64,000 nt of DNA from Ktedonobacterales bacterium (GTDB taxonomy: Bacteria; Chloroflexota; Ktedonobacteria; Ktedonobacterales; DATBGS01), in the NCBI GenBank assembly GCA_036557285.1, contig DATBHW010000044.1:62001-126000 (forward strand). Direction: 5' to 3'. Made by a program: the position numbers and the translations under genes. Positions 1 through 64,000 of the stretch are shown in pieces; the stretch's first letter is position 1, and the number at the start of each line of letters is the position of its first letter. The notes under the pieces were generated by a model that saw only the letters and a list, made by a program, of their open reading frames with translations, was not told the DNA's origin and made no database searches.

Positions 1-143
1 GTCAAAGTGATAAAGGCGCGCAGCGCACGCTCAACCTCATCAATCCGCTCCAGATGCGCCCTGGTCAGTTCCACCGAACTGATCTCGCGGCGGCGCAATA
101 ATTCAGCAGCTTCGTGTATGGTTACTTCCCAAAGTGGGGCCAT
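1..143 (-). CDS. gatA: Glutamyl-/aspartyl-tRNA amidotransferase subunit A, N-terminal fragment
   Basis: Only the first 47 or so residues are present; the rest runs off the left edge of the window. Read on the minus strand the protein begins MAPLWEVTIHEAAELL and continues with the SSVELTRAHLERI and RAFITL elements typical of the amidase subunit N-terminus. GatA releases ammonia from glutamine and passes it to GatB, which converts misacylated Glu-tRNA(Gln) or Asp-tRNA(Asn). The ATG lies 3 nt after the gatC stop codon, and a GGAGG ribosome site sits inside the gatC end, so translation is probably coupled. The catalytic Lys/Ser/Ser triad is outside the window. Confidence 0.9.
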   Translation of the reverse strand, partial: MAPLWEVTIHEAAELLRRREISSVELTRAHLERIDEVERALRAFITL

Positions 144-146
144 TCT

Positions 147-458
147 CTATCCTCCAGCTTCTTCGCCAGCTTCTTCCAACACAGCGGGGACACGCAAAAA
201 GTTCTCTTCAGCCTCAGGCGCGTTGGCAAGCAACTGCCTGGGCTGGTCAGAAGGGCGCGGCTGGTCGGGAGCCATCACATTACGCACTGGCAAGATATAG
301 GCGCTGGCGGGTACCTGGCTTACATCAACCTCGTTCAAGATCGCCATATTTTCCAGAATCACCCCAAGCTGGCTCATCAGCCGCTCTTTCTCTTCTTCGT
401 TCAACCCCAGGCGAGCCAGCAGGGCCACATTCTCAACATCTTCGCGTGTAATTGCCAT
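147..458 (-). CDS. gatC: Glutamyl-/aspartyl-tRNA amidotransferase subunit C
   Basis: This 103-residue protein has the usual GatC layout: an N-terminal helix (ITREDVENVALLARLGLNEEEKERL), a middle segment around ILNEVDVSQVPA and a PRPSDQPRQLLANAPEAEENFLRVP tail. GatC stabilises the GatA-GatB interface in the GatCAB transamidosome. Length is normal for the family. It sits directly upstream of gatA with a 3-nt gap and 12 nt downstream of the acylphosphatase gene, within a minus-strand operon probably starting at cmk. gatB is not in view. Confidence 0.95.
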   Translation of the reverse strand: MAITREDVENVALLARLGLNEEEKERLMSQLGVILENMAILNEVDVSQVPASAYILPVRNVMAPDQPRPSDQPRQLLANAPEAEENFLRVPAVLEEAGEEAGG

Positions 459-470
459 GATATTTTCTCC

Positions 471-758
471 TCAATAGCGCACCCGGAATCCCGCAAATAC
501 GCCGGTGGCTGGCCCCCAACCAGTCTCAACCTCCCGCACATAGGCCGCAGGTGGACCCAGACGCAGCGATTCCAGCAATCGCTCCAGCAGGGGGCGTGGC
601 CCCTCGGCAATCACCTCAACCGTCCCATTGGGCAGATTGCGCGCATAGCCGCGCAGACCCAGCGCGTTGGCCTCTTCAATCACAAAATAACGATAGCCCA
701 CGCCATGCACGCGCCCATGCGCGGTAGCCGTCAGGCGCACGATCTCTGTCTCCCCCAT
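471..758 (-). CDS. acyP: Acylphosphatase
   Basis: This 95-residue protein is a single acylphosphatase-like domain. The signature GRVHGVGYRYF (residues 15-25) contains the phosphate-binding Arg23, and Asn41 in ARNLPNG is the expected catalytic asparagine. The enzyme hydrolyses carboxyl-phosphate bonds in small acyl phosphates in the cytosol. It lies between the PlsC-like acyltransferase (7-nt gap) and gatC (12-nt gap), so it is cotranscribed. The neighbouring acyltransferase could make an acyl-phosphate link attractive, but acylphosphatases occur in many contexts and no partner is shown here. Confidence 0.93.
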   Translation of the reverse strand: MGETEIVRLTATAHGRVHGVGYRYFVIEEANALGLRGYARNLPNGTVEVIAEGPRPLLERLLESLRLGPPAAYVREVETGWGPATGVFAGFRVRY

Positions 759-765
759 CGCAGCA

Positions 766-1566
766 TTACTCTATTTCAGTAGAATCACCAGAATGACCGG
801 ACCCGCTGGCGGCCTCTGTACTCATGGCTTGCGCTCCAGGCGTGGCCTGTTTCTGCGCCGTGATGCTTTCCGGCGCGCTTGCGGGCAGCGACACGGGCGC
901 TTCTGCGGCTGTCTCCGCGCTGCTCGCCTCATCGCCGTAGATGCCCCGATACTGCGGCGGCAGCAGCGCGGCGATCTGCCGCATAATCACATTCAACTGG
1001 CCCTGAAGGTCGGTATGCCCACGCCGATCTTCGCGGCTGAGCGTGAACGGCTCGCCATAAGTCAACGTAATGGGTGTGCGCCAGGGCCAGATACGCCAGG
1101 GCTTGAACCGCTCAGAGCCATAGATGCCTACCGGCACAATCGGCGCGCCCGAACGCATGGCGATCAGCGCCACGCCCGCTAACCCCTCTTTCATCTTGCG
1201 CGAGCGGCTGCGCGTGCCTTCTGGAAAGATCACCAGCACCTGCCCGGCCTTCAGCACATCGTCTGCCTGCTTGATCGCCTGGCGATCAGCCTCGCCGCGA
1301 CGCACCGGGAAAGCCCCCAGGCCAATCACCAGCCACTTGAGCGGCGCTTTCTGAAAGAGTTCAGACTTTGCCATAAAATGCGTGCGGCGCTTCACCCGCA
1401 GGCCAATCATCGGAATGTCGGTCCAGTTCAGATGATTGCTCACCAGGATGACCGGACCCGTTTGTGGCACGTTCTGGACCCCGGCCACACGCAGACGAAT
1501 GAACAGAGGCAGAAGGGTACGCACAATCGCGCGGCAGGTCTCATAGAACCACTTATACTCTTTCAT
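766..1566 (-). CDS. plsC: 1-acyl-sn-glycerol-3-phosphate acyltransferase (PlsC family)
   Basis: The 266-residue protein carries the acyltransferase motifs in order: NH-L-N-W-T-D (His45, Asp50, the HX4D catalytic pair), then FPEGTRSR at about 114-121 for glycerol-3-phosphate binding, and a PIVPVGIYG block. These identify a PlsC-type enzyme that acylates lysophosphatidate in phospholipid synthesis at the inner membrane face. The start at 1566 (MKEYKWFYE) was chosen because the family begins just before the first helix; a longer frame exists upstream inside cmk. The gene overlaps the cmk end by 14 nt. The last 60 residues or so are a low-complexity Ala/Ser/Glu tail not needed for the fold. Confidence 0.9.
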   Translation of the reverse strand: MKEYKWFYETCRAIVRTLLPLFIRLRVAGVQNVPQTGPVILVSNHLNWTDIPMIGLRVKRRTHFMAKSELFQKAPLKWLVIGLGAFPVRRGEADRQAIKQADDVLKAGQVLVIFPEGTRSRSRKMKEGLAGVALIAMRSGAPIVPVGIYGSERFKPWRIWPWRTPITLTYGEPFTLSREDRRGHTDLQGQLNVIMRQIAALLPPQYRGIYGDEASSAETAAEAPVSLPASAPESITAQKQATPGAQAMSTEAASGSGHSGDSTEIE

Positions 1567-2227
1567 GGATGATCTCCAAGATGCGTTCAAGAACCTGCTC
1601 TATCGTGAGATGCTCTGTATGAATCACAACAGCATCGTCGGCGGGACGACTCTGCGCGCTATCCAGCATATCGCGGCGCTGCACCTCAGCCAGCACTTCC
1701 TCAAGCGTCGGCGCTTCATCCTGCTTGGCGCGCAACTCCAGCCAGCGCCGCCGGGCGCGCTCATCCAAAGAGGCGGTCAGATAGATTTTCACCTGCGCGT
1801 TGGGCATTACCACCGTGCCAATATCGCGTCCGGCCATCACCACGCCGCCGCGCTCGCCGCGTTCCCGCTGGCGGCGGCGCATCGCGGCGCGCACCGCCGG
1901 ATGATGTGAGACCAGCGATACCGCGTGATCGACCTCCGGGCTGCGCAGCTGCCAGGTCACATCGCGCCCCTCCACCCTGACGGTATACTGGCGGCCATCA
2001 GTAGCCGTCGGCAACGTAATCTCCAGATCGAAGGTCTCGGCCAGGGAACCCAGCGGCGCCTCATCCTCCAGGTCTATGCGCCGCTGCAAGGCCAGCCAGG
2101 TCAGCGCGCGATACATAGCGCCAGTATCGAGATACAGATAGCCCAGTCGCTTCGCCAGCAGTTCACCTACGGTACTCTTGCCGACACCGGCAGGCCCATC
2201 AATAGCAATTTGCAGGTCTTGGCGCAT
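1553..2227 (-). CDS. cmk: Cytidylate kinase
   Basis: The 224-residue protein starts MRQDLQIAIDGPAGVGKST, with a P-loop at residues 14-19, followed by YLDTGAMYRALT and a GRDIGTVV-MPNAQVKIYLTA block, all typical of bacterial CMP/dCMP kinase. It phosphorylates CMP and dCMP with ATP in the cytosol. Length matches the family. It is the first gene of the cmk-plsC-acyP-gatC-gatA run and is preceded by an extended -10 promoter about 65 nt upstream of its ATG. A GGAGGCGAC ribosome site precedes the start. Confidence 0.96.
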   Translation of the reverse strand: MRQDLQIAIDGPAGVGKSTVGELLAKRLGYLYLDTGAMYRALTWLALQRRIDLEDEAPLGSLAETFDLEITLPTATDGRQYTVRVEGRDVTWQLRSPEVDHAVSLVSHHPAVRAAMRRRQRERGERGGVVMAGRDIGTVVMPNAQVKIYLTASLDERARRRWLELRAKQDEAPTLEEVLAEVQRRDMLDSAQSRPADDAVVIHTEHLTIEQVLERILEIIHERV

Positions 2228-2292
2228 GTCGCCTCCAGAGAATCGCCCCGCCGTAGCCGCCTGAAGCCAGGCCAGGGCATATATTCTGGCTC

Positions 2293-2301
2293 ATTATAGC
2301 A
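2293..2301 (-). promoter_or_regulatory. Extended -10 promoter upstream of cmk
   Basis: On the minus strand the sequence reads TGCTATAAT, a perfect -10 hexamer preceded by the TGn extension. No good -35 is present at 17 nt, as expected for an extended -10 promoter. It lies in the 106-nt gap between rluB and cmk and would give a leader of roughly 60 nt for the cmk operon. Confidence 0.6.
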
Positions 2302-2333
2302 GCAAATTAGCCCCAAAAGAAAGCGTGGGGAAT

Positions 2334-3119
2334 TTATTTGCCAGCCAACTTCTCAACCTCCGCCGCACTCAGACGCCGCCACTGGCCGGGCGGCAGATCG
2401 CCCAGGCGCAGCGAGCCAACACGCACCCGAATCAGCCGCAGCACTGGATGCCCAACCGCCGCGAGCATACGCCGCGCCTGGCGTTTGCGCCCTTCACGCA
2501 GCGTCACAGAGAGCCAGCTTGTGCCATTGCCCATTGCCCGCAGCAAACGAGCTTGCGCGGGAGCGGTGGGGCGCGCCTCGCCAGGCAATAAGAGGCCGCG
2601 CCGCAATGGCTCCAGGGCGGCAGCCGTTGGGACACCACGCACCAGCGCGTGGTACTCTTTCTCTTGCTCGTAGCGCGGATGCGTGAGATGCAGCGCAAAC
2701 GCGCCATCGTTCGTCAGCAGCAGCAGCCCCTCGCTGTCAAGATCAAGCCGACCTACCGGAAAGAGCCGCTCTGCTCGCAGCGTCGGCGGCAGCAGATCAA
2801 GCGCCGTCTGGCGGCCCTGGGGGTCGTGGGCCGTCGTGACCACCCCGGCGGGCTTATGCAGCAAGAGATAGACCCTGGCAGCCGGGGGCCGCACCGGCTG
2901 CCCATCCACCTGCACCTCGTCTTTTTCTGGCTGAACCTTCATACCCAGGTGCGTCACTGCCTGCCCATTGACCTGCACGCGCCCGTCCCGAATCAATTCC
3001 TCAGCGTGGCGACGCGAAGCAACGCCTGCCCGCGCCAGAAACTTTTGCAGGCGCTCAGACCCTGCTGACCCTTCAGACGCTATAGCCCAATCGGGGGATA
3101 ACTCTCGCTCTTGGCCCAT
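2334..3119 (-). CDS. rluB: 23S rRNA pseudouridine synthase (RluB/RsuA family)
   Basis: The 261-residue protein has an S4 RNA-binding domain at about 21-68 (RLQKFLARAGVASRRHAEELI) followed by a pseudouridine synthase domain with LHKPAGVVTT and the catalytic VGRLDLDSEGLLLLTNDG block (Asp126). This places it in the RsuA/RluB/RluE/RluF group that modifies 23S or 16S rRNA; RluB is the most likely member. The reading frame stays open far upstream, but the start at 3119 puts the S4 domain near the N-terminus and lies just downstream of a -10 element. The promoter overlaps that of the divergent gene at 3184. Confidence 0.9.
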   Translation of the reverse strand: MGQERELSPDWAIASEGSAGSERLQKFLARAGVASRRHAEELIRDGRVQVNGQAVTHLGMKVQPEKDEVQVDGQPVRPPAARVYLLLHKPAGVVTTAHDPQGRQTALDLLPPTLRAERLFPVGRLDLDSEGLLLLTNDGAFALHLTHPRYEQEKEYHALVRGVPTAAALEPLRRGLLLPGEARPTAPAQARLLRAMGNGTSWLSVTLREGRKRQARRMLAAVGHPVLRLIRVRVGSLRLGDLPPGQWRRLSAAEVEKLAGK

Positions 3120-3126
3120 AACCTCT

Positions 3127-3134
3127 AGTATAAT
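3127..3134. promoter_or_regulatory. Overlapping divergent -10 elements for rluB and the gene at 3184
   Basis: The stretch AGTATAAT contains TATAAT on the plus strand (3129-3134) and TATACT on the minus strand (3132-3127), so the two -10 hexamers share four base pairs. For the minus promoter a TTGTGT -35 lies 18 nt away (3156-3151). No clear -35 is seen for the plus promoter. Start sites would fall about 10 nt from each gene side, giving a short leader for rluB and about 43 nt for the plus gene. Confidence 0.5.
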
Positions 3135-3183
3135 CTGCGCCTGGATGGAAACACAAGAACCAGCCAGGCGAAAGGGGACTGCT

Positions 3184-4662
3184 GTGCGTTCATTCTCTTT
3201 GCCAACGCTCCCAAATCCAGCGCCAGAGAACCAACCGACACGACAGTCTAAAAAACGAGTCGTGTATCTCTGGCTGGCGCTCGCCGTCGTCCTGGGGCTG
3301 GTCCTGGGGAGCGGCCTGGGGCTGCTCTTCGCCAAAACCGGACCAGGCTCCGCCCCCACTTCCAGCGACCTGAAACCACAGAACCCGCTTTCCCAGGTTG
3401 CCAGCGCCATCACTCCCACACGGCCAGGAGTCACGCCAACCCCTCCGCCAAAGCAGCCGGGTGGAACCAACCACTTCGCCTTCGGGCTGGATAGCCACCC
3501 TGGCAATGTACAATATATGAACGATATGCGCGCCAAAAATGGCGCAGCCTTTGACTATCGTTATCAGTACCTCTCCGCAGGCGTCAACACCGGCTCCGGT
3601 TGGGAGACCTGGAACAGTCCAGCAGGGGCTTTTGCCACCCTCTATATTCAGGAAAGCGCCAAAAACCACTATATCCCTGTGCTGGTCTATTACGAACTCC
3701 TGCAATCGAATGGAGGCTGCGGCGGCTGCGGCGAACAACAAAAAGACCTGAGCAACCTCGCCAACGCCAGCCTTATGAAAGCCTACTATGCCAACTGGGC
3801 GCTGCTCATGCAGAAGATCGGCGCGACCCATAAGACCACCCTGGTTATCGTCGAGCCTGATCTCTGGGGCTATATGCAGCAGAGCGTTGTGAACGGCTCG
3901 AACAGCGCCGCCTCGGTTCCGGCCAGCGTCGCCAGTTCAGGATACGGCGCGGCGGCTGGCCTGCCCAACACCGCGCAGGGCTACGCCTGGGCGCTCTTGC
4001 ATATACGCGATCTGTACGCGCCAAACGCTGTGCTGGCGATCCATGCCTCCAACTGGGCTACGAAATTTGACATCAGCAGCAATACCGACCCCAACCTAAA
4101 CGTAAAGAGCCTGGCACAGAAAGAAGCGCAGTTCCTGCTCTCAGCGGGCATCAAAGGCAATCCCAAAGGCATCTCGCGCTGGAACCTGCTCTCAAACGAC
4201 GTGGCCGACCACGACTCCGGGCAATCGGGCCTCTGGTGGGACCGCTCGAACAAAGCCCTGCCCAACTTCTCGCGCTACCTGCAATTTATCAGCGCGCTCA
4301 CAGCGGCCAGCGGGCTGCACGTCATGATGTGGCAGGTACCCGCTGGCAACCAATACTTCGATACCGAAAATAACAGCAAGGGGCATACCCAGGATAACCG
4401 CCCCGAATATATCCTGGGCCATATCGCCGACTTTGCCCACGCGGGCATCATCGGCGTCCTCTTTGGCCCCGGCAACGGCGGGACTGAATATAACGACGCC
4501 CGGCAAGATGGTGTCACCAATCCCGCGCCGATCAGCACCTTCCAGTGCAACCAGTGCAACAGCCACCAGAGCCAGTACGCCGACGACGATGGCGGCTACC
4601 TGCGCATCTTCGTCGGCCAGTATTACAAGAACGGCGCGTATCCACTGCCTGCGGGCTGGTAG
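3184..4662 (+). CDS. Secreted or membrane-anchored protein, possible TIM-barrel hydrolase
   Basis: I do not recognise the family with certainty. The protein of about 492 residues begins at GTG 3184, which has an AAAGGGG ribosome site 7 nt upstream; an ATG at 3145 in frame is less well placed. An N-terminal hydrophobic segment (LWLALAVVLGLVLGSGLGLLF) follows basic residues and acts as signal anchor, then a Pro/Thr-rich linker leads to a domain of about 400 residues starting near HFAFGLDSHPGNVQYMND. Segments such as TTLVIVEPDLWGYM, NAVLAIHASNWATK, LHVMMWQVPAGNQY and GIIGVLFGPGNGG look like successive strand-end loops of a glycoside hydrolase barrel with acidic and aromatic residues. It stands alone, divergent from rluB. 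Confidence 0.6.
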   Translation: MRSFSLPTLPNPAPENQPTRQSKKRVVYLWLALAVVLGLVLGSGLGLLFAKTGPGSAPTSSDLKPQNPLSQVASAITPTRPGVTPTPPPKQPGGTNHFAFGLDSHPGNVQYMNDMRAKNGAAFDYRYQYLSAGVNTGSGWETWNSPAGAFATLYIQESAKNHYIPVLVYYELLQSNGGCGGCGEQQKDLSNLANASLMKAYYANWALLMQKIGATHKTTLVIVEPDLWGYMQQSVVNGSNSAASVPASVASSGYGAAAGLPNTAQGYAWALLHIRDLYAPNAVLAIHASNWATKFDISSNTDPNLNVKSLAQKEAQFLLSAGIKGNPKGISRWNLLSNDVADHDSGQSGLWWDRSNKALPNFSRYLQFISALTAASGLHVMMWQVPAGNQYFDTENNSKGHTQDNRPEYILGHIADFAHAGIIGVLFGPGNGGTEYNDARQDGVTNPAPISTFQCNQCNSHQSQYADDDGGYLRIFVGQYYKNGAYPLPAGW

Positions 4663-4755
4663 AGACCTGAGAAGATGTTGATTGGCGAGAAAAAGCATTG
4701 CGCACTATGACCAGGCACGTGCCTGCCCGCAAGTAGGGCCGCGCCCGACGCCGCT

Positions 4756-5001
4756 TCATACCGTCTGCGCTTTGTTCGTCTCCTCCATGTGAGACTCCTC
4801 TTCAGGAAAGACAAAGAAATTAGGGGAGGGAAGCGTTTCTTCATCTTCCATCAGCAACTCAAGCGCTTCCTGGGCCATCTCAGCGGCTTCTGCGTAGGTG
4901 GCGCCATGCGTGTGTGCGTTGCCCCATTCTGGCAATGTAACAACATAGCATTGATCTTCTGGCGACCACTGGATGAGGATGCTATAGCGCGGTGGGTTCA
5001 T
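4756..5001 (-). CDS. hicB: HicB-family antitoxin
   Basis: The 81-residue protein begins MNPPRYSILIQWSPEDQCYVVTLPEWGNAHTHG and continues YAEAAEMAQEALELLMEDE, the partial RNase H-like fold of HicB/UPF0150 antitoxins. The last 25 residues are acidic and probably disordered; no separate DNA-binding domain is visible. The ATG overlaps the hicA stop codon by 4 nt (4998-5001), so the two are translationally coupled in toxin-first order. The antitoxin is expected to neutralise HicA and autoregulate the pair. Confidence 0.85.
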   Translation of the reverse strand: MNPPRYSILIQWSPEDQCYVVTLPEWGNAHTHGATYAEAAEMAQEALELLMEDEETLPSPNFFVFPEEESHMEETNKAQTV

Positions 5002-5228
5002 GGCTTCCTCTTTCTGGCTTGTTCTAGCTTTTCGAGCGCCTCGCGCAAGTCTTGTTCCTGATACGGCTTGGCATCATCCCCGTCCTGTCCTGGGAGAAGA
5101 ATCGAGCCAGGCAGCAATGGATGCCTGTACTTGCGGTGACTCCCTTTCCCTTGCTTCTTTACCAACTGAAAGCCAGCGCGCACATAATCAGCCGCTAGCT
5201 CACGCACTTTACGCGGCACTGCCTCCAC
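4998..5228 (-). CDS. hicA: HicA-family mRNA interferase toxin
   Basis: The 76-residue protein contains RAGFQLVKKQGKGSHRKYRHP, the double-stranded RNA-binding-like fold of HicA with the expected catalytic His31 in GSHRKY. HicA toxins cleave mRNA without the ribosome. The start is GTG at 5228; a second in-frame GTG at 5219 (VPRKVREL) has GGAGG just before it and could also be used. An AT-rich stretch (TAATATAAAATA) about 15 nt upstream is a plausible -10 region. The C-terminal EALEKLEQARKRKP helix is longer than in minimal HicA proteins. Confidence 0.85.
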   Translation of the reverse strand: MEAVPRKVRELAADYVRAGFQLVKKQGKGSHRKYRHPLLPGSILLPGQDGDDAKPYQEQDLREALEKLEQARKRKP

Positions 5229-5363
5229 TCTCCGTATTTTATATTATGAAATAAAAGTGCCTCCCTTTCCAGGGTATAAACGCCTCTTCTTTGCTATTCT
5301 ACCACGCTGGCCTGTCGAAGAACAGGGAGAGGGCGCTGCCTCCCGGCTTTTCACAAGCCCTAT

Positions 5364-6137
5364 CTACAGGACAAACACTCTGGGGCGCGCCATCCACTCA
5401 GCCAGATCGATCTTCCCCTGTGCCTCCAGCAGACGATAGAAATAGCGATAGACCGGACGCACAGCCACCAGATCAGGGAGCGGCAGCAGCCCTGCATACC
5501 CGCGCGCCACAGCCGCCGCGCCGGGCTGAGTCAGCAGGTACTCCAGGGCAATGAAATCGAACGCGCGCGGCCCAATCACATAGGCTTCAGTATCTATCAG
5601 GCCCGTCAGATGTTCCCCGTCCGTCAGAAATTGCGTGGGGTCCAGATCGATCATCACCAGCGCGCCCACCTCAAGCGGCGGCAGTTGCAGCGCAGCGGCC
5701 CACATCGGTTCAAGCGCGGCGCTGATACGGGCGTCATGCTGATAAAACTGATCCACAAGCAGCCGCATCGTTTCCGCAAGCCGCGTATGAAATGTCGGCA
5801 ACGGGTGACGGGGCTTGCCCGTCGGGTGGCCGTAAGAGGCAAAGCGTCGGCAGTGAATACACGCCAGCGCCCGGCCAAGCTCTTCTAGGGCAGACTCAGG
5901 CAGGTGATCGAATGCCTCAAGAGGCGCGCCCGGCACATAATCCACGACCACACACGATCTTCCGGCAAGCGTGGCCTTCCGGCGAACACGCGGGACAGCA
6001 ATGGGGCTGAGGCGCGCCAGAAGCCCATTGAGCGGCTCAAGGTCAAAGATGCTGCCCGGATCGATCCCAAAGAGATGATGGCAGCCGCCCCAAAACGGCC
6101 CGCCAGGGCTGCCCCAGCGAAAGGCGCGCACCACCAC
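5364..6137 (-). CDS. APH-family phosphotransferase, 5' end interrupted by an amber codon
   Basis: The 257-residue frame has APH kinase features: ALEELGRALACIHCRRF, a brace-like LVMIDLDPTQFLTDGEHLTGLIDTEAYVIGPRAFDF corresponding to the catalytic loop and the metal-binding Asp (GLIDTE). The family usually has His-x-Asp in the loop; here it is MIDLDPTQF. The start at 6137 is only the first GTG after an in-frame TAG at 6164-6162. The 31 codons before that TAG, starting from ATG 6257, read as a normal APH N-terminus in the same frame (see separate entry). As it stands the protein lacks the first strand of the nucleotide-binding lobe. Substrate unknown; the name does not imply antibiotic resistance. 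Confidence 0.6.
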   Translation of the reverse strand: MVVRAFRWGSPGGPFWGGCHHLFGIDPGSIFDLEPLNGLLARLSPIAVPRVRRKATLAGRSCVVVDYVPGAPLEAFDHLPESALEELGRALACIHCRRFASYGHPTGKPRHPLPTFHTRLAETMRLLVDQFYQHDARISAALEPMWAAALQLPPLEVGALVMIDLDPTQFLTDGEHLTGLIDTEAYVIGPRAFDFIALEYLLTQPGAAAVARGYAGLLPLPDLVAVRPVYRYFYRLLEAQGKIDLAEWMARPRVFVL

Positions 6138-6161
6138 TTCTTCTCTGGTCGTCTGGACATA

Positions 6162-6257
6162 CTAGACATCGCTGGCATGCCCGGAATACCCAGGGTCCAG
6201 ATAGCGTTGTGTAACAATAGGCTCAGCAAAGAGTTGTTGGAGGTCCGGCTCGTTCAT
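6162..6257 (-). pseudogene. Amber-interrupted N-terminal segment of the APH-like kinase gene
   Basis: From ATG 6257 the frame encodes 31 residues (MNEPDLQQLFAEPIVTQRYL, then DPGYSGHASDV) and stops at TAG 6164-6162. Immediately after the stop the same frame continues YVQTTREEVVVRAFRW into the kinase domain, where a VYxxxT--xxVVVR strand is expected for APH proteins. The ATG sits 9 nt after the stop of the DUF2851 gene, with GGAGG upstream. The simplest reading is one gene with a nonsense mutation or a base-call error; suppression is possible but nothing here supports it. Confidence 0.65.
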
Positions 6258-6266
6258 CTACGAAGA

Positions 6267-7493
6267 TCAACCCTCCTCGTCAGCAAGCCGCCGCGCGCAG
6301 GGACAGGCGGCGCAGAGCTTTGCGCGGCACCAATGTTTATGCGCGTGCTGAAGTCCCTGCTGCGCCAGCGCCAGCCGGGGATGCTTTGGCAAGAGCAGTT
6401 GCCGCTGCATCGCGCGAGTAATCTGATTGGAGGGCAGCCCTGGAAACTCCAGCGCCAGTATATAAGCTCGCTTTGCCAACGCGTCATCCTCATGCAGCAG
6501 CGCCCAGCCATAGGCAAAGGGCAGCGCCACGTTCCAGACCAGAATCGCGGCGCGCCCGGCGCTGAGCAGCTCAGAAGGAGCGGCGCTCTGGCGAGCAGAC
6601 ACCTGATAGGTCTCGCCGGAGATGGTGAGAACCCGCAGCAGCGCCTCTCCGGCGTCATCCGATTGCGTCCGCGAAAGCAGCGCCCAGAGTTCCGGCCAGG
6701 GACCGCGCTCGCGCCAGCGCACCGCCAGCCGCGCCAGCGCCGCCAGACGCTGACGGTCCAGGCGCGGCGGAAGTGTCAGGCGCTCCAGCAGCGCCTCATA
6801 GGCGCGCACAGGCGAAGTGAGGCCAGGAGCCATCCTGGCAAGCTCTTCGCCCAGCGCACGAAACGCTTCGCGCTCGCGGCCATAGCCCAGCCCCTCGGCC
6901 AGCGCCACAAAGAGCAGGCGGCTTTCAACGCTCCAGCCCTGGTGACTGGTTTGACTGGCCGAATCCGCCTGCTCCAGAGCAGCGGATAACTGCGACTGAA
7001 AAGCAGTAGCTTTCTCCAGAAAGCGCGCTTCCCCGGCCTGATCGAGCAGCGCCAGCAGTTCAGACTCCGCCAGGCGTGTCGCATCCTGCTGACAGGGCCA
7101 CTGCTCGGACTCTTTTGGGCGCAGGGGCAGCGTTGGCGGCGCCACAACATCGGCCAACGCCAGCACAGGCGCGGTAGCTCCATCCGCCAGCCGCGTGGGC
7201 TGAAGATCAGTCGTGAAAACGACATGCAAGATCACCCGGCCATAACGTGGATCGCTTTCGTGGCCGTGCGCGCGCCAGTCGCCGCCGCGCAGATGGACCT
7301 CCACATCGCCACAGAGCGTGCGATCATCGCCCAGGCGAATCACCGCGTCCCGAAAATCAGGGCCAGGGCCACCGCCGGGGCGGCCAGGATAGAGGACGGT
7401 GAGGCGCTCGCCATTCGTCGTGCGCAGCGGCACACCCATCAACTCCCCGCTGGCCCAGCGCCGGACAATATCGCGCTCCGAGATTTGTTGCAT
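6267..7493 (-). CDS. DUF2851 family protein
   Basis: The 408-residue protein carries the hallmarks of DUF2851: LYPGRPGGGPGPDFRDAVI, GDVEVHLRGGDWRAHGHESDPRYGRVILHVVF and a C-terminal helical region. Members are widespread in Bacteroidetes and Chloroflexota and have no settled function; the HGH--DP-Y-----HVV pattern resembles a nuclease-like or metal-binding core, which is inference. The start at 7493 (MQQISERDIVRRW) was preferred to a longer frame because the family begins here and the extension would cover the divergent promoter region. The downstream kinase-like gene is probably cotranscribed. Confidence 0.85.
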   Translation of the reverse strand: MQQISERDIVRRWASGELMGVPLRTTNGERLTVLYPGRPGGGPGPDFRDAVIRLGDDRTLCGDVEVHLRGGDWRAHGHESDPRYGRVILHVVFTTDLQPTRLADGATAPVLALADVVAPPTLPLRPKESEQWPCQQDATRLAESELLALLDQAGEARFLEKATAFQSQLSAALEQADSASQTSHQGWSVESRLLFVALAEGLGYGREREAFRALGEELARMAPGLTSPVRAYEALLERLTLPPRLDRQRLAALARLAVRWRERGPWPELWALLSRTQSDDAGEALLRVLTISGETYQVSARQSAAPSELLSAGRAAILVWNVALPFAYGWALLHEDDALAKRAYILALEFPGLPSNQITRAMQRQLLLPKHPRLALAQQGLQHAHKHWCRAKLCAACPCARRLADEEG

Positions 7494-7507
7494 GTCTTTG
7501 TTCCCTG

Positions 7508-7516
7508 TGCTACTAT
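7508..7516 (+). promoter_or_regulatory. Candidate extended -10 promoter for ccsB
   Basis: TGC followed by TACTAT lies in the 82-nt gap between the divergent DUF2851 gene and ccsB. The -35 position holds TTGCAT, overlapping the start codon of the divergent gene. The leader to the ccsB ATG would be about 53 nt. Confidence 0.4.
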
Positions 7517-7575
7517 TTTTGGGTAGTCGGGACCATTTCTTATGGCTTGCGCTATTCTCTCCAAGGAGACCCATT

Positions 7576-8583
7576 ATGGCCGTATCGCTCACACAAGATT
7601 TCTTTTATATCTCCGTTTTCTTGACCGCCGTCGCTGTCGTTGCGTATCTGGTCTACACTCTGAGCAATCGCCACGCCGTCCTGGCAACCCTTGCCGATGT
7701 TCGCGCTCGCCGCGCGCGTGGCAAAGCCACCGTCAAGGCCAGCGTCGAAAGCGCCGGGAGCGCCGCTGGTGGAGGCGCAGGAACGGCAACGCTTGTCCGC
7801 GAGTTTGAGGTCGCCGTCCCCAACGTTGACCCGGACTATCGCGCCGTTTACTGGGGGCGCATCGGCACAGGGGCCGCCTGGTTCAGCGTCATCGCCCTCC
7901 TAACCTCGCTGATCTTCCGCTCCGTGGTCATGGGCTACCCCCCCTGGGTCAACATGTATGGCTACAGCCTCAGCTTTTCCTGCGCCTTGTTGTTCTGCTA
8001 CCTGCTCTTCGAGCGGCGCTACCACTCGCGCGCGTTGGGCGTCTTTGCTACCGGCGTCGCGCTCCTGTCAATTGCTTTTGCCATCTACATTGGCGCTGCT
8101 TATAACCAGGCCACGACCAGCTACAACGTCATTCCCGCGCTTCAGGACGAGAAGATTCTCATCTTGCACGTCTCGATGGCGATCTTTGCTTATGCCCTCT
8201 TTACCGTCGCCTTTGGCTGCGGCATCATCTATCTCGTCCAGACACAGACAAACCGCTTCTCCTGGCTGCCCAGCGCCGAGGCCGCCGATGAATTGGGCTA
8301 CAAAGCGGTCATCATCGGATTCCCCTTGCTGGCCCTGAACCTGATCCTGGGCGCTTATTGGGCCAACTACGCCTGGGGCCACTACTGGAGTTGGGATCCC
8401 AAGGAGACCTCGGCCCTTGTCACCTGGCTGGTCTACGCGATCTATCTGCACGTGCGCGGCGTGCGCGGCCTGCGCGGCAAATGGTCAGGCTGGCTCCTGG
8501 TGCTGGGCTTTGCCGCCACGCTCTTCACCTACTTTGGGGTGAGCTTCATCGTGCCCGGCCTGCACAGCTATGCAGGAGTGTAA
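7576..8583 (+). CDS. ccsB: Cytochrome c biogenesis protein CcsB/ResC family
   Basis: The 335-residue membrane protein starts at ATG 7576 behind an AAGGAGA ribosome site. It has an N-terminal helix, a basic cytosolic loop with a Gly/Ala-rich stretch (about 40-85), then several transmembrane helices and the haem-handling WWD-like motif WGHYWSWDPKET (267-278), with His198 and a histidine in the motif as likely haem ligands. CcsB works with CcsA/ResB in system II cytochrome c maturation, delivering haem outside the membrane. No ResB partner is adjacent. A strong hairpin follows the stop codon. Confidence 0.88.
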   Translation: MAVSLTQDFFYISVFLTAVAVVAYLVYTLSNRHAVLATLADVRARRARGKATVKASVESAGSAAGGGAGTATLVREFEVAVPNVDPDYRAVYWGRIGTGAAWFSVIALLTSLIFRSVVMGYPPWVNMYGYSLSFSCALLFCYLLFERRYHSRALGVFATGVALLSIAFAIYIGAAYNQATTSYNVIPALQDEKILILHVSMAIFAYALFTVAFGCGIIYLVQTQTNRFSWLPSAEAADELGYKAVIIGFPLLALNLILGAYWANYAWGHYWSWDPKETSALVTWLVYAIYLHVRGVRGLRGKWSGWLLVLGFAATLFTYFGVSFIVPGLHSYAGV

Positions 8584-8594
8584 CACAAGAAAGC

Positions 8595-8634
8595 GAAGGG
8601 CGTCTGCCTCCCGTGCGGGAGGCAGACGCCCTTC
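8595..8634. terminator. Hairpin terminator between ccsB and the convergent SprT-like gene
   Basis: A perfect 18-bp stem with a GTGC loop (arms 8595-8612 and 8617-8634) begins 11 nt after the ccsB stop codon. It has no strong T-tract on the plus strand; an A-rich run at 8586-8593 gives a short T-rich tail on the minus strand. It is placed to end transcription from both convergent genes. Confidence 0.75.
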
Positions 8635-8692
8635 TTCATCATCGGTTCCTTCTACTACACCTTCTACCATTCCTCACTACTATCCTTCACTA

Positions 8693-9496
8693 TTATTTCT
8701 TCGTCTCAGGCTGAAGCGACTCTTTGAGAACCAGCGCATACGCGGGATTATACGCCTGATCGCAAGACCCGCAGGAAACCGGACGGGGATAGCGCCGCAC
8801 CCGCTGATACTCTTTGGCGCAGCGCGGGCAGATATAGACGTAGCGAATCGGGCGCGCGGCGCGCGCGGCTTTCTCACGGCGGGTCGTCTCTTCGCGCAGC
8901 AAGGCGCGCAATTCCTCCGGCGGATAGCCCGTCACGGCGGCCTCATCCACCGAGATCGAATCATAACCATGACAATGATGGCGCCGGGGATGGCCGCGCA
9001 GGCGATCAGCCAGATGAATCAGTTCATGCGCCACCGTCACCTCCACGCTCTGCGGCAAGAGGTCCGGCTCAACAAAGATCAGGTGGCGATGGAGCAGCGA
9101 AGCGCCCTGACGTTGAGGCATTACCACCGGCGGAACGGCAAAGCTGGGCAAGGGCAGTTGGGTCAGCACCGCCGCCGCTTCCTCAGTTTGCGCGCCGATG
9201 GCCTGGGCAAGCTGCAAATGGCGACGCTGGCGGCGAGTCAATGGAGGAGATGGAAGATAGCAATAACAACCCAGCGCCAGCGTATTCAGACGCCGTCCTG
9301 CCCAGCGGGCAAACTCGCGGCGGTCTTGCGTCACCGCCACGCGGCGCCGCTCTTCGGGGGGCAGGCCCAACTTGTGCCAGTAGAGGTCCAGCCAGCGCCG
9401 CACCTCATCACCAGCGTGCAGCACTGGCAAATTATGCAGCGGCGGAGGTTCGGAGACGGGCCGACTACGGCCCGATGATTTGCTTCCTGTCGTCAT
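8693..9496 (-). CDS. SprT-like zinc metalloprotein
   Basis: The 267-residue protein has an HELIH zinc motif (157-161) with a further histidine cluster (HHCHGY, about 173-177) and a C-terminal zinc ribbon with Cys223/226 and Cys242/245. This is the SprT/Spartan-like arrangement of a metalloprotease core followed by a ribbon. The N-terminal 120 residues carry a helical domain not usual in SprT. The start at 9496 has GGAGG 10 nt upstream and lies downstream of a -35/-10 pair; a longer frame starting at 9646 would overlap that promoter. Substrate unknown; Spartan relatives act on DNA-protein crosslinks. Confidence 0.7.
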   Translation of the reverse strand: MTTGSKSSGRSRPVSEPPPLHNLPVLHAGDEVRRWLDLYWHKLGLPPEERRRVAVTQDRREFARWAGRRLNTLALGCYCYLPSPPLTRRQRRHLQLAQAIGAQTEEAAAVLTQLPLPSFAVPPVVMPQRQGASLLHRHLIFVEPDLLPQSVEVTVAHELIHLADRLRGHPRRHHCHGYDSISVDEAAVTGYPPEELRALLREETTRREKAARAARPIRYVYICPRCAKEYQRVRRYPRPVSCGSCDQAYNPAYALVLKESLQPETKK

Positions 9497-9629
9497 TGCC
9501 CTGTTCCCTCCGCAAAAGCCAATAGAATAGAGGTCCAGCAGACACAGCGGCTCATGCGCGCTCTCCAGCAGCCCCTCTTCAGAGCTGCTGCCCCCTTTCC
9601 ACACAATCAGCCGCCCAGGGGCAAGGGCA

Positions 9630-9659
9630 TCCATATCCCGCGCCATTCATCCGTGTCAA
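9630..9659 (-). promoter_or_regulatory. Promoter for the SprT-like gene
   Basis: On the minus strand a perfect TTGACA (9659-9654) is followed after 18 nt by TATGGA (9635-9630). The predicted start site near 9623 leaves a leader of about 125 nt before ATG 9496 and argues against the longer ORF start at 9646. Confidence 0.5.
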
Positions 9660-9723
9660 GCCGGGCTATCGTGTCACAACCCCAGCTATTTTAGTATATA
9701 GATACGCCTTCGCGCCTGCAACA

Positions 9724-9798
9724 GCCAGGCACAAATGCCCCAGGGGCTTACACCGATATAACGGGTAAAGGCGCCTGGGGTATCACTTGCTGCCTGGC
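9724..9798. repeat. Nested inverted repeat, possible terminator of the asparaginase gene
   Basis: Two nested helices can form: GCCAGGCA (9724-9731) with TGCCTGGC (9791-9798), and CCCCAGG (9738-9744) with CCTGGGG (9774-9780). The structure begins 9 nt beyond the asparaginase stop on the minus strand. It lacks a T-tract, so a terminator or a processing or stability element are both possible. Confidence 0.45.
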
Positions 9799-9806
9799 GT
9801 GATCTG

Positions 9807-10715
9807 CTACTCGATTCCTACCACCGGCGTCTCCATCCCCTCCACGAGATACCCATAGGACATATGCGGCGTGTTATGGGCAAAGCCCACCTGTCCCTGC
9901 CGATCAATCAAAATCAAGCCGCCAGAGCCGCCCAGGCGCTCGGCCAGCAGGCGTATTGCTGCCTCTGCGGCGCTCTGAGCAGACATCCCCAGCGCCAGAA
10001 ACTCACAGGCCCGCCGCGCCAGCATCAGACGTACAAAATACTCGCCATGTCCGGTTGAAGAGACGCCGCCCAGGCTGTCCTCAGCATAAAAGCCACAGCC
10101 CACCAGCGGCGAATCGCCCACGCGCCCAGGGCGCTTATTCGCCATGCCGCCTGTCGAGGTCGCCGCCGCGATATGCCCCGCGCTGTCGATGGCAACCGCG
10201 CCCACTGTCCCGTGTTTCTCCTCGCCTCCGTCAGCCGCAGAGACGCCTACGCCATCCCCAGGCCGATAGCCGCGACGCCAGCGTTCAAGCTGCGCCGGAG
10301 TCACCAACTCTTCTGGAGAGCAAAACTCCATGCCCTGCTCCTGCGCAAAGAGTTCTGCGCCCGCGCCTGTCAGCAGAACATGCGGACTCTGTAGCACCAG
10401 GCGTGCCAACAAAATAGGGTTCTTGATCTGCATCACGCCGATAATTGCCCCAACATCCAGCGTCGTCCCATCCATCATTCCGGCGTCAAGCTCTGCCGCG
10501 CCGCTGGCATTGAGCGTGGACCCTGTGCCAGCGTTAAAATGAGGGTTATCTTCCAGCGCGGCGACGGCGCGCATTGCCGCGTCCAGCGCAGAGCCGCTGT
10601 TTTTCAAGATGTCCCAGCCAGCCAGCACCGCAGCGCGGCAGCCCGCCAGCGAAAGATCATGACGCCCCGGTTGAATATCGCCCGCGCCGCCATGCACAAT
10701 CAGAGCCATTGACAT
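9807..10715 (-). CDS. iaaA: Isoaspartyl peptidase / L-asparaginase (Ntn hydrolase)
   Basis: The 302-residue protein begins MSMALIVHGGAGDI and has the plant-type asparaginase motifs, including NPHFNAGTGSTLN, ELDAGMMDG and HGTVGAVAID with the nucleophile Thr170 that is freed by autocleavage. GGMANKRPGRVGDSPL-GCG builds the substrate pocket. Such enzymes hydrolyse isoaspartyl dipeptides and asparagine in the cytosol. The ATG at 10715 has AGAGG 6 nt upstream. It is a single-gene unit, transcribed away from the CaiB operon. Confidence 0.92.
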   Translation of the reverse strand: MSMALIVHGGAGDIQPGRHDLSLAGCRAAVLAGWDILKNSGSALDAAMRAVAALEDNPHFNAGTGSTLNASGAAELDAGMMDGTTLDVGAIIGVMQIKNPILLARLVLQSPHVLLTGAGAELFAQEQGMEFCSPEELVTPAQLERWRRGYRPGDGVGVSAADGGEEKHGTVGAVAIDSAGHIAAATSTGGMANKRPGRVGDSPLVGCGFYAEDSLGGVSSTGHGEYFVRLMLARRACEFLALGMSAQSAAEAAIRLLAERLGGSGGLILIDRQGQVGFAHNTPHMSYGYLVEGMETPVVGIE

Positions 10716-11012
10716 ATCGCACCTCTGTGTCCGTCAGCCAGAGTTCGTCGCTGGACCCTGGCTCGCATTCATTGAAAAATTGCCCCATCTTATGCGCACT
10801 CCCTGTATCAAGGGGCGCAACAACCATTCTACCAGCCGCGTCAACCGCAAGCATTGACAGGCGGCTGCTTTCGCTGGTACGCTTAAGAGGCATTTCAGAT
10901 ACAATCAGCGCCGCTGCCAGCCAGGGTCTTGCTAGAGGGCCAGCGCCTCTGAGCAGTTCTATTTTTTTAGGATGGAGCAATTTTAGGAATAATAGAAAGA
11001 AAAGGAGCCGCC
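10716..11012. other. Intergenic region between divergent asparaginase and CaiB genes
   Basis: This 297-nt gap should hold both promoters. Near the plus-strand gene there is a T-rich run (10960s), a GGAATAATAG box that could act as -10, and AAAGGAG before ATG 11013. A minus-strand frame covers the region but looks non-coding (see rejected items). Nothing else is evident. Confidence 0.4.
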
Positions 11013-12221
11013 ATGAACACCGGACCGATGCGTGCTTTGCCCCTGGCAGGCGTTCGCGTGCTGGACCTTTCGCGCCTCTTGCCCGGCGGAGTGGCATCAC
11101 AGATGCTGGGCGACCTGGGCGCGGATGTCATCAAAGTAGAAGAGCCGGGCCTGGGCGACTATGGCCGCCTGATGCCGCCGCTCATCAACGGCATGGGCCT
11201 GGCCTATCTGGCAACGAATCGCAATAAGCGCAGCCTGGCGCTGAACCTGAAGCGCGCCAGCGGGCAAGAGGTGTTCAAGCGACTGGCGGCGCAGGCCGAT
11301 GTCGTGCTGGAAAGCTTCCGGCCTGGCGTGCTGGAGCGGCTGGGCGTGGGCTATCCACAACTGCGCGAGATCAACCCAGGCATCATCTACTGCGCCATCA
11401 GTGGCTATGGGCAGTATGGACCCTATCACCTGCGCGCCGGACATGACCTCAACTATCTAGGCTACGCCGGGCTGCTCTCTCACAACCGCGAGGGCCACGC
11501 GCTGCCAACGATGCCCGCCACGCAGTTCGCCGATATTGCGGGTGGCGCGCTTCCGGCGGTGATCGGCATTCTCGCGGCGCTGGCGGGCCGGGCAAACTCC
11601 AGCAAGGGCCGTTTTGTGGATGTCTCGATGATGGAGGGCGCGCTATCTCTGATGCCTCTGCTGGCAGCGACCACCCTCAATACCGGCCAGGAGCCAGCGC
11701 CGGGCGCGGGCCATCTCAACGGCGGCCTGCCCGCGTACCACGTCTACGAAACCAAAGACGGCAAGGCGATCACGCTGGGCGCGCTGGAGCCGAAGTTCTG
11801 GTCTACCTTCTGCGAGCGCGCCGGACGGCCTGACCTGCTCGCCCTGCATCAGCCGACCAGCGGCGAAGAACGCGAGGAACCACTGACCGCCCTGCGCGCG
11901 CTCTTCCTGACAAAAACCCGCGATGAATGGGTGGCTGAGTTTGGCGAGATCGAAACCTGCCTGGGGCCGGTCAATTCGCTCAGCGAAGCTCTGCAAGACC
12001 CACAGGTCGAGGCGCTGGGAACGGTTCGCCGCGCCGACTATGGCCCCAGCGGCGAATTCGGCACGCTGGCGCTGACCCCGCACATCGAGGGCGTCCCCTT
12101 CGAGGTGCGCCACGCGCCGCCCACGCTCGGCGAGCAAACACGCGAAATCCTGCTGGCATCAGGATATACTGAAGACGACTTGACGCGCCTGCGCGACGAC
12201 GGAGCCATCTGGTGGCCCTGA
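11013..12221 (+). CDS. CaiB/BaiF family CoA-transferase (racemase-like)
   Basis: The 402-residue protein shows the class III CoA-transferase pattern: LAGVRVLDLSRLLPGGVASQ, LGADVIKVEEPGLGD, NKRSLALNLK, ISGYGQYGPY, GHDLNYL (143-149) and FADIAGG with the likely catalytic Asp174. GHDLNYL is characteristic of the alpha-methylacyl-CoA racemase branch rather than formyl-CoA transferases. It would handle acyl-CoA thioesters in the cytosol; the substrate is not clear. The start has AAAGGAG 7 nt upstream. It heads a run of five plus-strand genes with short gaps. Confidence 0.88.
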   Translation: MNTGPMRALPLAGVRVLDLSRLLPGGVASQMLGDLGADVIKVEEPGLGDYGRLMPPLINGMGLAYLATNRNKRSLALNLKRASGQEVFKRLAAQADVVLESFRPGVLERLGVGYPQLREINPGIIYCAISGYGQYGPYHLRAGHDLNYLGYAGLLSHNREGHALPTMPATQFADIAGGALPAVIGILAALAGRANSSKGRFVDVSMMEGALSLMPLLAATTLNTGQEPAPGAGHLNGGLPAYHVYETKDGKAITLGALEPKFWSTFCERAGRPDLLALHQPTSGEEREEPLTALRALFLTKTRDEWVAEFGEIETCLGPVNSLSEALQDPQVEALGTVRRADYGPSGEFGTLALTPHIEGVPFEVRHAPPTLGEQTREILLASGYTEDDLTRLRDDGAIWWP

Positions 12222-12242
12222 TACCGGATCGAGGAGATACTC

Positions 12243-13214
12243 ATGACTGCTGTCCTTCCAGATGGCCTGACCATTCGCGCCCCCACGATGGACGATGCCG
12301 AGGCCATCGCTGCATTAGCCAACGCCTGTAGGCTGGCCGAAGGAGGAACAGCTACCCTGACCGCAGAAGAGATTCGCTATGCCTGGCAGACGGCTGGCTC
12401 CGACTTCAACCTGGCAGCCAACACCTGGGCTGTCGTCACGCCTGAAGGAAAGCTTGTCGCCTACGCCGATCTCTTCCAGAGAGGGTACGTGGCGTTCTCT
12501 ATGGTGGGTTGGACCCACCCTGAGTATTGCGGGCAGGGCATCGGTACGTACCTGCTGCGGCTGGTTGAAGCGCGAGCGATCCAGCAGATTCCTGCTGCCC
12601 CTCCCAGGGCGCGCATTAGCATCAAAAGCGTCTCTATCAGCCATAAGAACGACGCGGCGCGGCTGCTGGTGGAGCAGGAGGGATACCGGCTGGCGCGGCA
12701 TGTCTGGGAAATGATGATTGAGATGGACAGCGCGCCGCCCGCTTCCGCCTGGCCGGAAGGCATGACCATACGCACCTTCATTCCCGATCAGGATCTCCAT
12801 CCCGTGTATGCGGCAATCGAAGAAGCCTTTCAGGATCACTGGAACCATACGCCGACACCCCTGGAAGATTGGGAGCAACGAGTCAAACGCAAAGGCTTCG
12901 ATCCGACGCTCTGGTTCCTTGCGCTGGATGGCAAGGAGATTGCCGGAGCAGCATTGTGCCGTTCCGATTCAGGAACGGCCCTGGTCGGTCAGTTGGCGGT
13001 GCGCCGTCCCTGGCGGCGGCAGGGGCTGGGCATGGCCTTGCTGCGCCACGCTTTCGGCGAGTTTTACCGACGCGGCAAACACCAGGTTATCCTTACCGTT
13101 GACTCGCAGAACCCAACTGGCGCTACACGCCTCTACGAGCGGGCTGGCATGCGCGTCATCTGGCAATACGACACCTATGAGAAGGAACTGCGCCCGGGCA
13201 CAGGTTGCGTGTAG
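12243..13214 (+). CDS. Double-domain GNAT N-acetyltransferase
   Basis: The 323-residue protein contains two GNAT domains. The first (about 8-155) has the acetyl-CoA loop HPEYCGQGIGTYLL; the second (about 175-318) has LAVRRPWRRQGLGMALLRHAF and ends with NPTGATRLYERAGM. This layout is shared with mycothiol synthase-like tandem acetyltransferases, but no mycothiol genes are nearby. It begins 21 nt after the CoA-transferase with a GAGGAGAT ribosome site. The stop codon TAG lies within a REP-like element at 13210. Confidence 0.85.
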   Translation: MTAVLPDGLTIRAPTMDDAEAIAALANACRLAEGGTATLTAEEIRYAWQTAGSDFNLAANTWAVVTPEGKLVAYADLFQRGYVAFSMVGWTHPEYCGQGIGTYLLRLVEARAIQQIPAAPPRARISIKSVSISHKNDAARLLVEQEGYRLARHVWEMMIEMDSAPPASAWPEGMTIRTFIPDQDLHPVYAAIEEAFQDHWNHTPTPLEDWEQRVKRKGFDPTLWFLALDGKEIAGAALCRSDSGTALVGQLAVRRPWRRQGLGMALLRHAFGEFYRRGKHQVILTVDSQNPTGATRLYERAGMRVIWQYDTYEKELRPGTGCV

Positions 13215-13237
13215 CGCCGTCGTCCCTGGCTGGCGCG
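13210..13237 (+). repeat. REP-like palindromic element, copy 1
   Basis: TGTAGCGCCG followed by TCGTCCCTGGCTGGCGC resembles the elements at 16470, 55553 and 55631 (core TGTAGCGCCGCC-N-GGCGGC). The arms are imperfect here. The stop codon of the GNAT gene is the TAG inside this element. Confidence 0.45.
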
Positions 13238-13275
13238 TTTCAGATAAGCTTGAGTTAAAGAGAGGCATGGTACCT

Positions 13276-14457
13276 ATGACCCTGGAGCTTGGCCCGGCGT
13301 TGGAGCAGGCAAAACAGTATCAGCAGGCGCTGCTCAGTGATCTGCAAACCATTGTCAACATAGATTCCGGCACCTATCACAAGGCGGGCGTCGATCAGGT
13401 AGCGCAGTGGATGAAAGGGCGGCTGGAGGCCAGCGAGTACGCCGTCACCGTTCAGCCGCAAAGCGACTTCGGCAACCATCTCTACGGCGCCCGGAGCGGC
13501 AAGGGGAAAGCGCGTATCCTCGTCATCGGACATATGGATACGGTCTTTCCCCAGGGCGAGCCGGAGCGACGCCCGTTCACCATCAAAGATGGGCGCGCCC
13601 TGGGTCCGGGCGTGCTGGATATGAAATCGGGGCTGCTGCTGGGCGTGTACGCCCTGGACCTGCTGCGCAAGGTCAAGGCAGAGAACTACGCTTCGATTAC
13701 CTTCCTCTGCAACAGCGATGAAGAGATTGGCTCCCCATCCAGCCGTTCATTGGTACGCGAACTGGCGGCTCAGGCCGATGTCGCGCTGGTCCTGGAGCCG
13801 GGGCGCGAGCTAGATGAGGTTGTCATCGCGCGCAAGGGCGTCGGAAACTATCGGCTGGAGGTGCGCGGCGTCGCGGCCCACGCCGGAGTCGAACCCCAGA
13901 AAGGGCGCAGCGCCATTCTGGAACTGGCGCATAAGATCGTTGCCTTGCAGGCGCTCAATGGAACCATCCCCGGCGTCACCGTCAACGTTGGCGTCGTTGG
14001 CGGCGGCGCGCGGCCCAACATCGTACCCGACCACGCCCACGCCTTGATTGACGTGCGCGCCGCCGACAAGCCAGGCATCGCAGCAGTTGAAGAAGCCTTC
14101 CAGCGTATCGCCCGCCAGGTCACGATACCTGATACCGAAAGCGCGATCACCGGCAAACTCGCCCATCTCCCCTTTGAGGCCACGCCAGGGAATATGGCGC
14201 TCTTCCATCTGGCAAAGGCCGAAGCCGCGCGCCAGAACATCGCTTTGCGCGGCATCTTCACCGGCGGCGGCTCCGACGGCAACACCACCGCCACCATGAT
14301 CCCCACACTGGACGCCCTGGGTCTGGCGGGCGGAATGGCGCACAATCCCGGCGAGTTTATCCTCATTGATTCGATTGCGCCGCGCATGGTCCTGCTGGCC
14401 GGGCTGATTGAACGCATCGGCGCGGCGTTTCTGGATGGAGGGCTGGCAACCGCATGA
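13276..14457 (+). CDS. M20 family metallopeptidase (carboxypeptidase G2-like)
   Basis: The 393-residue protein has the M20 metal ligands in order: VIGHMDTVF, GPGVLDMKSG, NSDEEIGSPS, LVLEPGRE, a dimerisation domain with GVAAHAGVEPQKGRSA, and a final GGMAHNPGEF histidine. This matches glutamate carboxypeptidase/CPG2-like exopeptidases that release C-terminal glutamate or related amino acids; no signal peptide is seen, so it is probably cytosolic. ATG 13276 was chosen because AGAGAGG sits 10 nt upstream; ATG 13267 is too close to that site. Its stop overlaps the next start by 4 nt (ATGA). Confidence 0.9.
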   Translation: MTLELGPALEQAKQYQQALLSDLQTIVNIDSGTYHKAGVDQVAQWMKGRLEASEYAVTVQPQSDFGNHLYGARSGKGKARILVIGHMDTVFPQGEPERRPFTIKDGRALGPGVLDMKSGLLLGVYALDLLRKVKAENYASITFLCNSDEEIGSPSSRSLVRELAAQADVALVLEPGRELDEVVIARKGVGNYRLEVRGVAAHAGVEPQKGRSAILELAHKIVALQALNGTIPGVTVNVGVVGGGARPNIVPDHAHALIDVRAADKPGIAAVEEAFQRIARQVTIPDTESAITGKLAHLPFEATPGNMALFHLAKAEAARQNIALRGIFTGGGSDGNTTATMIPTLDALGLAGGMAHNPGEFILIDSIAPRMVLLAGLIERIGAAFLDGGLATA

Positions 14458-15620
14458 AAAGCCTGATGCCTGGGATTCAAGCATTGAATATCAACCCGAT
14501 CCTCCAGATTGCCGCGCTCGCCAGCCAGCAGCCCGGCTGTATCCGTCTGGAGACTGGCGAGCCGGATTTTCGCACGCCTGAGCATATTCGCCGGGCCGCG
14601 ATAGAGGCCATCGAACAGAGGAGCATCACCTATGGCCCGCCGCCGGGGCTGCCCTCGCTGCGCCAGGCGCTCGCCGCCAGAGTGCAGCGCGTCAATGGCT
14701 ACACGATCAGCCCGGACGAGATCAGCGTTGCCCCAGGCGGCAGCGGCGCGCTGATGGCGGCGATTCAGGTGATCTGCGGGCCGGGCGACGAGGCACTCAC
14801 ACCTGATCCGGCCTGGCCGATGTATGAGCACATGCTCGCCTGCGTCGGCGCGCGGCCAGCGCATTATCGCCTGCATCCAGAAACCGGCTGGCTGCCCGAC
14901 CTGGACGAACTGGAACGCCTGGTCACGCCGCGCACCAGGGCGCTGATTATCAACAGCCCTGCCAACCCAACCGGAGCCGTCTTCCCGCGCGCCCTGCTGG
15001 AGCAGGTGATCGCCTTCGCTCAGCGCCACGATCTCTATCTGATCAGCGACGAAGCCTATGACGAACTGGTCTATGAGGGCGAGCATATCAGCCCGGCGGC
15101 GCTTTGCGACGATGGGCGCGTCATCAGCGCCTACACCTTCTCGAAAAACTACGCCATGACCGGCTGGCGCATCGGTTACGCGGTGGCGCGGCCACAGATC
15201 AGCAAGGCCATCACCGTCGCCGTGAGCGCGGCCTGCACTAACGTCTCACATGTCGCCCAGTGGGCCGCAGAGGCCGCGCTGGCCGGACCGCAAGACTGCG
15301 TGGCCGACATGCGCGCCAGCTATCACCAGCGGCGCGATGCCGCCCTGGAAGTGCTGCGCACTTATGGCATCAGCGCCCGCCCGCCAAAAGGGGCGTTCTA
15401 CCTGATGATTGATATTTCATCCGCCGGCCTGCCCTCGCTGGAGTTTGCCTTGCGCCTGCTGAAAGAGCGCAACATCTCCGTCGCTCCTGGCAGCGCCTTT
15501 GGCGAAACCATTGATGGTTATGTGCGCGTCTCGCTTGCCAGCGCGCTCCCCGACCTTCAGCGCGGAATTGCGGGGTTATGTGAATATATGAACGATTGCC
15601 AGCAGCGCGCGAACTCCTGA
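14454..15620 (+). CDS. Class I/II pyridoxal-phosphate aminotransferase
   Basis: The 388-residue protein follows the aspartate aminotransferase fold: RLETGEPDFRTPEHI, ISVAPGGSGALMAAIQ, INSPANPTGAVFP, LISDEAYDELVYEG and the PLP-lysine loop SKNYAMTGWRIGYAV, then an arginine-containing C-terminal region. It transfers amino groups between amino and keto acids in the cytosol. It is translationally coupled to the M20 peptidase, suggesting that the amino acid released by the peptidase is transaminated. Confidence 0.92.
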   Translation: MKSLMPGIQALNINPILQIAALASQQPGCIRLETGEPDFRTPEHIRRAAIEAIEQRSITYGPPPGLPSLRQALAARVQRVNGYTISPDEISVAPGGSGALMAAIQVICGPGDEALTPDPAWPMYEHMLACVGARPAHYRLHPETGWLPDLDELERLVTPRTRALIINSPANPTGAVFPRALLEQVIAFAQRHDLYLISDEAYDELVYEGEHISPAALCDDGRVISAYTFSKNYAMTGWRIGYAVARPQISKAITVAVSAACTNVSHVAQWAAEAALAGPQDCVADMRASYHQRRDAALEVLRTYGISARPPKGAFYLMIDISSAGLPSLEFALRLLKERNISVAPGSAFGETIDGYVRVSLASALPDLQRGIAGLCEYMNDCQQRANS

Positions 15621-15642
15621 CGCGCCCGCAAGAGGCGGTGGT

Positions 15643-16455
15643 ATGACACAGTATAGCTGGGCAACCTGCCCGCCAGCAGCGCGCAGCCAGATAGAGCAGT
15701 TTCTTGCCATCACGCGGGATGCCCTGCAAGAAAATCTCACCGGAGTGTATCTGCATGGCTCGCTGGCGCTGGGCTGCTTCAATCCGGCGCGCAGTGACCT
15801 TGACCTGCTCGTCGTCACGCGACAGCCCATGAGCGTCGAAACAAAACGCGCCTTTGCCGAAACGCTCCTGGGCCTGTCGCGCAATCCCACGCCCATCGAG
15901 ATCAGCTTCTTGAGCGCGCAAGACCTCGCGCCCTGGCGCTGCCCCACGCCCTTTGATCTGCACTACAGTGAGAGCTGGCGAAGCCGCTGTGAGCAAGCGT
16001 TGGCAAACGACGGCTGGCGAGCGTGGAACGACCAGCGCCAGACAGACCTTGATCTGGCGGCGCATATCACCGTCACCAGAGCGCGCGGCATCTGTCTTGT
16101 GGGCCAGTCAATTGGCGAAACCTTTCCGCCTGTCCCTACGCGGGATTATCTTGCCGCCATCTGGGATGATTTTCTTTGGGCGCGGGAGGCTCTAACAAAA
16201 AACCCGACCTATTTTGTCCTTAACGCCTGCCGCGTGGCCGCCTATCTCCTTGAAGGGCGCGTCTGCTCCAAAGAAGAAGGGGGCGTCTGGGGGCTTCACG
16301 TAGTGCCCACAGCCTTCAGAAATCCTATCGTACAGGCGCTGGAAGTGTACCGAGGCGGAGAGGACAGGCCATTTGACGCCGCAGGGCTGAACCAATTTGG
16401 CGCATACATGGAGGATTGGCTGCGCCCCTTCGCCACATCGGAAACCTCTGAATAG
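15643..16455 (+). CDS. ANT-like nucleotidyltransferase (aminoglycoside adenylyltransferase family)
   Basis: The 270-residue protein has the nucleotidyltransferase signature GSLALGCFNPARSDLDLLVV (Gly39-Ser40 and Asp52/Asp54) and a helical C-terminal domain like AadA and ANT(9) proteins (DUF4111 type), including LNACRVAAYLLEGRVCSKEEGGVWG. The fold supports AMP transfer to a small hydroxylated substrate. Chromosomal homologues often have unknown substrates, and nothing here shows resistance. It lies 22 nt after the aminotransferase gene and is followed by two REP-like repeats. Confidence 0.8.
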   Translation: MTQYSWATCPPAARSQIEQFLAITRDALQENLTGVYLHGSLALGCFNPARSDLDLLVVTRQPMSVETKRAFAETLLGLSRNPTPIEISFLSAQDLAPWRCPTPFDLHYSESWRSRCEQALANDGWRAWNDQRQTDLDLAAHITVTRARGICLVGQSIGETFPPVPTRDYLAAIWDDFLWAREALTKNPTYFVLNACRVAAYLLEGRVCSKEEGGVWGLHVVPTAFRNPIVQALEVYRGGEDRPFDAAGLNQFGAYMEDWLRPFATSETSE

Positions 16456-16469
16456 GATGCGCCAACCGC

Positions 16470-16532
16470 TTGTACCGCTGCCGTCCCTGGCGGCGCCTGC
16501 GTGTACCGCCGCCGTCCCTGGCGGCCCCCGCG
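16470..16532 (+). repeat. Two tandem REP-like elements, copies 2 and 3
   Basis: Two 31-nt units, starting TGTACCGC at 16471 and 16502, differ at only a few positions. Each contains a GCCG-TCCCT-GGCGGC imperfect palindrome. They fill the gap between the ANT-like gene and the convergent membrane protein gene. Confidence 0.6.
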
Positions 16533-16535
16533 CCA

Positions 16536-17144
16536 CTATTCGTGAACCGTTTCCAGCCGCCAGGGCGTCTCCGGCAGGGTGGACGCTTTGAGCGCCTTGC
16601 GAAACTCATCAAACTGGGGCAGATCATCGCGGTAGAGGACCAGCGCGCGATAGACGCTGTGCTTACTGCGCGCGTAGACCATCACGCCAATGATTTTGCC
16701 GTTGGCAAACTGCTCCTCTTTGACGCGCACGATCTTATCCCAGGGAATCACCAGTGGTTCGCTCGCTTTTTCCTGGCGCGTCAGACCGTCTGCTGTCAGG
16801 CGCAGGATAAAGGGCGCGGGCGCGATCAGGCGCAAGTACCAGATAAAGCCAGCGATCAGGAGAAACCCCAGCACAGCACTGACAATAAGCGAGCCGCCTT
16901 CGTAAAAGACCACGCCCACCACGAACAGACCCAGCACGAAAAGCATGATGGCCGTACCATAGCGTCTGCCAGGTGTCAGACCAGGGCTGGCAAACTCCCT
17001 GGTAACGAATGGAGGATGCGGCGCGTGTGCGCCAGGATACCCGGCATGTAGCTCTGGAACGGGCATAGCCCTTGCGGGCGCGGTATCATCAGGTTGAGAA
17101 AGATCGTCTGTGGGTTGTTGAGATGAGGAGAGTTCCTGGTGCAT
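16536..17144 (-). CDS. Membrane protein with PH-like cytosolic domain
   Basis: The 202-residue protein has a polar N-terminus of about 60 residues, two adjacent transmembrane helices (AIMLFVLGLFVVGVVF and LIVSAVLGFLLIAGFIWYL, about 65-105) and a C-terminal domain of about 95 residues (FILRLTADGLTRQEKASEPLVIPWDKIVRVKEE...). The strand-rich tail ending in a helix looks like the bacterial PH-like domain found in YcxB/DUF304-type proteins. No function can be assigned. It has its own upstream extended -10 element. Confidence 0.65.
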   Translation of the reverse strand: MHQELSSSQQPTDDLSQPDDTAPARAMPVPELHAGYPGAHAPHPPFVTREFASPGLTPGRRYGTAIMLFVLGLFVVGVVFYEGGSLIVSAVLGFLLIAGFIWYLRLIAPAPFILRLTADGLTRQEKASEPLVIPWDKIVRVKEEQFANGKIIGVMVYARSKHSVYRALVLYRDDLPQFDEFRKALKASTLPETPWRLETVHE

Positions 17145-17197
17145 AATACGGCTGTTTCTATCATTCAGGAGCGTTTTGATTGTTGATCGTGATGCTT

Positions 17198-17214
17198 CCC
17201 TCTCATCGAGAGGG
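17198..17214. other. Leader hairpin upstream of the PH-like membrane protein
   Basis: CCCTCTC-ATC-GAGAGGG forms a 7-bp stem with a 3-nt loop. It lies between the -10 element at 17232 and the start codon at 17144, within the predicted transcript leader. Role unknown. Confidence 0.3.
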
Positions 17215-17231
17215 TTAGCAGGTGCGGTTCT

Positions 17232-17240
17232 ATTGTAGCA
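17232..17240 (-). promoter_or_regulatory. Extended -10 promoter for the PH-like membrane protein
   Basis: The minus strand reads TGCTACAAT, a TG-N extended -10 element about 85 nt upstream of the ATG at 17144. No clear -35 at normal spacing. Confidence 0.45.
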
Positions 17241-17301
17241 GCTTTTTCTGCCTTATCGCAAAGAGGGAACTTTGAGGCGGCCAGCAGCGTCGAGAGGAAA
17301 T

Positions 17302-18099
17302 ATGCGAACACAGCTTGAAGAACAACCAGCAGATGAGTCTGAGCAGCGCGGCTCGCTCCATATCTCCCACACAACACGCGCCGACGGCCAACCCATGACG
17401 ACGCGCGGCCTCTCCGTCGTCTTGCCCGCCTGGAATGAGGAAGCGGTGATCGCTCAGACCGTGCAGGCGGTGGTCCAGACCCTGAGCCAGGTCGCCCCCG
17501 ACTATGAAGTCCTCCTCGTGGATGACGGCAGCACCGACCAGACGGGCGCGATTGCCGACGCGCTCGCCGCCAAGAATCCGCGCATTCGCGTCATCCATAA
17601 CCGGCCCAACCGGGGCTATGGCGGCGCCCTCATCGCGGGCTTCAATGCCGTCAGCAAAGACCTGACCTTCTTCATGGACGCCGATGGACAGTTCGACATT
17701 GGCGACATCACCAAACTGCTGGCGCATCTGGAGGAGGCTGACGCGGTGCTGGGCTATCGGGAGCAGCGTCAAGACCCGCTGCTGCGTATTGTCAACGCCT
17801 GGGGCTGGAAAATGCTGATGCGCCTGCTCTTTGGGCTAAAAGTGCGCGACGTGGACTGCGCCTTTAAGCTCTACCCCACCGAGCTGGTGCGGCGGGCCAA
17901 TGTGCAGGCGCAGGGGGCAATGGTCAACACCGAGATGCTGGTCAAGCTGCATCGGCTGGGCTATCGCTGGGTCGAAGTGCCGATCCAGCATTATCCCCGC
18001 CAGGGAGGCAAAGCGACGGGCGCCAATCTGCGGGTCATTCTGCGCGCCTTCCGCGAACTGCTCAAGCTGCATCATCGCATCAAGCACGAAGAACTCTAA
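17302..18099 (+). CDS. GT2 glycosyltransferase, dolichol-phosphate mannose synthase-like
   Basis: The 265-residue protein has a 35-residue polar N-terminus and then a GT-A domain: LSVVLPAWNEEAVIAQT, VLLVDDGSTDQTG and FFMDADGQFD (metal-binding DxD), ending with VPIQHYPRQGGKATG. This is the DPM1/GtrB-like branch that moves a sugar from a nucleotide donor to polyprenyl phosphate, here without C-terminal membrane helices. ATG 17302 has GAGAGGAA just upstream. The lipid-linked sugar could feed the GT-C enzymes of the polysaccharide locus; that is inference. Confidence 0.82.
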   Translation: MRTQLEEQPADESEQRGSLHISHTTRADGQPMTTRGLSVVLPAWNEEAVIAQTVQAVVQTLSQVAPDYEVLLVDDGSTDQTGAIADALAAKNPRIRVIHNRPNRGYGGALIAGFNAVSKDLTFFMDADGQFDIGDITKLLAHLEEADAVLGYREQRQDPLLRIVNAWGWKMLMRLLFGLKVRDVDCAFKLYPTELVRRANVQAQGAMVNTEMLVKLHRLGYRWVEVPIQHYPRQGGKATGANLRVILRAFRELLKLHHRIKHEEL

Positions 18100-18111
18100 C
18101 CAGATGCTGCG

Positions 18112-19467
18112 CTACTGTACGGCTTCCAACGCGGGATTAGCGCAGGCGCGCCGTCCAACTTTTGCCAGATCATACCATTCGCCCAGCGCCTTTACCCGCA
18201 CCACATCGGCGGTATAGTCATTGACAGTACCCGCCTCATCTGCATTGGAAAACAAGTACGACCCAACGGCGTATACATCCGCTGGCGCGCCAATTTGCTC
18301 AAAGAGGCGAATCTTTTGGGGGGTAAAGCCGCCGCTGACAACGATCTTGACTGCCTGGCACCAGGCGCGGGCGCGCTCCAACCATACTTCCGGCAGGTTC
18401 CAATTCTGCCAGGCGTGATCCATCGCCTGGCGCATCCTGAAGACCAGGCGCGGGTTCACCCCATTATCCAGCCCCGGATCGCCCAGCGGCTCCAGCGAGA
18501 CATCGCGCATATTTCCGCTGGTATCGGGGCGCACCCCAAAGAGGCGATACTTCTCCGCCTCCTCAAGATCGCCCGCATCGGTCAGTTCCAGAAAGCGCCT
18601 GAACATCACCCGCATAACTTCCAGCGTGGTGCCCACGCAATCGTTGGTGAAATCCACCAGGGCAATGCGCGGAATGTTCACCGGGCGCAAGGCCGCGAAG
18701 GCCATCATCGTTTCGGTGGTATCGCCTAGAAATGCAGCGATGGCCGCGTGGGCCACCGTCCCGCCACCCGCGCCGCCCCACCAGTCGCCCTGCGCATCGG
18801 TGGAGATAAACGAATCGAGTTTATGGGCATAGGTGCGGTTGAAAAGCTGAACGGCAATCTGGTACGCGTAGCCATCGGCGGCCTGCACCTCATGGGCATC
18901 AAAGCGCGCCGGGAAAAAGAGAACCGGCTTGCCGCGCGCCGCCACCAGCACGTTATAAACATTCGTGGCAATGCGGCTGCCGCGCGTCAGCGCGCCCAGC
19001 GTGGGCGTCTCCAGCATGGCAAAATCACGGTAGCGCCCCCGCACCTTCAGCACCGGCTCAACCTGAAAGGGGTCGCCTTCGTAACGAACCAGGGCGCCAT
19101 CCTGCGCCGCTTCGACCTCAAGCTGCTCGAAGGTATTGACAAAACACCCCTGTTCATCGAAATAGCCGGTGCATTCGCGCAGCATAGCGATGGCTTTATC
19201 CACACCCACCACAATGCTGAAGGGCTGGCGGCGCGTGAACCACTGCATCTCAACTTCGATATTGCCGACATCCACCTGGGCCAGATCGAGCTTCAGATCG
19301 CTGAGATCGGGTGATATACCCCCGAAGCGATAGCCCTGGCGCGCCAGATCAGCCAGCAGGGCGACGATATTATAAAAATATTTGTCGGAATACCAGCCAG
19401 CGCGCATCCGCTCCACATCCAGCTTAAAAATGGATGTGGGCAGGCGCTTGCTATCGAAGATGCTCAT
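18112..19467 (-). CDS. pncB: Nicotinate phosphoribosyltransferase
   Basis: The 451-residue protein has the family features: an N-terminal FKLDVERMRAGWYSDKYFYN, VEMQWFTRRQPFSIVVGVD, a LMPTRCR-equivalent region around FFPARFDAHEVQAADGYAY, LVDFTNDCVGTTLEVM, DTSGNMRDVSLEPLG and IVVSGGFTPQKIRLFEQIG for phosphate binding. It converts nicotinate and PRPP to nicotinate mononucleotide in NAD salvage. It is the last gene of the NrtR operon, 50 nt after the isochorismatase-like gene; those two steps fit nicotinamide deamidation followed by phosphoribosylation. Confidence 0.9.
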   Translation of the reverse strand: MSIFDSKRLPTSIFKLDVERMRAGWYSDKYFYNIVALLADLARQGYRFGGISPDLSDLKLDLAQVDVGNIEVEMQWFTRRQPFSIVVGVDKAIAMLRECTGYFDEQGCFVNTFEQLEVEAAQDGALVRYEGDPFQVEPVLKVRGRYRDFAMLETPTLGALTRGSRIATNVYNVLVAARGKPVLFFPARFDAHEVQAADGYAYQIAVQLFNRTYAHKLDSFISTDAQGDWWGGAGGGTVAHAAIAAFLGDTTETMMAFAALRPVNIPRIALVDFTNDCVGTTLEVMRVMFRRFLELTDAGDLEEAEKYRLFGVRPDTSGNMRDVSLEPLGDPGLDNGVNPRLVFRMRQAMDHAWQNWNLPEVWLERARAWCQAVKIVVSGGFTPQKIRLFEQIGAPADVYAVGSYLFSNADEAGTVNDYTADVVRVKALGEWYDLAKVGRRACANPALEAVQ

Positions 19468-19517
19468 AGCCTCTCGTTCTCCCCCGCGATGCCCAAGAGA
19501 TGCTATCCATTGGCGCT

Positions 19518-20255
19518 TCAGACAATCTCTCGCACCACCTCAGCGCCGTTCAGCCGCAGATGATAGAGAAAGATGAGATGCAGCAGATCGCCATCGTGTG
19601 GCAGCGCACCAAGCTGCTGCGCTGCTGCTACCGGCAGATCATAGGTCTGGACACAGTTGGCAGGCACGATCACCCGCAGGGACTGATCACGAGCATTGGC
19701 GCGCAGCTTCAGGTGCATCGTCAGTTGATGGACACAGAGGTCTGTACAATCGCCACAGATCAGCGCCGCGCCCAGATCAGCATGGGCATCCAACCAGCCA
19801 TCCAAACCCGTGTCCTGCGAGGTGCTGATGGAGTTTTTGGGGAAGACACGGAAAAGATCGGCAAAAGGCAGTTCCTGGAGTTCGGCAACAGTCTCCGCTT
19901 CGATGGTGCCTGCTACGCAGTGCAGCGGGAAGTCGTGAAATTCCAGCGCGTCCTGGCGGTGCGTATCCTGCGGCAGCACAAACTGACGCACGCCCCCGTG
20001 ATGCGCGTCTTCAAACAGGCGGCGCACCGCCGGAATCAAGGCATGGATGCGTGGGCTGGCAAGATTGCCCTCGTGGCAGAAGCCGTTAGTCATATCAATG
20101 CAGAAGATACCGATCCGCTCCGGCGGTGTCTCTCGCGTCAGATCAGCCCAGCGCAGAACTGGCAAACTGCGCTCCCACTCAACCAACCACTCAAGAAACA
20201 GGCGGCTTTGCTCGATCAAAGCGCCAGCGATGGTCGTGGACTGCGGCATTTCCAT
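19518..20255 (-). CDS. Isochorismatase-fold hydrolase, probable nicotinamidase
   Basis: The 245-residue protein shows the cysteine hydrolase triad: Asp in IFCIDMTNGF, Lys in VFPKNSIST and Cys in GDCTDLCVHQ. A 45-residue N-terminal helical extension precedes the core. Its position between the nicotinate phosphoribosyltransferase and NrtR makes nicotinamide deamidation (PncA role) the best guess. Classical PncA metal-binding DxxHxxxH is not obvious, since QDTHRQDALEFH only partly matches, so substrate identity is uncertain. GGAGGTGA precedes the ATG. Confidence 0.78.
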   Translation of the reverse strand: MEMPQSTTIAGALIEQSRLFLEWLVEWERSLPVLRWADLTRETPPERIGIFCIDMTNGFCHEGNLASPRIHALIPAVRRLFEDAHHGGVRQFVLPQDTHRQDALEFHDFPLHCVAGTIEAETVAELQELPFADLFRVFPKNSISTSQDTGLDGWLDAHADLGAALICGDCTDLCVHQLTMHLKLRANARDQSLRVIVPANCVQTYDLPVAAAQQLGALPHDGDLLHLIFLYHLRLNGAEVVREIV

Positions 20256-20297
20256 CTGTTCACCTCCGGTCCTCTGATAAAGAAGCCTGGCCCCGCT

Positions 20298-21047
20298 TCA
20301 CGCCTCGGCTTTCGGGTTAAAGCGATAGAGGCGGGCGGGACGATGCGTGCCTTCCATCTTCATTTCCCCGGTACTCTCCAGAATGCCGGTAGAAACGATC
20401 TTCTTGCGAAAGTTGCGCTTATCCAGCTTGCGCTCCTGGCCCAGAATCACTTGATAGACCTGCTGAAGCTCGCTGAGGGTGAACGTGGGAGGTAAGAACT
20501 GAAAGCCAATCGTCGTATATTCCAACTTGCCCCGCAGGCGCTTCAACGTGTAATCCAGAATCTGCGCGTGGTCAAAGCCAAGCGATGGCAGATCATACAT
20601 CGAGAACCAGCCGACGCTCCCAGCGTCATCGGCGGCCTGCGGGTGAAGCTGGCGATAATCCACCAGCGCCAGATAGGCAACCGTAATCACACGAGTGCGC
20701 GGATCGCGCCCAGGGTCGCCAAAGGTATAGAGCTGCTCCATATAAATATCGCGCAGCCCGGTTTCTTCTTCCAATTCGCGCCGCGCCGATTCCTCCAGCG
20801 ACTCGCGCATCTCGATAAAGCCGCCAGGAATAGCCCAGTAGCCCTCATACGGCCAGTTGCGGCGCTTGATAAGCAGCACTTTAAGGTCGCCCTCTTGCAG
20901 GCTCAAAATCACCACATCCACCGTCACTGACGGACGCTCCCACACGCTGGCGTCATAGTGGTGTTCGGCTGCCTCAGCCGACCATGCCGCCGATGAACGA
21001 GCGGGCGCGCTCCCACTCTGCTCCTGAGAAATATCTGCGCTCATCAT
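20298..21047 (-). CDS. nrtR: NrtR-type Nudix transcriptional regulator of NAD metabolism
   Basis: The 249-residue protein has a Nudix domain with a complete box, G76-FIEMR-E82 through REL-EEETGL98, and a C-terminal winged helix (FTLSELQQVYQVILGQERKLDKRNFRKKIVSTGILESTGE ... RPARLYRFN), the NrtR arrangement. NrtR family members repress NAD biosynthesis genes and sense ADP-ribose through the Nudix domain. The intact box means hydrolase activity cannot be excluded. It leads the operon with the two salvage enzymes, and a palindrome 30 nt upstream is a plausible operator for autoregulation. Confidence 0.88.
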   Translation of the reverse strand: MMSADISQEQSGSAPARSSAAWSAEAAEHHYDASVWERPSVTVDVVILSLQEGDLKVLLIKRRNWPYEGYWAIPGGFIEMRESLEESARRELEEETGLRDIYMEQLYTFGDPGRDPRTRVITVAYLALVDYRQLHPQAADDAGSVGWFSMYDLPSLGFDHAQILDYTLKRLRGKLEYTTIGFQFLPPTFTLSELQQVYQVILGQERKLDKRNFRKKIVSTGILESTGEMKMEGTHRPARLYRFNPKAEA

Positions 21048-21073
21048 TAGCGCCTTTCACTCCTAGAGGCCCA

Positions 21074-21096
21074 ATAAGTGTACTTGAGACACTAAT
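21074..21096. promoter_or_regulatory. Palindrome upstream of nrtR, candidate NrtR operator
   Basis: AGTGT (21077-21081) and ACACT (21089-21093) form a perfect inverted repeat with a 7-nt spacer. Extending to 8-nt arms gives one mismatch. It is the only strong dyad in the gap between nrtR and the divergent cupin gene. Assignment to NrtR rests on position and symmetry. Confidence 0.55.
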
Positions 21097-21148
21097 CATT
21101 CTAGTTCGCGCCAAAAGGGTCTGTCAAGCCTCGCAGGCCGGGCGCCTA

Positions 21149-21157
21149 TGCTAGAAT
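21149..21157 (+). promoter_or_regulatory. Extended -10 promoter for the cupin gene
   Basis: TGCTAGAAT is a TG-N extended -10 element 58 nt upstream of ATG 21216. No matching -35 at 17 nt. Confidence 0.45.
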
Positions 21158-21215
21158 GGTTTCAGGAAGTTCAGATAGGCTCACCGCAGTACATCCCAGG
21201 ATCAAGGAGGCAAAC

Positions 21216-21560
21216 ATGAACTATATCATGGTGAATAGAGATGAACTCTCTCGTGATGGGGACACCTATGAGTTTGAGGGATACCTGCATGGAAACACCA
21301 ATATTTCTTTAATCCTGGTGGATATACCTCCAGGAGCAGGCCCAAAGCTGCATGTTCATCCCTATGAAGAGGTCTTTGTCATTCAGGAAGGCTGTGCGAC
21401 CTATACGATTGGCTCGACCACCCTTGAAGCAAGGGCCGGACAGATTGCGATTGTCCCGGCGGGCGTACCTCACAAGTTCATCAATTCGGGTTCGGGGCGG
21501 CTAAGGCAGGTGGACATTCACTACAGCCCTCGCTTCATCACACAATGGCTTGAAGACTGA
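21216..21560 (+). CDS. Small cupin-domain protein
   Basis: The 114-residue protein is a single cupin barrel. Motif 1 reads LHVHPYEEVFVIQEG with two histidines and glutamates as metal ligands, and motif 2 reads GQIAIVPAGVPHKFINSG with the final histidine. Such proteins bind a metal and may isomerise, oxygenate or sense small molecules; nothing here decides the role. ATG 21216 has AAGGAGG upstream; the frame remains open further 5' but without a ribosome site. It is a monocistronic unit before dinG. Confidence 0.85.
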   Translation: MNYIMVNRDELSRDGDTYEFEGYLHGNTNISLILVDIPPGAGPKLHVHPYEEVFVIQEGCATYTIGSTTLEARAGQIAIVPAGVPHKFINSGSGRLRQVDIHYSPRFITQWLED

Positions 21561-21603
21561 ACCCAGCCGAAGCTGAGAGGAGCAAGTGGTTTATCTATCC
21601 ATA

Positions 21604-21612
21604 TGATATACT
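21604..21612 (+). promoter_or_regulatory. Candidate extended -10 promoter for dinG
   Basis: TGATATACT (TG-A-TATACT) lies 45 nt upstream of the GTG start of the helicase gene. No strong -35. Confidence 0.4.
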
Positions 21613-21656
21613 GGTTCTATTAGGAACGTATGGTCTAGTGCGCTGCGGGAGGCCAG

Positions 21657-23636
21657 GTGAGCATCAGTCTATCGTTAGCGGAGCAGGTCCGGCGGGATCT
21701 TCTCCAGGGTGGCGCGCTCTCAGAGAGTCTGCCCGATTATGAAGAACGAATGGCGCAGGTGGAGATGGCCGAACTGGTGGCCCAGTCGCTAGAAAACAGC
21801 AGCCATGCCGTCATAGAAGCTTCAACTGGGACTGGAAAAAGCATCGCCTACTTGCTTCCCATCGTGCGCTCCGGCAAGGTTGCCATCATCAGCACGGCCA
21901 ACAAGAACCTTCAGGAGCAGTTGTTTTACAAAGACATCCCCTTTGTGCAGCAGCACATTCAGGACTTCCGCGCCGCGCTCATCAAGGGCATGGGCAACTA
22001 TCTCTGCCTGGACCGCTTTGATAAAGAAAACAGCGAACTATTGCCCTTCCAGCGATCATCAGCCTTCGAGCAATTGCTCAGATTCTTGCAGGATACTGTT
22101 ACCGGCGCATCTGAAGGCGAAGCTTTTGACGGCGATCTCGATACGACGCCTTTCGCCCTCCCCGGTGACATACGCGCCCGCATCGCGGCAGACAGCGATC
22201 AGTGCGCCTGGAGCAAGTGCAACTGGTTTAGCGATTGCTACGTGCGCGAGATGCGCCAGCGCGCCCGCGAAGCGCAGATTATCGTCGTCAATCACACCCT
22301 GCTGCTGCTGGACGCCGCGATGGACGGCTGGCTCTTGCCGGAGCGCGATGTCGTGGTCATTGACGAGGCACATCACCTCGAAGAAGAAGCCACGCGCGCC
22401 TTCACCGTCACCGTCTCGCCGGGCCGCGTACAGAGCCTCTTTCAGCAGCGCCGTCTGAGAGAGCATGTGGACGCGATGCTCTTTCAAGAGGCCGGCCAGC
22501 GCAACGTCGTCGCCTGGGATCGCCTGGCGAGCATCGCCGATCCTGGCTATAAGAATCGCGCCCTGCTCACCCAACCTTTTCAGGAAGGCTTGCATCTGGC
22601 CGAGGCCATCAATTCGCTGGCCGAAGACATGAAGTACCGCCGCCCCGATACTCTGGACGAGAAAGAAGAGCAGCTTTACGACAAGCTGGTGAAGCGCGCC
22701 CGCAATCTGGCGAGCGATCTGCGCGTGGCCTTCGCGGTCCAAGACCTCAAGAGCCGCGTCTATTACGTGGAGCGCGAAAACGGCCCGCGCGGCCAGGATA
22801 AGGGCTTGCGCCAGTTGAGCGTCTCCGCAGCGCCGCTTTCCATCACCGAACTGCTGCAAACGCAGCTTTTCGAGAAGATCAACACTATCGCCACATCGGC
22901 GACGCTGGCCGTTGGCGGCGACTTCAGCTTCTACCGCCGCCGAGTGGGCGCGTTGAATAAGGTCGTCGAGCGTGTTCTGCCGCCCACGTTCGATTATCCC
23001 AACCACGCCCTGCTCTATCTGCCGCGTGGGCTGCCAGAGCCAAAGTTTGGCACTGATAACCGACCCTATATTGACGCGCTGGCAGGCGAGATGGCCCGAT
23101 TAGTGCAAGCCTCTCGTGGGCGGGCGTTTCTGCTTTTCTCCAGCCACAAGGCCATGATGGAAGTCTACGAGCAAATCCGCGACGCGGTGGATTTCACGCT
23201 CTTGCTTCAAGGCGATTTCTCGCGGATAGAGCTTATCAGGCGCTTCCGCAGCACGCCCAACGCTGTGCTGTTAGGATTGAAAAGCTTCTGGGAGGGCGTA
23301 GACATCGCCGGAGAGGCGCTCTCGCTGGTCGTCATTGATAAGCTGCCTTTTGACCCGCCCGACGACCCGGTGCATGAGGCGCGGGTCAAATTGATGAAGG
23401 AAGCTAACGAAGATTGGTTCAACGGCTATGTTCTGCCACAGGCCACGCTCCGGCTGAAGCAAGGGCTGGGGCGGCTGATTCGCACCAAAGAGGACCGGGG
23501 CGTGATGGCAATTCTGGACGCGCGCCTGTACACGAAATATTACGGCAGCCGCGTCGTGGCGGCGCTTCCGCCCGCCCGGCGCACCGCTAAGATCGAAGAT
23601 GTCGAGCGTTTCTTTGCAGAGGAAGCCGCTCAATAG
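21657..23636 (+). CDS. dinG: DinG/XPD-like ATP-dependent DNA helicase with Fe-S cluster
   Basis: The 659-residue superfamily 2 helicase has Walker A ASTGTGKS (56-62), four cysteines at 117, 183, 188 and 194 spaced like the XPD/DinG [4Fe-4S] domain, DEAH box at 236-239, and C-terminal motifs LLLFSSHKAMMEVY, LLGLKSFWEGVDIAGE and QGLGRLIRTKEDRGVM. These enzymes unwind DNA 5' to 3' and resolve R-loops, D-loops and G-quadruplexes. There is no exonuclease domain. The GTG start has GGGAGG 3 nt before it, a close spacing. QueG follows after 55 nt and is probably cotranscribed. Confidence 0.9.
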   Translation: MSISLSLAEQVRRDLLQGGALSESLPDYEERMAQVEMAELVAQSLENSSHAVIEASTGTGKSIAYLLPIVRSGKVAIISTANKNLQEQLFYKDIPFVQQHIQDFRAALIKGMGNYLCLDRFDKENSELLPFQRSSAFEQLLRFLQDTVTGASEGEAFDGDLDTTPFALPGDIRARIAADSDQCAWSKCNWFSDCYVREMRQRAREAQIIVVNHTLLLLDAAMDGWLLPERDVVVIDEAHHLEEEATRAFTVTVSPGRVQSLFQQRRLREHVDAMLFQEAGQRNVVAWDRLASIADPGYKNRALLTQPFQEGLHLAEAINSLAEDMKYRRPDTLDEKEEQLYDKLVKRARNLASDLRVAFAVQDLKSRVYYVERENGPRGQDKGLRQLSVSAAPLSITELLQTQLFEKINTIATSATLAVGGDFSFYRRRVGALNKVVERVLPPTFDYPNHALLYLPRGLPEPKFGTDNRPYIDALAGEMARLVQASRGRAFLLFSSHKAMMEVYEQIRDAVDFTLLLQGDFSRIELIRRFRSTPNAVLLGLKSFWEGVDIAGEALSLVVIDKLPFDPPDDPVHEARVKLMKEANEDWFNGYVLPQATLRLKQGLGRLIRTKEDRGVMAILDARLYTKYYGSRVVAALPPARRTAKIEDVERFFAEEAAQ

Positions 23637-23691
23637 GAATAGTTTCCTGTTGCGCTCTGTTTCGGTTTCTCTCAATGATCATCAAACCGCT

Positions 23692-24978
23692 ATGTCTCTC
23701 ACCACTGATATAAAAGACTATGCCGCTCGCCTGGGATTTGATCTGGTGCGTGTCACCAGCGCAGAGCCATTTCCCGAACGCGAGGCGGCTATCAAAGAGC
23801 GCATCGCGCAGGGCTTGATGGATGGCCTGCCCTGGTTCACCGCCGAGCGCGCGGGGGTCTCCAGCAATCCGCGCGCGCTGCTGCCCGATGCGCGCTCTGT
23901 CATCTCGCTGGCGATCTTCTATCTGACCGACACGCCGCGCGACCTGACCACCCCTGGCGACCCACACGGGCGTATCTCCTGCTACGCCTGGGGCGACGAC
24001 TATCACGAAGTCATCAAAGCCAGGCTGGAGCAGATGGCAGCCTATCTGCGCACGCTGAGCGCCGCGCCGCAAGACGCAGGGTCAGGAACCGAAACGCGCC
24101 TCTTCGTTGATACCGGGCGTATGGTTGATCGCGCCGTCGCCGAGCGCGCCGGATTGGGATGGTACGGCAAAAACACCAATATTCTGACGCATGGCTGGGG
24201 GTCGTGGGTCTTCCTGGCAGAGATCGTCACCAACCTTGAGCTAGAGCCAGACGCGCCGCTCAAATCCAACTGCGGCACGTGCGAACGCTGCCTTCACGCC
24301 TGCCCAACGGGCGCGTTTATCTCCCCCTATGTCCTGGATAACACGCGCTGCATCTCGTTCCTGACCATCGAACTGCGCGGCAGCATCCCCCTTCATTTGC
24401 GCCCGCTGATGGGCAACCATATCTTTGGCTGCGACATCTGCCAGGAAGTCTGCCCGGTCAATCTCATTGCTGTAGAGCGGCTCAAGCGCGCCGGGCGCTT
24501 TGGCGCAGCCTCAGCGCAACACGCGCGCCCAGACGGCACAGCACTTGCCAATGAGAGGCAAAATCTGGCGTTCCAGCCGCGCGCGCAGGTCGGTTCCAGC
24601 CCGGCGCTCATCCCGCTGCTGAAACTGGACGAAGAACAGTTCCGCGAGCGTTTTCGCCACAGCCCCATCAAGCGCGCCAAACGCCGGGGGCTGCTGCGCA
24701 ACGTCTGTGTCGCGCTGGGCAATCTGGGCGATTCGGCAGCCGTTCCGGCGCTGATCGAAACCCTGCGCACTGAGCCAGAGCCGCTGGTGCGCGGCCATGC
24801 CGCCTGGGCGCTGGGGCGCATCAGCGGGCCTGAAGCACGCGCCGCGCTGGACCATGCCCTGGCGACAGAACAGGATGAAACGGTCATTCAGGAGATTCGC
24901 TGCGCGCTGGAGGTCGGCGTATGGGATCGAGCGGCCTGTGAAACTCACGTTGGGGACAAAGCCTCATATGCAGAGTGA
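23692..24978 (+). CDS. queG: Epoxyqueuosine reductase QueG with HEAT-like C-terminus
   Basis: The 428-residue protein carries the QueG cobalamin-dependent core (RISCYAWGDDYHEVIKARL, DTGRMVDRAVAERAGLGWYGKNTN) and two ferredoxin-type Cys motifs: CGTCERCLHACPTGAF and CDICQEVCPVN. The C-terminal part has HEAT-like helical repeats (ALIETLRTEPEPLVRGHAAWALGRI), as in longer QueG forms. It reduces epoxyqueuosine to queuosine in the wobble position of tRNAs. The ATG at 23692 has no clear ribosome site; an in-frame TTG at 23650 is an alternative. A small gene overlaps its end by 11 nt. Confidence 0.93.
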   Translation: MSLTTDIKDYAARLGFDLVRVTSAEPFPEREAAIKERIAQGLMDGLPWFTAERAGVSSNPRALLPDARSVISLAIFYLTDTPRDLTTPGDPHGRISCYAWGDDYHEVIKARLEQMAAYLRTLSAAPQDAGSGTETRLFVDTGRMVDRAVAERAGLGWYGKNTNILTHGWGSWVFLAEIVTNLELEPDAPLKSNCGTCERCLHACPTGAFISPYVLDNTRCISFLTIELRGSIPLHLRPLMGNHIFGCDICQEVCPVNLIAVERLKRAGRFGAASAQHARPDGTALANERQNLAFQPRAQVGSSPALIPLLKLDEEQFRERFRHSPIKRAKRRGLLRNVCVALGNLGDSAAVPALIETLRTEPEPLVRGHAAWALGRISGPEARAALDHALATEQDETVIQEIRCALEVGVWDRAACETHVGDKASYAE

Positions 24979-25240
24979 GCTTTCGCCAGAACTGGCAGCC
25001 CAGCTACGCGCGCATGGCCTGGAGCTTGATGACGAAGCTGGATTGCGCCGTCTGCTGGAGGAATGCGCGGACACCTGGACGCTCATTCGCCTCAACGACA
25101 TCGCCGCCAAACGCTGGAAAGCGCGCTACCGGCTGTTGTTGCGAGAACGCTGGTATGATGCCGCAACGGTCTCCAATGCCTATGCCCTGGCGCTGCTGGC
25201 GCTCATGAAAGCGGAGGCTGAACGGCAGAACCCCAAATGA
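24968..25240 (+). CDS. Hypothetical protein overlapping queG
   Basis: This 90-residue protein (MQSELSPELAAQLRAHGLEL...) is all-helical by composition, rich in Leu, Ala, Arg and Glu, with no Cys or motif I recognise. The ATG at 24968 overlaps the end of queG by 11 nt and no terminator separates them, so it is likely translated from the queG mRNA. A larger frame upstream lies wholly inside queG and is not supported. A role linked to QueG is possible but only by position. Confidence 0.55.
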   Translation: MQSELSPELAAQLRAHGLELDDEAGLRRLLEECADTWTLIRLNDIAAKRWKARYRLLLRERWYDAATVSNAYALALLALMKAEAERQNPK

Positions 25241-25257
25241 GCAAATGAACGCTTCTC

Positions 25258-25286
25258 TTGTCTTCCTATCTCAGCTATGCTATGCT
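25258..25286 (+). promoter_or_regulatory. Candidate promoter for murJ
   Basis: TTGTCT (25258-25263) and TATGCT (25281-25286) are spaced 17 nt apart. This would leave a leader of about 140 nt before ATG 25432. Both hexamers match four of six consensus positions. Confidence 0.35.
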
Positions 25287-25395
25287 CCGAGACGAGACAA
25301 AAGGTTTATTCCCACAGTCAATGAAGACCCGAATCCAGTTGCTATTCGTTCTATGAACAGAACATCTTACAACATTTGAGCGAGAAAAACTGGCA

Positions 25396-25420
25396 GAGAT
25401 CGCCAACCGAGATCGCCAAC
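25396..25420 (+). repeat. Short tandem repeat before the murJ ribosome site
   Basis: The 12-nt unit GAGATCGCCAAC occurs twice (25396-25407 and 25409-25420), separated by a single C. It ends directly before AAGGAGT, the murJ ribosome site. It may be a duplication affecting translation or just slippage. Confidence 0.5.
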
Positions 25421-25431
25421 AAGGAGTAAGA

Positions 25432-27489
25432 ATGAAGGCGCCGCCAGAGGATAATGATCGAGAAGAGCCGCCGCGCTCAGCCGCGCGCAACACCCCCTCT
25501 CCAGAACCGGATTCTGCCAGAACCCAGGTGAGCATGAGGCCGATCAGCCCTGTTCCTGCTTCTGCTCAACCTGGCACGCAGCCCATTGATCCTGATGACG
25601 CCCCCACGATGGTTGATACCCGCTATCGTCGCCATCTCCTGGCGCGTGGGGTGGACGACCCCTATGTCGATCAGGATCAGATGGAAGCGATCTCCTTCGA
25701 GTCGAGCCTGGCAACCTTCTCCCCCGCGCGCCACGAAAGCGCCTATTTCGACGACCAGCCCTCGATCTCCATGCGCCTGTCCAGTATTGTGGCAGCGCCC
25801 ACAGCGGGGCAGGAGGCTGTTGCTGAGGACGAGCAGCCCTCTATGCAGATGCGCGCCCTCAAGGGCAACGCCATAGCCGCAGCAACCATGATACTTACCG
25901 CTTCGTTCATTGCCGGGCGCGTGCTGGGACTCTTCCGTAATTCGCTCTTCGCCGGACTCTTTGGGGCAAGCGTGGATGCCGACGCTTACACCCAGGCGTT
26001 CTATATCCCCGATACCATTTTTAATCTGGTATCGGGCGGCGCACTGCTCTCAGCATTCATTCCTATTTTCACCCAGTATATGGTGGAAAAGCGCGATAAA
26101 AAAACAGCATACCATGTGGCAAACGTCGCCCTCAACACGGCGGTAGCCGGACTTACCATCTTTGCCATTCTGGGGATGTTTCTCGCGCCGGTTCTCGTCC
26201 CGCTGTACGTCCTCAACGCGGCTCCGGGTGAACTCAACGAGATCGTCTCGCTGGTGCGTATCATGCTCTTGCAGCCAATCTTCCTGGGCGCGTCCACCGT
26301 TCTCAGCGCCATTTTGCAGACCCGCCAGCGTTTTTTGCTTCCCGCGATTGCGACTGTTCTCTATAACGTTGGCCTGATTCTGGGGCTGTGCGCGACCCTG
26401 CTAGACAATCGGACTCACCTGTTTGGCGGCAACCTGGGTATCTACGGCGCCACCTGGGGGGTCGTGCTGGGCGCTGCGCTGCAACTCCTGATTCAATTTC
26501 CTGGCGCAATCAGCGCCGGGCTGCGCTATCGCCCAACCCTCAATTTCCTGCACCCCGGCATGCGCAGCATCACGCGGCTGATGGTTCCGCGCATCGTCAA
26601 CGCTGGCATGCTCTATCTGGCCTTTGGGGTGGATCGCGCCCTGGCCTCGCTGCTTTCCGAGGGCAGCGCCTATGGCTTCTTTACCGCCTTTCAGTTGATG
26701 CTCTTGCCCATCAGTATTTTTGCGATGGCCGTTTCGACAGCCGCCTTCCCCACGCTCGCCACGCTCTTTGCCGCAAATGAGTTCGAGCGGCTGCGCCACG
26801 TCATCTTGACGACGCTGCGTGGCATCCTCTTTCTCTCCATTCCGGCCAGCCTCGGTCTTATTGGCCTGGCGCGGCCAATTATCCGCCTGCTCCTTCAGCA
26901 CGGCAACTTTAACGCGCAGGCAACCAGCCTGGTCTACGATCCGCTCATCTTCCTGAGCATTGGCATCGCGGGCCACGCCTCCGTTGAGATTCTCACGCGC
27001 TCGTTCTACGCGCTGCGCGACAGCCGCACGCCCGTCTATGTCAGCCTCTGTCAATTTGCCTTTATGATTGGCCTGAGCATCCTGCTCTTCCCATTAGGGC
27101 TGCGCGGATTGGGGCTGGCGATGTCCATTGGGGTGTTGGGCGAGGCAACTGCGCTTTTGCTCCTGCTGCGCCAGCGATTGAAAGGCTTTGATGTGCGCGC
27201 GCTCTTCATCTTTACGGTGAGTGTCCTGGCCGCCAGCCTGGTATCAACCCTGGCTGCCCTGGTGAGCTACGCCGCCGTAGACCGGCTGATCTCCTATACC
27301 GGCATTGATGGTCGCGGCTCGCTGGAGGTAAACGCCCTGCTGGCGCTGCGCATTGGCGCTGGCATCCTCGCGGCGTGTATCGTGTATATCTTCTTCGCGC
27401 GCTTTCTGGAGATCGATGATGCAGTGCCGATGCTGAGCCGCATCACGCGCCGCTTCAGCTTCAGGCGCAAACGTTCATCCGCTCAGTGA
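25432..27489 (+). CDS. murJ: Lipid II flippase MurJ with long N-terminal extension
   Basis: The 685-residue protein has about 145 cytosolic residues before the MurJ domain, which starts at AIAAATMILTASFIAGRVLGLFRN and shows the family pattern of about 14 helices, including GGALLSAFIPIFT, QTRQRFLLPAIATVLYN and AVSTAAFPTLATLF. MurJ flips lipid II for peptidoglycan synthesis. The extension is acidic, Pro-rich and repeats a short motif, D/E-D/E-x-P-S/T-M/I, at 55-60 (DDAPTM), 107-112 (DDQPSI) and 134-138 (DEQPSM), the last two followed by MR. This may be a regulatory tail. AAGGAG precedes the ATG. Confidence 0.9.
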   Translation: MKAPPEDNDREEPPRSAARNTPSPEPDSARTQVSMRPISPVPASAQPGTQPIDPDDAPTMVDTRYRRHLLARGVDDPYVDQDQMEAISFESSLATFSPARHESAYFDDQPSISMRLSSIVAAPTAGQEAVAEDEQPSMQMRALKGNAIAAATMILTASFIAGRVLGLFRNSLFAGLFGASVDADAYTQAFYIPDTIFNLVSGGALLSAFIPIFTQYMVEKRDKKTAYHVANVALNTAVAGLTIFAILGMFLAPVLVPLYVLNAAPGELNEIVSLVRIMLLQPIFLGASTVLSAILQTRQRFLLPAIATVLYNVGLILGLCATLLDNRTHLFGGNLGIYGATWGVVLGAALQLLIQFPGAISAGLRYRPTLNFLHPGMRSITRLMVPRIVNAGMLYLAFGVDRALASLLSEGSAYGFFTAFQLMLLPISIFAMAVSTAAFPTLATLFAANEFERLRHVILTTLRGILFLSIPASLGLIGLARPIIRLLLQHGNFNAQATSLVYDPLIFLSIGIAGHASVEILTRSFYALRDSRTPVYVSLCQFAFMIGLSILLFPLGLRGLGLAMSIGVLGEATALLLLLRQRLKGFDVRALFIFTVSVLAASLVSTLAALVSYAAVDRLISYTGIDGRGSLEVNALLALRIGAGILAACIVYIFFARFLEIDDAVPMLSRITRRFSFRRKRSSAQ

Positions 27490-27550
27490 ACCACGCCAGA
27501 CCTGCCGCGAACCCAGCTATCCTATTCTTTTGGTCTCCGGGGCGGGACTT

Positions 27551-27559
27551 TGATATAAT
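27551..27559 (+). promoter_or_regulatory. Extended -10 promoter for the first O-antigen ligase gene
   Basis: TGATATAAT lies 95 nt upstream of ATG 27655. The preceding CTTTTGG-T-CTCCG is shared with the promoter of the paralogue at 49804 (there CTTTTGG-C-CTCCG), as is the TATAATGG context. Confidence 0.6.
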
Positions 27560-27654
27560 GGCTCTGCCTTTCAGACAGAAGCGGAGGGCTGGGTGTCGCT
27601 TCCCCAGCCTTCCCACTGCCTCGGTTGAAGTAAGGATTGCTAGGAGAGATACTC

Positions 27655-29196
27655 ATGGCCCTGCAAGTCCCCCCACTCGCGCGCCGCTCCAGCGCCTCGG
27701 TTCGTTTCGTTGGCCTGGGGCTGTGCCTGGTGTTTACCCTGTTCTTTTTCTGGCCGCATCCGCCCGCCTCCTTGCTCTTGCTGGTGGTGGCAGCCGCGCT
27801 GGCCTATCTGCGCCTGGAGATTGCCGTTGCGCTGCTGCCGTTGACCTTCCCCTACTTTCTCTTTCTCAAGCCCCTCAGCCCCAGTGGCTTCCCTTCCTTC
27901 TACATTGCAGAACTGGGAATGTTCATCTGCCTGGGGGTGATGGCGCTGCGCCATGTCTTCATGGCGGAAGAGCGACGTGCGACGGGCACATGGCTGCGGG
28001 GGCTGTGGCGGCAAGCGGGCGCGTTTATCCCTCCCGCGCTGCTCATCCTGGTTGGGGCTGCGCTGGGCCTGCTGGTCTCTCCGGTCCAGCACGATAGCTT
28101 GCGCGCTTATCGCCAGGAAATCATCGAGCCGCTGCTGTATTTCTTGCTGATGCTGCGCTATCTGCGAACGCCCACCGACCTGGCGCGGGCTATCGGGGCG
28201 CTCATCCTCTCGTCGCTGGTACTTGCCTGCATTGGCATCGGCCAGGGCATAACTCAATTGACCAGCTTCCGCGACGTGCTGAATCCCGCCACGCTTCGGG
28301 TTATTGCCTTCACCTATAGCCCCAATAATCTGGCGTCTCTTCTGGACTATGCGATCCCCATTCTACTGGCGATGGCGCTCTCAGGGATGCGCCGCCCTCG
28401 GACGGCTGGTGCAGCCGTCCAGCCGTCCATCTGGCGCGATCCGCTGCGCTGGATCTGTCTGGCGCTGCTGCTCCCGCTGCTGTTGGCGCTCTACTGGACC
28501 GACTCGCATGGCGCTGAACTCGCCCTCCTGCTGGTGGCGTTCGGCTTCTTTGCCTTCGAGGTCCGTCGCTGGGTGGTGGTGCTGGGGATAGGAGCCGTCG
28601 GCATCCTGGGTGGAGTGCTTTTTTGGTCCCGGCTCGCCGGGCTTTTAAACAGCAAGACGCACGGGACATTTGCTGAGCGGCTCTACATCTGGAAAGCGGG
28701 CTTGCTGATGATTCGGGACCATTTCCTGCTGGGCACCGGGCTTCACAGCTTTAGTACCCTCTTCCGGCCTACCGCGCCCAATTCGTATATGCTCCAGGCG
28801 CTCGATGGGCAAACTTCCGGCGCTCCCCAAGCCTCAACACCCCACCCCCACGACTTCCTTCTCGACTTCTGGGTCAGTACCGGGTTGCTGGGAGAGATAG
28901 GCGTGCTCTGGGTGCTGGGAGCTTTTGCCACCGTTTTTGTGCGCACCTATCGCCTCTGCGCCAGGCTCTCACAAGCCAGGCTCCTCCAGCGCTTGCTGCT
29001 TGGGATCGCTGGAGCGATGCTGGCGAGCGTCATTCATGGGCTGGTGGATAACTTTTACTTTTTGCCCGATCTCGCCCTGACCTTCTGGTTCTTCATGGGC
29101 ATCTTGCTGGTGCTGCGCACGCTTGCCCGACAGGAATATGCCGCCCTTCCTGACGACGCGAAACAACAACGCGAAGAGACAGTGGTTGCCCGGTGA
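27655..29196 (+). CDS. O-antigen ligase/polymerase family membrane protein (copy 1)
   Basis: The 513-residue protein has about 12 transmembrane helices and a Wzy_C-like domain in the middle to C-terminal part, including NNLASLLDYAIPILLAMAL and the motif-like stretch LLGTGLHSFSTLF with a large external loop before HPHDFLLDFWVSTGLLG. It either polymerises undecaprenyl-linked repeat units or ligates glycan to an acceptor. ATG 27655 has TAGGAGAGAT upstream; a TTG upstream is unlikely. It is a close paralogue of the gene at 48241-49803, which is on the other strand. Confidence 0.82.
   Translation: MALQVPPLARRSSASVRFVGLGLCLVFTLFFFWPHPPASLLLLVVAAALAYLRLEIAVALLPLTFPYFLFLKPLSPSGFPSFYIAELGMFICLGVMALRHVFMAEERRATGTWLRGLWRQAGAFIPPALLILVGAALGLLVSPVQHDSLRAYRQEIIEPLLYFLLMLRYLRTPTDLARAIGALILSSLVLACIGIGQGITQLTSFRDVLNPATLRVIAFTYSPNNLASLLDYAIPILLAMALSGMRRPRTAGAAVQPSIWRDPLRWICLALLLPLLLALYWTDSHGAELALLLVAFGFFAFEVRRWVVVLGIGAVGILGGVLFWSRLAGLLNSKTHGTFAERLYIWKAGLLMIRDHFLLGTGLHSFSTLFRPTAPNSYMLQALDGQTSGAPQASTPHPHDFLLDFWVSTGLLGEIGVLWVLGAFATVFVRTYRLCARLSQARLLQRLLLGIAGAMLASVIHGLVDNFYFLPDLALTFWFFMGILLVLRTLARQEYAALPDDAKQQREETVVAR
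28400..28420 (+). repeat. Perfect 9-bp hairpin inside the O-antigen ligase gene
   Basis: GGACGGCTG-GTG-CAGCCGTCC forms a 9-bp stem with a 3-nt loop, followed at once by a further partial copy AGCCGTCC. It falls in a cytosolic loop (RRPRTAGAAVQPS) that differs from the paralogue. Confidence 0.6.
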
Positions 29197-29306
29197 AGCC
29201 AACTGGTACCTTCATGCCGAGCATGTTACAACCCGAAGCGGGTCGCGTTGTCTACCGTAGTGGAACCTGGAACCAGGCACTCTTCTCTTCAAAGGAGCTT
29301 TTTTCC

Positions 29307-30482
29307 ATGCAAAAATCAACCCGTCTTGCTCCATCGCCAGGTCGGTTGGAAGAACCCCGGCAAGCGACCTGGATCAGGACGATTCTTGCACCAACCCTTA
29401 TTGTTGGCCTGGCCTACCTGTTTATCCTCGCCCTCTATCCGATACTGCGCGGCTATACCAGCCCACTGGATTTTGCCCATATTGGACAGTTCTACTGCTG
29501 CGGCGGTGATAAAACCAGTTCCGGGTATGATGGGCAGTTCTTTTACTATATGGCTGTTGATCCGCTGCACGCTGGCGCACACATGGATAGCGCGCCTTTT
29601 CGTTATCAGCGCATCCTCTTCTCGATAGTTGTCTGGGCGCTTTCCCTGGGGGGACAGGCCACACTGGCCGCCTGGTGGCTGTTCATCCTCAACATGGTGG
29701 GCACTCTGGCCGGAACGGCGGCTCTGGCGCTCCTGCTGCAACGCAAGGGACTTTCACCCTGGTTTAGCCTGGCCTTTGGCCTCTATTTTGGGCAATTTGC
29801 CTCTATAACCCACGATGTCCCCGATGGGCTGGCAGCAGCCTTGATCGTCTTTGCGGCGCTCGCCATTGATCGTGAACGCTGGAAAGAAGCGACGTTGTGG
29901 CTGATAGCCGCCGGGCTGACACGCGACACCACTATGATCTTTGCGGGCGCTTTTGCCCTGGACGCGCTCTTCCAGCGGCGCTGGGGCCGGGCAGCGCTGC
30001 TCCTCTCCTCCGCCGTCCCACTCATTATCTGGCTCATCATCCTGCGGCTGGCGCTGGGGAAGACTGGCCTGTTCGCCTCCACAGCCGTCAGGTACGTGTT
30101 CAAGCCTCCGCTGACGGGCCTGTTGAGCATCGCCAGCACGTCGCCGCGTTTCTTGATAACCGTAGTGGTGATCGCCCTTCCAGCGGCGCTCGCATTGGGC
30201 TGGGTGGCACGCGAAATCATCACCAAACAGTGGCGCACTTCGCCTGGATTGCTCTGTGCTGTGGGCATCACTGTCGTCTGGCTGGTCATCTTTTTGAGTG
30301 CCGCCATCTATGGAGACCTGACCTCCAGCACCCGCATCGTCATCGGTTTACCGCTGGGCTGGTTGCTCTATGCAGCACTGCGACGCTCGCGGGCGCTCTT
30401 ATGGCTCGCCACTCCCTGGACCTTAGGGGTAGCCTTGTACGCCATCGCCGTGATTATTCCACTTCAATCCATCATCCCCTGA
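29307..30482 (+). CDS. GT-C type membrane protein, probable glycosyltransferase
   Basis: The 391-residue protein has about 9-10 transmembrane helices. After the first helix comes an external loop with GYDGQFFYYMAVDPLHAG, an acidic and aromatic pattern seen in bacterial GT-C proteins of the GT39/GT87 type, and later ASITHDVPDGLAAAL and AAGLTRDTTMIFAGAFAL. Such enzymes use polyprenyl-phosphate sugars at the external membrane face. ATG 29307 has AAAGGAGC upstream. It follows the ligase gene by 110 nt and probably shares its transcript. Donor and acceptor are unknown. Confidence 0.6.
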   Translation: MQKSTRLAPSPGRLEEPRQATWIRTILAPTLIVGLAYLFILALYPILRGYTSPLDFAHIGQFYCCGGDKTSSGYDGQFFYYMAVDPLHAGAHMDSAPFRYQRILFSIVVWALSLGGQATLAAWWLFILNMVGTLAGTAALALLLQRKGLSPWFSLAFGLYFGQFASITHDVPDGLAAALIVFAALAIDRERWKEATLWLIAAGLTRDTTMIFAGAFALDALFQRRWGRAALLLSSAVPLIIWLIILRLALGKTGLFASTAVRYVFKPPLTGLLSIASTSPRFLITVVVIALPAALALGWVAREIITKQWRTSPGLLCAVGITVVWLVIFLSAAIYGDLTSSTRIVIGLPLGWLLYAALRRSRALLWLATPWTLGVALYAIAVIIPLQSIIP

Positions 30483-30547
30483 CCTGAAGAAAGCCGAATC
30501 GCAAGAGGAGCACGCTGCATCAAGCGGCGAAGAGTCAGCCGGGCCGA

Positions 30548-32023
30548 TCAGGTTCCCTGGAACTTGATGATGGTAATGATGGTACGCGCCAGGATAGTCA
30601 GGTCGAAGATGAGCGATTGGTGCCGAATGTAGTAGAGGTCATATTGCAGCTTGCGCAGCGCATCCTCGGTGCTGTTCCCGTAGCGATAGCGAATCTGCGC
30701 CCACCCCGTCAGGCCAGGTTTGACCACATGCCGGGTTTGATAAAAGGGGATCTCGCTTCCCAAGAGCTGCACAAACTCCGGGCGCTCCGGGCGAGGGCCG
30801 ACCAGGCTCATCTCCCCTGCCAACACATTGATGAGCTGCGGGACTTCGTCTAGCCGGACCTTGCGCATCAGCCGGCCCAGGCGCGTCACCCGTGTATCGT
30901 GGTCGGTTGCCCAGCGAACGCCGGTCAGGTTTTCGGCGCCATCAATCATCGAGCGCAGCTTCACGATCTTGAAGACTTTGTCACCTCGGCCTACCCGTTC
31001 CTGAAGATAGAAGATCGGGCCAGGCGAATCCAGTTTGATCGCCAGCGCGAGCAGCGGAAAGCAGAGGGCGAAGAGCGCCAGGCCGACCAGCGCCAACAGG
31101 AGATCAATGCCTCGTTTGAGCGCCTGAGAGAGATTGAACACCAGCGAGCGTTCTTCATGTGGCAGCACCAGCGCCCAGAGGTGCTGATCGACCAGTTCGA
31201 TAGGGATACGCCCGGTGATCTGCTCATAGAGCATAGGCATGGGTACAATCGCAATGCCCTGTCTATAGCAAGCCATCAAGCCCTGGAAGATGTCATTAGG
31301 TACGTCGTTGACATAGGACACGATTAGCTCAGAGACGCCATACTGCTGCACGAGCTTTACGAGTTCTTTTCCCGTACCTAAGAGCGCGGCCCCTTCCACA
31401 GCAGGGGTGCGGTCATGCGCACTGGTCACACAGCCGACGATCTCGTAATCGTGTTGTACTTCCTGCTTAATAGCCTCCCAAATGGCCTGGGAGGCGCTGC
31501 CGGTACCCACAATCAACACCCGTCGGCGAAAGCTGGACCGGCTGGTCAGAAACAACCGCCCGGCGCGCCACAACGCAATCATGGTCAGAGAGAGGATCGC
31601 ATAATAGAGAATAAAGGCGCGGGGTAACAGGTTGCGTGGGGCCAGGAGAAAGATAATGCCGTAGGCCAGCACCAGTTGCAACGAGATCCAGGCCAGCCGT
31701 GTCACACTGCTGGAGAAACGCGAAGTGACGCGCAGGTTATAGTAATCGTTGGCGTGGGCGAGGGTGAGCCAGAGGAGGGGCAGGACAAAAAACCAGACGA
31801 CGCGCTCCCAGATAAACGCCAGAGTGAAGGGTTCCTGGGCTGTGAGCGCCCACAGCCACAGCGCACACAGTACCGAGAGCAGTGTCACGGCCATATCGCC
31901 CTGTATGAGCAGGATACGGCGTTTCGCTATCGAAAACTGGATTCCCCTGGCAGGTATTGTTGGTCTCCCGCTGTGTTCTTGCGCGCCGGTTTCCAGGGGG
32001 AGATCGTCATGCTTAGGTAACAT
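30548..32023 (-). CDS. Polyprenyl-phosphate glycosyl-1-phosphate transferase (WbaP/CpsE family)
   Basis: The 491-residue protein has an N-terminal membrane region with several helices, a Rossmann-like middle part (RVLIVGTGSASQAIWEAI) and a C-terminal transferase domain with KIVKLRSMIDGAE, LRKVRLDEVPQLINVLAGEMSLVGPRPERPEFV and a final PGLTGWAQIRYRYG. It starts repeat-unit assembly by moving a sugar-1-phosphate (glucose, galactose or amino sugar) to undecaprenyl phosphate. It is the most downstream gene of the minus-strand block 30548-42648, behind a GT4 gene. Confidence 0.93.
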   Translation of the reverse strand: MLPKHDDLPLETGAQEHSGRPTIPARGIQFSIAKRRILLIQGDMAVTLLSVLCALWLWALTAQEPFTLAFIWERVVWFFVLPLLWLTLAHANDYYNLRVTSRFSSSVTRLAWISLQLVLAYGIIFLLAPRNLLPRAFILYYAILSLTMIALWRAGRLFLTSRSSFRRRVLIVGTGSASQAIWEAIKQEVQHDYEIVGCVTSAHDRTPAVEGAALLGTGKELVKLVQQYGVSELIVSYVNDVPNDIFQGLMACYRQGIAIVPMPMLYEQITGRIPIELVDQHLWALVLPHEERSLVFNLSQALKRGIDLLLALVGLALFALCFPLLALAIKLDSPGPIFYLQERVGRGDKVFKIVKLRSMIDGAENLTGVRWATDHDTRVTRLGRLMRKVRLDEVPQLINVLAGEMSLVGPRPERPEFVQLLGSEIPFYQTRHVVKPGLTGWAQIRYRYGNSTEDALRKLQYDLYYIRHQSLIFDLTILARTIITIIKFQGT

Positions 32024-32064
32024 CCATACCGCTCCTTAAGCATCCTCTGATAAGGCGCCCGTCC

Positions 32065-33354
32065 TCACTGGGCATCTGAGGATCCTCCAAACACGGGAAG
32101 ATGAGCCTGAGCCTCTTCCTGCCGCCTCTCCAGTAAAGCCAGAAGGCGCTCCTCTAATGTCACGACCAATTGATCCCGATCAAAGTGTGCTTTGACAAAC
32201 TCGCGTCCCCGCTGGCCCAGGCTCCGGGCCAGCTCTGGCTGATCGCGCAGTTGAAGAATGGTGTGCGCCAGCGCGCTGGCGCTCCCCGGTTCCACATAGA
32301 GCGCCGCCCCAGCTTGCTCAGCAATAAGCTGCCGCGCCTCACCATCCACAGCCAGGGCGAGCGGGCGCGCGCAAGCCATAGCTTCGTATGCCTTGACAGG
32401 CACAGTTCCCTCGAACAGAGGCGCCTTGAGTACGGATGCCAGGCAGGCATCCGCTGCGGCAATAAACACAGGCAATCGGTCATGAGGTTGCGCGCCCCAA
32501 AAGACCACATTTGTTAGGTGTCGCCTCTCTGCCTCGGCCACCAGGGCTGCCTTGGCAGTGCCTTCCCCAAGAATGATCAGCCGAATATCTGGATAAGAAC
32601 GCAAGTGTTCAGCGGCCTCAAGGAGTACCATCAGACCATGCGCCAGGGCAACGGCTCCCGCATGCAGCAGAATAAAACTGTTGGCATCCCAGCCTACCTC
32701 AGCGCGCGCCTGAGCCTGGGGAAGCGGGCGAAATTTTTCGGTATCCACGCCATTGGGTACCAAAAATACTTTCTCAGGAGGCTGGACACGCTTGAGCAGC
32801 AGTTGGTGTGTCCCTTGTGTCACCGACCAGATGGCGGCAGCCCGGCGATAGCTGGAGAGTTCAAGCCACTCTGCCAGCCGAATCAGGAAACGATTCCGCA
32901 ACACGCCCAACTGAACTGCTGCCTCCGGCCAGATGTCCGCGACATTCAACACATAGGGACGCCGTTTGAAGCGCGCCAGGAGACGCCCACCAATGGCATC
33001 AAAGAGCGGTGGAGATCCCACCACAATCACATCAGGTTGCCCAACCGCTCTGGCGCCCAGGAAAGGCGCCAGGCAGCCAAAGGAGAGCTGCGAGAGGATG
33101 CGGTGGAAAAATCCCTTATGAGGAGTGATATAACTCCATACCCGCACGACGGAGACTCCATCGAGTATCTCACGACGACGGGCGCGGCCACGATATTCAG
33201 GGGGTACTTTCCCCAGGGGATAATTTGGCAGCGTCGTCAGCACTGTCACTTTATGCCCCCGCTTGACCAGCCGCACCGCAGTTTCGCTAATCCGCGTTTG
33301 AGCCGCCCCAACCTCTGGTGGGTAGTAGGGTGTAAAAAACAAGATGTTTGCCAT
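32065..33354 (-). CDS. GT4 family glycosyltransferase (WbuB-like)
   Basis: The 429-residue protein starts MANILFFTPYYPPEVGAAQTRISETAVRLVKRGHKVTVLTTLPNYP, like WbuB/WcaI-type enzymes that add N-acetylated amino sugars, and ends with a GT-B C-terminal domain with PNGVDTEKFRPL, LGEGTAKAALV, FEGTVPVKAYEAMACARPL. It transfers a sugar from a nucleotide donor to the lipid-linked acceptor in the cytosol. It lies 41 nt upstream of the WbaP-type gene on the same strand. Substrate is not decided by sequence. Confidence 0.88.
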   Translation of the reverse strand: MANILFFTPYYPPEVGAAQTRISETAVRLVKRGHKVTVLTTLPNYPLGKVPPEYRGRARRREILDGVSVVRVWSYITPHKGFFHRILSQLSFGCLAPFLGARAVGQPDVIVVGSPPLFDAIGGRLLARFKRRPYVLNVADIWPEAAVQLGVLRNRFLIRLAEWLELSSYRRAAAIWSVTQGTHQLLLKRVQPPEKVFLVPNGVDTEKFRPLPQAQARAEVGWDANSFILLHAGAVALAHGLMVLLEAAEHLRSYPDIRLIILGEGTAKAALVAEAERRHLTNVVFWGAQPHDRLPVFIAAADACLASVLKAPLFEGTVPVKAYEAMACARPLALAVDGEARQLIAEQAGAALYVEPGSASALAHTILQLRDQPELARSLGQRGREFVKAHFDRDQLVVTLEERLLALLERRQEEAQAHLPVFGGSSDAQ

Positions 33355-33548
33355 GTGAACCTATCCTAATCGCTCTTGGGAGCGGCATCCCAGTCCCTCA
33401 CAGGTTGCTAATATGGTGAACTGTTGCGTATCTCAGGCTCTCGCAACCTCAACTTTTACGACGTACTGTACTAGCCACCCGTAACTGCGTTCACTCATTT
33501 CTCCTCATGGCGCACGGGAGGCAGATCTGCGCAGCAACTTCGCTGGCG

Positions 33549-34835
33549 TTAAACGACAGAGGCTCCTATGACAAAGCCCACGGTGAACAGCGCCAGGAAA
33601 CCAATAAAGAAGACCAAAATGGCTTCGTGCCAGCGTGGCCTACGTTCTGTCAAGCGGGCCAGCGCCACATAAAACCCAATGGCGGGCAGAAGGTACCGTG
33701 ATGTCGAATAGGTGTAAGCTGGTAGGTAGGTCGTCAAAGGATCACTGAGCGGGATCAGCAACACGCCCAGACTTAACAGCGTCAGGCTGATCGGCACGCG
33801 GAAGCGCCGCAAGCCCCACGGTGTTAGCGCTGCAAGCAAGAGAGCTAATTCCACGATCACGATAGTGAGGTCGAATGCCCGGTCGAACTGATACATGGAG
33901 CCAAAGGCTAAATCGCGCATCGTCCACAAGGCCGTCAACAACGTCTGGACCGGCACGACAAAATGACGCCCAAAGCTATCTTCCGCTTGGGAAAACGCCA
34001 GCGCGTTGCCCAGGGCGAAGTAGAGGTAGGCCATGTACATTGCCAGCGCCGCTGGAATAGCCAGCAGTGACCAGCCATGACGGAGCCACTTGCGCAAATC
34101 CTTGCGACAATACCAGGCCAGCTCGACTATGAAGGGCAGCGCCAGGATGATGCCAAAGAATCGCCCCAGCATGGCAAGTCCGGCAAAGAGGCCCGCCAGC
34201 GCGAATTGCTTGCGGCGCAGGAAATAATAGCTGGCAATGAAGACGAGCAAAAACAGGCTTTCGGAATACGCAGCGAACGTGAAGAGCGCCTTGGGAAAGA
34301 CCATCAAATAAAGCAGGGAACGCTGCGCCGTCGCAGTACCGAATTCCCGGCGCAGCAGCGCGTAAAAAAACCAGGCTGCACCGAAAAACGCGGCATTGGA
34401 CACCAGCATACCAGCCAGCAGATAAGCATATTTCCCATTAATGAGGCTGAGCGGCTCCGCGACGATCCTGGTGGCAAGGGGCATAAGTGGAAAAAAGGCG
34501 CTGCTGATGCCGGGCCTATAGGTTGCGTAGCCCTCGCTGGCAAGGCCAAGATAAAACTTGACATCCCGCTGATCCCACGCCAGGACCAAAGAGGCCACAC
34601 GGATTCCAGCCCAATTTCGCCCAACATGGTCTGGAGAAAGCAAGGCAAGGGCACCATACGTCAGCGCGATAAAGAACGCGCGGCTCACCACAAACAGCTT
34701 CAAAGGATAGGCATTGGGCGAGACAAACCAGCCCACTAACCGCTGCCTGAGCGAAAGCACCTGCTCCCGTTCTTTCACTGCGGGCAAGATATTCGTTGGC
34801 ATGCCAGAAGCAGTACTATATTGTTCACTAGGCAT
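33549..34835 (-). CDS. PIG-V-like GT-C membrane mannosyltransferase family protein
   Basis: The 428-residue protein has about 10 transmembrane helices with the PIG-V/COG5542 pattern: LAWDQRDVKFYLGLASEGYATYRPGISSAFFPLMPLATRIV, in which acidic residues of the first loop are likely catalytic, AAWFFYALLRREFG, LFTFAAYSESLFLLVFIASYYFLRR and later SRYLLPAIGFYVAL. It probably uses polyprenyl-phosphate-linked sugar. The start at 34835 has GGAGGGG 10 nt upstream and is preferred to 34889. GT2 enzymes of the DPM type at 17302 and 50079 could supply the donor. Confidence 0.72.
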   Translation of the reverse strand: MPSEQYSTASGMPTNILPAVKEREQVLSLRQRLVGWFVSPNAYPLKLFVVSRAFFIALTYGALALLSPDHVGRNWAGIRVASLVLAWDQRDVKFYLGLASEGYATYRPGISSAFFPLMPLATRIVAEPLSLINGKYAYLLAGMLVSNAAFFGAAWFFYALLRREFGTATAQRSLLYLMVFPKALFTFAAYSESLFLLVFIASYYFLRRKQFALAGLFAGLAMLGRFFGIILALPFIVELAWYCRKDLRKWLRHGWSLLAIPAALAMYMAYLYFALGNALAFSQAEDSFGRHFVVPVQTLLTALWTMRDLAFGSMYQFDRAFDLTIVIVELALLLAALTPWGLRRFRVPISLTLLSLGVLLIPLSDPLTTYLPAYTYSTSRYLLPAIGFYVALARLTERRPRWHEAILVFFIGFLALFTVGFVIGASVV

Positions 34836-34875
34836 GGCAATTTGTCCCCTCCGCTTTATGAGCTTACCGCCAGAT

Positions 34876-36123
34876 TCACTCAATGCCACCGTAGTTGGGA
34901 AAACTGGCGATGTGTTGGTACAGCGTAATCAGACGCCCACTCTCAACCTCCCAGTGTAGATCTGTTTCACTCGCCCGCAGCGCATTGGTGCGCATCTCCT
35001 CCAGAGCTTGAGAATCCGCCAGCAAATCATTGATCGCCTTTCCAATTGCTTCTGGTTCCAACGAGGACACCATGCGCCCGACTTCATAGCGTTGAACAAT
35101 ATCCACAATGGCTTCCAGCGGCGACGTGAGGACAGGCAATCCCACCATCAAATACTCAAAGAGCTTATTCGGCAGGCACAATTGAATACTGACCGAATAG
35201 CTCGGTAAAAAAAGGGTAAGACCGATGTCAGCCGAGGCGGCCCACTCCAGCAGTTCTTCATAAGGCACAGCAGGTACGATTTTTACCTGATCGCCCACAC
35301 CCGTTTCAATGATCAATCTTTCTAATTGAGCTTGTATCGGCCCCTTGCCCATCAAGACGATGACATTGCCGGGAGCCAGGAAACGCGCTGCATAGATCAG
35401 CCTATCAAGCGAGCGATTATTCTGGAGACCACCGTGATAGAGGGCGATACGGCTCTCCGCGTCCAGCTTGAGCAGGCGACGCAGCCGATCACTCGTAACC
35501 GGGGGCTGGTATACAGGGAGATTGCGAACTACTGTAGCGGTTGGTCCGCCATAACGTCGTTGTAGTTCAGCCACAATAGGAGGTGAGACGGTAAGCACAC
35601 CGTCACACCGGGGCATCATGCCTCGCAACAGAGCGGCAGTCAGCCAACGGAGAACAGGGCGCCTGGTAATTGAAGGGTCTGTCACTGGTAGTTCGTGGGC
35701 ATCGTAGACCAGATGTTTGCGCCGGAGAACGGCAGCCAGATAGCAAGCGGGCAAGGCGGTAATATCGTGTGCGTGATATACGTCTGCCGGTGTACGCAGA
35801 ACCGTGAATAGACTCCCCAGCATCTGGCTGGCCTTTGGCAGGAGCCAGAGCTTGAACGGCCCCAGGTGAGGCCAGGTAGGCGTGCGGGCATGTTTTATCC
35901 GAACACCCTGAGCCGTTTCCTCGCGTGGCCGCGCGCGGTCATTTTCAGTATCCACAACCGTGACGGCCAGGCCCGCCTCGACCAGCGAGATAGCCTCGCG
36001 CATCACACGAACATCAGTATCCCCCTTTCCTAAGAGGTGCATACAGACCCTCTTACCAGCAAGCCGACTTTCAGGTTGCGTGTGTGCTGTCGGCGTAGTA
36101 ACAGATGCAGGTTGCCCAATCAT
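34876..36123 (-). CDS. GT4 family glycosyltransferase, tandem copy A
   Basis: The 415-residue GT-B glycosyltransferase has VCMHLLGKGDTDVRVMREAISL near the N-terminus, DVYHAHDITALPACYLAA, LVYDAHELPVTD, and C-terminal PYEELLEWAASADIGLTLF and LPNKLFEYLMVGLPVLTS, with the nucleotide-sugar glutamates. The start at ATG 36123 follows AGAGGAT; an open frame reaches 36279 but overlaps the next gene's end. It is a tandem paralogue of the gene at 36218-37456, alike over nearly the full length, suggesting recent duplication with new acceptor or donor choice. Confidence 0.87.
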   Translation of the reverse strand: MIGQPASVTTPTAHTQPESRLAGKRVCMHLLGKGDTDVRVMREAISLVEAGLAVTVVDTENDRARPREETAQGVRIKHARTPTWPHLGPFKLWLLPKASQMLGSLFTVLRTPADVYHAHDITALPACYLAAVLRRKHLVYDAHELPVTDPSITRRPVLRWLTAALLRGMMPRCDGVLTVSPPIVAELQRRYGGPTATVVRNLPVYQPPVTSDRLRRLLKLDAESRIALYHGGLQNNRSLDRLIYAARFLAPGNVIVLMGKGPIQAQLERLIIETGVGDQVKIVPAVPYEELLEWAASADIGLTLFLPSYSVSIQLCLPNKLFEYLMVGLPVLTSPLEAIVDIVQRYEVGRMVSSLEPEAIGKAINDLLADSQALEEMRTNALRASETDLHWEVESGRLITLYQHIASFPNYGGIE

Positions 36124-36217
36124 CACAATATCCTCTTTGTTATATGAAAGTTCATAGTATGGACATGAGGAAGGATTCGATATACATTGATCATGCGCAG
36201 GCCCAGAGGCTGGCCCA

Positions 36218-37456
36218 TCAGCCCTTATCGAAACTACCAAGCACCTGCTGATAGAGTTGCAGCAGGCGCTGGCTTTCAACGTCCCAGCGCAGATCCTTTT
36301 GAGCCGCCGCCAGCGCGTTCTTCCTCATGCGCGCCAGCGCCGCGCTATCGGCCAAGAGCCTGTTGATCGCCTCGCCAATCTCCGCTGGCTCCAGCGAAGG
36401 AGCCACGACTCCTACGTCATACGTCTTCAGCACATCGGCGACGGCATCCAGCGATGAGGCCAGGACAGGGAGGCCAGCCATCAAATACTCAAAAAGCTTA
36501 TTGGGCAGGCACATTCGAATACTGAACGAATAGCCTGGGTCAAACAGGGTGAGGCCTATATCGGCTGAGGCCGTCCATTCCAGCAGTTCCTCATAGGGAA
36601 CCGGCGGAAGAACCTTCACTCGGTCAGCAACCCCCTCCTGAGCAATCAGCGCCTCAAGATCAATATCCATAACATTGCGTCCCATCATCACGATCACAAC
36701 GCCAGGGTCAAGGAACTTGGCGGCATAGACTAGTCGATCAAGCCCTCGATTTGGCTGAAGGTTGCCCTGATAGAGCGCGATCTGCGTTTGAGGGCTGAGG
36801 CCCAGTTGGCGGCGGAGCCGGTCACTGGAAATAGGAGATTGGTAGTTTGGCATATTACGAATCAGTACCGGCGTTGGTCCACCATAGCGGCGCTGCAACT
36901 CCTGCGCGATGGGGGGGGAGACTGTAATAACCGCTATGCAGCGCGGAATCATCCACCTGAATGCGCGGGTTGCCAGGGCATGAAGCCGCCGCCACCGAGT
37001 CACCCCCTGTTCCACTAATGGCAACTCATGCGCGTCAAAGATGAGTGGCTTCCGGCGCAGCCAGGCGGCAATACAGCAGGCGGGGAGCGCCTTCGTGTCC
37101 TGGGCGTGATATACATCGGCAGAGGTACGCAGAAGGGCAAACGTCCCCCGGCAGAACAGCTGGAATGCCTTGACGAGAAACCAGAGCTTGAAGCGGCGGG
37201 TAGGAACGAACCAACTGGGCATTCTCACATGTTTCAGCCGGATACCCTGGAAGTCTTCTTCACGAGGGTAGGTGCGCTGGGCCTCCACATCTACAATCGA
37301 AACAGCCATCCCTGTTTTCACCAAAGCATCGGCCTCGCGCAGCACGCGGGCATCGATACGCACTCTCCCCAGAACGTGCATGCAGACACGCGCCGGGGCC
37401 GCGCTTTGCACCTGATCTGTTGGTGATTGAGGAGTAGAAGAAAGCGTTTGCGCCAT
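36218..37456 (-). CDS. GT4 family glycosyltransferase, tandem copy B
   Basis: The 412-residue GT-B protein matches copy A block for block: VCMHVLGRVRIDARVLREA, DVYHAQDTKALPACCIAA, LIFDAHELPLVE, PVPYEELLEWTASADIGLTLF and LPNKLFEYLMAGLPVLAS. The start at 37456 has GGAGAG 9 nt upstream and lies directly after the flippase stop (1 nt between). It probably adds a sugar to the repeat unit at the cytosolic membrane face. Confidence 0.87.
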   Translation of the reverse strand: MAQTLSSTPQSPTDQVQSAAPARVCMHVLGRVRIDARVLREADALVKTGMAVSIVDVEAQRTYPREEDFQGIRLKHVRMPSWFVPTRRFKLWFLVKAFQLFCRGTFALLRTSADVYHAQDTKALPACCIAAWLRRKPLIFDAHELPLVEQGVTRWRRLHALATRAFRWMIPRCIAVITVSPPIAQELQRRYGGPTPVLIRNMPNYQSPISSDRLRRQLGLSPQTQIALYQGNLQPNRGLDRLVYAAKFLDPGVVIVMMGRNVMDIDLEALIAQEGVADRVKVLPPVPYEELLEWTASADIGLTLFDPGYSFSIRMCLPNKLFEYLMAGLPVLASSLDAVADVLKTYDVGVVAPSLEPAEIGEAINRLLADSAALARMRKNALAAAQKDLRWDVESQRLLQLYQQVLGSFDKG

Positions 37457-37457
37457 G

Positions 37458-39341
37458 CTACGAGACTCTCCAATCCGAAGCAATACGAGTAATCAAACGA
37501 GCGCCATGAGCGCGCAGAAGACCTATCCCTCCTGCCAGGAAGAGAAGAAAGACTCCATAGAGAATCAGGCACACAAAGGTCAGAGGCCAACGCCAGAAGA
37601 CGCCCCATTCCAGCGAAAACACGTCAGCGCCTATATAGAGCGCGACGCCCATCAGAAGGGCGAGCAAAAAGCGCTTCATTTCATACGGAACAGGATAGAT
37701 ACGTTGATTCGCCAGGTACCCCACCAGGGCCAGCACGATATAAGCAATCAAGGTGGAGGCTGCCGCGCCCGCCGCGCCATAGCGCGGAATCAGTAGCAGA
37801 TTTAGAGCAAAATTCACAAAGGCCGCCCCCGCTGTGAAGGCGGCGTGCATCCACGTTTTGCGCTGGACACTGACTCCGGTCATAAAGACGCTGTACAGCC
37901 CATAAAAGACGAGGGACTCGGCTACAACGGGAATAATGGGCGCCGCCGAGTGGTAGTTTTTCAGAAACAACCAGTCCAACAGGAGGGTGCCACCGATTGA
38001 GACGGCAAAAGCTACAAACAGCAGCACCGTGCTGAACCAGCGAAAGATCATCCGAAAGACCTGTGGGGCATCTTTGCGCTTGGCTACAGCATACATTGTG
38101 GCAGGCCAGGCCAGGGAAAAGGGGGCAATGACCAGCGTAGCCAATACTGACCCCAGGCTATAGGCGACCGTATAGCTGGCCGTTTGCGCCAGCGAACCGA
38201 ACAGGCTCAGCAGATAACGGTCGGAGACTTGCAGCACCCAGTAAGAGACAGCACTAAAAACCAGTGGCGTCCCAAATGTGAGCAGGCTCCAGGCAATATC
38301 TTTGCGCACACGCAATCTCGAACGCCAGAGGATAACCGGCACAGTACAAAGCGCCACACTGGCATAGCCGCTCCCCGTGGCAAGCAGCGAACCCTCCACT
38401 CCCCAACCTAGCAGCCCTACCAGCAGCAGATTAGCGCCCAGCACGATCAGCACATTGCTTATCGAGAGCAAGGAATAGAACAGAGGGCGGTTTTCCGCGC
38501 GCAGCCAGGCAAAGCCAGGGACGGTGAGATTCTGCACCACCACAATCCAGGCAGTTGTGGTAATGAGGCCGCCGAGCGACGAGCGGCCATCAAGCAGCAC
38601 CCCGGCCAGGGCAGGCGCGAGAAGCGAAGCGACAATTGCCACTGGTATGGAGACGAGAGGCAAGAGCACAATGATCGTCGCAAGCACCGAGCGCCGGTCA
38701 CGCGGCTCAGTGTACTCATAACTATACACGCGAAAGAATGCCGAGCCAAGACCAAGCTGGGTAATGCCTGTCGTTAAACTGAGCACTGTCGTCAGGACGG
38801 CAAGCATACCATAAGAATCTTGCGAGAGACGATGTGTCAGGAACGGCGCCAGCACCAACGATACCAGGGGAGAAGCTAACGAGGCGAGCGCATAAATCCC
38901 AGAACTCTTCACCATCGTGCGCGCTGTCTCGACATAGCTGGCGGCAGGCGCGCTGCTGACCCTAGGTTCAGTGAGCGCCTCGATACTAGACGATTTAGTC
39001 TCTGGGGATACCAGGGTCGCCAGCCTACCATCGGATGAATAATCAGCCTCCACAGGCTCAGGGAGCAGCGACTTTTGCGTCGGCATCCGGGGGAGGGGTT
39101 GAGTCGGCCAGTTATTTAGCGTGTAGAGTGGCATTGGGGCAGTTGGAAATTTATCAATATTGAGGTCAGGAAGGGAACTCGAAAGATACTGGGCAAATGC
39201 TTCCTCCTCCTCAGGCGAGGATTGGGGATTTGCCTTCTCCTGCTCCTCAGGCAAGAGCGGGCGCTGGGCTTCTCCCTGGACAACCTCATTCGTATTCTGG
39301 CGCATCAGACCGATACGCTGATAGAGCTTACTTAAAGGCAT
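37458..39341 (-). CDS. wzx: Wzx-like polysaccharide flippase with N-terminal extension
   Basis: The 627-residue protein has about 145 polar, Pro-, Glu- and Ser-rich residues before a membrane domain with about 14 helices of the MATE/polysaccharide transporter type, starting SSGIYALASLASPLVSLVLAPFLTHRLSQDSYG. It would flip the lipid-linked repeat unit across the membrane in a Wzx/Wzy pathway. The extension holds repeats such as PTAPMPLYTL and PTQPLPRMPTQ, similar in style to the MurJ tail. It lies next to the GT4 genes and a glucuronyl epimerase-like gene, all on the minus strand. Confidence 0.85.
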   Translation of the reverse strand: MPLSKLYQRIGLMRQNTNEVVQGEAQRPLLPEEQEKANPQSSPEEEEAFAQYLSSSLPDLNIDKFPTAPMPLYTLNNWPTQPLPRMPTQKSLLPEPVEADYSSDGRLATLVSPETKSSSIEALTEPRVSSAPAASYVETARTMVKSSGIYALASLASPLVSLVLAPFLTHRLSQDSYGMLAVLTTVLSLTTGITQLGLGSAFFRVYSYEYTEPRDRRSVLATIIVLLPLVSIPVAIVASLLAPALAGVLLDGRSSLGGLITTTAWIVVVQNLTVPGFAWLRAENRPLFYSLLSISNVLIVLGANLLLVGLLGWGVEGSLLATGSGYASVALCTVPVILWRSRLRVRKDIAWSLLTFGTPLVFSAVSYWVLQVSDRYLLSLFGSLAQTASYTVAYSLGSVLATLVIAPFSLAWPATMYAVAKRKDAPQVFRMIFRWFSTVLLFVAFAVSIGGTLLLDWLFLKNYHSAAPIIPVVAESLVFYGLYSVFMTGVSVQRKTWMHAAFTAGAAFVNFALNLLLIPRYGAAGAAASTLIAYIVLALVGYLANQRIYPVPYEMKRFLLALLMGVALYIGADVFSLEWGVFWRWPLTFVCLILYGVFLLFLAGGIGLLRAHGARLITRIASDWRVS

Positions 39342-39375
39342 GATAAGCTTACCTTAAACTGTACAGCCTGCTATA

Positions 39376-40425
39376 TTACCGACTATCACCTGCTGTCACA
39401 GGCGCTGGCCTGGCTACCTGTGGCGCGGACCCTTTGAGGAAGGTTCGCTGTAACCTGCGACGGTAGCGCCACAGGCGGCTGGCGCCGAAGTGACGGAAAC
39501 GGCTCCAGGAACTCCGCTGATACTGCTCCCAACGCGCCGCCAGGGCCGCGCAATGCGCGCAGCCGGAAAGCTGGGCCAGCACCCGAAGCTGGAGAATATG
39601 CAGAGCATGATAGGAGAGGGCGGCCTGATGCTTATTGAAGAGATCATAGCGCGACCAGTAGCCAGTATCATAGTCATCAATCCAGCTATGGAGTGTGGCA
39701 AGACTGCGCTGGATCAGTTCGTTGATCTGGCTATCGTTCGTGAGCGCCACATAATCATACAGGCCAAAGAGCGCGTAGAGATAGCCATTGAGAATGTGCG
39801 CCGCCGGGTATACGGCCACCTCCTCAAAGAAGACGCCATCCTCCCCCAGAAACACGCTCACCCCACCATCGAGAATATCATGCTCAAAGGGGCGCACACC
39901 ACGTTGGGCAACCCTGAGAAACTGCTCATTGCCGGTGAGCCGGTAGGCGCGTACCAGGACGGAAATGACATTGCCCTGTGTCATGGCGGAAAGCCAGGGT
40001 CCAGGCGCGTGATAGCTGGAGGACGGGAAGGGAATCGGCCAGACGCTCACCTCGCTATCCCGTTGCACTGCATGCTCCACCAGCCAGTTTGCCTGGGTGA
40101 GAAACGCCTGCCGGTGCTGCTCGCCCGCAGTCTCTACATAGGCATTCCAATGCGCCAGGGCATAGTGAGCAATGGTCGTTGGCTGATAGCATGCCGGATG
40201 CTCGCCCTTCTGCGCATTATATGGAACGCCCTTTTCATCGAGTGTTCCGTGCGGCAGCGCCAGCGCAGCAAACATATCTATCGGATAGAGAGGTAGCTCA
40301 GCCGCTTGCTGTGTCGGCTTCGCCAGGCGATAATGAGGCAAGTTGACCTCATTTCGCCATGCCACCCAGTCAGCGATCAGGGGGAGTGAGCGCCACAACG
40401 AGCGGCGCCGGGATGGATTGCTCAT
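39376..40425 (-). CDS. D-glucuronyl C5-epimerase-like protein, free-standing
   Basis: The 349-residue protein matches the C-terminal domain of D-glucuronyl C5-epimerases: LSAMTQGNVISVLVRAYRLTG (146-165), FFEEVAVYPAAHILNGYLYALFGLYDY (199-225) and YDTGYWSRYDL with SYHALHILQL (252-280). Y260 of YDL and Y272 of the YH motif correspond by eye to the conserved tyrosines reported as catalytic in vertebrate epimerases. The family converts D-glucuronate in a polymer to L-iduronate; related bacterial enzymes may act on other uronates. No signal peptide is visible, so it may work in the cytosol or on lipid-linked chains. It follows the fused gene by 3 nt. Confidence 0.85.
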   Translation of the reverse strand: MSNPSRRRSLWRSLPLIADWVAWRNEVNLPHYRLAKPTQQAAELPLYPIDMFAALALPHGTLDEKGVPYNAQKGEHPACYQPTTIAHYALAHWNAYVETAGEQHRQAFLTQANWLVEHAVQRDSEVSVWPIPFPSSSYHAPGPWLSAMTQGNVISVLVRAYRLTGNEQFLRVAQRGVRPFEHDILDGGVSVFLGEDGVFFEEVAVYPAAHILNGYLYALFGLYDYVALTNDSQINELIQRSLATLHSWIDDYDTGYWSRYDLFNKHQAALSYHALHILQLRVLAQLSGCAHCAALAARWEQYQRSSWSRFRHFGASRLWRYRRRLQRTFLKGSAPQVARPAPVTAGDSR

Positions 40426-40428
40426 GCT

Positions 40429-42648
40429 TTATCTAACCTCCTCAACGATCAGTTCATCTTTGCGCTGTCTCCAATGGACATCATTCACCGCCAAAGGCCA
40501 TCCAGTGGCCCGCAGCAGGCAGCGTCTGAGTGCCTCAGCGCGATGGTGCGCTTCGATATACGCTCTCGCTCGTGCCCCCATCTCCCGCGTTGTCGGCAGA
40601 TCACGCAGAGCTTCTGTTAGAGCCGCGCTCACCGCCTCGGCATCGCCAACAGGAATCGCCATGCCACGCCCGTCCGTAAGGAGCGCCGCCTTGGAAGGGG
40701 GAACCATCGAAGCAATCACCATCAGCCCCGCAGCCATTGCCTCAAGCACAGCCACTGAATTGATGTCGCGGATGGCCGTAAAAAGGAAAAGATCGCTGAT
40801 GCTCAAGAGCAGCGCCACATCATCTCTGGTCGTCTCGCCCAACAGCAGGCACGTGGATTCCAGTTGATAACGGCGAATATCCTCCTCAATCCGCGCGCGC
40901 AATGGTCCATCTCCGGCAATAACTACGCGCACCCTGGAACCAAGAGTGGTAGGAAGCCTGCTGAGCGCACTGCTGATCCCTTGCAACGCAACATCAATAC
41001 CCTTTTCAGGCGCCAGCCGATTCACCATAGCGATCACGATGCCATCAGCAGGAAGCTGCAACTGCTTCCGTCGCCTGGCTCTCTCCAGCCCATCACAGGG
41101 AGCATAACGCTCCGTATCAATCAGAAAAGGAAAGCGGCTGATCCGGTCTGCGGAGACGCCGAACCCCTGACGGTAAGCTGTCTCAACGGCATCCCCAGCA
41201 GGTAAAAAGAAATCTGTAGCACTGGTGGCGACACGAGTCAAGAGGCGGAGTGACGGCCAGTAGCAGGCAAACCGCAAACGCGAAAGCATCCTGGACCGCC
41301 AGGGCGCCGCCTCAGACCTTTTCAGCCGTTCAGCGCGAAAGATGGGGCTAGAGGGCAAGGTGATATTGCCATGATCCATGCACACGACTCGCACGCCCGC
41401 CAGCCTGGCGGCCAGAGCCGCATAGGCGCCGGTAAAGACCCCATCTTGGGCCAGAATCACATGATAGCGTTGGCCGTGACGAAGCAAGGAAAGCAGCCGC
41501 CGCCAGCCAGCAAAGACATAGAACCAGACGTTAGGAAATTGCCAGTAGGCGGTATAGGCATTGCCAAACGAGCGGATCGTCATGCCTTCGTGGTCCTGCC
41601 CGATACGCCAGGCCAGGTACTCAATCTCCCACACACCAGCCATCGCCTGCGCCACCCCGGCCAGGACACTGCGCATGCCGCCAGCTACTGGGAAAGCCGT
41701 GATGGGTACACAGACCTTTCGCGTACTTTGCTGCCCCGCGCCTTCAGCGCCAGGGAAGAAGCGGCGCTGAAGCCAGAACCAGAATGTTTGTCGCACGCGG
41801 CTCGCTTTGCGGGCGAAGAAATAGTGGAAGCGAGAGTGCAGAGCATGTTGGTATCCTGCCCAGCGCGCCGCCAGCGCTGCCCAGGCATCATCGCCCGAAG
41901 CGCGCGCCAGCGCCTTGAGTAATGCAATGTGCAGCGCGTGCGTGGCCGGGTCAGCCAGCCGTCTTGAGGCTAAATCCGCGCGCGACCAGTAGCCAGTATC
42001 AAACGCGGGCGTCAGGGCGGAAAGCGCAGCAAGACAGCGATGAACAAGCTCAGCAACTCGCGTGTCATCAGCCACTGCCAGATAATCATATAAGCCTAGA
42101 AGCGCAATCACGCACACACTGAGATGATGCGCAGCCGGATAAGCGGCTACCTCCTCAAAAAAGATGCCTTCACCTCCAACCGGCGCGCTCACCCCACCAT
42201 CAAAAATATCCAGATCAAAGGCGCGAACGGCGCGCTGAGCCACGCGCCAAAAAGCTTCATCACCCGTCAGCCGGTAAGCACGCACCAGCACAGAGAGCGC
42301 CAGACCCTGTGTGGAGGCGGAAAGTAGTGGCACAGGTTCAGGAAGCGTGGACAACCGCATCAAAACAGGCCAGCCAGACACAGCCTCGGCAAAAGGTGTT
42401 GCACGCTCCAGAAACCACGCGGCCTGGGCCAGAAAAGCCATCCGATGCTGCTCTTCACCTGTGACAAGATAGTCGTTCCAGCAAATAAGCGCCTCCTGGG
42501 CAGCGATGGTCGGCTGATGACCATTCGGCAATTGATACTCTGACGCATCAGGGGCCGTTTCCTGCTCCTTGAACATCCCACGCGACAACGCCAACAGAGG
42601 CGAGAGGTCAAGAGGGTAGGGTGAGAGTCCTTCAGGTTGCCCGCTCAT
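40429..42648 (-). CDS. Glucuronyl C5-epimerase-like domain fused to GT4 glycosyltransferase
   Basis: The 739-residue protein has two parts. Residues 1 to about 275 are an epimerase-like domain: STQGLALSVLVRAYRLTGD, FFEEVAAYPAAHHLSVCVIALLGLYDY, FDTGYWSRADL, PATHALHIALL. The positions of the two catalytic tyrosines of the neighbour hold Ala224 and Thr236, and the YDTG tyrosine is Phe216, so activity is unlikely. Residues about 312-739 are a GT4 domain with MDHGN, VNRLAPEKGIDVALQG, IAGDGPLRARIEED and LFLFTAIRDINSVAVLEAMAAGLMVIAS. The module may bind the uronate chain for the transferase. Start at 42648 has AGGTG upstream; the gene leads the minus-strand block. Confidence 0.87.
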   Translation of the reverse strand: MSGQPEGLSPYPLDLSPLLALSRGMFKEQETAPDASEYQLPNGHQPTIAAQEALICWNDYLVTGEEQHRMAFLAQAAWFLERATPFAEAVSGWPVLMRLSTLPEPVPLLSASTQGLALSVLVRAYRLTGDEAFWRVAQRAVRAFDLDIFDGGVSAPVGGEGIFFEEVAAYPAAHHLSVCVIALLGLYDYLAVADDTRVAELVHRCLAALSALTPAFDTGYWSRADLASRRLADPATHALHIALLKALARASGDDAWAALAARWAGYQHALHSRFHYFFARKASRVRQTFWFWLQRRFFPGAEGAGQQSTRKVCVPITAFPVAGGMRSVLAGVAQAMAGVWEIEYLAWRIGQDHEGMTIRSFGNAYTAYWQFPNVWFYVFAGWRRLLSLLRHGQRYHVILAQDGVFTGAYAALAARLAGVRVVCMDHGNITLPSSPIFRAERLKRSEAAPWRSRMLSRLRFACYWPSLRLLTRVATSATDFFLPAGDAVETAYRQGFGVSADRISRFPFLIDTERYAPCDGLERARRRKQLQLPADGIVIAMVNRLAPEKGIDVALQGISSALSRLPTTLGSRVRVVIAGDGPLRARIEEDIRRYQLESTCLLLGETTRDDVALLLSISDLFLFTAIRDINSVAVLEAMAAGLMVIASMVPPSKAALLTDGRGMAIPVGDAEAVSAALTEALRDLPTTREMGARARAYIEAHHRAEALRRCLLRATGWPLAVNDVHWRQRKDELIVEEVR

Positions 42649-43176
42649 ACTGGAACACCTCTGTGTAGCATCGTAATCTTACCTGCTTCTCGATCTGCGC
42701 CTGGGCGTTCTTTTCTCGCTTCTCTCCAGGGAGGCTCCTGATGAGAATCTGGCGTTATCTGTCCTGGTGAATGTGCTGAAGGCAGAATCATCAAAGATTA
42801 GGATCATCAAAGGTATTTTTATAAGAACACCAAAAGTAGGAACATCAGGCGCATACTCAACACCTGAACAATACACGCACTATACGCCCTTACCGATCTC
42901 AATACAAGAGGCGCTTCTGGTCGTGCCGCCCGCATCCAGCCCTTATTAGATAACGAAAGAACGGGTTGGAGGAATACGCCTGAGTCAGTGTTAGCCAATT
43001 TTTCCTAGCATAAAACCGGCCATCGCGCGCCTTTCACCTCTACAGCAGAGATGAACGATCACCCCCAACCATCCTTCCCTTGACAGCGATGCGAGAATCA
43101 ATGTGCCAGGGAATAGGTGAGCTTTCACTCACTCACCCATTCTTTCCCTTCGCCTACTCACAACAGTGGAGAAAGT
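42649..43176. other. Divergent intergenic region between the two halves of the polysaccharide locus
   Basis: This 528-nt gap separates the minus-strand block (from 42648) and the plus-strand sugar pathway (from 43177). It should contain both promoters. A TTGACA lies at 43080-43085 without a clear -10. Two direct copies of ATCATCAAAG (42787-42796 and 42803-42812, period 16 nt) could be a regulator site. The composition is lower in GC than the flanks and no coding frame is supported. Confidence 0.45.
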
Positions 43177-43776
43177 GTGAACACGATCTTTATTCATCCA
43201 ACCGCCGATGTCGCCGCCGATGCGCACGTTGGCGAGGGAACGCGCATCTGGAACCAGGCACAAATCCGAGAGGGCGCGCAGATTGGCGCTGAATGTAATA
43301 TTGGCAAGAACGCCTATATAGACTTCGGTGTTCAGATCGGCAACCGCGTCAAGATTCAGAACAACGTCTCTGTGTATCATGGAGTGACGGTAGAAGATGG
43401 GGTTTTTATCGGGCCACACGTCTGCTTCTGCAACGATATGCTCCCACGAGCTATTACCCCATCAGGCGCGCTGAAGGGCCAGGATGATTGGGAAGTGGGG
43501 CGAGTGCTGGTACGCACTGGCGCGTCTATCGGGGCTGGCTCCATTATCCTACCCAATGTCACCATCGGTTCTTTCGCGCTCATTGGCGCTGGCTCTGTCG
43601 TGACCCGTTCGGTACCCGATCAGGCGCTGATGTTTGGCAATCCAGCGCGCCTGCAAGGGTATGTCTGCCGCTGCGCGCGCAAGCTGGAAAACCTCACGCA
43701 AACCCCTTCAGGGTTGACAGGCATCTGTCCGTCCTGCCAGATCAGCTACACGCTGGCAGCAGGAGAACATCGCTAG
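43177..43776 (+). CDS. wbpD: N-acetyltransferase, WbpD-like (left-handed beta-helix)
   Basis: The 199-residue protein begins at GTG 43177 with GGAGAAAGT upstream. It consists of hexapeptide repeats (VGEGTRIWNQAQIREGAQIG, CNIGKNAYIDFGVQIGNRVKIQNNVSVYHGVTVEDGVFIG) and a C-terminal part with GNPARLQGYVCRC and CPSC cysteine pairs. It matches WbpD/WlbB-type enzymes that N-acetylate the 3-amino group of UDP-2-acetamido-3-amino-glucuronate. It heads the five-gene pathway with 12 nt to the aminotransferase. Confidence 0.88.
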   Translation: MNTIFIHPTADVAADAHVGEGTRIWNQAQIREGAQIGAECNIGKNAYIDFGVQIGNRVKIQNNVSVYHGVTVEDGVFIGPHVCFCNDMLPRAITPSGALKGQDDWEVGRVLVRTGASIGAGSIILPNVTIGSFALIGAGSVVTRSVPDQALMFGNPARLQGYVCRCARKLENLTQTPSGLTGICPSCQISYTLAAGEHR

Positions 43777-43788
43777 ATAGGAGAAGAA

Positions 43789-44919
43789 ATGATTCCAATC
43801 GCTCGCCCGCTCCTGGGCGCTGAAGAACTGGCTGCCGTCTCCAGGGTCTTTACCAGCGGGCAGCTCGCCCAGGGACAGCAAGTAGCAGAGTTCGAGCAGC
43901 GTTTCGCTGAACTCTGCCAGGTCAAAGAAGCCATTGCCGTCTCATCAGGGACAGCAGCTCTGCACCTGGCCTTGCTGGCGCATGGCATTGGCCCCGGGGA
44001 TGAAGTAATAACCAGCCCCTTCAGTTTTGCGGCCACAGCCAACACCATTCTGCTCGTCGGCGCAACCCCCGTGTTTGCCGATATTGAGCCAGACACCTAT
44101 AATATTGACCCGGCCCTCGTCGAAGCAGCCATCACCCCACGTACCAAAGCGATCATGCCAGTACACCTCTACGGGAACCCCAGCGATATGGACCGATTAG
44201 GGGAACTGGCCGCGCGGCATCATCTAATCTTGATTGAGGACGCCTGCCAGGCGCACGCGGCAGCGATTCGCGGAAAACCCGTTGGTAGTTTTGGCACTGG
44301 CTGTTTCTCCTTCTACGCCACCAAAAACATCACCACCGGGGAAGGCGGCATGATCACCACCAACGACCCGGAAATTGCCGAGCAAGTCCGACTCTGGCGC
44401 AGCCACGGGCAGCAGCATCGCTATCACCACATTGCCATTGGCTATAACCAGCGTATGACCGATATACAGGCCGCCATTGGCCTGGCGCAGATGGAGAAAT
44501 TGGAGCGATGGACGGAGCAGCGCATTGCCAACGCCGCCACGCTGACAGCGCAATTGCGCGAATGGGTCAAGACGCCAGTAACTCGCCCCGGCTACCGCCA
44601 TGTCTATCATCAGTACACCATTCAGGTGGAAGGCGACCGGGACGCCTGGATACAGGCGCTGGCCGAGCGCGGCATCGGCACAGCGGTTCATTATCCCTGC
44701 CCAATTCACCAGCAGCCTTTCTACCAGGAGCAGGGGTTCCACGTCTCTCTGCCGATTGCAGAAACCGCAGCAAAGCAGATACTCTCTCTGCCAATTCACC
44801 CCGCTGTGAGCGAGGAGAATCTGGCGACTATCGCACAAGAGGTGATCCGTTATGTCAGTGAAGGTGGCCGTGATCGGCGCAGGGTCAATGGGCCTGAACC
44901 ATCTGCGCGTCCTGCGTGA
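43789..44919 (+). CDS. wbpE: DegT/DnrJ/EryC1 aminotransferase, WbpE-like
   Basis: The 376-residue PLP enzyme has GTAALHLALLAHGIGPGDEVITSPFSF, FADIEPDTYNIDPA, LIEDACQAHAAAIRGKPVG and the internal aldimine Lys179 in YATKNITTGEGGM. WbpE adds the 3-amino group to UDP-2-acetamido-2-deoxy-3-keto-glucuronate using glutamate. The last 20 residues (GGRDRRRVNGPEPSARPA) overlap the start of the next gene by 68 nt and look like read-on from the frame rather than a domain. Confidence 0.9.
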   Translation: MIPIARPLLGAEELAAVSRVFTSGQLAQGQQVAEFEQRFAELCQVKEAIAVSSGTAALHLALLAHGIGPGDEVITSPFSFAATANTILLVGATPVFADIEPDTYNIDPALVEAAITPRTKAIMPVHLYGNPSDMDRLGELAARHHLILIEDACQAHAAAIRGKPVGSFGTGCFSFYATKNITTGEGGMITTNDPEIAEQVRLWRSHGQQHRYHHIAIGYNQRMTDIQAAIGLAQMEKLERWTEQRIANAATLTAQLREWVKTPVTRPGYRHVYHQYTIQVEGDRDAWIQALAERGIGTAVHYPCPIHQQPFYQEQGFHVSLPIAETAAKQILSLPIHPAVSEENLATIAQEVIRYVSEGGRDRRRVNGPEPSARPA

Positions 44920-45871
44920 TTTTCCCGAAGACGTAGTGGAATTGGTTGGCGTGGCCGAAACCCACGAGCCATCTCTGGCGCGGGCCATCAGTCGCTTCCA
45001 CATTGCCGGTTTTACCGACTATCATCAGATGCTCAACCAGGTTCGCCCCGATCTGGTTTCGGTAGTCGTGCCAACCAATGCCCATTTTGAGGTGGCCGCT
45101 GCGGTGCTGAAGGCGGGCTGCCACGTCCTCATCGAAAAACCCATCACCGCTACCAGTGAGGAGGCTATCGCCCTGCTCAAGCTGGCAGCCGAGCGTGACC
45201 GCAAGATCGCCGTCGGCCACGTCGAACGGTTCAATCCCGCAGTCATGGAACTGAAACGCTACATCGCAGCAGGCAACCTGGGGCAGATATTCACGCTGCA
45301 CGCGCGCCGCGTCGGCCCATTTCCCCCGCGTATTCGGGATGTGGGCGTCATTCTCGATCTGGCAACGCACGATCTGGATGTGATGCGCTATCTCACCAAT
45401 GCCGAAGTAGAATACGTCTATGCCGAATCCCAGCAGCGCGTGCATCAAACGCACGAAGACCTGCTGCTGGGCCTGATCCGCTTCAGCAATCGCGCCATCG
45501 GCGTGCTGGATGTCAACTGGCTGACACCCACCAAGGTGCGCGAACTGAGCGTCACCTGCGAACGTGGCATGTATCTGGTCAACTATCTGAGTCAAGACCT
45601 TTATTTCTATGAGAACGACTATACAACAACGACCTGGGACGCGCTGCGCTCCATTACAGGAGTGAGTGAGGGAACCATGACGCGCCTGAAAGTCCAGAAG
45701 GCAGAACCACTGCGCCGGGAGTATGAAGACATCTTCGCAGCATTGCGTGACGACACCGAGCCAACCGTGAGCGGCAAGGATGGCCTGGCTGTCCTGCATC
45801 TGGCCCATCAGTTCATCAAGGCGACACAAAGTAGAGAGGTTATCGTATGCAGCACCCCCATCCATTCGTGA
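44852..45871 (+). CDS. wbpB: Gfo/Idh/MocA oxidoreductase, WbpB-like
   Basis: The 339-residue protein has an N-terminal Rossmann fold (VAVIGAGSMGLNHLRVL), the EKP motif (95-97) and GHVERFNPAVMELK, as in WbpB. WbpB oxidises the 3-position of UDP-GlcNAcA, coupled to WbpE. Because the Rossmann glycines begin at residue 9, the start at 44852 is firm despite overlapping wbpE by 68 nt. It overlaps the next gene by 25 nt, so expression is tightly coupled. Confidence 0.9.
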   Translation: MSVKVAVIGAGSMGLNHLRVLRDFPEDVVELVGVAETHEPSLARAISRFHIAGFTDYHQMLNQVRPDLVSVVVPTNAHFEVAAAVLKAGCHVLIEKPITATSEEAIALLKLAAERDRKIAVGHVERFNPAVMELKRYIAAGNLGQIFTLHARRVGPFPPRIRDVGVILDLATHDLDVMRYLTNAEVEYVYAESQQRVHQTHEDLLLGLIRFSNRAIGVLDVNWLTPTKVRELSVTCERGMYLVNYLSQDLYFYENDYTTTTWDALRSITGVSEGTMTRLKVQKAEPLRREYEDIFAALRDDTEPTVSGKDGLAVLHLAHQFIKATQSREVIVCSTPIHS

Positions 45872-47190
45872 CCGCGCCCGCTCAGCAGAGCGGAACAGTC
45901 GCAGTCGTTGGCCTTGGCAAGATTGGTTTGCCGCTTGCCATCCAATATATCCAGCATGGCCGCCAGGTCATTGGCTGCGACATCAATCCCCAGGTCGTTG
46001 AGGCCATCAATGCGGGGCGCTGTCATGTCCATGAAGAACCGGGGTTGGAAGACGCAGTTGCCAGCGCCGTTGCCCAGGGACGGCTCAGCGCGACAACGGA
46101 CACTGCCTCGGCAGCGCGCCAGGCAGCGGTCGTCGTCATCATTGTGCCGGTGATCGTGAACCAGGGGCACGCGGTAGACTTCCGCAGCATTGACATTGCC
46201 ACACAAGCAGTCGGATCAGGGCTGACATCAGGAACCCTCGTCATCTATGAGACCACCCTGCCCACCGGAACGACCGCTGGAAGGCTGCGCACGATTCTGG
46301 AAGAACAATCAGGGCTGAAAGCTGGCAGCGATTTCCTGCTGGCCTACAGCCCGGAGCGCGTCTCATCCGGCCACATTTCCCGTGATCTCGCTACCTATCC
46401 CAAGGTCGTTGGAGGCGTGAACGAGGCGAGCAGAGACGCCGCCAGCGCCTTCTATCGCTCGGTGCTTGATGCTGAAGTCATCTGTATGGCAAGCACTGAC
46501 GAGGCCGAATTCGTCAAACTCATCGAGACGACCTACCGCGACGTGAACATCGCGCTCGCCAATGAATACGCCCGCTATGCAGACGCGCATGGCCTGGATG
46601 CTATGGCGGCCATTAGCGCCGCCAACACCCAGCCGTACTCCCATATTCATGCCCCAGGCGTCGGAGTGGGCGGGCATTGCATTCCGGTCTACCCGTATTT
46701 CCTCCTGAGCGGGGCTACAGAAGGGCTGGCGCTCCCCCGCCAGGCACGCCTCATCAATGACGGGATGGCCGACTATGCTGTCGAACGTATCGAAACCGAG
46801 ATTGGTTCGCTGGCGGGGCAAACCGTTTTGATCCTGGGGGTCGCCTATCGTGGCAACGTCCGCGAAGTAGCCTTTACCAGCGCAAAATTGTTGCAGCAGG
46901 CGCTGGTCGAACACGATGCCAGGGTTCTTGTTGAAGACCCACTCTTTAGCGAACAAGAGCTAGAAGCATTGGGCTACAGGCCGCTCAGGCCAGAGCAGCG
47001 TGGGGAGATACACGCCATCATCGTGCAGGCCGAACATCAGGTCTACCACTCGCTGGATTTCCGCCAGTTTCCCAATTGCCAGCTTGTGCTTGATGGGCGG
47101 CGGGCATTGAAGCCAGAAGCCATCACAGCAGCGGGCATGCGTTATCTCTCCATCGGAGATGGCGCCAGGCCGCTCATCACGGTACGATAG
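45847..47190 (+). CDS. wbpA: UDP-N-acetyl-hexosamine 6-dehydrogenase, WbpA-like
   Basis: The 447-residue nucleotide-sugar dehydrogenase has an NAD-binding GLGKIGLPLA (22-31), YETTLPTGTT (134-143), SPERVSSG, the substrate Lys224 region DEAEFVKLIETTYRDVNIALANE and catalytic Cys278 in GVGVGGHCIP. WbpA oxidises UDP-GlcNAc to UDP-GlcNAcA, the entry step of the diacetamido-uronate pathway. A 15-residue N-terminal tail precedes the fold. It lies 9 nt before the epimerase gene. Confidence 0.9.
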   Translation: MQHPHPFVTAPAQQSGTVAVVGLGKIGLPLAIQYIQHGRQVIGCDINPQVVEAINAGRCHVHEEPGLEDAVASAVAQGRLSATTDTASAARQAAVVVIIVPVIVNQGHAVDFRSIDIATQAVGSGLTSGTLVIYETTLPTGTTAGRLRTILEEQSGLKAGSDFLLAYSPERVSSGHISRDLATYPKVVGGVNEASRDAASAFYRSVLDAEVICMASTDEAEFVKLIETTYRDVNIALANEYARYADAHGLDAMAAISAANTQPYSHIHAPGVGVGGHCIPVYPYFLLSGATEGLALPRQARLINDGMADYAVERIETEIGSLAGQTVLILGVAYRGNVREVAFTSAKLLQQALVEHDARVLVEDPLFSEQELEALGYRPLRPEQRGEIHAIIVQAEHQVYHSLDFRQFPNCQLVLDGRRALKPEAITAAGMRYLSIGDGARPLITVR

Positions 47191-47199
47191 GGGATAGGG

Positions 47200-48255
47200 A
47201 TGCGCTTTGTTTCTATCGTTGGAGCACGACCCCAATTTATCAAACTGGCTCCGGTGAGCCGCGCTTTGCGACTCCGACACGATGAACTGATTATTCACAC
47301 CGGCCAGCACTACGACGCGGGCCTTTCCTCCCAGTTCTTTGAGGAACTCACCATTCCCACGCCCGATTACCACCTGGGCATTGGTTCGGCGTCTCACGGC
47401 GCGCAGACCGGGCGCATGCTGGAAGGTATTGAGGAAGTGCTCCTGAAAGAGCGGCCTGACGGAGTGATCGTCTTTGGCGATACCAACTCCACCCTGGCAG
47501 GCGCGCTGGCCGCAGCCAAGCTCCATATTCCAGTGGCTCATGTGGAAGCGGGCCTGCGCAGCTTTAACCGCGAAATGCCAGAGGAGATCAATCGTGTCCT
47601 GACGGATCACGCCTCAACCTGGCTGTTTTGCCCGACTGAAACAGCACGCCAGCACCTCTTGCATGAGGGCATAGCTGAAGGGGTAGCAGTGGTGGGGGAT
47701 GTGATGTACGATGTGCTGCGCCAGGTCCAGCCAAAGCTGGTCGGGCGCGCTCACTCGATTCTCTCCGCGCTTGGCATTGAGCCGCAGAGCTATCTGCTGT
47801 TGACCATCCATCGCCCGGCAAACACCGATGATCCTGCCCGGTTAGGGCAAATCGCCCAGGCCATCAGCGGCCTGGGCAGGCCGGTTATCTTCCCAGTACA
47901 CCCGCGCACTCGGAGATTTATGAAAGAGTACCATCTGACCTGGAGCGACCAGGTCCGTCTGATCGAGCCGGTAGGCCACCTGGATATGCTCGCCTTGGTG
48001 CAGGCCGCCTACCATGTGGCTACTGATTCTGGCGGCCTGCAAAAAGAGGCGTTTCTTCTTGGCGCTCCCTGCGTAACTCTGCGCGACGAAACAGAATGGC
48101 CGGAAACGCTGGAAGGTGGTTGGAATCGGCTGGTTGGGAGCCATCGTGAAGCCATCATCGAGGCCATTAATCGCCCACAGCCTGAGCCACTCCACCGACA
48201 GCCCTTCGGGGAAGGCGACGCGGCGCTGCGCATCGCAGGATTACTGCATAACTGA
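47200..48255 (+). CDS. wbpI: UDP-N-acetylglucosamine 2-epimerase family (WbpI-like)
   Basis: The 351-residue protein is a non-hydrolysing 2-epimerase: GARPQFIKLAPVSRAL, HTGQHYDAGLSSQFF, VFGDTNSTLAGALAAAKL, HVEAGLRSFNREMPEEINRVLTDH, TIHRPANTDDP, and DSGGLQKEAFLLGAPCVTLRDETEWPET. WecB-type enzymes act on UDP-GlcNAc; its place after WbpA-like, WbpB-like, WbpE-like and WbpD-like genes makes the WbpI role (2-epimerisation of the diacetamido-glucuronate) more likely. WecB remains the alternative. Its stop overlaps the convergent ligase stop by 15 nt. Confidence 0.88.
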   Translation: MRFVSIVGARPQFIKLAPVSRALRLRHDELIIHTGQHYDAGLSSQFFEELTIPTPDYHLGIGSASHGAQTGRMLEGIEEVLLKERPDGVIVFGDTNSTLAGALAAAKLHIPVAHVEAGLRSFNREMPEEINRVLTDHASTWLFCPTETARQHLLHEGIAEGVAVVGDVMYDVLRQVQPKLVGRAHSILSALGIEPQSYLLLTIHRPANTDDPARLGQIAQAISGLGRPVIFPVHPRTRRFMKEYHLTWSDQVRLIEPVGHLDMLALVQAAYHVATDSGGLQKEAFLLGAPCVTLRDETEWPETLEGGWNRLVGSHREAIIEAINRPQPEPLHRQPFGEGDAALRIAGLLHN

Positions 48256-49803
48256 TACTTCTTCGCCAGGCTTCCTCGTCTCCTGGCGCAGGGCAGCAGA
48301 CTCCTGCTCGGCTATCGTTCGCAGCACCAGCAGCACTCCCAGGAAGAACCAGAAACTCAACGCCAGATCAGGCAAAAAATACATTTTATCAACCAGTCCA
48401 TGTATCACACTCGCCGCCATACATCCAGCGATCCCCAACACGAGATACTGGGGTAGCCGCCCCTGCGGCAGCGCGGCACAGCGACGATAGGTACGCACAA
48501 CCACCACAGCAAAGGCGCCCAGCAGCCAGAAGATGGCGACCACCCCCAGCAGCCCGGCGCTCAGCCAGAAGTCCAGGATGAAGTTGTGCGGGTGCGATAT
48601 AGTGGCAATCGGGGCAGCGGATCTCTGGTCATCGAGCGCCTGGAGGAGATAGGAATTGGGCGCTGATGGCTGATAAAGGGTTTTAAAGCTGTCAGGACCG
48701 ATACCCAGCAGCATATGATCTCGTATCATCAACACAGCGGCTTTCCAAATGGTGAGCCGCTCCCAGAATTTGCCATGCGCGCCGCTGTTCAAGAGTGCGA
48801 CGATGCGGGGCCAGAAGAGCACGATCCCCAGGATGCCCGCCCCTCCTGTCACCAGAATCACCAGCTTGCTGCGCACCTCGAAGGCAAAGAAGCAGAAAGC
48901 CACCATCAGGAGCGCGATCTCTGCGCCATGCGAATCGCTCCAATAGAGCGCCCACACCAGCGGCAGCAGCAGCCCCAGGCAGACCCAGCGCAGCGGGTCG
49001 CACCAGGCTGGCTGTTGGGAGCCAGCCTCTTGCGTCGGATGGCGCCCTTTCCCCCTCCCCTGGCGCAGCGCCCCTACGAACGCCAGCGCCAGCAAGAGAG
49101 GGATCGCGCGGTCCAGGAGAAAACCAAGATTATTGGGGCCATTAGTGGAGCCTCTGATGCGGAACGCGCCAGGATTGAGGATGTCGCTTAAGCCCCTCAC
49201 CTGAATAAATCCCTGAGCGATGCCGATACAGGCGACTAGCAGTGCCGAGAGGATCAACGCGCCCACCGTCCGCGCCAGATCGCTGCGGGTCCGCAGATAG
49301 CGCAGCATCAGCAGAAAATACACGAGCGGTTCAAGGATTTCCTCGCGGTACGCCCGCAGGCTCAGGTGCTGAACCGGGGAGACCAGCAGCGCCAGGGAAG
49401 CACCCAGCAGCAGCAGCACCGCCGGTGTCAGGAACGGATGCGCTTGTCGCCAGAGCTTCCCCAGCCAGACGCGGGTCGCCTGCCGCTCAGCAGGCAGCAG
49501 GGCATGGCGGAGCAGGGCTGCTCCCAGGCAGATGATCACACCCAGTTCAGCGAGGTAGAATTGCGGGTAGCCGCTGGCGCTGAGCGGCAGGAGATAGTTA
49601 TCATAAGGGAAGGTCAGCGGCAGGAGCGCAATGGCAATCTCCAGGCGGATAGAGGCAAGGGCTGCGGCCACCACCAGGAACAGCAATGAGGCCGGTGGAT
49701 GGGGCCAGAAGAAGAAGAGGGCAAATGAGAGGCAGAGTCCCAGCCCAATGAAAAAGGCCAATGAACCAGAGCGACGCACTCCATCAGCGAGATACAGAGC
49801 CAT
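48241..49803 (-). CDS. O-antigen ligase/polymerase family membrane protein (copy 2)
   Basis: The 520-residue protein matches copy 1 (27655) over its whole length, for example GLGLCLSFALFFFWPHPPASLL at the start, YWSDSHGAEIALLMVAFCFFAFE in the middle and ASVIHGLVDKMYFLPDLALSFWFF near the end. It has about 12 transmembrane helices and a Wzy_C-like region. The ATG at 49803 has AGGAGAGAT upstream, as in copy 1. It is convergent with the wbpI-like gene and overlaps it by 15 nt. One copy could polymerise and the other ligate the glycan. Confidence 0.82.
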   Translation of the reverse strand: MALYLADGVRRSGSLAFFIGLGLCLSFALFFFWPHPPASLLFLVVAAALASIRLEIAIALLPLTFPYDNYLLPLSASGYPQFYLAELGVIICLGAALLRHALLPAERQATRVWLGKLWRQAHPFLTPAVLLLLGASLALLVSPVQHLSLRAYREEILEPLVYFLLMLRYLRTRSDLARTVGALILSALLVACIGIAQGFIQVRGLSDILNPGAFRIRGSTNGPNNLGFLLDRAIPLLLALAFVGALRQGRGKGRHPTQEAGSQQPAWCDPLRWVCLGLLLPLVWALYWSDSHGAEIALLMVAFCFFAFEVRSKLVILVTGGAGILGIVLFWPRIVALLNSGAHGKFWERLTIWKAAVLMIRDHMLLGIGPDSFKTLYQPSAPNSYLLQALDDQRSAAPIATISHPHNFILDFWLSAGLLGVVAIFWLLGAFAVVVVRTYRRCAALPQGRLPQYLVLGIAGCMAASVIHGLVDKMYFLPDLALSFWFFLGVLLVLRTIAEQESAALRQETRKPGEEVSVMQ

Positions 49804-49915
49804 TACGATCTCTCCTAACAATCGAACAGTAGAGACGAGTTTCCGTTATGCAGAGCAGCGAGGGGCGCGGGTTATCAGCCGCCCCGGTGCCCGAATCGGT
49901 CTGAAAATCACAACC

Positions 49916-49924
49916 ATTATACCA
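49916..49924 (-). promoter_or_regulatory. Extended -10 promoter for the second O-antigen ligase gene
   Basis: The minus strand reads TGGTATAAT about 110 nt upstream of the ATG. The upstream CTTTTGGCCTCCG and the TATAATGG context match the promoter of copy 1 at 27551, evidence that the duplication included the promoter. Confidence 0.6.
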
Positions 49925-50078
49925 GAGAGGTTTATCGGAGGCCAAAAGGGTAGGACAATCATCCCCTGGTAGCATCTCATACTGGCAGAGCGATGCCGTT
50001 AAGAATAGCGCATGAGATCGTTTTATTTAGGCAGGAGGCGCGCTAAAGAAGCGTATCGGTTCAATTCAGGAGTGTTTC

Positions 50079-50759
50079 ATGGAAGTCTCAGTTATCATCC
50101 CGGTCTATAATGAGAAGGCTACCATTCAGCGAGTCATCGAGATGGTCCAGCAAACCCCCTACTCCAAAGAGATCATCATCGTTGATGATTGCTCCACCGA
50201 TGGGACACGGGCTATTCTTGAGCAAAGCGCATGGCCGGAGAACGTCCATATTTACTATCACGCAAAGAATATGGGGAAAGGCGCCGGTGTCCGTACCGGC
50301 GTGCAGCACGCGACCAAAGAGGTCATTGTCATCCAGGATGCCGACCTGGAGTACGACCCCAAAGATTTGGATGTGGTCCTCAAGCCCATCATGGATGGCA
50401 AAGCTGATGTAGTCTATGGCTCGCGCTTTCTCGGCATCCATCGAGCATTTCTCTTCTGGCACTACATGGGCAACAAACTCCTCACCTTCATCGCTAATCT
50501 TCTGTACAACAATATGCTTACCGATATGGAGACGGGGTATAAAGCCTTCCGCGCGCCGATTCTCAAAAGCATCACTATCCGTTCCAATCGCTTTGATTTT
50601 GAGCCAGAGATCACGGCGAAGGTCTTGAAACGCCAGTATCGCATCTATGAAGTACCGATCTATTACTCTGGTCGTGATTTTGATGAAGGAAAAAAGGCCA
50701 CCTGGCGTGACGCCTTTCCCGCGCTGTGGGCGCTGATCAAGTATCGCTTTGTAGATTGA
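50079..50759 (+). CDS. GT2 glycosyltransferase, polyprenyl-phosphate sugar synthase-like
   Basis: The 226-residue GT-A protein reads MEVSVIIPVYNEKATIQRVIE, EIIIVDDCSTDGTRAIL, NMGKGAGVRTGVQHA, IQDADLEYDPKDL and ends with VPIYYSGRDFDEGKKATW. These match DPM1/ArnC-like synthases that load sugar on polyprenyl phosphate; there are no membrane helices. AGGAGTG lies before the ATG. It is well placed to supply donor for the GT-C proteins at 29307 and 33549. Confidence 0.87.
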   Translation: MEVSVIIPVYNEKATIQRVIEMVQQTPYSKEIIIVDDCSTDGTRAILEQSAWPENVHIYYHAKNMGKGAGVRTGVQHATKEVIVIQDADLEYDPKDLDVVLKPIMDGKADVVYGSRFLGIHRAFLFWHYMGNKLLTFIANLLYNNMLTDMETGYKAFRAPILKSITIRSNRFDFEPEITAKVLKRQYRIYEVPIYYSGRDFDEGKKATWRDAFPALWALIKYRFVD

Positions 50760-50875
50760 GGAGGCTATGCTATCACCTGCCTATATCTGGCCGGTGTCCT
50801 GACGCTGAGTTGACGTTCCCACGACGCAACGGAAGAAGGGCAATGGCATTCCCCCTGGCCCCTCCTCTCGAAATT

Positions 50876-50905
50876 TTGACAAACACCTCATCCTTCAGGT
50901 ATCTT
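50876..50905 (+). promoter_or_regulatory. Promoter for the secreted C39-like gene
   Basis: A perfect TTGACA (50876-50881) is followed after 18 nt by TATCTT. It lies in the 287-nt gap before ATG 51047 and gives a leader of about 135 nt. The remaining gap shows nothing else. Confidence 0.5.
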
Positions 50906-51046
50906 TCTCTTCGATTACGGCAAGCATCCAGGCGCTTGCTGCCCATTCGATTCATTCCGCAACTGCCAACACAGAAAAAGGGCTTGTAAGCGCGTCTCTC
51001 ACCGAGACACCATCGTGGTGATGACACACCTGAAGGAGAACAATGT

Positions 51047-52096
51047 ATGAGTACACTGGAACGCCGCCTGGTGTTCTTAGGTGTGGCCCTGCTCTTTCTC
51101 GCCCTCACGGTCTGGGCCGCTGGCGGAGGGCGCTTCCCAACTTCAATCGCTCAGGCTGCATCGCGCATTCCGAACGAATCTACCCTGACGTACTATGGCG
51201 CTGATATTAGCGTCAACGGGGGGATGGCAGTAGCAACCGGCGTCCAACCGTCAAACAATCGCCCCAGTAACGGTCCCTGGCCTCAATACGCTCGTAACTA
51301 CTGCTTCCTGGCAGTAGTGCAGGCCATTTCCAACTACCAATACTGGAGGCAAGGCTATGCTATTGAGTTCCCCCATCAAAACAACCAGGGGCCTGCCGAC
51401 GGCAACCCCAGCCATGCCACATCTGGAGCAAATGGTACCCCTTGGCAGATTCTCTACGATATGCAGCACTACATGACACCGCCTGGTGGTCCAGTCCCGT
51501 CGCCAACAGGGTTTACCCTGGCGGATACTTCCAGAGACTTTGGCGGTGATCCCCGCGCTCATGCCTATGCTACACAATATGAGACTCCTGATCGCCATTA
51601 CTACCATCAGTACATCTACCATACCGGGGTCGCTGTAGGAACTTACGGGCTAGCCAAAGGCGTTGCAATGTCCCACTGGGACGGAACCTCACCTGAGATA
51701 GCCATTGTGAACCACGCGCTGCATTCTGTGGTGATTGCCGGGGTCTGGGCCTCCGCCGACCCAGGCGCCGTCAGCACCGCTACCATTGACAGCTTCGCGG
51801 TTTACAATCCCTGGGACCAGGGCGCCTTCGGCCCCTACCTCAATGGCGCCTACTACGCGCGGGTTTCCTACAGCGCCTGGACCACGAGTAGTTGGTGGTG
51901 GGGACAAACCTACAATGCCAACAACGGCCTGGACCCCGATCCGGTCATTGGCATCTATCAGGCAGGCCCTGGCACAAGCAACCCAAACGCGCACTACTGG
52001 ATCGGCAACTACGTCAGCATTCAGCGCGACGAGGACGCCACCTACAGCGCCGATTATTCCCTCGATGAGCAGGGCAATATCATGCAGGGGCCTTAA
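51047..52096 (+). CDS. Secreted protein, possible C39-like cysteine peptidase
   Basis: The 349-residue protein has a signal peptide (RRLVFLGVALLFLALTVWA, likely cut near AQAAS). The mature part contains YARNYCFLAVVQAISNY with Cys86, NHALHSVVIAGVW with His226 and FAVYNPWDQGAFG with Asn254/Asp257. The order Cys, His, Asp/Asn and the surrounding hydrophobic strands resemble papain-like C39 peptidases. Between them are extra loops rich in Tyr, Gly and His. ATG has AAGGAG 8 nt upstream. The next gene is 57 nt away and encodes an anchored exported protein, so the two may act together. Confidence 0.55.
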   Translation: MSTLERRLVFLGVALLFLALTVWAAGGGRFPTSIAQAASRIPNESTLTYYGADISVNGGMAVATGVQPSNNRPSNGPWPQYARNYCFLAVVQAISNYQYWRQGYAIEFPHQNNQGPADGNPSHATSGANGTPWQILYDMQHYMTPPGGPVPSPTGFTLADTSRDFGGDPRAHAYATQYETPDRHYYHQYIYHTGVAVGTYGLAKGVAMSHWDGTSPEIAIVNHALHSVVIAGVWASADPGAVSTATIDSFAVYNPWDQGAFGPYLNGAYYARVSYSAWTTSSWWWGQTYNANNGLDPDPVIGIYQAGPGTSNPNAHYWIGNYVSIQRDEDATYSADYSLDEQGNIMQGP

Positions 52097-52153
52097 TGCT
52101 GCCACAGTGACACGTAGAAGAGTTGCTTCGTTCAGGAGGAAAGGACAGCAGCG

Positions 52154-52990
52154 ATGTCACGATCCGCTCGCAAAAAGAACCAGCGCCGAATGCCGCCTGT
52201 TCGGCTTATCTGGCGCCCCTTACGTCTGACCGCGATCCTTGCTTTTCTCTGCCTGGCGATCATCGGCATTGGCCTGGCTATCGTGGGAAGTGGTCAGGCC
52301 CATTTTGGGCAGAGTTCGCAAACCACCAGCGCCTGTAATCCCACGCTCATCACAACCGACAATCAGGCTCAACCCGCAAAATGGTTCTCGATCAACTCCG
52401 GGTCTGCTGCGGACATTTTAAGCGCGGCGCAATGCTCCGATATGTTCCAGAGCGCCTCGCAAGGCGCCGATCTGATCGCAAACGCATTACAGAACGGCAC
52501 GCTGGCCGCGCCGGTTCTGGTGAAACCCTATCGCAGTGATGTTGGACTGGCGCAGTTCTGGGTCGTTCCGGTGGTTGATAAAAACAATCATCCCCTGGCC
52601 CTGCTCACCTTTTTTTATAATCCTCAGTCCCGCCTGATTCATGAAGGGGAGTTCGACGCCGTGACGGGCGACATGTTTTACGTGAACCACTCATTTCCTG
52701 CGGTCACGGCCACTGCGGCTGTTGCAGCGGTGAGCGTCCAGCAGCACGTCGCTGTGATCCAGGGGCGCACGCCTGAACTGATCTATTTTCCTGGCGATTT
52801 TAGCGGATCGCAGGCGGTCCAACAAACCTTGCGCGAGGGAGGCACAGTCGTCATTGATCCCATCTGGCGCGTACCAGGAGCAGATGGCGTCTGGCACTAC
52901 GTCGATCACAACGGCCAGGCGCACCTGAACACAGACTTCCCGGTTGACCCGCATTACCAGCCCATGCCTGCGACAACGACCACTCAATAA
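52154..52990 (+). CDS. Membrane-anchored extracytoplasmic protein, unknown function
   Basis: The 278-residue protein has a basic cytosolic start (MSRSARKKNQRR), one hydrophobic helix (LTAILAFLCLAIIGIGLAIVG, about 25-45) and an external domain with two cysteines (Cys61 and Cys93) that could form a disulfide. Segments AQFWVVPVVDKNNHPLALLTFFYNP and GVWHYVDHNGQAHLNTDFP suggest a beta-rich fold. I do not recognise the family. It follows the C39-like gene, with AGGAGG further upstream and AAAGGA 8 nt before the ATG. Confidence 0.6.
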   Translation: MSRSARKKNQRRMPPVRLIWRPLRLTAILAFLCLAIIGIGLAIVGSGQAHFGQSSQTTSACNPTLITTDNQAQPAKWFSINSGSAADILSAAQCSDMFQSASQGADLIANALQNGTLAAPVLVKPYRSDVGLAQFWVVPVVDKNNHPLALLTFFYNPQSRLIHEGEFDAVTGDMFYVNHSFPAVTATAAVAAVSVQQHVAVIQGRTPELIYFPGDFSGSQAVQQTLREGGTVVIDPIWRVPGADGVWHYVDHNGQAHLNTDFPVDPHYQPMPATTTTQ

Positions 52991-53116
52991 GAGCGCATCC
53001 AGTTGAACAAGTGAGCCAGCTCACAGGGGTTACTTCCCCTCATTCGCGCGCGGGCGCTGCAACCGCCTCAGCCGCGCCAGATAGCGCCTGTGTTCCTGCG
53101 GCTTGCATCGCGTGGC

Positions 53117-54070
53117 TCATTGCTGGTGTTCTCTCTTCTCCTGACGGAGCGCGGCCAGGGTGCGCTCCAGCCCCTCCTGAAACCCTATTATTAGTTCATA
53201 CCCGAGCAGGCTTCTAGCCCGCTGAATAGCCGCGAGACTATCGCGCACGTCTCCGACGCGGGCCTCGCGGTACTCTGCCTGGACCCGCGCTCCGAGCAAA
53301 TCCCCGGCGACACCCAGGAGCGCATTGAGCGACCTCTGCTCGCCAGAACCTATATTGATTACCTGACCGACGGCGCGTGAGGCTTCGGCGGCCAGCAGGT
53401 TCGCCCTGACCACATTTTCTATATAGATAAAATCGCGCGTTTGCTCCCCATCGCCAAACACCACCGGACGGCGGCCCTCTAAGAGAGCGGTCAGAAAACG
53501 TGGGATCACCGCCGCATATTCGGAGTTCGGGTTCTGGCCTGGTCCAAAGACGTTAAAATAGCGCAGGGCCACCGTCTCCAGGCCATAGAGCTGCGTAAAC
53601 AGGCGGCATAGATGCTCTCCAGTGAGCTTGTGCAGGGCATAGGGTGAGAGTGGGCAAGGCGTCATGCTCTCTTCTTTGGGCAAAGTCGGCTCATTGCCAT
53701 AGAGCGCGCAAGAACTGGCAAACACGACCCGCCGGACTCCGGCGTCGCGGGCAGCAAGCAACACATGCTGCGTGCCGGTCACATTTACCTCCAGCGCCCG
53801 CAACGGATCGGCAATAGACTCTGGCGGCGAGGCCAGCGCCGCCTCGTGAAAGACCACCTCAACCCCCGCAGCAGCCGCGCGCACAGCCGCAAGGTCTCGC
53901 AGGTCTGCTCGAATGACTTCTGCGCGGCCCCCAAAGGCGGCGAGATTGCCTTCCCGACCACTGGAGAGATTATCAAACACCCGCACAGATTGCCCCTGCT
54001 CCAGCAGAGTTTGGGCGATATGCGACCCGATAAAGCCAGCGCCGCCGGTGATGAGATACCTGGCAGTCAT
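53117..54070 (-). CDS. NAD-dependent UDP-sugar 4-epimerase (GalE/WbpP-like)
   Basis: The 317-residue SDR protein has GGAGFIGSH (9-17) for NAD binding, VFASSCALYG, the Tyr144-x3-Lys148 catalytic pair in SPYALHK, and YFNVFGPGQNPNSEYAAVIPRF and GDGEQTRDFIYIENVV for sugar-nucleotide binding. This places it among UDP-glucose/UDP-GlcNAc 4-epimerases. It stands alone on the minus strand within the polysaccharide locus, and could supply UDP-GalNAc or UDP-Gal. Serine in the SSC position of the triad is present. Confidence 0.88.
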   Translation of the reverse strand: MTARYLITGGAGFIGSHIAQTLLEQGQSVRVFDNLSSGREGNLAAFGGRAEVIRADLRDLAAVRAAAAGVEVVFHEAALASPPESIADPLRALEVNVTGTQHVLLAARDAGVRRVVFASSCALYGNEPTLPKEESMTPCPLSPYALHKLTGEHLCRLFTQLYGLETVALRYFNVFGPGQNPNSEYAAVIPRFLTALLEGRRPVVFGDGEQTRDFIYIENVVRANLLAAEASRAVGQVINIGSGEQRSLNALLGVAGDLLGARVQAEYREARVGDVRDSLAAIQRARSLLGYELIIGFQEGLERTLAALRQEKREHQQ

Positions 54071-54274
54071 AGCATGCCCCTACTAATACTACTCATATAA
54101 TCCTTTTACTTCCCTTCTATTACTACCTGCTGTCTCGCTTAGTACTTTCTGGTAGACTCCCCCTGGATACCTTTCCATTCGTCTCTTATCCCGATAGACC
54201 GCTCTGCTGTCCCCTATCATCTCCCAGTTCTTCTAAAGTTGCAAGTGATTTGCTGGCACGTATCATGGGACATT
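54071..54274. other. Intergenic region between the epimerase and the methyltransferase promoter
   Basis: This is the left part of a gap of about 500 nt between divergent genes. It is AT-richer than its surroundings. On the minus strand GGATTATATGAG lies about 25 nt upstream of the epimerase ATG and may be part of its promoter. No coding frame is supported. Confidence 0.35.
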
Positions 54275-54303
54275 TTCACAATGGCAGAACGCTCTGCTAT
54301 AAT
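54275..54303 (+). promoter_or_regulatory. Strong promoter upstream of the methyltransferase gene
   Basis: TTCACA (54275-54280), 17-nt spacer and a perfect TATAAT (54298-54303) preceded by TGC give a near-consensus promoter with extended -10. The start site would be near 54310, about 264 nt upstream of the GTG start. Confidence 0.7.
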
Positions 54304-54309
54304 CGCTCT

Positions 54310-54573
54310 ATCTGAACAGACCCTTCCTGAGTCAGCGACGTTGATTCCTTGCTTCTGGCCTGACCAGTAAAGAGTCTGCTTCCACTTGATGTTGGGCGGC
54401 ATCATCCAGCGCGAGCAGGAAACGGGCAGGTAGGCAATGCCTCAAACGGTTGATGCTTCTCTCTCGGTAGACAAAGCGCGTAGATGAAATCGTCGCTGCG
54501 CGGCGGCGACTTAAGGCTTGGAATAGTTCTCAGCAGCGGCGTGCGCATTGCCCTGCAAGGAAAAGATAACTGA
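54310..54573 (+). ncRNA. Candidate structured leader of the methyltransferase mRNA
   Basis: Possible helices: GTCAG/CTGAC (54331-54335 with 54360-54364), TGATG/CATCA (54387-54391 with 54400-54404), GTCGC/GCGAC (54492-54496 with 54506-54510) and a long-range GGCAATGC/GCATTGCC (54433-54440 with 54545-54552) that closes most of the 3' half and ends next to the ribosome site AAGGAAA. No known riboswitch class was recognised. The region has no supported coding frame. Confidence 0.3.
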
Positions 54574-55488
54574 GTGCCAGACATCAAGACAACGCTTCAA
54601 TCAGGAAGAAGCATCATCAAAAATATCGCCCTGGGCAACCGCCTGATCGCTTCTTCCTATCAGCGCCGGGCGCCGCAGAGCGATGATCCTGAGAAAAACG
54701 AGGCCAGCTACCCACTGACCGTCTTTCACCGGCACGTCACGGCGCTGGAGCCGCTGCGCGGCTCCCTGATGGGCGCCGATCTGCTGGAGATTGGTCCGGG
54801 GAGCAACGTTGGCGTGGGGCTGCTGGCCTTGCTGGCGGGCGCAAAAAGCGTGACCTGCCTGGATGTTGTCCCCCGCGCTCAGGACCACGGCTCGAATGCG
54901 CTCTATCTGGCGCTGGTCAAGACCGCAGCCATTTTTCCCGATACTTACCTTGTCGCCCCGGCGCTGCTGAAACGCGCCAGGCACGACCCCGAAGGGCTGG
55001 CGCGTGACCTGCTGGACCGTATCAACTACTGCTCTCCAGTGGATATTGCCAGGAACAGCCTGCCCGATGCCTCGCTGGATGTCATTTGTTCGCATACCTG
55101 CTTTGAACACTTCTCCGACCCCGCAGGGGCCATTGCCCAGATTGCCCGGCTGCTGCGTCCCGGCGGCCTCACCAGCCACCAGATCGACCTGCGCGATCAC
55201 CGCGATTTCAACCGCCCGCTCGACTTTCTCGCCTATAGCAATACCATCTGGCGCTTGATGACCAGCCACCTGCCGAACGCCGTCCGTACCCGCTGGCGCG
55301 CTTCGCAGTACCGCGCCGCATTTGAGAAACAGGGGCTGGAAGCCATGTATCTGGAGGTATCACAAACAATCATCGTGACAGAGCAGATGCGCCACCAATT
55401 CTCGCGCTGCTTCCAAGCCCTGGACCTGGAAGACCTCGGCATTCTGAACCTGCTGCTCGTCGCCCGCAAACGCGATCATCCCCGCTAA
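54574..55488 (+). CDS. SAM-dependent methyltransferase
   Basis: The 304-residue protein starts at GTG 54574 with AAGGAAAAG upstream. It has motif I DLLEIGPGSNVGVGLLALLAGA (about 70-90), an acidic LDVVPRAQ, and SLDVICSHTCFEHFSDPAGAIAQIARLLRPGGL, the class I methyltransferase core, followed by a QIDLRDHRDFN segment. Substrate is unknown; its place beside sugar genes and a leader suggests a glycan or lipid-linked acceptor. It is probably monocistronic; REP-like repeats follow. Confidence 0.82.
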   Translation: MPDIKTTLQSGRSIIKNIALGNRLIASSYQRRAPQSDDPEKNEASYPLTVFHRHVTALEPLRGSLMGADLLEIGPGSNVGVGLLALLAGAKSVTCLDVVPRAQDHGSNALYLALVKTAAIFPDTYLVAPALLKRARHDPEGLARDLLDRINYCSPVDIARNSLPDASLDVICSHTCFEHFSDPAGAIAQIARLLRPGGLTSHQIDLRDHRDFNRPLDFLAYSNTIWRLMTSHLPNAVRTRWRASQYRAAFEKQGLEAMYLEVSQTIIVTEQMRHQFSRCFQALDLEDLGILNLLLVARKRDHPR

Positions 55489-55552
55489 CTGGACGGCTGG
55501 CCTTCTGCTTGATTTCCATCAGTAGTTCCACCACCTATCGGGGGTTGCCACT

Positions 55553-55582
55553 TGTAGCGCCGCCATCTTGGCGGCTCAACGC
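55553..55582 (+). repeat. REP-like palindrome, copy 4
   Basis: TTGTAGCGCCGCC-ATCT-TGGCGGCTCAACGC includes a 7-bp stem (GCCGCCA/TGGCGGC). It is in opposite orientation to copy 5 and both follow the methyltransferase gene. Confidence 0.65.
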
Positions 55583-55630
55583 TGGCCTGCTGGTGTGCTG
55601 GCCTGGAGGGCGCACGCTCGCCTTGGCGCA

Positions 55631-55661
55631 GCGGTAGCCGCCTGGAAGGCGGCGCTACCAG
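55631..55661 (-). repeat. REP-like palindrome, copy 5 (inverted)
   Basis: On the minus strand this reads CTGGTAGCGCCGCCTTCCAGG and then CGGCTACCGC, matching copy 4 in the core GTAGCGCCGCC-N-GGCGGCT. The pair could fold together as an inverted repeat around 50 nt of spacer. Confidence 0.65.
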
Positions 55662-55718
55662 TACCATGCCTCGCTTGCCAACACCTCATTTTTGCTAGAA
55701 CCTCCAGCAGTTCCCTAT

Positions 55719-55747
55719 TTGACAGCCCTGGTGTGCTGTGCTACCAT
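55719..55747 (+). promoter_or_regulatory. Promoter for the nuo operon
   Basis: A perfect TTGACA (55719-55724) and TACCAT (55742-55747) are 17 nt apart. The leader to nuoA would be about 100 nt. Confidence 0.55.
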
Positions 55748-55853
55748 TTGTATTGAAACATCTTTTAAGAAAAGCAGTATCTAGCGATGCTGCAAAAAAA
55801 TTGGCCGGGCGCGGCGGGGAAGCGTCGGGCTGGGGAAAAAGGTATCTTCTGTT

Positions 55854-56219
55854 ATGCTGCCATTTCCTGAGTATGTCCCCATCTTCATCTTGATTGGCCT
55901 GGCAATCCTCTTTGCCGTGCTGGTGACGGGCATCACGTTCGTGCTGGGTCCAAAGAAACCCTCACCGGCCAAACTCGCGCCCTATGAGAGCGGCATTCGG
56001 GAGATCGAGCCACTCAGGCGCCGCTTTCCGGTCAAATACCTGGTGACGGGCATGATGTTTATTATCTTCGACATCGAAGCCGTCTCCTTCTATCCGCTGG
56101 CGGTGCTGCTCAAGAGCGACCTGAAGGTGTTTGGACTGATCGAACTGGTCATCTTCCTGGCAATTCTGTTGATCGCCTATGTCTATGTCTGGCGTAAGGG
56201 AGCGTTCCGATGGGAGTGA
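55854..56219 (+). CDS. nuoA: NADH-quinone oxidoreductase subunit A
   Basis: The 121-residue protein has three transmembrane helices and the subunit A signature [43 protein letters not shown], with the conserved ESG and acidic residue in the second helix. It is part of the membrane arm of complex I near the quinone site. It overlaps nuoB by 10 nt and opens the nuoABCDEFGH order. Confidence 0.96.
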
Positions 56220-56797
56220 ATAACCCCTGGGAGCCAGTGCAAACCATCTCGAACGCCCAGACGCCCCGCCTGTCGCGGGGCGTCCATGTGGAGTCCGGGA
56301 CCGGCATTTTGCTGACTCAAGTAGATAAAATCCTCAACTGGAGCCGCAGTTCGTCGCTCTGGCCGGCGCTGTTTGGCCTGGCCTGCTGCGCCATCGAGAT
56401 GATGGCAACCAGCGCCGCGCGCTTCGATCTGGCCCGCTTTGGCGCGGAAGTCTATCGCGCCAGCCCACGCCAGGCCGATCTGCTGATCGTCGCCGGGCGC
56501 TGCTCGGTGAAGATGGCCCCGGTGCTGCGGCAAATCTACGACCAGATGCCCGACCCCAAATGGGTCATTTCGATGGGCGCCTGCGCCTCCTGCGGCGGCG
56601 TCTTTAACAACTATGCCATCGTCCAGGGCGTGGATAAAATCATTCCGGTAGACATCTTTATTCCAGGTTGTCCGCCCACCCCCGACATGCTGCTCTATGG
56701 CTTTAACCAGTTGCAGGAAAAGATTCGCCTGGGCATTCCCAATCCCCCCGACCCGCTGAAGGTCGGCGCGGTGAAGAACCTGGGCAGCGAAAATTAA
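56210..56797 (+). CDS. nuoB: NADH-quinone oxidoreductase subunit B
   Basis: The 195-residue subunit has CCAIEMM (two adjacent Cys), [12 protein letters not shown] and [14 protein letters not shown]: the four ligands for cluster N2, the terminal Fe-S centre that reduces quinone. Length is normal for the family. Its start overlaps nuoA by 10 nt and it is followed after 28 nt by nuoC. Confidence 0.96.
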
Positions 56798-56825
56798 GCC
56801 TGAAAGAGAAGAAGGCTCATTACCT

Positions 56826-57446
56826 ATGGCCGAAACCACAAAAGACCTGGCGGTAAAAACGGTGGAAGCGGTGCGGTCAAAGTTTGGCGAGGTCGCGCTG
56901 GAGGTTGTCGAACATCGCGGCGAAACCACCATCCTGCTGCCGCCAGAAAAAGTACCAGCCGTCGCCAAATTCCTGCGCGATCATCCCGCGCTGCGTTATA
57001 ATTACATGGCGGATCTGACAGCGGTGGACTGGCCTGAGCGCGAACCGCGCTTCGATGTCGTCTATCACCTACTTTCGCTGGATACCCGCGCCGTCATTCG
57101 CTTGAAAACGCGCGTCGGCCAGCCCGGCGAGGACCACCCTGCCGTTCCCACCATCAGTCATATCTGGCCCACCGCCAACTGGTACGAGCGCGAGGTCTAC
57201 GATCTCTTTGGCATCACCTTCAGCGGACATCCCGACCTGCGGCGCATTCTGATGCCAGACGATTGGACCAGCTATCCGCTGCGCAAAGAGTATCCTCTCA
57301 CCGGCATCGAACTGCCGGAACCGCACTGGGGCGGACAGATACCGTTCAACCAGCCATTGCCGCAAGGCATTGGCCGCCAGACGATGCGGATCAATGAAAG
57401 CCGCCCGCCCACTCCTCCGCGCCCCGAACCAGAGCCGGGCGAGTAG
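56826..57446 (+). CDS. nuoC: NADH-quinone oxidoreductase subunit C
   Basis: The 206-residue peripheral-arm subunit has a compact N-terminal domain ([35 protein letters not shown]) and [34 protein letters not shown] followed by LRKEYPL, the diagnostic 30 kDa subunit pattern. The Pro-rich tail ([15 protein letters not shown]) is outside the fold. It is separate from nuoD here, not fused as in Escherichia coli. Confidence 0.95.
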
Positions 57447-57465
57447 CCGGGCAAGGACACACACT

Positions 57466-58698
57466 ATGCAAACCGGAGAGCAAACCGAACTCCACATCAC
57501 CGAGAGCGTCAAGGTTGATGAGACCACCCGTGTTGATACCATGACCATCAATATGGGGCCACAGCATCCATCCACGCATGGCGTGCTGCGGCTGATCATC
57601 ACCCTGGAGGGCGAAACCGTCGTCAAAACGGTCCCCGACATCGGCTATCTGCATACCGGCATCGAGAAGACCGCCGAGAACAAAACCTACTTCCAGGCGC
57701 TGGTTGTGACCGACCGCATGGACTACCTGGCCCCGCTCTCGAACAACCTGGGCTATGCGCTGGCCGTCGAAAAGCTGCTGGGCATCGAAGAGTTACCGCC
57801 CAAAGCGATCTATACGCGCGTGCTGCTGGTCGAACTCCAGCGCATCGCCAGCCACCTCGTCTGGCTGGGCACCAGCGCGCTTGATCTGGGCGCGCAGAGC
57901 GTCTTCCTCTACTGCTTCCGCGAGCGCGAGATGATTCTTGACATCTTCGAGTTAGTCTCTGGCGTGCGGTTGATGACCAGCTATATCATGCCCGGCGGCC
58001 TCCAGGCCGATCTGCCCCCAGGCTTTGACGAGAAGGTGCGCGAGTTTCTCCACATCTTCCCTGATCGCCTGAACGAGTACCATACCCTGCTGACCAACAA
58101 CCAACTCTGGCTGGAGCGCACCAAAGGCGTCGCCCCGCTCAGCGCCAAAGATGCCATCGCCTGGGGCTGTTCGGGGCCAGTCCTGCGCGGCAGCGGCGTT
58201 GCCTGGGACGTGCGCAAGATGTTCCCCTACTCCGGCTATGAGCAGTTCGATTTCGATATTCCAGTGGGCAGCAATGGCGATGTGTATGACCGCTATCTGG
58301 TGCGCATGCTGGAGATGGGCGAGAGCCTGAAGATCGCGCAGCAAGCCCTGGATGGCATGCCCGAAGGCCCCTACCAGATCAGCGACCGCAAAGTGGTGCC
58401 GCCGCCCAAATGGGCCGTCGCTACCAACATGGAGGCGCTGATCCACCATTTCAAGCTCTACACCGAAGGCTACCGCCCGCCGCAGGGCGAGGTCTACCAA
58501 CGCATCGAATCGCCTAAAGGTGAGCTTGGTTTCTATATGGTCAGCGATGGGACAGCGCGGCCCTATCGCATGCACGTCCGGGCGCCGTCTTTTGCCAACC
58601 TGGAGGCGCTGCCCAAAATGGTCCAGGGCGCATTGCTCTCGGATGTTATCTCAGCCATTGGCAGCATAGATATTGTGCTGGGCGAAGTGGATCGTTGA
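57466..58698 (+). CDS. nuoD: NADH-quinone oxidoreductase subunit D
   Basis: The 410-residue subunit begins at ATG 57466 and contains NMGPQHPSTHGVLRLIITLEGE, GYLHTGIEKTAENK, DRMDYLAPLSNNLGYALAVEKLLG and a C-terminal RPYRMHVRAPSFANLE, which form the quinone-binding 49 kDa subunit related to hydrogenase large subunits. A frame open upstream through nuoC was rejected because the family starts near the MGPQHP motif. It lies 19 nt after nuoC. Confidence 0.95.
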   Translation: MQTGEQTELHITESVKVDETTRVDTMTINMGPQHPSTHGVLRLIITLEGETVVKTVPDIGYLHTGIEKTAENKTYFQALVVTDRMDYLAPLSNNLGYALAVEKLLGIEELPPKAIYTRVLLVELQRIASHLVWLGTSALDLGAQSVFLYCFREREMILDIFELVSGVRLMTSYIMPGGLQADLPPGFDEKVREFLHIFPDRLNEYHTLLTNNQLWLERTKGVAPLSAKDAIAWGCSGPVLRGSGVAWDVRKMFPYSGYEQFDFDIPVGSNGDVYDRYLVRMLEMGESLKIAQQALDGMPEGPYQISDRKVVPPPKWAVATNMEALIHHFKLYTEGYRPPQGEVYQRIESPKGELGFYMVSDGTARPYRMHVRAPSFANLEALPKMVQGALLSDVISAIGSIDIVLGEVDR

Positions 58699-58731
58699 CA
58701 GCGGGATCGTTATTTAGGAAGGACCGGGTAC

Positions 58732-59304
58732 GTGGTATCAGCAGAAGCCAAAGAACAGATGCGCGCCGTTGCCGCGCAGTACCCAACGCTGCGCTCAGCC
58801 GTGTTACCGGCGCTGTATATCGCCCAGGATGAAGAGGGCTACATCACCGAGGCAGCCCTTGAGGCTGTTGCCGAAGCCTTGCGCCTGAACGTGGATGAGG
58901 TGAAGAGCGTTGCCACGTTCTATACTATGTTCTTCAAGGAACAGCCTGGCAAACGGGTCATCAAGGTCTGCACCAGCATTTCCTGTTACCTGCGCGGCTG
59001 CGATCAACTGGTGGAACATCTGGAAAACCGGCTGGGCGTCAAGCGCGGCGAAACCACCGCCGACGGGCGCTACACCCTGCTGACGGCGGAATGTCTGGCA
59101 TCCTGCGGCACAGCCCCAGTGCTGCAAGTGAATAACGAGTTTGTCGAGCAGGTCACGCCCGAGAGCGCCGACGCGCTGATTGACGCGCTCAACCAGGAAC
59201 TGGACAACGAAAGCGCCGGAACAGCACAGGGCCAGGAAAAAGCAGCTACGCCAGCGACGCCGGAGAAAAGCCGAACCGAGGCAGCCGGAACGAAGCGGCG
59301 TTGA
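58732..59304 (+). CDS. nuoE: NADH-quinone oxidoreductase subunit E
   Basis: The 190-residue subunit carries one [2Fe-2S] site (N1a): CTSISC and, about 35 residues later, CLASC. The region upstream (LPALYIAQDEEGYITEAALEAVAEAL) is the helical domain. The last 30 residues are an Ala/Glu/Thr-rich tail without parallel in short family members. The GTG start has AGGAAGG upstream. It overlaps the ORF of nuoF slightly and works with NuoF as the NADH dehydrogenase module. Confidence 0.93.
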   Translation: MVSAEAKEQMRAVAAQYPTLRSAVLPALYIAQDEEGYITEAALEAVAEALRLNVDEVKSVATFYTMFFKEQPGKRVIKVCTSISCYLRGCDQLVEHLENRLGVKRGETTADGRYTLLTAECLASCGTAPVLQVNNEFVEQVTPESADALIDALNQELDNESAGTAQGQEKAATPATPEKSRTEAAGTKRR

Positions 59305-59318
59305 AAGAGTCGAGAACC

Positions 59319-60617
59319 ATGCCTGAACTGATTGTGACCAGAGATATAGATGTAGAGAATATTGATATTCTGCCGGTCTATCGCCAGCACGGCGGCTATC
59401 AGGCGCTCGAAAAAGCCCTGAAAACCTACCAGCCTGACGACATCGTAGAGATCGTCAAACAATCGGGGCTGCGTGGGCGCGGCGGCGCGGGCTTCGCTAC
59501 CGGCGTGAAATGGGGCTTTTTGCCGAAAGAGAGTCCCAGGCCACGTTACCTCTGCTGCAACGCCGATGAAAGCGAACCAGGCACCTTCAAGGACCGCATG
59601 CTTATGGAGAAAAACCCTCACCTGCTGGTGGAGGGCGTCATCCTCACGGCCTACGCGACCAAAGTGCATCACGCTTTCATCTATGTGCGCGGCGAGCTTG
59701 GGCTGGCCGGACGCCAGGTGGCGCGCGCGGTGCGCGAAGCCTACGAAGCTGGCTATATCGGCACAGATATTCTCGGCAGCGGCTACGATCTGGAAGTAAC
59801 CGTTCATCGCGGCGCGGGGGCCTATATCTGCGGCGAAGAGAGCGCCCTGATGGAATCGCTGGAGGGTCGGCGCGGCTATCCCCGCCTCAAGCCGCCGTTC
59901 CCGGCAGTTGTAGGCTTGTATGGCGGGCCAACCGTCATTAACAACGCCGAGACGCTTGCCACGATTCCGGCCATTGTGCTGAACGGCGCGGACTGGTACG
60001 CCAGCTTTGGCACCGAAAAGAGCAAGGGTACGCGCATCTACTGCCTGAGCGGACATGTCAACAAGCCGGGCAACTACGAGCTTCCCCTTGGTACCCCCCT
60101 GCGCGTGCTGATCGAAGAATGCGGCGGCGGCGTCTGGAAGGGCAAAAAGCTGAAAGCGATCATCCCCGGCGGCTCGTCTACGCCGTTCCTCATGCCTGAT
60201 AAGCTCGATACTCCGCTGGATTTTGAGTCCATCGCAGCGGCGGGATCAATGCTTGGCTCCGGCGGTATCGTTGTTCTCGATGAAGATACCTGCATCGTCG
60301 GCGCGGTGCTGCGCATGACCGAGTTCTACCGCGACGAGTCCTGCGGCAAATGCACACCCTGCCGCGAAGGCACGTACTGGCTGACAGAACTGCTGGAGCG
60401 GCTGGAACACGGCCAGGGGCTGGAAAGGGATGTGCCGCTGCTGCTCGATATTTGCGACAATATGCTGGGCAAATGCTTCTGCCCGCTGGGCGATGCCGCC
60501 ACGATGAGCATCTCCAGCAGCATCAAACTCTTCAAGGACGAATATCTCTATCATATTCGTGAGGGGCATTGCATGGTTGGTCCAGGCGCGCTGGCAGCGG
60601 CAGCAATCGCCAGATAA
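59319..60617 (+). CDS. nuoF: NADH-quinone oxidoreductase subunit F
   Basis: The 432-residue subunit has the NADH site (RGRGGAGFATGVKWGF), the FMN-binding CNADESEPGTFKDR, GAYICGEESALMESLEG, and the C-terminal Fe-S motif SCGKCTPCREGTYW with a later Cys (DNMLGKCFCPLGDAA) for N3. It binds NADH and FMN. The start at ATG 59319 was chosen over a TTG upstream that overlaps nuoE. Confidence 0.95.
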   Translation: MPELIVTRDIDVENIDILPVYRQHGGYQALEKALKTYQPDDIVEIVKQSGLRGRGGAGFATGVKWGFLPKESPRPRYLCCNADESEPGTFKDRMLMEKNPHLLVEGVILTAYATKVHHAFIYVRGELGLAGRQVARAVREAYEAGYIGTDILGSGYDLEVTVHRGAGAYICGEESALMESLEGRRGYPRLKPPFPAVVGLYGGPTVINNAETLATIPAIVLNGADWYASFGTEKSKGTRIYCLSGHVNKPGNYELPLGTPLRVLIEECGGGVWKGKKLKAIIPGGSSTPFLMPDKLDTPLDFESIAAAGSMLGSGGIVVLDEDTCIVGAVLRMTEFYRDESCGKCTPCREGTYWLTELLERLEHGQGLERDVPLLLDICDNMLGKCFCPLGDAATMSISSSIKLFKDEYLYHIREGHCMVGPGALAAAAIAR

Positions 60618-60670
60618 CGCCCGCGCTCTTCATGTATCGCGTTTATCGCTCTTAACATAGAGAGAATAGT

Positions 60671-63007
60671 ATGCCAGAAGAAACGCCACAACTGATTCAT
60701 CTGACCATTGATGGGCGTCCCGTCAGCGTCCCGCCTGGAACGGTCGTCTGGAAAGCCGCGCAGATGCTGGGGATTGAGGTTCCCATCTATTGCTATCATC
60801 CCAAAATGCCGCCGCTGGGCGCCTGCCGCATGTGCTTTGTCGAGATTGAAAAAGCGCCCAAGCCGCCACAAACCGCCTGCACAACGGTCTGCACCGAAGG
60901 CATGGTCGTGCATACCGATACGCCGCTGGTCAGGAAATCGCGCGAGGGGACGCTGGAGTTTTTGCTGATTAACCATCCGCTCGATTGCCCCATTTGTGAT
61001 AAAGGCGGCGAATGCGATCTGCAAGACTTCACCCTGCGTCATGGTCCTGGCGGCAGCCGCTTCGACCTCACCAAGCGCCACTTCATTAAGCCTGTTCCCG
61101 TCAGCGACAATATCCTGCTGGACCGCGAACGCTGCATCGCCTGCCAGCGTTGTGTGCGCTTCTCCCAGGAAGTGGCGATGGATGAAGAGGGACTCATCCT
61201 GAATGATCGCGGCTATAAGATTGAAGTCAGCACGACGCCGGGCGCGAGCTTCAACAGCATCTTTTCGGGCAACACCGTAGAGATGTGTCCGGTAGGCGCG
61301 CTGACCGCCCGTAACTTTCGCTTCCGCACGCGCCCCTGGGAACTGCGCAAAACACCCAGCGTCTGCGCCAATTGCAGCGTGGGCTGCAACGTGCGCGTGG
61401 ACGTGCGCGTGGACCGCATTCTGCGGCTGATGTCGCACACCAACGACAGCATTGATGATGGCTGGCTCTGTGATCGTGGCCGCTGGGGGTATGACTACGT
61501 GAACAGCCCTGACCGGCTGCGCGCACCGCTCATTCGCAAGAACGGCCAGCTTGAGGAAGCCTCCTGGGACGAGGCGCTCGATCTCGTCGCTGCGAAGCTT
61601 CAGGAGATCGCCAAACGCGACGGCCCGCACGCCGTCGGCGGCATCGGCTCAACCCACACGACGAACGAAGAAAGTTATCTTTTCCAGAAGCTCTTCCGCG
61701 CCGCCATCGGCACCAACAACCTGGACCATCATCACGGCCTGTTTCCAGAGACGGAGCCAGGACAACTCCCCTGGGTCTGGACCGACAGCATCGCCGGACT
61801 GGACAGCGCCTCGCATATCGTTCTCTTTGCCGCCGACCCTTACGAGCGCCAGCCGGTCATTGACCTGCGCATCAAGAAGGCGCTGCGGGCAGGCGCAAAA
61901 ATCTATGTCGTCGCCAATAAGCCGACCAGACTTGACCACCTGGCAACGCTGAAGCTCGAATATCAGGCCGGGCATCTGGACGCAGTGGTACGCGCGCTGC
62001 TAAACGTCGTGCTGACCGAAAACCTGGCGCGCGGCCAATATGTCGAAGAGCATCCTGAGTTCCTGAACAGCCTGCAAACCGCTTCTCCGGCAGGGGCGTC
62101 AGAACACCTGGCAAAGATTGCTGGAGTTGATAAAGAGGCGCTGCGCGTCCTGGCACGCGAGCTTGCGGGAACCGGGTTCCCGCAAGCTCGCGTGCCAGGA
62201 CGCGCGGCGCTGCTCTATGACGAGATGGCCGCGCAGGAAGAGGAAGCGCCAACCCTCGCCGCCGATCTGCTCAACCTGGCGCTGGTGACGGGCAACGTTG
62301 GCCGCCCTGGCGCGGGCGTGGGTCCACTCTTCGAGGATAATAACTCGCTGGGGGCGCGCGATATGGGCGTCCTGCCCAACAGCCTGCCAGGCTATGCCGG
62401 ACTGGAAGACGCCGCGCTGCGGGCGCATTTGCGTGAGGTCTGGGGCATCAGCGCCCCCAAGAAGCCGGGCCTGACCTACGAGCAGATGCTCAACGGCGGC
62501 GTCAAGGCGCTCTATGTGCTGGGCGCAGACCCTGCCCGGCGCCTGCCCGATCCAGGGGCGCTGGAGAATCTGGAGTTTCTGGTCGTGCAAAGCCTGACGC
62601 TGAACGAAACGGCGCAGCGCGCCGATGTCGTGCTGCCCGGACAGTCCTTTGCCGAAAAAGAAGGCACCTTCACCAACACCGAACGCTGCGTGCAGGCTGT
62701 GCGTCAGGCGATGCGCCCGCTGGCGGGACCACTGCCCGATTGGCAGATTCTGACCGCGCTCGGCCAGCGCATGAACCAGGAGTGGCGCTATACCAGCCCG
62801 CGCGAGATTCTGGCGGAGATTGCCCGCGTGACGCCTATCTACAGCGGCCTGAATTGGGAACTGCTGAATAAAAGCCAGGGCGTGCGCTGGCCCGCCCTGC
62901 CCGAAAACGCGGCGGAGGGCGGCTCAGCCTACCTGGCACTTGATCTCTTCCAGCACGGGCTGCCGCAGCTACAAGCAGCAGCCGTTTCGGCTGCTGCCAG
63001 CGACTGA
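60671..63007 (+). CDS. nuoG: NADH-quinone oxidoreductase subunit G
   Basis: The 778-residue subunit has a [2Fe-2S] domain (Cys41, Cys52, Cys55, Cys70/74), a His/Cys set for N5 (H102, C106, C109, C115), [4Fe-4S] ligands C155-C158-C161 and C206, and an extra CANCSVGC...C set (C232, C235, C239, C267), the N7 site found only in some lineages. The C-terminal two-thirds is a molybdopterin-oxidoreductase-like domain. At residues about 491-512 the coding sequence includes a 63-bp palindrome. ATG 60671 lies 53 nt after nuoF. Confidence 0.94.
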   Translation: MPEETPQLIHLTIDGRPVSVPPGTVVWKAAQMLGIEVPIYCYHPKMPPLGACRMCFVEIEKAPKPPQTACTTVCTEGMVVHTDTPLVRKSREGTLEFLLINHPLDCPICDKGGECDLQDFTLRHGPGGSRFDLTKRHFIKPVPVSDNILLDRERCIACQRCVRFSQEVAMDEEGLILNDRGYKIEVSTTPGASFNSIFSGNTVEMCPVGALTARNFRFRTRPWELRKTPSVCANCSVGCNVRVDVRVDRILRLMSHTNDSIDDGWLCDRGRWGYDYVNSPDRLRAPLIRKNGQLEEASWDEALDLVAAKLQEIAKRDGPHAVGGIGSTHTTNEESYLFQKLFRAAIGTNNLDHHHGLFPETEPGQLPWVWTDSIAGLDSASHIVLFAADPYERQPVIDLRIKKALRAGAKIYVVANKPTRLDHLATLKLEYQAGHLDAVVRALLNVVLTENLARGQYVEEHPEFLNSLQTASPAGASEHLAKIAGVDKEALRVLARELAGTGFPQARVPGRAALLYDEMAAQEEEAPTLAADLLNLALVTGNVGRPGAGVGPLFEDNNSLGARDMGVLPNSLPGYAGLEDAALRAHLREVWGISAPKKPGLTYEQMLNGGVKALYVLGADPARRLPDPGALENLEFLVVQSLTLNETAQRADVVLPGQSFAEKEGTFTNTERCVQAVRQAMRPLAGPLPDWQILTALGQRMNQEWRYTSPREILAEIARVTPIYSGLNWELLNKSQGVRWPALPENAAEGGSAYLALDLFQHGLPQLQAAAVSAAASD
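62143..62205. repeat. Perfect 63-bp palindrome within nuoG
   Basis: Arms of 31 nt (62143-62173 and 62175-62205) are exact inverted copies around a single G at 62174. The left arm encodes the helix residues RVLARELAG; the right arm continues in frame as FPQARVPGR and rejoins AALLYDEMA. See findings. Confidence 0.95.
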
Positions 63008-63036
63008 TTGCGGGTCGTACTTCTGAGGAAAAACGT

Positions 63037-64000
63037 ATGTCTGATACAGTCTTATATCTGCTTGCGACGGTTGCCAAGTCAATTATCCTGATCGGCGCGC
63101 TGCTAACCGCCTTCGCCTATCTGACGCTTATCGAGCGGCGGGTCGTCGCATTCATGCAGACGCGCCTGGGGCCGAACCGCGCCGGGCCGTTCGGCCTGCT
63201 TCAGCCGCTGGCCGACGCGCTCAAGATGGTCTTCAAAGAGCAGATTATCCCCACCAGAGCGCGCGTGCTGATCTATCTCATCGCGCCGCTCATCTCTATT
63301 GTGGTCGCGCTCTCGGCCTTTGCCGTTGTCCCGCTGGGGGGGCGCTGGCTCGGCTGGGATACGCATAGCCCTTGGGATCCCTTTATCGCCGATATTAACG
63401 TTGGCCTGCTCTATATCTTTGCTATCTCTTCGCTGGCGGTCTACGGGATTGTGCTGGGCGGCTGGGCATCCGGCAACAAATACTCGCTGCTTGGCTCGCT
63501 GCGCAGCGCGGCGCAGATGGTCTCTTACGAGGTCGGCATGAGCCTGACGATCATGGGCGTGCTGATGCTGTCGGGAACGCTGAGCATGGTCAGCATCGTC
63601 CACGCGCAGGTGGACCTGGGCCTGCCCTATATCTTTGCTCAGCCGCTGGGCTTTGCCCTCTACTGCCTTGCTGCCGTCGCGGAGGTAAACCGCGCGCCCT
63701 TCGACCTGCCCGAAGCCGAGCAAGAGCTTGTCGCCGGCTATCTGACCGAATACAGCGGGCTGCGCTGGAGCCTCTATCAGATGGCCGAATATATCAACAT
63801 GATTACGGTCAGTTCGATTGCCGTCACGCTCTTCCTGGGCGGCTGGACACTCTGGCCGATCAACTATGGGACGTTGCTAAGCTGGCCGTTTCTCTGGTAT
63901 CTCATCAAAGTTGCTATCGCGCTCTTCGTCTTTATGTGGCTGCGCGCAACCCTGCCGCGCATCCGCTACGATCAACTGATGAAGGTCGGCTGGCGCGTGC
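63037..64000 (+). CDS. nuoH: NADH-quinone oxidoreductase subunit H, 3' end outside the window
   Basis: From ATG 63037 the frame is open to the window edge (321 codons). The protein starts MSDTVLYLLATVAKSIILIG, then LIERRVVAFMQTRLGPNRAGPFGLLQPLADALKMVFKEQ, and later EVNRAPFDLPEAEQELVAGYLTEYSG, the most conserved part of subunit 1. It forms part of the quinone channel with nuoB and nuoD. Its stop codon lies beyond 64000, so it is missing from lists that need a closed frame. It follows nuoG by 29 nt. Confidence 0.95.
   Translation, partial: MSDTVLYLLATVAKSIILIGALLTAFAYLTLIERRVVAFMQTRLGPNRAGPFGLLQPLADALKMVFKEQIIPTRARVLIYLIAPLISIVVALSAFAVVPLGGRWLGWDTHSPWDPFIADINVGLLYIFAISSLAVYGIVLGGWASGNKYSLLGSLRSAAQMVSYEVGMSLTIMGVLMLSGTLSMVSIVHAQVDLGLPYIFAQPLGFALYCLAAVAEVNRAPFDLPEAEQELVAGYLTEYSGLRWSLYQMAEYINMITVSSIAVTLFLGGWTLWPINYGTLLSWPFLWYLIKVAIALFVFMWLRATLPRIRYDQLMKVGWRV

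Follow-up and report, generated by a model that had tools for sequence, protein, structure and literature searches.

In the genome of a soil-type bacterium of the order Ktedonobacterales, we identified a gene in which a domain of the glucuronyl C5-epimerase (GLCE) family, lacking the two catalytic tyrosines, is fused to a GT4 glycosyltransferase. The gene is a single open reading frame of 739 aa, read on the minus strand from 42648 to 40429 (40429..42648) of the window, that is, the whole 64,000-nucleotide stretch of DNA that was analysed; it encodes the epimerase-like domain, a linker and the glycosyltransferase. The domain order, the residue losses, the conservation and the linkage to an amino-uronate pathway are evident in the sequences compared. 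We tentatively propose that the N-terminal half, even without the tyrosines, may still hold a uronate-bearing acceptor for the transferase.

Domain architecture of the fusion protein

Pfam profiles separately matched the two halves, to C5-epim_C (PF06662, 4.9e-27; residues 107-264, 41857..42330, minus strand) and Glycos_transf_1 (PF00534, 3.7e-27; residues 524-695), in agreement with the preliminary description of the protein as a fusion of these two families, both of which are known. The PF06662 score of 95.1 bits, against a curated cut-off of 23.3, places the protein within the family, and the region homologous to C5-epimerase comprises residues about 44-268. When the N-terminal half was compared with the PDB using phmmer, human GLCE was recovered (6i01/6hzz, 9.2e-13), and zebrafish glucuronyl C5-epimerase (4PW2) was also matched by sequence alone. 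The resemblance to GLCE (Hsepi) lies in the homologous alpha-helical catalytic domain. Unlike GLCE, the fusion carries a GT4 domain, is probably cytoplasmic and, in an AlphaFold model (14-sequence input; mean pLDDT 80.7, pTM 0.79), has no strands corresponding to the N-terminal beta-hairpin (dimerisation) and beta-sandwich of GLCE-type enzymes; about 45 residues stand before its helical domain.

The two halves are connected by a single amphipathic basic helix (residues 270-297, 41758..41841, minus strand), delimited from the AF2 secondary structure, a moment calculation and the alignment. This linker is Arg-rich, with seven Lys/Arg and no Asp/Glu. The glycosyltransferase half (residues 308-718, 40495..41727, minus strand; PF00534/PF13439) is predicted to fold as GT-B, with PimB' (3oka, TMt 0.80), BshA and WaaG as Foldseek matches. 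As in these enzymes, the donor-binding Arg544 and Lys549, the GDGP motif (579-582), the acceptor-side His426 and the second Glu of the EX7E motif (Glu636) are present. The differences from them are the N-terminal epimerase-like domain and Asp628, which takes the place of the first Glu of EX7E. This Glu is absent from all 14 aligned fusions, so that even the transferase activity is a prediction.

Catalytic residues and constraint on the epimerase-like domain

The catalytic set of human GLCE consists of E499, Y500, N510, Y560 and Y578 (PMC13308652), with Tyr578 serving as the general base and Glu499 as the acid/base on the opposite side (PMC12834895). We assigned the equivalent positions by sequence alignment. 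The residues that the preliminary description had singled out, Ala224 (codon 41977..41979, minus strand) and Thr236 (41941..41943, minus strand), indeed align with Tyr560 and Tyr578, respectively, and the downstream neighbour keeps both tyrosines (Tyr260 and Tyr272), as had been claimed. Glu499 is retained as Glu166 (42151..42153, minus strand), located in a loop modelled with a pLDDT below 50, while Asn510 is replaced by Ser177 (42118..42120, minus strand) and Y500 by Val167; in the neighbour, the five positions are occupied by Glu, Val, Asn, Tyr260 and Tyr272. Compared with what defines EC 5.1.3.12, the fusion thus has the glutamate and lacks the tyrosine pair and the asparagine. The phenylalanine at the tyrosine of the YDTG motif (Phe216), listed earlier with these replacements, was identified correctly, but it is not diagnostic, since Phe also occurs there in members that keep the tyrosines.

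Both tyrosines are missing from 14 of the 16 fusions that we found and from none of 28 non-fused single-domain relatives, sampled from Chloroflexota and three other phyla (Fisher 1e-9, a value that treats relatives as independent). A protein of another architecture, outside these 28 (L147), has Val at the first tyrosine position and nothing aligned at the second. The view of the domain as an inactive epimerase therefore fits this fusion and most of the family, but not two members: G018, which keeps the whole catalytic set, and G035, which keeps the tyrosines. Among 29 columns conserved in the tyrosine-keeping proteins, those lost in the fusions correspond to Y560, Y578, S558, N510, H579, W441 and H582, and the positions of S443, Q447, R456, E498 and E499 are retained at 90-100%. 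At the level of aligned residues, the loss is specific to the catalytic wall.

To this pattern we add the evolutionary rates. In six Thermogemmatispora species, dN/dS was 0.11-0.35 for the tyrosine-less domain and 0.05-0.11 for the glycosyltransferase half (dS is above 1, and saturated, in some comparisons), and the N-terminal domain evolves 2-3 times faster than its partner. That one side of the pocket has specifically been lost while the domain is still under purifying selection agrees with a binding function having been kept, although a domain kept only as a structural relic would evolve in the same way, and the disappearance of W441 and part of the pocket counts against binding. Such a relic would bind no sugar and would persist for the folding, dimerisation or membrane seating of the glycosyltransferase. 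We consider it somewhat unlikely. It agrees with a constraint that is relaxed but real, with tyrosine replacements that differ in every lineage and with the low scores of the poorest C5-epim_C copies in the family (49-63 bits); however, it does not explain why the loss should focus on the catalytic wall and spare the Glu499, Gln447, Arg456 and Ser443 positions, nor why another fusion, G035, retains the tyrosine pair while its glycosyltransferase decays, the opposite of what is expected if the N-terminal domain merely served the transferase.

An improbable alternative is that the active site has been rebuilt around Glu166 and His237/His240 (in Thermogemmatispora, around the equivalents Arg224-Glu236) to act on another uronate. 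The Glu166 position is conserved in every fusion copy except one, which has Asp; His237 and His240 are still present in the source copy; within Thermogemmatispora, the tyrosine positions show one and the same Tyr-Arg...Glu pattern; and a nearby pathway makes an unusual uronate. Against this, there is no family-wide pattern of replacement, and the residues now found at the two tyrosine positions are not conserved.

Gene neighbourhood and nature of the uronate

The fusion gene is followed on the same strand by the gene for the tyrosine-keeping neighbour, a stand-alone C5-epimerase-like protein of 349 aa (39376..40425, minus strand). A C5-epim_C match (6.7e-43) covers most of this protein, which also matches human GLCE more strongly than the fusion does (phmmer 8.8e-25); Foldseek aligns 216 columns of its model with human GLCE at 2.8 A. 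The start of its gene lies 3 bases past the stop codon of the fusion, whose last codons contain the Shine-Dalgarno sequence GAGGAGG, and its C-terminus is a helix similar, by alignment, to the linker helix. The close spacing and the basic helix common to both proteins could be taken to mean that the fusion is a scaffold recruiting the active stand-alone epimerase into a two-chain epimerase-transferase. We regard this as quite improbable because the stand-alone copy is found only in the source genome (G000) and one other (G001) of the 15 that carry fusions, and in G001 the two genes are about 7 kb apart. Moreover, 11 of the 15 fusion genomes, several of them incomplete, have no tyrosine-bearing epimerase, which means that assistance to an active enzyme cannot generally account for the retention of the domain.

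Further along the minus strand, we found genes for a Wzx-type polysaccharide flippase (37458..39341), which comes after the fusion in most related genomes, two GT4 glycosyltransferases, GT4a (36218..37483), a conserved neighbour, and GT4b (34876..36279), recognised by a profile match, and another GT4 (32065..33354) and a priming phosphoglycosyl transferase (Bac_transf; 30548..32023), both conserved in the cluster. The order fusion-Wzx-GT4 is maintained in most relatives, with the priming transferase, another GT4 and WbpA/B/E-like genes near. With start codons as predicted, the ends of the Wzx, GT4a and GT4b reading frames overlap (36218-36279 and 37458-37483), consistent with one operon. A scan for promoters and terminators in the divergent region found nothing.

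On the other side of this region, and divergent from the fusion, the plus strand carries five genes whose products match the complete enzyme set of the UDP-ManNAc3NAcA pathway (43117-48255): an N-acetyltransferase resembling WbpD/WlbB (43117..43776; 3mqg, 1.7e-37), a WbpE-like aminotransferase (43789..44919; WbpE 3nyu, 5.9e-79, with 7b0d as the closest chain), a WbpB-like UDP-GlcNAc(A) 3-dehydrogenase (44852..45871; NF040723, 2.4e-94, below the cut-off of that model), a WbpA-like UDP-HexNAc 6-dehydrogenase (45847..47190; TIGR03026; 4r16, 5.9e-66) and a WbpI-like UDP-2,3-diacetamido-GlcA 2-epimerase (47200..48255; 8sxv, 2.4e-115). In Pseudomonas aeruginosa and Thermus thermophilus, WbpA, WbpB, WbpE, WbpD and WbpI lead to UDP-ManNAc3NAcA (PMC10622841). 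Judged by their best hits, the five genes, which lie side by side, correspond to that pathway; in contrast to it, here they diverge from an epimerase-GT4 fusion, and the WbpI-like gene is missing from many fusion genomes.

The association extends beyond the source genome. A WbpB-like gene is present in 14 of the 15 fusion genomes and in 5 of the 32 others (p = 4e-7 by genome, 0.003 by genus), and within one genus (g2) it occurs in three species with the fusion and is absent from two without it. Since the WbpA/B/E/D/I-like set adjoins the fusion, the uronate is probably a 2,3-diacetamido-2,3-dideoxy-hexuronic acid rather than glucuronic acid. A WbpI-like gene occurs in only five fusion genomes, and the uronate is therefore likely to be GlcNAc3NAcA in some lineages and ManNAc3NAcA in others. 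The source genome also encodes a UDP-glucose dehydrogenase, so UDP-GlcA is available too and GlcA keeps some likelihood as the uronate. A UDP-glucose 6-dehydrogenase of this genome (contig C37, L140:1218-4076) contains an apparent intein at the catalytic-cysteine motif (GGSC/FVGEESV ... ISHN/CFPKD).

Distribution, origin and proposed role of the fusion

A survey of related genomes, suggested in the preliminary description, uncovered 16 epimerase-GT4 fusions in 15 of 47 Ktedonobacterales genomes, among them Dictyobacter arantiisoli, D. vulcani, D. kobayashii, Thermogemmatispora carboxidivorans, T. tikiterensis and T. aurantia, as well as MAGs of the order. Thirteen of the other copies are full-length, with the same uninterrupted domain order and 38-46% identity. 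The notion that an assembly or frame error joined two genes is refuted by these fourteen uninterrupted fusions from separate assemblies, even though frame breaks in D. kobayashii indicate that such errors occur. In that genome (G040), the fusion gene and a nearby WbpB-like gene are both frame-broken within about 10 kb (L022 and L101), probably through assembly indels.

No epimerase-GT fusion was detected among the PF06662 matches of about 350 sampled Chloroflexota genomes outside the order, in 1186 sampled genomes of three further phyla, or in a pattern scan of genome contigs, which reaches near relatives only; long PF06662 reading frames outside the order carry no GT domain. The C-terminal part of one protein (L066) was considered as a polysaccharide deacetylase, which Pfam does not support. 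Other arrangements were observed: in another Chloroflexota genome, C5-epim_C lies behind three cell-wall-binding CWB2 repeats (L071:811-3402), a different and probably extracellular architecture, and two proteins (L148 and L161) have tandem C5-epim_C domains in which the segment equivalent to Tyr578 seems to have moved to the C-terminus. In line with the preliminary description, which knew of no account of such a fusion, none turned up in the openly available literature or in the genomes searched.

The glycosyltransferase halves of the fusions form one clade against 38 other GT4s (support 100/100), indicating that the fusion arose once. The two fusions that keep the tyrosines differ from each other. 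G018 has a complete epimerase catalytic set and complete GT motifs and, from its residues, looks bifunctional. G035 (L015) has Ser at the Asn510 position and has lost the equivalents of His426, Lys549 and GDGP (DHG to DSG, EKG to EMD, GDGP to EERL); its Pfam GT score is 33.7 bits, compared with 61.8-97.8 in five other fusions scanned. Because one is complete and the other has a degenerate transferase, a bifunctional epimerase-transferase probably stood at the origin of the family, and one or the other activity decayed later. In the N-domain tree, G018, G035 and two stand-alone proteins fall outside the 14 tyrosine-less fusions, with weak support (82/63), and AU tests of one versus several tyrosine losses gave p values of 0.19 (GT columns), 0.29 (full) and 0.53 (N-domain), the trees differing among these data sets. 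A fuller scenario is unlikely when taken as a whole: the substrate of the ancestor would have been a 2,3-diacetamido-uronate within a lipid-linked repeat, which the enzyme would have epimerised at C5 to the L-sugar and extended by the next residue; the halves would then have decayed reciprocally, the pseudo-epimerase surviving as acceptor recognition and G018 remaining an amino-uronate C5-epimerase.

Judging from the two families, a GT4 draws its nucleotide sugars from the cytoplasm and a Wzx translocates the lipid-linked repeat once it is complete. Catalysis or binding by the epimerase half would thus be expected at the cytoplasmic face, with a short lipid-linked glycan as its target. In the acceptor-holding role that we favour, the fusion would be a cytoplasmic, presumably membrane-associated GT4 that builds the lipid-linked repeat of a Wzx-exported polysaccharide, with an N-terminal pseudo-epimerase derived from an active uronyl C5-epimerase. 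The probable bifunctional ancestor would have taken the uronate into the epimerase pocket, flipped C5 and added the next sugar. The source lineage has lost the residues on the base side (human Y560, Y578 and N510) and retains the Glu499 side together with the remainder of the fold, and the domain would most likely grip the uronate-bearing acceptor and present it to the transferase without epimerising it; in the source genome, the stand-alone neighbour from the same operon could supply the epimerisation.

Little is known of bacterial glucuronyl C5-epimerases, and a paper of 2026 still names RED65 of Bermanella marisrubri as the only one assayed (PMC13308652). RED65, compared here by description only, is also bacterial and is said to use a GLCE-like mechanism; in contrast to the present family, no fusion to a glycosyltransferase is reported for it in the text consulted. 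Two further systems described there offer partial parallels (PMC13308652). In Halobacterium salinarum, too, a uronate is epimerised at C5 within a short lipid-linked glycan that has yet to be exported, but the protein concerned, Agl32, is described as devoid of all the GLCE catalytic residues, of another structural type and not fused to a glycosyltransferase. In dermatan sulfate epimerase 2 (DSepi2), a uronyl C5-epimerase is likewise joined to a further domain that serves in glycan building, but this partner is an O-sulfotransferase and the epimerase family is unrelated in sequence.

In the fusion family, a GLCE-type domain is physically tied to a cytoplasmic-side glycosyltransferase, and the substrate suggested is an amino-uronate. 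With both halves intact in one member, the epimerase lost in others and the transferase lost in another, the family provides a natural series in which to ask whether a dead polymer-modifying enzyme could become the substrate-recognition module of a transferase.
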